Below are positions 1 to 20,422 of a stretch of DNA of 20,422 nucleotides, piece after piece; the stretch's first letter is position 1; the number at the start of each line of letters is the position of its first letter. The DNA is from a virus, in the IMG/VR virus record IMGVR_UViG_3300037119_005678, positions 1-20,422 of that record. One strand, 5' to 3'. Under the pieces are notes generated by a model. That model was not told the DNA's origin. It ran no database searches and was given only the letters and a program-made list of their open reading frames with translations. The position numbers and the translations under genes were made by a program.

Positions 1-351
1 GTCCACCTTTGCCCAGAAGCGTTGCTCGGCGGTCAAGTTCAGCCATCGCCCTGTATGTGCATTGGCGAACCGGCTCTGCCTGCTTGGATGATTACTGGGA
101 TAGATCGGCGTGCCACAACCACAGGCGCAATAACCGCAAGGCTTTTCGCCGGGCTGCTCTTTTCGCTTCTTGGGATTGTGACCAACGACATAGAGGCGGT
201 ATTGCCCCTTAATGGTTCCCGACCTCGTGTGATTCTTGTCGGCTATTTGGGTTGGCTGTCCACAGCCGCACATACACAGACCGCTTGGGTTTGGGCCTGT
301 GTCGGTGAAGGGAAGTTGGGGTTGGAATGGGCTTGGGGTATGCTTTGTCAC
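1..351 (-). CDS. HNH homing-type endonuclease, N-terminal half (cut by left window edge)
   Basis: Reading the minus strand from a GTG at 351 gives 117 codons without a stop, running off the left edge. The product has two cysteine clusters of the form CxCGCG (residues 26-31 and about 75-80), each followed by a basic stretch; the first block ends in a VVGH motif that resembles the GH ends of the repeats in the third HNH protein (18164-18919). It then reaches AEQRFWAKVD, which matches the RFWGKV segment just before the HNH core of the second HNH protein (8008-8631). The catalytic HNH core itself must lie outside the window. The GTG start is favoured by an AAAGGAG ribosome site 9 nt upstream and by its match in layout to the start of the 8008-8631 gene. 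The gene is antisense to the tail operon and has its own promoter and structured leader. The family normally makes site-specific nicks or breaks that spread the gene. Overlapping plus-strand frames here look like shadows. Confidence 0.8.
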   Translation of the reverse strand, partial: MTKHTPSPFQPQLPFTDTGPNPSGLCMCGCGQPTQIADKNHTRSGTIKGQYRLYVVGHNPKKRKEQPGEKPCGYCACGCGTPIYPSNHPSRQSRFANAHTGRWLNLTAEQRFWAKVD

Positions 352-430
352 GTCGTTAGTCTCCTTTGGACTATCGGCCAAAGCCGGGGGCGTTTGCAGC
401 GCCGCTCGGCTACTTGTATTGGTTTCTACT
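352..430 (-). promoter_or_regulatory. Structured 5' leader of the left HNH gene (two hairpins, ribosome site in the second loop)
   Basis: Transcribed leftward from the promoter at 437-445, this leader can form hairpin 1 (arms 400-410 and 383-392, 7-nt loop, one bulge and one mismatch), a 9-nt spacer containing GGCC (374-382), and hairpin 2 (arms 369-373 and 357-361, 7-nt loop CAAAGGA holding the Shine-Dalgarno). Five nucleotides follow before the GTG. The leader of the second HNH gene (8632-8709) has the same dimensions with compensatory base changes. The likely role, by inference, is control of translation of the endonuclease. The 5' end is estimated from the -10 position. Confidence 0.72.
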
Positions 431-436
431 CGTTCA

Positions 437-445
437 ATTATACCA
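437..445 (-). promoter_or_regulatory. Extended -10 promoter of the left HNH gene
   Basis: The minus strand reads TGGTATAAT, a perfect -10 hexamer with the TGn extension. A consensus -35 is not evident (TTCCGT at 17-bp spacing matches 3 of 6), as is usual for extended -10 promoters. It lies in a 20-nt block, 427-446, that recurs exactly at 8706-8725 in front of the second HNH gene. It directs transcription against the tail operon. Confidence 0.75.
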
Positions 446-475
446 CGGCGTAGGATAGAACGGAAGGAATCATCA

Positions 476-751
476 ATGGAAGTCATCCATGTGACAGCCG
501 TATCACTAGACGGCAAGCTTGCCTTTGCCGAGCAGAACGAGGCGCACCCAGACGGCGAAGTAACGGTGTTCGGTGACGGCGAGGTGGTCAAGGTGGCCAG
601 AACGCCCGCCGTCGAGCAGGCTATCCTAGACGGCAATTTGGAGCAGGTCAAGGATCCACAGTTGCCCGCCGACGCCGTGAGCGCCACCACCGAAACGGTT
701 GAGACGGAAACGTTTGATGAGCCGCCCACAGAGGGCGAAGAGGACGCGTGA
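476..751 (+). CDS. Small acidic hypothetical phage protein
   Basis: A 91-residue protein, not recognised. The start ATG at 476 follows a GGAAGGA ribosome site; a longer frame open from 236 overlaps the antisense HNH leader and is not believed. The N-terminal 60 residues look like a small beta-rich domain (VIHVTAVSLDGKLAFAEQ, then EVTVFGDGEVVKVAR). The last 30 are strongly acidic and low in complexity, rich in Thr and Glu, which suggests a disordered tail. It is the first complete plus-strand gene, and its TGA overlaps the GTG of the methyltransferase, so the two are probably translationally coupled. A structural or accessory role in the morphogenesis cluster is inferred only from position. 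Confidence 0.65.
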   Translation: MEVIHVTAVSLDGKLAFAEQNEAHPDGEVTVFGDGEVVKVARTPAVEQAILDGNLEQVKDPQLPADAVSATTETVETETFDEPPTEGEEDA

Positions 752-1389
752 ATAGTTGCTTTACTCTATCAGGCAGGAGCTTTGAATATGCCGATAGTGA
801 GTACAACTGCACGCGTCTAAATGAGCGTGCGGTGGAAGTGCCGGTGGCGCTTTCGCTGCTCTGCCATGCACGCAAGCATGACGGTGCGGTGTTGGAAGTG
901 GGGGCCGTTTTGCCCCATTACCGTCCGGGCTGGCCTAGCGACGGGCATGTGTGCGTGGATTTGTTTGAGCCGTATGCGGGTGTCATCAATGCCGATGTAT
1001 TGACGTGGGAGCCGCCGGGAGCCCCCAGGGCGCAGTTTGACCTCATCGTGTGCATCTCGACGCTGGATCATCTGCGCGAAGAGGATGAGTTCCGCGCCGC
1101 ATTAGAACGCCTTCGGGCCTGGCGCAAGCCGGAAGGTTTGCTCTTTGTCACGCTGCCTTACGGGCAACCGGCCTGGGTGGGCGGCGGACCGTGGCTTGAT
1201 AGGCTAATTGAGCGCGGATCGCTTGACGCAGACATCATCTGGCGCATGGATAAAACGGATGTGGTAGCGCACGGGTGGGAGCAGATCCGCGGTGTTGCAC
1301 CGCGGCGCGCGTACAACTGGCCTACGGCCTATGCTAACACGGTCTATATGTACATGTGGGGGGAGGTGGAACAGTGGTGGAAGCTTTAG
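748..1389 (+). CDS. Class I SAM-dependent methyltransferase
   Basis: A 213-residue protein with the order of motifs of class I (Rossmann-fold) methyltransferases. Motif I is at about residues 48-58 (VLEVGAVLPHY, a degenerate form of the glycine loop that binds S-adenosylmethionine). An acidic strand end follows around 69-74, and a motif IV-like segment at 97-109 (FDLIVCISTLDHL). A second strand at about 130-140 (GLLFVTLPYG) fits the fold. The GTG start overlaps the preceding TGA as GTGA. The 3' end overlaps the upstream region of the glycosyltransferase, so the pair is co-expressed. The substrate is not evident. Such pairs in sugar clusters often modify glycans, and here a tail or capsid glycan or a host surface sugar is possible. 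DNA methylation is unlikely because no DPPY- or PC-type motif is seen. Confidence 0.78.
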   Translation: MNSCFTLSGRSFEYADSEYNCTRLNERAVEVPVALSLLCHARKHDGAVLEVGAVLPHYRPGWPSDGHVCVDLFEPYAGVINADVLTWEPPGAPRAQFDLIVCISTLDHLREEDEFRAALERLRAWRKPEGLLFVTLPYGQPAWVGGGPWLDRLIERGSLDADIIWRMDKTDVVAHGWEQIRGVAPRRAYNWPTAYANTVYMYMWGEVEQWWKL

Positions 1390-2453
1390 GCAGCCTACCC
1401 TTCTACGTGCCCGTGACGCTTGATCCATGGGAATCCTACGGCCTGATTGGGCTGCAACTTGTGCGCCATCTCGCTCGCCTGGGTGTCGAGGTAGACCTCT
1501 ATGGCCCATCTCCGCAGATGGCGCGTGCTCACGCTGACACGCCCGCAGGGGGCATCGTGCTGGGGCCGGTGGACACCTTTGCCTATCACGGTCAGCGCCT
1601 GCGGCAAGGGCCGCATGTAGCCATCACGATGTTTGAGAGTACGCGTCTGCCGGCGGATGCGCAAGGGTCCGAGGACGATTGGGTTACGCCGCTCAATGCC
1701 TGCGATGCTGTGATTGTGCCGAGCCGGTTTTGCGCGGAGGTCTTTGTTGGGAGCGGTGTACATGCGCCGATTCATGTCGTGCCCTTGGGCATCGGCGACA
1801 TCTACCGCTACCAGGAAAGGCCAGAAAAGCCGCAAGGCATGCCCTGTAAGGGTTTGACGTTTCTGACCTTTATCGATAGAGGGGAGCGCAAGGGCGGCCA
1901 CATGGCGCTACAGGCGTTTCTACGCGCCTTTGGTGATGACCCACGCTATAAGCTCATCCTCAAAAGCCGCAAGCCCAGAACCGGCCTGAACTTTACCAAT
2001 CCCAACATCGAAACGATTCAGGCCGACCTCAGCGAGGCGGAACTCTATCAGTTGTATCTACGCGCTGATGTGCTCATCAACGCCCACTGCGGCGAAGGAT
2101 TTGGGCTACTGCCCAGGGAATTTGCTGCGAGTGGAGGGTTGGCGCTGACCACCGCCTGGAGCGGCACTGCCGACGAGTTGGAAAGGTGGGGCGTTGCGCT
2201 TCCTTACACGCTTGTCAAGGCGGGCTGGCGAGATACGCCGAAATACGCCGGCAAGGAACTGGGCGAGTGGGCGCAGGTGGATACAGGCGAATTGGCGCAG
2301 GTCTTACGTGAGGTTGCCAGCGATTGGGAAAGCTACGCTAAGACATTAGCGGCCAAGGCGCAGGCGGCGCGCCAACTCTACTCGTGGCATGAATTCGCCA
2401 GCGGTGTGCTGAACGTATGGAAAGAAGCAGCTTATGCCGAGTCGCGAATCTGA
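1374..2453 (+). CDS. GT-B fold glycosyltransferase (group 1/GT4-like)
   Basis: A 359-residue GT-B enzyme of near-usual length. The N-terminal Rossmann half includes YGLIGLQLVRHLARLGVEV and, at its end, DAVIVPSRFCAEVF followed by HVVPLGIG, the usual interdomain signature. The C-terminal half includes TFLTFIDRGERKGGHMALQA and the donor-binding E-x7-E region EGFGLLPREFAASGG. It should transfer a sugar from a nucleotide donor; the acceptor is unknown. GTG 1374 is chosen as start because GGGAGG sits 7 nt upstream; an in-frame GTG at 1356 lies inside that site. The gene overlaps the methyltransferase end by 16 nt and the next gene start by 20 nt, placing it firmly in the structural operon. Modification of virion proteins is the simplest reading, but this is inference. 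Confidence 0.85.
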   Translation: MVEALGSLPFYVPVTLDPWESYGLIGLQLVRHLARLGVEVDLYGPSPQMARAHADTPAGGIVLGPVDTFAYHGQRLRQGPHVAITMFESTRLPADAQGSEDDWVTPLNACDAVIVPSRFCAEVFVGSGVHAPIHVVPLGIGDIYRYQERPEKPQGMPCKGLTFLTFIDRGERKGGHMALQAFLRAFGDDPRYKLILKSRKPRTGLNFTNPNIETIQADLSEAELYQLYLRADVLINAHCGEGFGLLPREFAASGGLALTTAWSGTADELERWGVALPYTLVKAGWRDTPKYAGKELGEWAQVDTGELAQVLREVASDWESYAKTLAAKAQAARQLYSWHEFASGVLNVWKEAAYAESRI

Positions 2454-2892
2454 AATTGCCGCCATCCTGCAAGGCGATAGCGGCCTGATGGCTACCCTCA
2501 GCGGCGGCCTCTATGTCTATGGCGACCTGGGTCCTGCGGGCATTACGCGGGACAGCACGCCCGCCGCCTTTGACCCGGACGGCTATCTTTTGCCCTGCGC
2601 CATCGTCAAGCAGCGCGGCGACATCCCCACCTTTGAGGCGGGCGACACGGCGGGGCAAGTCACCAGCGGGAATCAGGTCTGCGAGCTTTGGTTGTATCAG
2701 GATACGACCTATACGGCCATCGACGCCGCCAAGCCAATCATCTATCGCCTCCTGCAAGGGGCCGTACTGCCCGATAGCTTTGAGATTTACCTAGCCAATA
2801 CGCTATCCCGCCAACGGGATACGGGCGCTTTACAGGATGCGAGCATGGAGCGCGTCGATTATGTGGTGCCGTTTGTGATGATGCCAACGTAA
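2434..2892 (+). CDS. Putative tail terminator / tail completion protein
   Basis: A 152-residue protein starting at ATG 2434 behind GGAAAG, overlapping the glycosyltransferase by 20 nt. It begins with a helix (SRESEIAAILQGDSGLMATL), typical of small phage tail terminator and DUF3168-like proteins. A Gly-rich turn and beta strands follow, and then ELWLYQDTTYTAIDAAKPII, which resembles the strand-helix unit of that fold, before a final strand at VDYVVPFV. In siphophages this gene sits immediately before the tail tube gene, as here; it caps the growing tail and joins it to the head. The assignment rests mainly on size, predicted fold and position. A head-tail connector component is the alternative. 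Confidence 0.55.
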   Translation: MPSRESEIAAILQGDSGLMATLSGGLYVYGDLGPAGITRDSTPAAFDPDGYLLPCAIVKQRGDIPTFEAGDTAGQVTSGNQVCELWLYQDTTYTAIDAAKPIIYRLLQGAVLPDSFEIYLANTLSRQRDTGALQDASMERVDYVVPFVMMPT

Positions 2893-2911
2893 CTAAAAAG
2901 GGAGAAAGAAT

Positions 2912-3454
2912 ATGCCTGCGTTAATCAGTTATCACCGAGGTGTCCGTGGATTAAGTATGGCCACGTGGACCGCTGAAAACAGCTATGGGCCGCTCTACCC
3001 CATCACGGGGGCGCGTGGCGCCAACCTGGCCTGGGTCGTCGAATCAGACGAGCTGCGCGGCGATGATGTTGTCTTGGATAGATACACCACGATGGTATCG
3101 GCCACGTTGTCGATTCAGGAAGCTTCCATTGACCTCAACGTGCTGGACATGTGGCTGGGCGGCACGCTGGTCAGCAACGCCAACTACTATGACCTCAAGG
3201 TGTCCGACGCCGACAACGTGCCCTACATTGCCATCGTCGGCCATATCGTAGGCAGCGGCGGTTTGGGTGATTTGCACTTCCTGTTGCCCAAGGCCAAGCT
3301 GGCTGGCAACTTGCAGCTCAACGCCGCCGTCGATAGCTATCTCATTCCGCAGGCGGACTTCCAGGGCGTGCAGGAAGGCAACATTAACGGTATGTTACGC
3401 CTGCGCCATTACAACGTCTACCACCCCCTGGCGCTGCCGCTGGCGACCACCTAG
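2912..3454 (+). CDS. Major tail tube protein
   Basis: A 180-residue beta-rich protein with a strong ribosome site (GGGAGAAAG) before ATG 2912. Its position between a terminator-like gene and the chaperone pair is the standard place of the siphophage tail tube gene, whose product stacks as hexameric rings around the tape measure. The pattern of alternating strands (MVSATLSIQEASIDLNVLD, PYIAIVGHIVG, AKLAGNLQLNA) and the end segment SYLIPQADFQGVQEGN, followed by a strand in MLRLRHYN, resemble tail tube proteins. There is no Ig-like C-terminal extension. The function is well supported by context, less so by sequence identity. Confidence 0.7.
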   Translation: MPALISYHRGVRGLSMATWTAENSYGPLYPITGARGANLAWVVESDELRGDDVVLDRYTTMVSATLSIQEASIDLNVLDMWLGGTLVSNANYYDLKVSDADNVPYIAIVGHIVGSGGLGDLHFLLPKAKLAGNLQLNAAVDSYLIPQADFQGVQEGNINGMLRLRHYNVYHPLALPLATT

Positions 3455-3456
3455 CC

Positions 3457-3921
3457 ATGAATGGTCACGCACCAAGTAACGGCGACGAGCAGGAATTTGG
3501 CGACAAAATGAAGATCATGCGCCGCGACGGTTGGGAGCAGACGCTGCCCAGCGGGCGCACGGTGCGCGTGCGCGCCCTGGAGCCACACATGCTTCTGCGT
3601 GATGGTGACTGCCCCGACATCCTCACGCCGATGCTGCTCAAGTCTCTTTACGAAGGGCAGGATGCGGCGGCGCGTGCGTTTTTGACAACAGAGCTGCCCA
3701 GCACAGAAGAGGCGCTCGCCTACGTCGATGCCATAGACCGCATCGTGGACAAGAGCATTGCTGACGGTACGCCGGTCGAGGAATTAACGATTGGGGAAAA
3801 AAAGTGGATATTCCGCCTGGCCCTGGGTGGTGCCGAATTATTGATTACTTTTCGTCTCGAACAGGCGAGAGATGTGGCGGTTGTGGAGGAAGGCGACCAG
3901 CTACCACAAGCTGCCGAGTGA
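3457..3921 (+). CDS. Tail assembly chaperone, upstream frame (G-like)
   Basis: A 154-residue protein starting 3 nt after the tail tube stop. The N-terminal part includes LPSGRTVRVRALEPHMLL, typical of siphophage chaperones that derive from a small beta domain. Helices follow (MLLKSLYEG, EEALAYVDAIDRIVDKSIADG), then GEKKWIFRLALGGAELLITFR. The tail-tube / chaperone / overlapping second frame / tape measure order is the classic arrangement for the proteins that bind and shield the tape measure protein during assembly. The frame overlaps the next open frame from 3845 to 3921. The ORF also contains A AAA AAG at 3798-3804, a canonical slippery heptamer, although a -1 shift there would not enter the downstream chaperone frame. 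Confidence 0.72.
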   Translation: MNGHAPSNGDEQEFGDKMKIMRRDGWEQTLPSGRTVRVRALEPHMLLRDGDCPDILTPMLLKSLYEGQDAAARAFLTTELPSTEEALAYVDAIDRIVDKSIADGTPVEELTIGEKKWIFRLALGGAELLITFRLEQARDVAVVEEGDQLPQAAE

Positions 3922-4243
3922 AATCTTTGGCGAAGAGAACGCCCTGGCCGCCTGGATGCTCGACAATGCCGTAACCACCTTTGGCACGCTGGTCGAAAAC
4001 ATGCTCCAGGAGCGCGAGGAGGTCAGCGTTGGCGACCGTAAAGAGTACCGCCAACGCTACTCGATTGCCCAACTACTCGACCCTACATTTGTTTTTCCGC
4101 GTGATGACGACGCTGAGGAGGATGGCGGCGGCTGGGACGAATCGACATGGGATGAGTCGCAGCTCAAGCCAGATGGCAAAGCCATCAACCTAAACGGCAT
4201 TGTAGGGATTCAGGGCTTGAACTTTGACGAGATAAAGGGGTGA
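3872..4243 (+). CDS. Tail assembly chaperone, downstream frame (T-like extension)
   Basis: This frame is open from 3845 and has an ATG at 3872, giving 123 residues. It contains ATSYHKLPSEIFGEENALA, a form common at the start of the second chaperone domain, then a helical stretch (VTTFGTLVENMLQER) and an acidic tail. It lies +1 relative to the upstream chaperone, so a fusion requires a +1 or -2 shift in the 77-nt overlap; TTT C at 3850-3853 is a plausible +1 site, because tRNA-Phe reads both TTT and TTC. Independent initiation at ATG 3872 is possible, but only a weak ribosome site (AGGCGAG) precedes it. If the frames are fused, the boundaries given are a minimum. Confidence 0.68.
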   Translation: MWRLWRKATSYHKLPSEIFGEENALAAWMLDNAVTTFGTLVENMLQEREEVSVGDRKEYRQRYSIAQLLDPTFVFPRDDDAEEDGGGWDESTWDESQLKPDGKAINLNGIVGIQGLNFDEIKG

Positions 4244-4246
4244 ACT

Positions 4247-4627
4247 ATGGCTTTCCACTGGGACGTGAAACCCACAGATACTTTTCCCGAAGGATACGCA
4301 CAGTATACGCGTGCCGTCTATGTCACGGGGCGGCGTGTAGCGGAGAGCCGCGCTGAACAAATGTTGGCCTGGGCTCGACAAAACGCGCCTTGGAATGATG
4401 TAACGGGAGCTGCGCGGGCCGGCTTAAATGTGACTGTAACTCAAGCTCCTGGCGTAGTCGCAGAGATTACGCTGGCGCATGATCCAGCGCTGAATTACCC
4501 TGTATATCTTGAGACCCGCTTCGCGGGACGGGACGCCATAATTGCGCCAAGCGTGGACGTATGGGGGGCGATCTTCCAAAGGGATATGACTCGAATTGTG
4601 AACTTACAACTGGCAACTAAAGGCTAG
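4247..4627 (+). CDS. HK97 gp10-like tail completion / minor structural protein
   Basis: A 126-residue protein whose ATG lies 4 nt after the preceding stop, with a GGGGTGA ribosome site. A helix carrying RAEQMLAWARQNAPWNDVTGAA matches the layout of HK97 gp10-like proteins, in which an amphipathic helix is followed by AP-x-x-TG. A beta region follows (NVTVTQAPGVVAEITLAH), then the characteristic NYPVYLETRFAGRDAIIAPS, equivalent to the YA-x-YLE-x-G and P-x-x-x-P segments of that family. The family usually acts at the head-tail or tail-completion interface. Its position after the chaperones rather than before the tube gene is unusual but not unknown. It is the last gene before the antisense moron. 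Confidence 0.62.
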   Translation: MAFHWDVKPTDTFPEGYAQYTRAVYVTGRRVAESRAEQMLAWARQNAPWNDVTGAARAGLNVTVTQAPGVVAEITLAHDPALNYPVYLETRFAGRDAIIAPSVDVWGAIFQRDMTRIVNLQLATKG

Positions 4628-4664
4628 TTCGATAACAAAGTAGGCTGAATTGCAAAGGTGCTAA

Positions 4665-4961
4665 CTAACTGTCCACAAATTTGGCGTTGATATAGCCAAC
4701 TTGACCTTGGCAGTCCAGCTTATCAAAAGTGGAGTACATGCCTTCTTCCCACTTAATCGTGATCGAGTCATCTAGATTGGTGCAAACCGTTCCAACTGGA
4801 AAGTCGGCAAATGCATCTTGACCCGAACCAGGTTCGGCCCACATTTGCAGTGGTTCACCGGTTGGGCGCTGCAAAGTGACCTGATTGGAAGTAAAGAATA
4901 ATCCCTTTACGACGAAAAGTAGTGCTATGGACAGACCGACTAACCCGATTTTGTTTCTCAT
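4665..4961 (-). CDS. Secreted or membrane-anchored SH3-like small protein (moron)
   Basis: A 98-residue protein on the opposite strand to its neighbours. The ATG at 4961 has an AAGGAA site 7 nt upstream. The N-terminus (MRNK, then hydrophobic residues 5-23) is a signal anchor or signal peptide without a lipobox. Residues 28-98 look like a bacterial SH3 domain: LQMWAEPGSGQ, FPVGTVC, and QGQVGYINAKFV at the end. Cys60 and Cys84 could form a disulfide, which fits export. The flanks (4628-5075) look more A+T-rich than the tail genes. A single antisense gene of this kind between tail genes is typical of a moron that alters the host envelope, for example superinfection exclusion. That function is inference; no homologue is named. 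Confidence 0.7.
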   Translation of the reverse strand: MRNKIGLVGLSIALLFVVKGLFFTSNQVTLQRPTGEPLQMWAEPGSGQDAFADFPVGTVCTNLDDSITIKWEEGMYSTFDKLDCQGQVGYINAKFVDS

Positions 4962-5000
4962 TCACAATTTCCTTCAAAAAGACTTCAACGAATGAGCGAT

Positions 5001-5006
5001 AGTATA
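5001..5006 (-). promoter_or_regulatory. Candidate -10 of the moron promoter
   Basis: The minus strand reads TATACT, five of six matches to the -10 consensus, about 40 nt upstream of the moron ATG. No good -35 is found at 16-18 nt spacing (TTGCAC lies too close, at 9 nt), so this is only a candidate. Confidence 0.3.
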
Positions 5007-5075
5007 CAACCAGCTGTGCAACTCGTGTCTGACGATCCTGACAGGACAAGCGTTGACAGATTGAGGAAATGATCG

Positions 5076-7637
5076 ATGCCAACTGAGCTTGGGGCGGCAC
5101 ATGGAACTATCGTAATAGAGGCTCAATTAACACAGGCCGCTAACGACATCTCACAATTCAGCCGCAAGAGTGAGCAGGAACTTGACCGGCTAGCGGCCAG
5201 TTCAATGCGCGCCCAGCAAAGTATGAATGAGCTGGCCGGCGCGTTTGGCGTTGCCTTCAGCATTGCCGGAGTCGTACAGTTGGGACGGATGGGCGTTGAG
5301 CTGGCCAAGAGTGCAGCCGAGGCCGATGCTGCCGCCGTATCTTTTGAACATTTAGCCGACAGCATTAATGAAGATGCGGACGAAATCTTAGCGGGGATGC
5401 AAAAGGCATCAAGGGGAGCAATCTCCAATGCCAACCTGATTCTAGCCGCCAACCGCGCCATCGGCTCTGAGATTGTCGATAGTAGCGCCGAACTGAATCA
5501 GTTGCTTGAAATTGCCACCGCAACGGGGCGCGCCTTTGGCTTTACGACGACGGAGGCATTTGAGCGTATTGTTGGCGGTCTTGCCAAGTTAGAGCCGGAA
5601 CTGTTGGATGAACTCAACATTACGGTGAAGCTGAATGAAGCGTATGACACCTATGCTCAAAGTCTGGGCAAGACAAGCGAGCAACTGAGCGAAGCCGAGC
5701 GGCGACAGGCGCTCTTTAATGAGGTTGTACGCGAAAGCCAACCGGCAGTTGATGCTGCCGGCGATGCAGCCGGCGATTCATTCGAGAAGTGGAATCAGTT
5801 GACGGCCGCCTTTGACAATCTCAAAGAGGCAGCAGGCAACGTGGTCAACGCCGTGGGCTTTCTGGATACGTGGACGCACGACCTAGAGACACTAGCCGAC
5901 CAACTGGAAACGGCCGTCGAGTGGATGAAGGAACTCAAGGAGTGGGCAGATCGGGTTAAGGCCACCAACTTTGCGGAACTTCTGAGTCAGGCCGCGGCGG
6001 GTGGCATCCCCACACCAACCAGTCCTTTTGCGGGGGGTGGTGGCCTTGGCGGCGGCGGCGGGGGCGGTGGAACTGGTGGCTTTGAAGGGCCGGATGACCC
6101 CGGCTTTAGCGCCGAAGCCAATGAAGCCATGCTGGACTGGGCCGCCGAGCGCACCCAAATCGAGCGCGACGCCAACGCCGATATTTTGGATGAAAATCGC
6201 TCTTACCAACAGCAGCGCGCCAGCAGCATTGCCGACTACGAGCAGAGCATCACGCGCTCTGCCGCCAACTATGCCAAGCAGCGCGCACGCGCCGTCGAGG
6301 AGTATGAGAAGGGCGTGGCGCGCTTCCAACGGGACGCGCAGGCACAGCAGTTGCGTATGGCTGAGGATCACGAGCGCAATTTGGCCAGGATGCGTGCGGA
6401 TCATGCCCAGCGGCTTGCTGACCTTCAGGAAGATTTGGACACAAGAAACAGTGAGCGCCGCGCCGAGTCGGCTGAACGCCTGGCTGACTTTGCTGAAGAT
6501 CGCGACGAAGGCATCGTCGAGGCGCGTGAGAAGAGCGCCGGCCGCCTGCTCGAAATCGAAGAGGCGTATGCGAGCAACCGTGTGCGCGCCGTACGCCAGC
6601 ATGAGGACGCACTCAGCGAAGCTGCCTCCCGTCTTGATGCGCGCGCCGTCTATAACGAACAGCGCCGCTTTGCGCGTGAGCAGGAGGAGGCCGCAGAAGC
6701 CCACCAGGAGAAGGTAGACGACGAGCAGGAAAAGCTGGACGAGGCCATCAAGAACCTCAACGATGCCTATACCCAAAAGGTCGCTGATGAGCAGGAGGCG
6801 TTGCAGAAGTCGATTGACCAGGCGCAAAAAGCCTACGACAAACAGGTATCCGATGCTAACGAGGCTTTTGAACAGCGTGAGCAGGATGCGATTGACTCCT
6901 ATAAGCTGCAGGCGGCTGATTTCCAGACGCAGCACGAGCAGCGCCTCAGCGACATGGCCACCGATTTCAACGAAGAGATGACGCAGCGCGACGGCGACCA
7001 GGCAGACCGCATTAGCGAGATGAAAACGGACCATCAGGAAAACCTGACCGAACTCGACACGGAGCATGGCGAACGGCTTACGCAAATCGGCCGCCACGCC
7101 GCCGAGGAGCGCGGCGAGCTTGACACTGAATTTGAGAAGCGCATGACGGAGTTGAGCGGTCATGAGTTCGACCTGGAGACGGAACAGTTTAAGCACCAGA
7201 ACCGCATGTTGGACGGCTACCAGGATTATCTGGACGACATCGAGCGCGAGCAAATCAAGCATCAAATTCGTATGCTGCGCCTGCTGGCGGAAACGCCCGG
7301 CCTGACGCCGGCGGAGTTGCAAGACATTAACAATGCCATCACGGACCTAGGGATTGCCCTGGGCAAGGTGGGCGATGCGGTCACGCATGTCGATCCGCGT
7401 ATAGCGCCGGTACAAATCGCACCGGGCGACCAGCTGGTGACGGCGGGCTTAAGTGGCGCCAGCTTTATCACGCCTGCAACAGGAGGCGGCGGCCCAACAG
7501 TCGCCGGTATGGCCGTGACCATTGCGTCGGGAGCTATCGTCATCAACGCCGCGCCTGGCATGAGTACGGCAGGCATGGGCGATGAATTTGAACGCAGGCT
7601 GCTTACGGTCCTGCAAAGAGTAGCGAGGAACGGCTAA
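5076..7637 (+). CDS. Tail tape measure protein
   Basis: An 853-residue protein downstream of the chaperone frames, starting at ATG 5076 with GAGGAA about 8 nt upstream. Residues 1-100 are helical with a hydrophobic stretch (AFGVAFSIAGVVQLGRMGVE). Residues 100-310 carry a segment typical of tape measure N-terminal regions: TATGRAFGFTTTEAFERIVG, LDELNITVKLNEAYDTYA, EAERRQALFNEVV. A Gly-rich linker follows at about 316-340. Residues 367-697 are thirty consecutive 11-residue repeats forming a long coiled coil. The C-terminal 120 residues are Gly/Ala-rich. The protein sets tail length, and the length rule for siphophages (about 0.15 nm per residue) predicts a tail near 130 nm. The stop overlaps the next ATG (TAATG). 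Confidence 0.92.
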   Translation: MPTELGAAHGTIVIEAQLTQAANDISQFSRKSEQELDRLAASSMRAQQSMNELAGAFGVAFSIAGVVQLGRMGVELAKSAAEADAAAVSFEHLADSINEDADEILAGMQKASRGAISNANLILAANRAIGSEIVDSSAELNQLLEIATATGRAFGFTTTEAFERIVGGLAKLEPELLDELNITVKLNEAYDTYAQSLGKTSEQLSEAERRQALFNEVVRESQPAVDAAGDAAGDSFEKWNQLTAAFDNLKEAAGNVVNAVGFLDTWTHDLETLADQLETAVEWMKELKEWADRVKATNFAELLSQAAAGGIPTPTSPFAGGGGLGGGGGGGGTGGFEGPDDPGFSAEANEAMLDWAAERTQIERDANADILDENRSYQQQRASSIADYEQSITRSAANYAKQRARAVEEYEKGVARFQRDAQAQQLRMAEDHERNLARMRADHAQRLADLQEDLDTRNSERRAESAERLADFAEDRDEGIVEAREKSAGRLLEIEEAYASNRVRAVRQHEDALSEAASRLDARAVYNEQRRFAREQEEAAEAHQEKVDDEQEKLDEAIKNLNDAYTQKVADEQEALQKSIDQAQKAYDKQVSDANEAFEQREQDAIDSYKLQAADFQTQHEQRLSDMATDFNEEMTQRDGDQADRISEMKTDHQENLTELDTEHGERLTQIGRHAAEERGELDTEFEKRMTELSGHEFDLETEQFKHQNRMLDGYQDYLDDIEREQIKHQIRMLRLLAETPGLTPAELQDINNAITDLGIALGKVGDAVTHVDPRIAPVQIAPGDQLVTAGLSGASFITPATGGGGPTVAGMAVTIASGAIVINAAPGMSTAGMGDEFERRLLTVLQRVARNG
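6174..7166 (+). repeat. Thirty 11-residue (33-bp) repeats in the tape measure protein
   Basis: From residue 367 to 697 the tape measure protein divides into 30 units of 11 residues, with a single one-residue insertion in unit 15. Units commonly end in Tyr, His, Phe or Leu: for example QQQRASSIADY, EQSITRSAANY, QKSIDQAQKAY, DKQVSDANEAF, QENLTELDTEH. Hydrophobic residues recur near positions 4 and 7. Eleven residues per three turns favours a straight or slightly right-handed coiled coil. The DNA units have diverged, so the period is best seen in the protein. Confidence 0.85.
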
Positions 7638-8011
7638 TGGCCTCAGATTATCGCAGCAAGGTCGGCCTCAACCAAACGCTTGTCAGTCTCACCAAGCTCT
7701 CTCCGCAGCCTTCAAGCGCGGGCGTGATGGCAACGCGGCGCGTGCCATTGGGCGATGGCTCCATCCTTGACCAGGGGCTGTATGTGGAGTGGGTCTACAA
7801 CGTTGTCGAGGACGCCGCGCAGTTGCTGGCGATCCTCACCCCATTGGGCCTGCACACCGCTAAATCGAGCGTGGTGACGATTTATACCAGGGACGACCTC
7901 TATGCCTACAAACGCTACAATGGAATAGCTCATAGACCCGCCCCTTCCTGGGAGAGTTATTTTCCACGGAATGTGGTCATCCTCATTCGCAACCTGGAAA
8001 TTTTACCTTAG
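7637..8011 (+). CDS. Minor tail protein downstream of tape measure
   Basis: A 124-residue protein whose ATG overlaps the tape measure TAA. It is not confidently assigned to a family. It contains beta-type segments (QGLYVEWVYNVV, SSVVTIYTRDDLYAYKRYNG) and ends with NVVILIRNLEILP. In siphophages the gene directly after the tape measure encodes a distal tail or adaptor protein of the tail tip, and the size would fit a small adaptor. This is inferred from position. Its TAG stop overlaps the TAA stop of the converging HNH gene (shared TTAG), so there are no spare bases between them. Confidence 0.6.
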   Translation: MASDYRSKVGLNQTLVSLTKLSPQPSSAGVMATRRVPLGDGSILDQGLYVEWVYNVVEDAAQLLAILTPLGLHTAKSSVVTIYTRDDLYAYKRYNGIAHRPAPSWESYFPRNVVILIRNLEILP

Positions 8012-8631
8012 GGAAGGTGCTTCCATACCAAATGGCGAACAATGTCGGAAACAAGCGACTGAGAAACAGCAAAATGCGCTGCCAGTCGGGTTTGCGTCCA
8101 ACCCATCTTGTACAGTTTACGCATTTCTATAACTTGAGAATCAGACAGGCGAGCCTGTGCAACTCGACCGCCGAAGACGTGACGAGATTTTGCAACTTTA
8201 TCCGCCATGTTGTCTTGATGGGTTCCGAGGAAAAGATGATTCGGGTTGACGCAAGGAGGGTTGTCGCATTTATGCAACACATGCAAGCCGTCAGAAATTG
8301 GGCCAAAATGAATTTCATAAGAAAGGCGATGCGCCATCAATTTGCCATTCGGATAATCCGGCAAGAAACCATAGCCTGCAAGGTATCTTCCGCCTGTCCA
8401 CTCCCAACATTCTTGAGCTTTCCCGACCCGCACCTTTCCCCAAAAACGATCAGCGAGCGGCTTGCGTCTCTTTGGGCCATTGCGACGATATTCTATGCCT
8501 TCAATACGGGTGCATTGTTTACAACAACTATGCAATCCGCCGGGTGTGTTCTTGTCGCGGTGGAAGAACTCTGGCGTTCTAGGGTATTGGTTGGTGCAGC
8601 GGGGGCAGCGTTTTGGGGTATCATTATTCAT
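8008..8631 (-). CDS. HNH homing-type endonuclease with zinc-binding and helix-turn-helix domains
   Basis: A 207-residue protein. C9-x2-C12 and C37-x2-C40 form a probable zinc finger. RFWGKV (62-67) and ECWEWTGG lead into the HNH core: AHRLSYEIHFGPISDGL with His101, then LHKCDNPPCVNPNHLFLGT with His120, Cys122, Cys127, Asn131 and His132, followed by QDNMADK. Residues 160-200 (LSDSQVIEMRKLYKMGWTQ, then AAHFAVSQSLVSDIVR) are a helix-turn-helix that would bind DNA. Free-standing HNH genes of this sort cut phage DNA and promote their own spread. The gene is antisense in the tail operon between the minor tail and hub genes. The ATG has AAGGAG 8 nt upstream, inside a leader hairpin. All catalytic residues look intact. 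Confidence 0.92.
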   Translation of the reverse strand: MNNDTPKRCPRCTNQYPRTPEFFHRDKNTPGGLHSCCKQCTRIEGIEYRRNGPKRRKPLADRFWGKVRVGKAQECWEWTGGRYLAGYGFLPDYPNGKLMAHRLSYEIHFGPISDGLHVLHKCDNPPCVNPNHLFLGTHQDNMADKVAKSRHVFGGRVAQARLSDSQVIEMRKLYKMGWTQTRLAAHFAVSQSLVSDIVRHLVWKHLP

Positions 8632-8709
8632 GTCATTAGCTCCTTAATAGCTAGTGGCCGATCCAGGGACGATTCACAGTCGTCGCCTGGTGTTTTTGTT
8701 GGGTTTACT
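8632..8709 (-). promoter_or_regulatory. Structured 5' leader of the second HNH gene
   Basis: Read on the minus strand, hairpin 1 has arms 8680-8690 and 8663-8672 with a 7-nt loop (CTGTGAA) and one bulged base. A 9-nt spacer with GGCC (8654-8662) follows. Hairpin 2 has arms 8649-8653 (TAGCT) and 8637-8641 (AGCTA) with the loop ATTAAGG, so the ribosome site AAGGAG lies in loop and stem. Five nucleotides separate it from the ATG. Each element has the same size as in the left HNH leader, with different but paired stems. The 5' end is estimated from the promoter. Confidence 0.75.
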
Positions 8710-8715
8710 CGTTCA

Positions 8716-8724
8716 ATTATACCA
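8716..8724 (-). promoter_or_regulatory. Extended -10 promoter of the second HNH gene
   Basis: TGGTATAAT on the minus strand, within a 20-nt block at 8706-8725 identical to that before the left HNH gene (427-446). No consensus -35 is evident, in line with an extended -10 promoter. It sits directly beside the GGAGGT ribosome site (8731-8736) of the plus-strand hub gene. Confidence 0.78.
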
Positions 8725-8747
8725 CAAACGGGAGGTATAGCCGAACG

Positions 8748-10631
8748 ATGCTGAGAATGTACATCCACAAACCAAAGGTCATCTTGCGGGCCAGGCTGAA
8801 CATGTCTGCGAGCCAGAACTATCCTTTGGATGTTCTTATCTTTGATACGGTGACGCTTGGCAATACAACCCTTCTCAAAGAAAGCATGACGCTCCTATTG
8901 GGGTCTGCCGCAGATAAGCATGATTACGGGATGGTGCGTTACAGATATATGGATCCGGACTTCCCTTCCACGCAGATGCATGTAAGTCGTTATTCACAGG
9001 GTACGGGAATCGGCGAACTGAATCTTGTCGATAATGCCTATATCACCGTACTGGAAGATTACAGGGTATGGGCCAAGATTCCGCAGATGGCGGGCGGGGC
9101 CATGTGGAAAGATACGGATATAAGCTCTGAGCTGAACAACGGCAAGCCGCCTGCTGTTCCCAACGGTGGGCCAGGTACGGCGGGAGATATAGACCCTGGT
9201 ACGGGTAGGCTGGAAGTGGCGTTTTCGGCACAGAGCTTTATCTTCAATAAGGCTTTCACACCTCCTACGCCGAATCCAAATAACTATATCTGGGAACTTC
9301 CTGGCACGGCGACGGTGGTGGCCGGAAACGTGACGACCGCGAACGTCACCGCCCGATTTCTTCCTGGCTTCTACTATGTTTATCTAACCGTCCACGACTG
9401 GGGCCTAAACCACGCCGAAACGCAGAAGATTCCTATCTTCGCCCGTGACCCTGCCTCCGACCTTTCCACCACAGAGTTTAGAGTGGTGTCGCATCAGCAT
9501 GACCAGGTAGGGCAAGAAATCACAATCGAACTGTATAAACCGCTGCCTCGCAATACCTACTACGATGGCTTTCTGATGATGATGTGGGATGACAGCATCA
9601 CCTATGTTCCTGTTCTGCGCCGCCACATGCAATTTATTGGCTGGCATCAAGCGGAAGATGTATCGATTCGTACCGAAGCGACCGCTACCCTGGATGATAC
9701 TCGCTTAACTTTCTACGATGTGGGCAAACGCTTAGAGATGCTGCCCGGCTTTTCGCAGGTGATGAAGTACGCGGCGACGGTAGGGGTGGACTGGTCAGAG
9801 TCAGAGTTTGCCAATATGCTCTATTACTTCTGGTTTTTGCTGCACTACCACTCCACGGCGCTAGAAGTGGCGGACTTCTTCGACTATTCGTTCAGCCTCT
9901 CCCTCTATGAATTTGTCGTGATAGGCAGCGACAAGCAGAATCTTAGCGCGCAAATCCAGGAGCTTGCCGCTAAGGTTTCGCCAGATCATAGGATGAGCTG
10001 CAACCGCCAGGGGCAGTTAAAGATGATTCCTGACCTGAACATCATGCATACGGCAGACCGTCCCAGCACGGTCATGGACACTGTATCTGATAGCCTGTGG
10101 GTCAGCGTCACCTGGGGCTATTCGCAGCAGCCGAAGGTCGGGCAAATCCAGACAATGGCGATTGTTTCCAGTCATGAAACCGTGATGGTGGGGGATAAAG
10201 AAACGCTAGAAGTGGTTGCCTGTGTTGCGCCAGGGACGGGATACGGCCAGGGCGAACAGATGATAGAAGCGGGTGAGCGCATTTGTTTCGAGCAATTTAA
10301 TCTGAATAATGTAGAAGGCAATCGTTATGCCAAGATGAACGCACGCTTTGCGCCCTTCACGATTACCGTCCCCTGGGAACTCTTGGACCCTGACGTTTCA
10401 CCGGCGGAAGCCCAGTGGCTGCGTCTGACCATCAGTGACGCCAATCATCCCATTCGCGAAGCAACCGGCTTTACAGATTTACGCGGCATTGTGCTGGAAA
10501 TGACGACGGAATATCAGGTTGACGATACGGGGCTAAGTCGTATGGTCACAATCCAGTGGGAAATGGAAAGCAGCGGGCATCCGGCAGAGACCGTCATTCT
10601 GTGGCCGGACGTGCCGGAGGAGACGCCTTGA
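8748..10631 (+). CDS. Tail hub / minor tail protein with PKD-like insertion
   Basis: A 627-residue protein downstream of the tape measure region, with GGAGGT 11 nt before ATG 8748. Residues 25-120 contain hub-type strands (PLDVLIFDTVTLGNTTLLKE, then NAYITVLEDYRVWAKIP). Residues 156-235 look like an inserted PKD/Ig-like beta sandwich (NNYIWELPGTATVVAGN, then PGFYYVYLTVHDW). Residues 240-420 (VGQEITIELYKPLPRN, VLRRHMQFIGWHQAEDVSI) and a C-terminal region ending MVTIQWEMESSG resemble the phage late-control and baseplate-hub class. Known proteins of this kind form the tail tip base on which fibres are mounted. It is coupled to the fibre gene by a TTGA stop/start overlap. Exact family membership was not determined. 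Confidence 0.6.
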   Translation: MLRMYIHKPKVILRARLNMSASQNYPLDVLIFDTVTLGNTTLLKESMTLLLGSAADKHDYGMVRYRYMDPDFPSTQMHVSRYSQGTGIGELNLVDNAYITVLEDYRVWAKIPQMAGGAMWKDTDISSELNNGKPPAVPNGGPGTAGDIDPGTGRLEVAFSAQSFIFNKAFTPPTPNPNNYIWELPGTATVVAGNVTTANVTARFLPGFYYVYLTVHDWGLNHAETQKIPIFARDPASDLSTTEFRVVSHQHDQVGQEITIELYKPLPRNTYYDGFLMMMWDDSITYVPVLRRHMQFIGWHQAEDVSIRTEATATLDDTRLTFYDVGKRLEMLPGFSQVMKYAATVGVDWSESEFANMLYYFWFLLHYHSTALEVADFFDYSFSLSLYEFVVIGSDKQNLSAQIQELAAKVSPDHRMSCNRQGQLKMIPDLNIMHTADRPSTVMDTVSDSLWVSVTWGYSQQPKVGQIQTMAIVSSHETVMVGDKETLEVVACVAPGTGYGQGEQMIEAGERICFEQFNLNNVEGNRYAKMNARFAPFTITVPWELLDPDVSPAEAQWLRLTISDANHPIREATGFTDLRGIVLEMTTEYQVDDTGLSRMVTIQWEMESSGHPAETVILWPDVPEETP

Positions 10632-13600
10632 ACGAAACTGAGATTCTTAAGACCCTGGATCGCATCTGGGAACGTAGCAATGTTCGTACTGCCATCTATG
10701 GTCGTCTGGGCAAACAAGACGGCACCGTAGCCGACATTGAAGTGATTGGGCGGCCTGGTTACGTGTATGTAAGTATGGGCGACTTGGGCGACCAGGGCAT
10801 CAACATCGCCAAAGATAAGGCCGGCGTCGCCCGCACCGTCTTTCAACAGGTCAAGATGCGCCGTGAGCTTGGTGAGCTGGTCATCTATGAAGCTGCCGCC
10901 TATGCGGGGGGTACAGGAGGTACAGGGGGTGCAACTAGTTTCTTTGACCTGACCGATGTCAACCCCGTGGGCTGGGACAATGGCGAAGTGCCGACTTGGA
11001 ACAGCATTAGCGGCAAGTTTGACCCTACGCTACCCACAGGGGGTGGGGGTGGCGGCTCCTACGTCGAAGGGCCAGGCATCGACATCAGCGGTACGCTCAT
11101 CTCAGCCGTCGCGCATCCGACGCGCGGTATCATCATTGACGCATCGGGCATCGGTGTCAAAGGCAGCACGAATGGCGGGCTGGCGGCGGATGCGAACGGT
11201 CTGTATATCCATCCAAAGAGCAACAGCGGTCTCGCCATTGACAGTACCGGCATTGGCGTGGGCGCGGGCGATGGCATTGATGTGGCAGGGACGGCGGTGG
11301 CGGTCGATGTCAGCGACTTGGTAGGAGATGGCATTGAAGAGGACGGCTCCAATAACTTCACAATCAAACTCGATACCAATAGTGGCATGATCGTGGATGG
11401 CGGTGGTCTCTCGGTTGGCAACGGTGACGGCATTGTCACAGCCGGCAACTATACCAAAGTCAAGGTGACCGACCTTTTGGGTCTGGGTATGACCGACGAT
11501 GGGGCCAACAATTTCAAAGTTTTGCTTGACACGCCCAACAGCGGCTTAAACTATGGGCCAACGGGGGGCTTGGAAGTCGGGCAGGGTGACGGCATTGGTG
11601 TCGTCGGCAACGATGTAGCGGTGCGCCTGTCGCAGCCGACCAGTGGCCTGGACTTTGGGCCGGATGGCGGCTTGCTGATTGGTGAAGGCGATGGCATTGA
11701 TGTGGAGACCAACACCATCAAGGTCAACGTGGTGGAGATCATCAACCCTGCTTACGGCATCTACCATGACGGCTCCAACAACATTGTGGTGGCTCTGGAG
11801 CCTGACAGTGGTCTGCGCTACAACGACCCATCAGGACGCTTGGAGCTGGGCGAACCCGGCACGCTGCATGTCAACAGCGTCAATGAACTCATCGACGATA
11901 CGCACTTCCATCAAGTGCTGACCTCCAGCGACCCGGGATCTACTGAGAAGATACTGGCCACCGATGTTTACGGCGGCTTGCGCCTGGACACTGACCTGCT
12001 CTATGTGGACGCCGCTAACAATAGGGTGGGCATCAACACCATCCCCGAAAACGAGTGGGGGGCGGCTACGCTGGACGTGTTTGCAGCCAACCCTGCTGAC
12101 CATACGCAGCGCATCAAGCAGATGCTCGGGCAGACGGGGCGCATGTGGCGCATTGAGGATAGTGGCGGCGATGAGCTTATCGTGCTGGACTCTGTGGGTA
12201 ACCTGCAAAGCGGCAAGCCTGGCTTTGTGTCGGGCTTAACGGGTTGGCAGATCACGCCGCAAGGTAATGCCGAGTTTAATAATATTTGGGCGCGTGGCGA
12301 ACTTCACGCAACCGTTTTCGTCAAGGACGAGGTTCACGCCACCGGCGGCACCTTCATGGTGGCCACAGCAGCGACCTTTTATGAGGACGCCACGCTGACT
12401 GACGATAACGCTGCTGAGGACGAACTGTGGGTCGTCTCGGCGGCGGCGGGTACAGGGCCGCTAGAGGTGGTGACCACCAGTACCAGTTTTGAGGGCAACA
12501 CGCTGTGGGTGTCCAACGTCCTTAACGAGATTAAGCTCAACCATCCACCTAGCGGTCCGGCCACCTACTTCCAGCCTGGTGAAATTCTGAGGGTAAAAAC
12601 CGAGATATACGACCATGACGACCCTGTCTATGATGGCGAGGGCAAGATTGTGCGGTTGGCTGATGTGTGGCTCATCGTTAACCAGGGTGATGCCAGCAAT
12701 GAAGAGTACGGGCTGTACAGCGTGCAGAAGGTCAGCGGCTCCAACTGCGTGATTCCGAAAGGTACGGCTATCGTCACCTACGGCAAGCCAGGCGATGGGG
12801 CCATCCTCATGACCAGCGACTGGCGACCTGCCAACGCTGAGGACGGCGATGACGGCTATGCTCCCTACATCGACGTGTTCACGACAGGGCAACAGCCGTG
12901 GCTGGCGACAGCGGGGAGCATCGTGCCGCATGTGAGGATGGGGCAACTCAAAGGGGTAGGTCTGCCAGGCTTTTCCGGCGAGAACAAATTCGGCATTGTG
13001 ATGGGCCAGGACTTGTCTGACCCGAACAGTGCCTATATGGGAGCGTCCAGTGAGGGTATCGAGATTTATCGTGGGCTAATTAGGTTAAACAACGGCGTCA
13101 ATGATACCGGCCTTTGGGACAGTGACGGTAATTTCAAGCTGGGCAAAAACATCTCGCAAGACGCCACGACCGGCTTCAGGGTCATCACCACAGGTGAGCA
13201 TGCCGGAGACGTCATCATTGGCGACGTCGATGCCGGCACCAACTTTGTGCGCTGGGATGCCAACGGGGGCGGGGCAAATGTAGGCACGCTGGTCATCAGA
13301 GGTGACCTGCTGGTCGAAGGGAGTGGGGGTGGCGTCAGTGCAGGTTACGTCAAACTAGAAGATGATAAGTATCTGGGCTATGCTGAACAGTACACGCGTG
13401 ACCAGATTGCCCTCATCGACCCTGGCGGCGACGGCAGTGCCTACGCCGACTCCAGGCGCGTGCTGTCGATTGACGCTGTGTTTGCCAGCAGTGCCTATAA
13501 CGTCATCTCTTGGGGTGCGTTTAGCATTTACCTGGCTAATGGTACGACCAGGACGGTAGCAGCCAACACCTCCTACACGCTCAATGCTTCCTTCTCACGC

Positions 13601-16003
13601 TTCTGGATGTGGGTTGACCTCAACGTGGCGGGTACACTGACAATTAACTTCGCCAACGCAGCAAGTGCGGTTAACCAGCCGAGCTATGTGCTGTTGGGGG
13701 TGGTCACCAAAGGAGCAAGCACGCCAGCCTCGTCGCGGGCATCGGTGACGGTGGTGGCGGGTAGCACCTACATTTCAGGAGCCAGCATCTTTACGGGGTC
13801 GATCACTACAGCCAGCCTTGCTGCCTCGGCCATTACGACCGACAGAATTGCGGCGCGCAACGTTACGGCTGACCGCATTGCTGTTGATGTGTTTACGAGC
13901 ATTGACCGTCAGAAGGTCAAGGCCATCTATGGCATTGTCGTGCCGACGCCCAAAGACCCAGGTCCACTCAACGAAGTGCGTTGGAGTACCTCGCCCACCA
14001 ACATCCTGCGTATTGTGCTGGCGAATGATAGGCAGATCACCGTCCTGGCCGGTAACCGCGTCATCACAGGGCGGCAGTATGCCTATGTGGTCACCACGGC
14101 TGCCCAAGACGACGATGTGACGAATGCTACCCTGCTCTGGTATCGCCCTGACACGAGTGACACCTATCCGGCCAATGCCCTGGTGGTGGCTGTGTGCGAA
14201 CAGGGGGTCGAGGCGGCTTCGGCCGTGATGACCAACGGCGGCGTGACGATTTCGGGCAGCGATATTGTGGCAGGCAGCATCACAGCCGACCGCATCCTCG
14301 CCAACTCGATTGGGGCTGGGCAAATTAGCGCAGGTCTGTACACCACCTACCAGGCAGACATCACAGCCTACGGCGAAAGCCGCAGGGTGTTGGCTGTGAC
14401 GGGGACGTTTACCAGTACGGGGCCATCGAAAATAACGTGGAGTGGGGTCAGGGTGCTGCAAGCCGATGGCACGACCTCTATAACGATTCGCAACAGTTCC
14501 GTCAACTATCCCAGCGGCTACACGCTGCCTGGGTCACGCACGTTTATGGTGATACCCCCAAACCCAGCAGCGACTGAGGATATGCTGGGCTATACCAACA
14601 TCGACAACATCCCTGCTGGGTCTATTACCATCTGTGTCTGCGATACAGGGACGGAGAGCGCATCCATCGTGCAGACGGGGGGTGGCGTGGTCATCTCAGG
14701 CGATGACATTGTGGCTGACAGCATCGTCGCCACCAAGCTCAAGGCCAACACGCTAACGACGGACCAAGTGGAGGCCGGCTTCTTCACTTCCAACAACACG
14801 ACGCAAGCGACTGCCATCAAGGGCGACCTCGCCAAAATAACTATCGTCTCCGTCAGCGGCAAGATTGGGACGGTTCCGGCGACGGTGGGACGCTTTACCT
14901 GGCCGTCGTTTACGGTCAAGTTTGCCGAACCTGGGCGGCTGTGGGACGTGCCGGCCTCTGCGCCCCATTATCAGATGGTGGGCACAGGGTCTGCCACCAG
15001 AGCCTACTTCTATCTCGATACGTCTGACGCCCTTAACTCGCCCATGCGGGTCACGGAGTCCGTCACCTCTGTTCCTGTGACGGGTATCATCCTGGGCGTG
15101 GGCGAGAGAGGCACGACCTACTCCAGCGTGACCATGACCTATGGGGGTGTCATCATCTCCGGCAACCATATTGTGGCGGGCAGCATCAAGGCGCAGGACA
15201 TAGAGGCGGCTAACTTATCCTCTCTCGCCAGCACGACAGGCGTGTTGGAGGTGACCACGGCGGGCAACATTCATTCAACAGGCAAGACCACCGCCTCCGA
15301 CAACACGGCGGGCTTCTTCCTGGGTTGGGACGAAGGACAGGCAGGGACGGGCGTGGACGACGCTTACAAGTTTGTGATCGGGGACACCAACAACTATTTC
15401 AAGTGGCTTGGTCCCGCCTTCCCCTTTACCTTCAGCACCAAATTCCCTCTAACCATCAATAGCGCGGCGGGAGCCGATGTGCTGCGCTTCGTGGGGCCGT
15501 CTGAGTATGCCCAAGCAGATATTGGTATCACGCATCTCAGTACAGGGATGCAGACGGATGGCGACTGGAAGTTTCTCGGCAATGTCAACGTAATGACGAG
15601 CCTGACCGTCAGCGCCAACGCCACTGTCAACGGCAACACCAGCGTCAAGACGCTTAACCTTGCCAACACAGCGGCCAATGACTACACGGCCTTGACCTTT
15701 ACGGAAGGCGGCAATTCGGGACGTTTCCGTTTCGGCGCATCCACCGCAATTCCCAGTCGCCTGGACTGGATGGAGGACATGTACATCGAGAAATCGCTGG
15801 TCGTAAAAGGGGGTTTGCAGACGAGTGGGGCGGTTTTAGGCATCAAGACCATGAGTCCACTCATCGGCCATTCCAACGACGTAGACTTCCCTGGGTCACC
15901 TGGCGACATTTCTTGGCACGCCAAGTATTTATATATCTATGTACCCGCTGATGGGCCTGACCCTGCCGGATGGCGCAGGATTGGGCTGGGACCAGCATGG
16001 TAG
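10628..16003 (+). CDS. Large modular tail tip / tail fibre protein
   Basis: A 1791-residue protein. The TTG start at 10628 overlaps the preceding TGA and has GGAGGAG just upstream; a start inside the hub gene is less likely. Residues 1-95 form a compact N-terminal domain, then Gly-rich linkers (GGTGGTGG, GGGGGG). Residues about 160-410 hold shaft repeats with GDGI and DGSNN turns. Residues 520-930 contain ARGELHATVFVKDEVHATGG and other segments typical of tail-tip-to-fibre proteins. Residues about 935-1530 are four tandem modules of roughly 150 residues, each ending in an ISG-x-x-IVAGSI type motif. The remainder is beta-rich and ends in WRRIGLGPAW. No intramolecular chaperone (S74-type) is seen. 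The role is host contact at the tail tip, most likely as a trimer. Confidence 0.82.
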   Translation: MNETEILKTLDRIWERSNVRTAIYGRLGKQDGTVADIEVIGRPGYVYVSMGDLGDQGINIAKDKAGVARTVFQQVKMRRELGELVIYEAAAYAGGTGGTGGATSFFDLTDVNPVGWDNGEVPTWNSISGKFDPTLPTGGGGGGSYVEGPGIDISGTLISAVAHPTRGIIIDASGIGVKGSTNGGLAADANGLYIHPKSNSGLAIDSTGIGVGAGDGIDVAGTAVAVDVSDLVGDGIEEDGSNNFTIKLDTNSGMIVDGGGLSVGNGDGIVTAGNYTKVKVTDLLGLGMTDDGANNFKVLLDTPNSGLNYGPTGGLEVGQGDGIGVVGNDVAVRLSQPTSGLDFGPDGGLLIGEGDGIDVETNTIKVNVVEIINPAYGIYHDGSNNIVVALEPDSGLRYNDPSGRLELGEPGTLHVNSVNELIDDTHFHQVLTSSDPGSTEKILATDVYGGLRLDTDLLYVDAANNRVGINTIPENEWGAATLDVFAANPADHTQRIKQMLGQTGRMWRIEDSGGDELIVLDSVGNLQSGKPGFVSGLTGWQITPQGNAEFNNIWARGELHATVFVKDEVHATGGTFMVATAATFYEDATLTDDNAAEDELWVVSAAAGTGPLEVVTTSTSFEGNTLWVSNVLNEIKLNHPPSGPATYFQPGEILRVKTEIYDHDDPVYDGEGKIVRLADVWLIVNQGDASNEEYGLYSVQKVSGSNCVIPKGTAIVTYGKPGDGAILMTSDWRPANAEDGDDGYAPYIDVFTTGQQPWLATAGSIVPHVRMGQLKGVGLPGFSGENKFGIVMGQDLSDPNSAYMGASSEGIEIYRGLIRLNNGVNDTGLWDSDGNFKLGKNISQDATTGFRVITTGEHAGDVIIGDVDAGTNFVRWDANGGGANVGTLVIRGDLLVEGSGGGVSAGYVKLEDDKYLGYAEQYTRDQIALIDPGGDGSAYADSRRVLSIDAVFASSAYNVISWGAFSIYLANGTTRTVAANTSYTLNASFSRFWMWVDLNVAGTLTINFANAASAVNQPSYVLLGVVTKGASTPASSRASVTVVAGSTYISGASIFTGSITTASLAASAITTDRIAARNVTADRIAVDVFTSIDRQKVKAIYGIVVPTPKDPGPLNEVRWSTSPTNILRIVLANDRQITVLAGNRVITGRQYAYVVTTAAQDDDVTNATLLWYRPDTSDTYPANALVVAVCEQGVEAASAVMTNGGVTISGSDIVAGSITADRILANSIGAGQISAGLYTTYQADITAYGESRRVLAVTGTFTSTGPSKITWSGVRVLQADGTTSITIRNSSVNYPSGYTLPGSRTFMVIPPNPAATEDMLGYTNIDNIPAGSITICVCDTGTESASIVQTGGGVVISGDDIVADSIVATKLKANTLTTDQVEAGFFTSNNTTQATAIKGDLAKITIVSVSGKIGTVPATVGRFTWPSFTVKFAEPGRLWDVPASAPHYQMVGTGSATRAYFYLDTSDALNSPMRVTESVTSVPVTGIILGVGERGTTYSSVTMTYGGVIISGNHIVAGSIKAQDIEAANLSSLASTTGVLEVTTAGNIHSTGKTTASDNTAGFFLGWDEGQAGTGVDDAYKFVIGDTNNYFKWLGPAFPFTFSTKFPLTINSAAGADVLRFVGPSEYAQADIGITHLSTGMQTDGDWKFLGNVNVMTSLTVSANATVNGNTSVKTLNLANTAANDYTALTFTEGGNSGRFRFGASTAIPSRLDWMEDMYIEKSLVVKGGLQTSGAVLGIKTMSPLIGHSNDVDFPGSPGDISWHAKYLYIYVPADGPDPAGWRRIGLGPAW
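11110..11870 (+). repeat. GDGI / DGSNN shaft repeats in the fibre gene
   Basis: The encoded protein repeats a unit of about 35-55 residues with GDGI (codons near 11268, 11426, 11587 and 11688) alternating with DG-[SA]-NN and SGL-x-x-x-x-x-GGL turns. At DNA level the 19-nt string GGCGATGGCATTGATGTGG occurs at 11267-11285 and 11687-11705. Such glycine-turn repeats usually form a triple-stranded beta shaft. Confidence 0.75.
13430..15220 (+). repeat. Four tandem ~150-residue modules in the fibre protein
   Basis: Each module has a beta-sandwich-like part (SRRVL-x-x-x-x-x-FTST or equivalent, then a strand-rich region ending CEQGVEAAS or similar), followed by GG-x-x-ISG-x-x-IVAGSI and a short alpha segment. 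The end motifs are coded near 13768, 14235, 14680 and 15141, so module length is 445-467 bp. Modules 1 and 3 are most alike (YADSRRVLSIDAVF versus YGESRRVLAVTGTF), as are modules 2 and 4 in overall layout, which suggests duplication of a two-module block. Confidence 0.78.
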
Positions 16004-16041
16004 ACTTGTCCCGTCAGGGGAGGGAAAGGAAAGGAATTGTT

Positions 16042-16419
16042 ATGGCAAATTCAAGCGAGTACGGACGACGGTTGAGTGAGGCGCAGCGCCAACACCTGAT
16101 GCAGCTCATTCTGGCGATGAACACGGCTTCGGCCAAACGGGACGCCGCCAACGGCATCTTACAGGCGCAGGTGGAGATTGCCCAGCGCGAGCTTGAAACA
16201 GCGGAGGCCAATGCCAATGCCTTTCTACGCTACTGTGGCAATGAACTGAACGTAACCTTTGACGACGGCAAGTGGCGATTCGACCAGTCGCTGATGTGCT
16301 TTGTCCGCACAGAGCAAGACCCTTCCAGGGCAAGCGTACAGCAGCCCCGCCAAGTGGAGGAGAGTGAGCCGGAACCATCACAGAACGGGGTAGTGGAACA
16401 TGCCAAGAACCTTACGTGA
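16042..16419 (+). CDS. Small helical hypothetical protein
   Basis: A 125-residue protein starting at ATG 16042 with AAGGAA just upstream; an in-frame start at 15970 lies within the fibre gene and lacks a site. Residues 5-85 are predicted helical with a coiled-coil look (LSEAQRQHLMQLILAMNTA, then QAQVEIAQRELETAEANANA). The last 35 residues are polar and disordered (Pro, Glu, Gln). It is placed between two fibre genes and overlaps the next start by 20 nt. A fibre-associated or fibre-assembly role is possible from position only. Confidence 0.65.
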   Translation: MANSSEYGRRLSEAQRQHLMQLILAMNTASAKRDAANGILQAQVEIAQRELETAEANANAFLRYCGNELNVTFDDGKWRFDQSLMCFVRTEQDPSRASVQQPRQVEESEPEPSQNGVVEHAKNLT

Positions 16420-17272
16420 CCTCAATGAGTTGACGGCAGTTGCCGATAACGACTGGGTGCATGTCAACGACGTCAATGACGTGCTGGACCAGGACAAGAA
16501 AATCACGCGCTTCAACCTGATTGGCACGGCCATTAGTGGCGGTGGGGCCATCAATACGGGAGGCTTCACCCTGACCGTTCCCGCTACCGGCACGGCTGCG
16601 CTCAAGACAGGTACGCCGGTTGCCAACAATGTGACGACCTGGAGTAATGCCAACACGGTCAAAGATGGGGGACTCGCCTTTGACCAGGTGGTGAGGCGCA
16701 CAGGGTCATTTACGCTATTGGATCGAGTAGCGCAATGGCATGACGATAACACCATCAAAGGAGCATCGTTTTCGGTTGGGGATGTGGCTCTGCTGGCAAC
16801 GCCACAGAGCTTTTCTGCGCTCAAGACGTTTACGGCTGGAGCTAGGTTTGGAACATCTCCGACGACGCTTATGCACTACCAGGAGGGTACGTGGACTCCT
16901 GCTCTGACCTTTGGCGGCACGGCCAACGGGCTGACCTACCAGGCATCGGGACAAGCGGGACGCTATGTTCGCATCGGCACGATGTGCAGTGTATGGGCGT
17001 CGCTGCGTCTTGCTACGGTGGGCAGTTCGGTCGGCAATGCTGTGGTTGGTGGATTGCCCTTTGCCAGCTTCAACCTTACCTTTCATCGACCGCCCATCAC
17101 CACAGCCTATGCTTCGATGTCTTTTACGGGGGCGCTACAGGGTATTAACGTCAACAACACCACCGATATAACCCTGCAAATCGGCAACAACGGTGTCAAT
17201 GCAGCCGCCACCAATGCGAACTTTACCAATTCGACGAATTTGTATATCAACCTTGTCTATGAGTGTGCCTAA
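16400..17272 (+). CDS. Tail fibre / receptor-binding protein
   Basis: A 290-residue protein. The N-terminus (LRDLNELTAVADNDWVHVND) is typical of fibre attachment segments that describe an initial short beta region. Residues 45-150 are Gly/Thr-rich shaft. From residue about 160, the sequence YQEGTWTPALTFGGTANG, then GRYVRIGTMCSVWASLRL and GSSVGNAVVGGLPF, is a recognisable C-terminal head domain found in many phage tail fibres and spikes (EGTWTP-type), which contacts the receptor. The gene follows the small helical protein with a 20-nt overlap. The ribosome site is weak, so translation may be coupled. A compact hairpin lies 8 nt after the stop. Confidence 0.8.
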   Translation: MPRTLRDLNELTAVADNDWVHVNDVNDVLDQDKKITRFNLIGTAISGGGAINTGGFTLTVPATGTAALKTGTPVANNVTTWSNANTVKDGGLAFDQVVRRTGSFTLLDRVAQWHDDNTIKGASFSVGDVALLATPQSFSALKTFTAGARFGTSPTTLMHYQEGTWTPALTFGGTANGLTYQASGQAGRYVRIGTMCSVWASLRLATVGSSVGNAVVGGLPFASFNLTFHRPPITTAYASMSFTGALQGINVNNTTDITLQIGNNGVNAAATNANFTNSTNLYINLVYECA

Positions 17273-17279
17273 GTTAGAT

Positions 17280-17299
17280 GCCACGCAAGTATGCGTGGC
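17280..17299 (+). terminator. Perfect hairpin after the fibre gene
   Basis: GCCACGCA (17280-17287) pairs fully with TGCGTGGC (17292-17299) around a 4-nt loop. No T-run follows (GTTAAAGAAGG), so intrinsic termination is doubtful. It may stabilise mRNA ends or tune read-through into the next small gene. Confidence 0.4.
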
Positions 17300-17350
17300 G
17301 TTAAAGAAGGGGAATAAGTGTAGCGATGTCGCTGGAGGCGACTGTATCCA

Positions 17351-17581
17351 ATGGAACAATCGGAGATCGACCAATTTGTCCTAACCGGACAATCGGCCTT
17401 GACCGTTTTGGCGCAAGCGCATGAGCAATTACTGCGATGGAGCAGTTCGTTTGAAACGAGGGGTGGCGGCGCTGTCTTTGGCGACGATGCCACCCAGATC
17501 GTGTATTTGGCCAACGATTTGGACGCCTGGATGACGCCCGAGCGCGCCGCCACCGTAAGTCGTTTACGAGTTGATGTTTGA
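17351..17581 (+). CDS. Small hypothetical protein, last gene of the plus-strand operon
   Basis: A 76-residue protein, not recognised. ATG 17351 is preceded by GGAGG at a long spacing of about 12 nt. The sequence is helical (IDQFVLTGQSALTVLAQAHE, then TQIVYLANDLDAWM) with no signal peptide or membrane segment. It ends 26 nt before the terminator stem shared with the opposite operon, which supports a real gene end here. It could be a small virion or regulatory protein. Confidence 0.55.
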   Translation: MEQSEIDQFVLTGQSALTVLAQAHEQLLRWSSSFETRGGGAVFGDDATQIVYLANDLDAWMTPERAATVSRLRVDV

Positions 17582-17607
17582 GTTATCATCCCCGCGTAAG
17601 CAGGAAT

Positions 17608-17642
17608 AATAAATACCAGGCAGGAGCTACCTGGTATTTATT
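17608..17642. terminator. Bidirectional terminator between convergent operons
   Basis: A perfect 13-bp inverted repeat, AATAAATACCAGG (17608-17620) and CCTGGTATTTATT (17630-17642), with a 9-nt loop. The A/T-rich outer stem supplies a U-rich 3' side in either direction. It lies between the last plus-strand gene (ends 17581) and the last minus-strand gene (ends 17677), exactly where a shared terminator is expected. Confidence 0.85.
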
Positions 17643-17676
17643 GTGTATTGTCCACTCTGGTCTACAGGGTGGTCTA

Positions 17677-18249
17677 CTAGGTGGACATACCCCTACGGCT
17701 ACGAGCTTGGCGGTATTCCTGGACTACCAGGGGCCATTGCGCCCAGTACCTTTGTGCGCCGGCTAGTGTATCGAAGTCAAACATGTTGCAGATCCAGCAT
17801 CTTCGTGTACGGTCGTACAGGAACAGGCCAGGCGGTCTACTGTCTGTCTGTACCTGGCGTTGCTGGATCATCTCCCTTAGCACAATCCCCTCCGATCTGC
17901 TTAACCCCCAACGCTTGTGCCCATTGCGCCCGAACGGAGCTGCGATCAAGAACCGATGCGTCACCGGGTCCACGTTGCACAGCACCCCTTCAGAGGTTTC
18001 GTAGGCCAGTTGCGTGAGGCGTTGCATCACCTCCATGAATAATTCCACAATCGCCATATCGACATTGCGCCTGCTCAGGTTGGCGGCAAGGCGTTGCACC
18101 GTGGTATGGCGCGGGGGCCGGGTGCTTGCGATATCTTCTTTTCGACCAAGGCTATGGAAGATGCTACCGTTTGCCATAACGTTTGCGCCTCGGTGTTCTG
18201 GGTTGGTCAACATACTTGCCATGCTTGTAGCTTGGGTGGTCTGCGCCAC
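17677..18249 (-). CDS. Hypothetical protein, end of the minus-strand cluster
   Basis: 190 residues from GTG 18249, or 166 from ATG 18177. The longer start has a modest GGAAAG site, but it overlaps the HNH gene by 86 nt. ATG 18177 overlaps by only 14 nt with GAGG about 10 nt upstream, and its position mirrors the start of the HNH gene relative to the end of its own upstream gene, so 18177 may be the true start. The protein is mixed alpha/beta: a helix at [20 protein letters not shown], a strand-like [10 protein letters not shown], a helix at [11 protein letters not shown], then [11 protein letters not shown] and a basic C-terminus. There is no known motif. It is cytosolic by composition. The gene follows the annealing protein cluster and precedes the terminator. 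Confidence 0.6.
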
Positions 18250-18919
18250 GTAGGACTTTCCTCTGCCCGTATCGGCCCTTGGACATCATGTCGTCAACAT
18301 TGTCTTGGGGTGTACCGATAAACAGATGGGCAGGATTACAGCACTCGCGATTATCACAGCGATGACAAACATACATTCCGTCAGGAATGGGGCCATTAAA
18401 CAACTCATGGGCGAGGCGATGGGCCGGGTAGTTCTTGCCACGAAAAATGATTCGTCCGTATCCGGGGCTAGCGATAGTGCGAGCATTCCAGCATTCTTCT
18501 CGCTTGCCAACAAACACTTGTTGCACAAAAGCATCTCCCAAAGACTTGTATTTATAGTGGTGCCTGCCAACATTGATGTGTCCAGGGCAAAAACGTTGGG
18601 GCATGCCTTTGATTGTGCCAGTTGTTTTGGCTGTGTACTTTGCGATGGGGGCATCTTGCCCACATCCACATTGACATTTGCCATAGGCATAAACCAGCCC
18701 GTATATCTGAACCCATGGAGCCATGTCGTCCGGCGTATACTTCGGTGGACGGTGGCCCAAGATGAATGGCTTGGGATGATTCCGCTTATAGCCACCGTAT
18801 TTATCACTGACGCGTGATATTTTGGTAAGCTGGCCGCATCCACACTGACACTCGCCGTATGGATAGATCAGACCATACTTTTCTACCCATGGGGCATACT
18901 CTTTATTTTCGGTTTCCAT
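18164..18919 (-). CDS. HNH endonuclease with duplicated CQCGCG domain
   Basis: A 251-residue protein. Two repeats of about 48 residues (9-56 and 67-114) share APWV, YGL, YG-x-CQCGCGQ and end in GH; they are likely zinc-binding, DNA-reading units. The HNH core follows: [17 protein letters not shown] with His167, then [20 protein letters not shown] with His186, Cys188, Cys193 and His198, then [12 protein letters not shown]. All nuclease residues look intact. ATG 18919 has AGGAAG close upstream and overlaps the end of the membrane protein gene by 17 nt. Unlike the other two HNH genes it runs in the same direction as its neighbours and has no private promoter or hairpin leader. It probably entered a cotranscribed early operon and relies on its transcript. 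Confidence 0.9.
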
Positions 18920-19313
18920 ATCTCTTCCTGCGTTCTCTACTCTCCAAAAACAATAATCTCCAAGTCATGACCACGTGATAAAAGAGAGCGCCTTCTACCG
19001 AGATCATCTGATAGGCAATCAGCGCGGCCAACCAAGTCCCTGCGAATCCGCCAAGCGCCAGCAGCAAGGCCATCACGCTCAGTACCGGCACGCCAAACGC
19101 GGTCACGGCAATCAGCAGGACGACCAGGCCGGTAGCGGCCGCCAATGGTGCGGTGGCGAGCGTAAACCCTCTTGCCCGATCTAGGTGTCCTGAATATGGC
19201 ATCGGCTCGCTTATCGGTGCTGGTGGCAAGTCGGTTGGGGTAATGATTTCCATGCGGGGCGGGTTATTGGCGGGAACAAAGTTATCTCGTTTGTGGTACG
19301 ATGGGTCAGGCAT
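18903..19313 (-). CDS. Membrane protein with two transmembrane segments
   Basis: 136 residues starting at ATG 19313 with AGGAG 5 nt upstream. Residues 1-45 are a hydrophilic, Pro-rich, probably cytosolic region. Transmembrane segments are at about 51-75 ([20 protein letters not shown]) and 76-101 ([19 protein letters not shown]). The C-terminus is amphipathic and then strongly basic ([13 protein letters not shown]). The topology could suit a holin or a membrane anchor, but a long N-terminal tail and the early-gene neighbourhood make a holin call unsafe. No endolysin is adjacent. A large hairpin precedes it at 19341-19375. Confidence 0.7.
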
Positions 19314-19340
19314 TGAGTCTCCTATGCGCTCAAATGTCTA

Positions 19341-19375
19341 GCCGGCATCTGTCCTTTGGGGGAGCAGATGCCGGC
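19341..19375. terminator. Strong hairpin between two small membrane protein genes
   Basis: GCCGGCATCTG (19341-19351) pairs perfectly with CAGATGCCGGC (19365-19375) around a 13-nt loop. It lies between the stop at 19385 and the start at 19313 on the minus strand. On the minus strand no T-run follows, so it may only attenuate or stabilise RNA; on the plus strand GCTTTTG follows, weakly like an intrinsic terminator for rightward read-through. Confidence 0.5.
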
Positions 19376-19384
19376 GCTTTTGTG

Positions 19385-19582
19385 CTAGTGGCTATTCGTC
19401 AATTGCTCCACGGTACGCGCCAGGCAATAGGGGATGATGACAAAGCTCAGGGCGTAAGCGACACCCGCCGATTCCTGGATGGCGGAGATTTCGGGGGAGT
19501 TCATTGTAAAGTTCACAGTCCAGACGGCAGCGAGTGCGCCGAGGATGGTGATGACGTGCAGGATACCTCTTATGAATTTCAT
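19385..19582 (-). CDS. Small membrane protein with two transmembrane segments
   Basis: 65 residues, with hydrophobic segments at about 7-27 (ILHVITILGALAAVWTVNF) and 39-58 (AGVAYALSFVIIPYCLARTV) around a short polar loop. The second segment, with IPYCLAR, looks like a small inner membrane protein type often seen in bacteria and phages. No clear ribosome site precedes ATG 19582, which lowers confidence. It sits between ERF and the second membrane protein on the minus strand. A holin role is possible for a two-segment protein of this size, but there is no lysis neighbour to support it. Confidence 0.55.
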   Translation of the reverse strand: MKFIRGILHVITILGALAAVWTVNFTMNSPEISAIQESAGVAYALSFVIIPYCLARTVEQLTNSH

Positions 19583-19599
19583 GGTTGAATGTGCGCGTT

Positions 19600-19619
19600 G
19601 TGCAGCCGCGCCCCTGCAC
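19600..19619. other. Short hairpin upstream of the 65-residue membrane protein
   Basis: GTGCAG (19600-19605) and CTGCAC (19614-19619) form a 6-bp GC-rich stem with an 8-nt loop, in the 71-nt gap between ERF and the small membrane protein gene. Too short for a firm terminator call; it could contribute to mRNA processing. Confidence 0.3.
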
Positions 19620-19653
19620 TAGTTTAGTTAGGCTTGCCCCTTACCCGCTTCGC

Positions 19654-20422
19654 TCAGGGCAGGCCTGGTGAGGGTGCGGCCTGCAACTGTGCGGCGCGCT
19701 CGTTGATACGTTTTTCCAAGCCGGCGATGATCTTCTCAATCTCGACATCTTTGAGCGCCTCTAGGGTTTTGGCGTTGCCTGTGCTGGCTCCTTCGGCAAT
19801 GGCGGGCATCTTCGCCGACCATGCTTCCGTGCCGTACATCTTGACGCCAAGGCTGTCGGCGCGCTTGACTTGGGCGGGCGTGGCGGCATTGGGCGTTTTG
19901 GCGTGGGTAGCGGGCGTGTCCCATAATTCGTCGTCCCCTTCCGGCTGCGCCGACGCGGGGCGGGCATGGTGCGACGTGCCATTGGTGGGAGCGGGAACGG
20001 GCGTAGTGACTTTTGGCTTTTGCTTAAAAGAATCCTGTGCCTCCTGGCCGTCATCATCATCGCCCCCTTCAAGGCCAAAGATAGCGGCGAGCGCATATCT
20101 TTTCGCGTAGGTCACGGCCGACCCAACGGTATGCGGTTTGCGGTCAGCCAGGGCGATGACGAGCGGCACAAACTCTATCGTAGATCCGGAGCTATGTAGG
20201 ATGGTGGTCGCGACGCCAACGCCATCTTCCGTCGCCATTGGTTCCTGTGAGACTGATAGACCATTGGCGGCGAGGATGGGTTTGATTACCATTAGCAGGT
20301 CGGCCAGTTCCACATACTTATTACCAAAGTTACCTTTGCCCTTTTCGGCAATCAGCGTATCCATCTCGCTGATTGCCTTGACGAATGCGGAAGATACTTC
20401 CGCGGTGTTTCCTGAGATAATC
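19654..20422 (-). CDS. erf: ERF-family single-strand annealing protein (5' end beyond right edge)
   Basis: The frame remains open to the right window edge, so the true start is outside; an internal ATG at 20364 is not the start, since the codons before it (SSAFVKAISEMDTLIAEKGK) fit the N-terminal helix of ERF proteins. YVELADLLMVIKPILAANGL and GSAVTYAKRYALAAIFGLEG, followed by GDDDDG, are the core ERF signature. The region after residue about 120 is a Pro/Thr/Ala-rich linker, then a helical C-terminal part (ATPAQVKRADSLGVKMYG). ERF proteins bind single-stranded DNA and anneal complementary strands in phage recombination. It is the most upstream gene seen in the minus-strand operon, as expected of an early gene. 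Confidence 0.9.
   Translation of the reverse strand, partial: IISGNTAEVSSAFVKAISEMDTLIAEKGKGNFGNKYVELADLLMVIKPILAANGLSVSQEPMATEDGVGVATTILHSSGSTIEFVPLVIALADRKPHTVGSAVTYAKRYALAAIFGLEGGDDDDGQEAQDSFKQKPKVTTPVPAPTNGTSHHARPASAQPEGDDELWDTPATHAKTPNAATPAQVKRADSLGVKMYGTEAWSAKMPAIAEGASTGNAKTLEALKDVEIEKIIAGLEKRINERAAQLQAAPSPGLP

Follow-up and report, generated by a model that had tools for sequence, protein, structure and literature searches.

Tail length is usually read from the tape measure protein (TMP) as an extended helix, and a TMP that carries a long array of 11-residue repeats (hendecads) raises the question of whether such an array is a straight ruler that gains and loses its units singly. We addressed this question in a virus fragment of 20,422 bases (the window), for which a sequence-only reading had counted exactly 30 hendecads plus a single one-residue insertion between residues 367 and 697 of one protein and had proposed that tail length could change in steps of 33 bp. 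The gene in question (positions 5076-7637, + strand, as for all parts of the protein given below) encodes 853 amino acids, and residue 367 does lie at base 6174, as had been stated. Residues 107-298 match the tape measure family PHROG 3779 (E 1.2e-19), and the setting is that of tail genes, with a major tail protein (PHROG 4971) and a tail assembly chaperone (PHROG 4336) encoded upstream and tail-tip genes, including a PF09327 tail-tip protein, downstream. Judged by sequence and context the protein is thus a TMP, as had already been suggested. A Pfam search of the protein gave no family at E up to 1, and a sequence search of solved structures gave just one unconvincing internalin match. Two other assignments were discarded, namely membership in the chemoreceptors (MCP), given that the TMP has no recognised Pfam domain, and a match to PHROG 1538, an unspecific coiled-coil family that control genomes hit too.

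The 11-residue periodicity, including that of the aromatic and His positions, stood up to scrutiny, with both spectra and phase concentration above shuffles. In residues 367-697 the hydrophobicity spectrum peaks at 3.68 residues (~11/3) with a power of 28, where the 95% maximum of shuffles is 7.9, and the spectrum of F, Y, W and H has peaks at 5.52, 3.68 and 11.04 residues, all of them above shuffles. Nine of these residues in the first half of the array (arm 1) and 11 in the second (arm 2) share one of the 11 phases, counts that were matched in none of 20,000 shuffles in either arm. The unit count fared less well. The pattern spans residues ~345-735, past the limits given earlier, and its phase changes at residue 520, the core positions counted from L520 being 0, 4/5 and 7 mod 11 before it and 1, 5 and 8 after it. 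Since a second shift, of -1, follows near residues 687-696, the figure of exactly 30 units arises by chance from where the limits were set. The one-residue insertion itself is real and is not noise, as it marks the junction of two independent hendecad arrays at an invariant motif. Read from its sequence, the repeat region is two hendecad arrays in different phases rather than one. The motif in the centre (residues 509-528, 6600-6659, HEDALSEAASRLDARAVYNE) has the consensus H-x7-AA-xx-LDA-x-A-x3-E, in which H509, A517, L520, D521, A522, A524 and E528 are invariant among 29 full-length TMPs. At the DNA level, the TMP gene contains no tandem repeat and only short chance repeats.

Viral and genome contigs scanned directly with this single TMP gave no relatives, and two neighbouring genes, followed by profiles, were therefore used as queries. 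These yielded 31 distinct TMPs of the array family, all from uncultivated viruses. No host-borne copy of the array TMP turned up when genome contigs were scanned with a profile, and the array had no match in 50,697 phage records, where the BLAST low-complexity filter may hide some. Phage isolates gave N-terminal matches only, to TMPs of Vibrio, Aeromonas and Klebsiella phages. Five long-array proteins, the one in the window among them, align over the array free of gaps, with the other four 29-36% identical to the window, which argues that the repeat number is not freely drifting.

How the array does change in length became evident in two relatives, L016 and L017, in which 44 residues are missing before the RLDA motif and 44 after it. 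Three profile blocks (array start, centre and array end) were therefore built and both arms measured in every relative, taking as arm length the distance from a unique profile anchor to the L of LDA. The anchor blocks, each a unique best profile match, correspond to residues 354-406 (6135-6293) for arm 1 and 617-690 (6924-7145) for arm 2. Arm 1 falls into seven length classes of 88, 95, 99, 110, 121, 143 and 165 residues, and across all seven the difference between arm 2 and arm 1 is constant, arm 2 being longer by that constant in 31 of 31 TMPs; the agreement held in the first 15 proteins measured, in six more and then in the full set of distinct proteins. Both arms change equally in every relative, which a straight ruler would have no need to do. 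The array thus changes by two hendecads at a time, one in each arm, and not by the single 33-bp step proposed earlier, for which the gene also lacks DNA tandem repeats that would point to slippage.

The matching does not stem from anchors misplaced by multiples of 11, a possibility rejected on the far lower scores of second-best placements, which for the arm 1 anchor trail by 20 bits or more in most proteins. L040 required manual placement, as both anchors are hit by its deletions; it has lost 11 residues from each arm, at an equal distance from the centre (d = 92 residues in both). Matched insertions or deletions at facing levels are also found between L039 and L056 or L084, while those of L036 (d 58 vs 28-31) and L061 (d 40 vs 18-24) lie off the facing level, which is tolerable because a shift by a whole hendecad keeps the register. 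The expectation that relatives differ by multiples of 11 was mostly borne out within the array, with the exception of L032/L054, where the difference is 4 residues, not 11, and is again present in both arms. A tree built from the three blocks requires at least nine length changes, an approximate count given the weakly supported deep nodes of the smaller tree; all of them are matched, and the length classes recur in separate places. Random pairing of seven classes would give a perfect match in 1 of 5,040 cases.

Structure prediction provides a physical frame for this co-variation. In an AlphaFold2 model of residues 342-745, based on a 20-sequence alignment (pLDDT 90.8), the array consists of two helices of 173 residues each, arm 1 at residues 346-518 (6111-6629) and arm 2 at residues 522-694 (6639-7157), broken only at R519-L520-D521 (6630-6638). 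This predicted turn is the site of the one-residue insertion and the sole helix break of the array in both runs, as the helix limits were unchanged in a full-length run with 29 sequences, whose confidence elsewhere was poor (pTM 0.35). A following helix (residues 700-738, 7173-7289) lies beyond the matched arms. The model aligns structurally with the antifreeze protein Maxi (4ke2) over all 196 residues of the latter at 2.6 angstroms (model positions 78-276) and with the chemoreceptor 2ch7 at 8.9 angstroms (model positions 19-338), both alignments being centred on the turn. We take these matches as a sign of closed arms and not of kinship because unrelated helical matches also reach Z-scores of this size (~13); a Foldseek search of viral proteins with the model returned proteins with long helices that tell little. 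One caveat is that AlphaFold2, when run on a monomer, can bring long helices together as an artefact. The charges of the arms were examined as well, letting residue i face residue j at constant i + j and averaging the charge product over 26 non-redundant relatives. The minimum among 81 antiparallel registers falls where the turn is LDA, and at this register the facing charges are attractive (negative product) in 26 of 26 proteins. Bootstraps placed the minimum at offsets 0 to 5 in 95.6% of cases, and parallel pairing of the arms showed no such minimum near zero offset. Per residue this signal is weak, and when some of the short-arm classes are taken by themselves the minimum is not found at the correct register.

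Matched arms, predicted fold and charge register are most readily accommodated if the array is, as we consider very probable, an antiparallel helical hairpin whose arms lengthen in paired hendecads and not a straight ruler of 30 units. Two straight and equal hendecad helices of 173 residues, ~26 nm each, would pack along their aromatic/aliphatic stripes, with the tight turn between them located at the invariant RLDA motif and each unit in one arm facing a unit in the other. Since every unit would have to face a partner unit, the arms could lengthen or shorten only together, and length would normally evolve by one hendecad per arm, that is 2 x 33 bp and 16.5 angstroms of rod per pair. We infer that the arms pair within one chain, and from the arm sizes at 1.5 angstroms per residue the rods would measure roughly 18-29 nm across the family. 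Each arm has one hydrophobic stripe with the aromatics in its middle, and by hendecad phase the rings would therefore face the partner arm in a hairpin and not the tube or chaperones, as had been thought. The pairwise contacts are predicted at i + j of about 1040-1042. The exact co-variation of the arms is a physical constraint that can be read from sequence alone, and the arm-matching analysis could be applied to other TMPs.

At which stage the hairpin exists is a separate matter. Published TMPs are parallel trimers and are extended where seen in full, and the hairpin could therefore either be present within the tail, which would place more helices side by side in the lumen, or be adopted by the protein before assembly or after ejection. 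A hairpin inside the tail would break with the only complete TMP structure solved for a tail-like particle, that of diffocin, in which three helices run along the lumen as an extended coiled coil (PMC10996793). The two options come close to each other, with a slight lean towards a TMP that serves in the tail as an extended three-helix ruler of the ordinary kind and adopts the hairpin as its free or ejected fold, e.g. by refolding after release into the cell envelope, where matched arms would be selected; we hold this to be somewhat short of an even chance. The diffocin TMP, extended in the lumen, has been proposed to refold once released (PMC10996793), and in JBD30 a TMP density ~20 angstroms wide was read as a TMP trimer (PMC11445458). 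Moreover, a monomer prediction suits the free state equally well. This explanation differs from a hairpin within the tail in timing and not in the hairpin itself. The alternative, on which we place slightly less weight as a tentative reading, is that part of the TMP length is folded within the tail, three copies then giving six or more helices in the lumen. If so, tail length or lumen filling would evolve in paired hendecads, and tail length would not simply follow the repeat number, since the folded array would add the length of one arm to the tail and not of two. TMPs of this class would then not obey the rule that each residue accounts for 1.5 angstroms of tail. Either way, the class of array TMPs is predicted to depart from the ruler rule or to refold. 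The placement of the TMP in the tail has itself been named an open question (PMC9022992).

Matched arms and the same charge register would also be expected if two extended molecules formed an antiparallel dimer with a two-fold axis at LDA, arm 1 of one chain facing arm 2 of the other. We regard such a dimer as improbable, given the polarity of the tail tube, the parallel arrangement of solved TMP trimers and the helix break that AlphaFold2 places at residues 519-521, for which a straight dimer has no need. Even less credible is a straight ruler of freely variable hendecad number in which the equality of the arms is a coincidence of shared ancestry. Most length differences are indeed multiples of 11, and TMP length sets tail length in lambda, as cited in PMC3271669, but every change on the tree is matched, including one of 4 residues in both arms, and seven classes pair perfectly. 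Just as far-fetched are arms matched to fixed partners without touching each other, for instance to chaperone or tube sites symmetric about the motif, since this would fit the idea that chaperones coat TMPs during assembly (PMC9022992) but leaves the charge complementarity between the arms and the helix break unexplained.

With regard to known systems, 11-residue W/F repeats have been described in TMPs by Belcaid et al. 2011, with patterns of seven F/W residues at a spacing of 11 or of 11-11-18 (PMC3271669). The array shares with these proteins the 11-residue period, the aromatic marker positions and lengths that vary by multiples of 11. Unlike them, it has no DNA-level repeats and is composed of two arrays around a central motif that change together, and the published [FW]-x10 patterns match none of the 31 proteins. 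The similarity to the repeats of dairy phages that had been proposed is therefore not upheld, and by the patterns of that study the array TMP is not of the published W/F-repeat type. C-terminal TMP trimers are known from JBD30, T5 and 80alpha (PMC11445458), and these, like the diffocin TMP (PMC10996793), are long helical tail proteins forming extended coiled coils, whereas an equal-arm fold-back is predicted here.

The closest parallel in principle is the cytoplasmic hairpin of chemoreceptors, which occurs in length classes of 12-32 paired heptads at ~10.5 angstroms per pair (PMC6628036). The array, if folded as proposed, would likewise be an antiparallel hairpin whose length classes differ by units paired across the arms, and its model has the structural match to 2ch7. 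The likeness is one of principle only, as the TMP is built of hendecads and not heptads, is an unrelated protein and has no signalling domain. Similarly, Maxi from winter flounder is a helix hairpin built of 11-residue helical repeats with ~3.7 residues per turn (PMC5304152), but is alanine-rich with a watery core and bears no relation to the TMP. A search of the open-access literature gave no report of a hairpin or antiparallel TMP. Paired-unit length classes thus follow a principle already known from chemoreceptors, and their occurrence in a TMP appears to be unreported in the open-access literature searched.

The N-terminal part of the TMP seems to have a history of its own. The N-terminal helical domain (residues 1-307, 5076-5996) is swapped among relatives independently of the array and is joined to it by a Gly-rich linker (residues 318-336, 6027-6083) within a stretch devoid of predicted helix (residues 308-345). 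While the array of the window is ~81% identical to that of L027, identity over the N-terminal 300 residues is 29% to L027 and 44% to L043, and residues 75-302 match L005 and L007, TMPs without this array, at 38-40%. Judging from these identities, array and N-terminal domain are exchanged as modules, with the joint near the linker (mosaic region 5076-6100). On the opposite strand an ORF of 476 codons (5892-7322, -) runs through the array and is longer than in 500 synonymous shuffles. It was rejected as a gene, being not conserved and interrupted in most relatives, and reflects a codon use of the array that differs from that of the N-terminal part.

Several further features of the surrounding genes were observed. 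The chaperone ORF (3457-4243) is overlapped by an ORF in another frame (3872-4243), as in the programmed frameshift pairs found upstream of TMPs, and no clear slippery site was seen. A gene for 126 amino acids (4247-4627) lies between the chaperone and the TMP genes; in relatives it is located upstream of the major tail protein gene, and gene order therefore differs. The same interval holds an ORF of 98 amino acids with a hydrophobic start on the opposite strand (4665-4961, -), possibly an inserted cargo gene. Two more opposite-strand ORFs (8008-8631, -, and 18164-18919, -) resemble HNH homing endonucleases by eye, and the tail region begins with a glycosyltransferase family 4-like gene (1356-2453; PF13439, E 1.6e-8).
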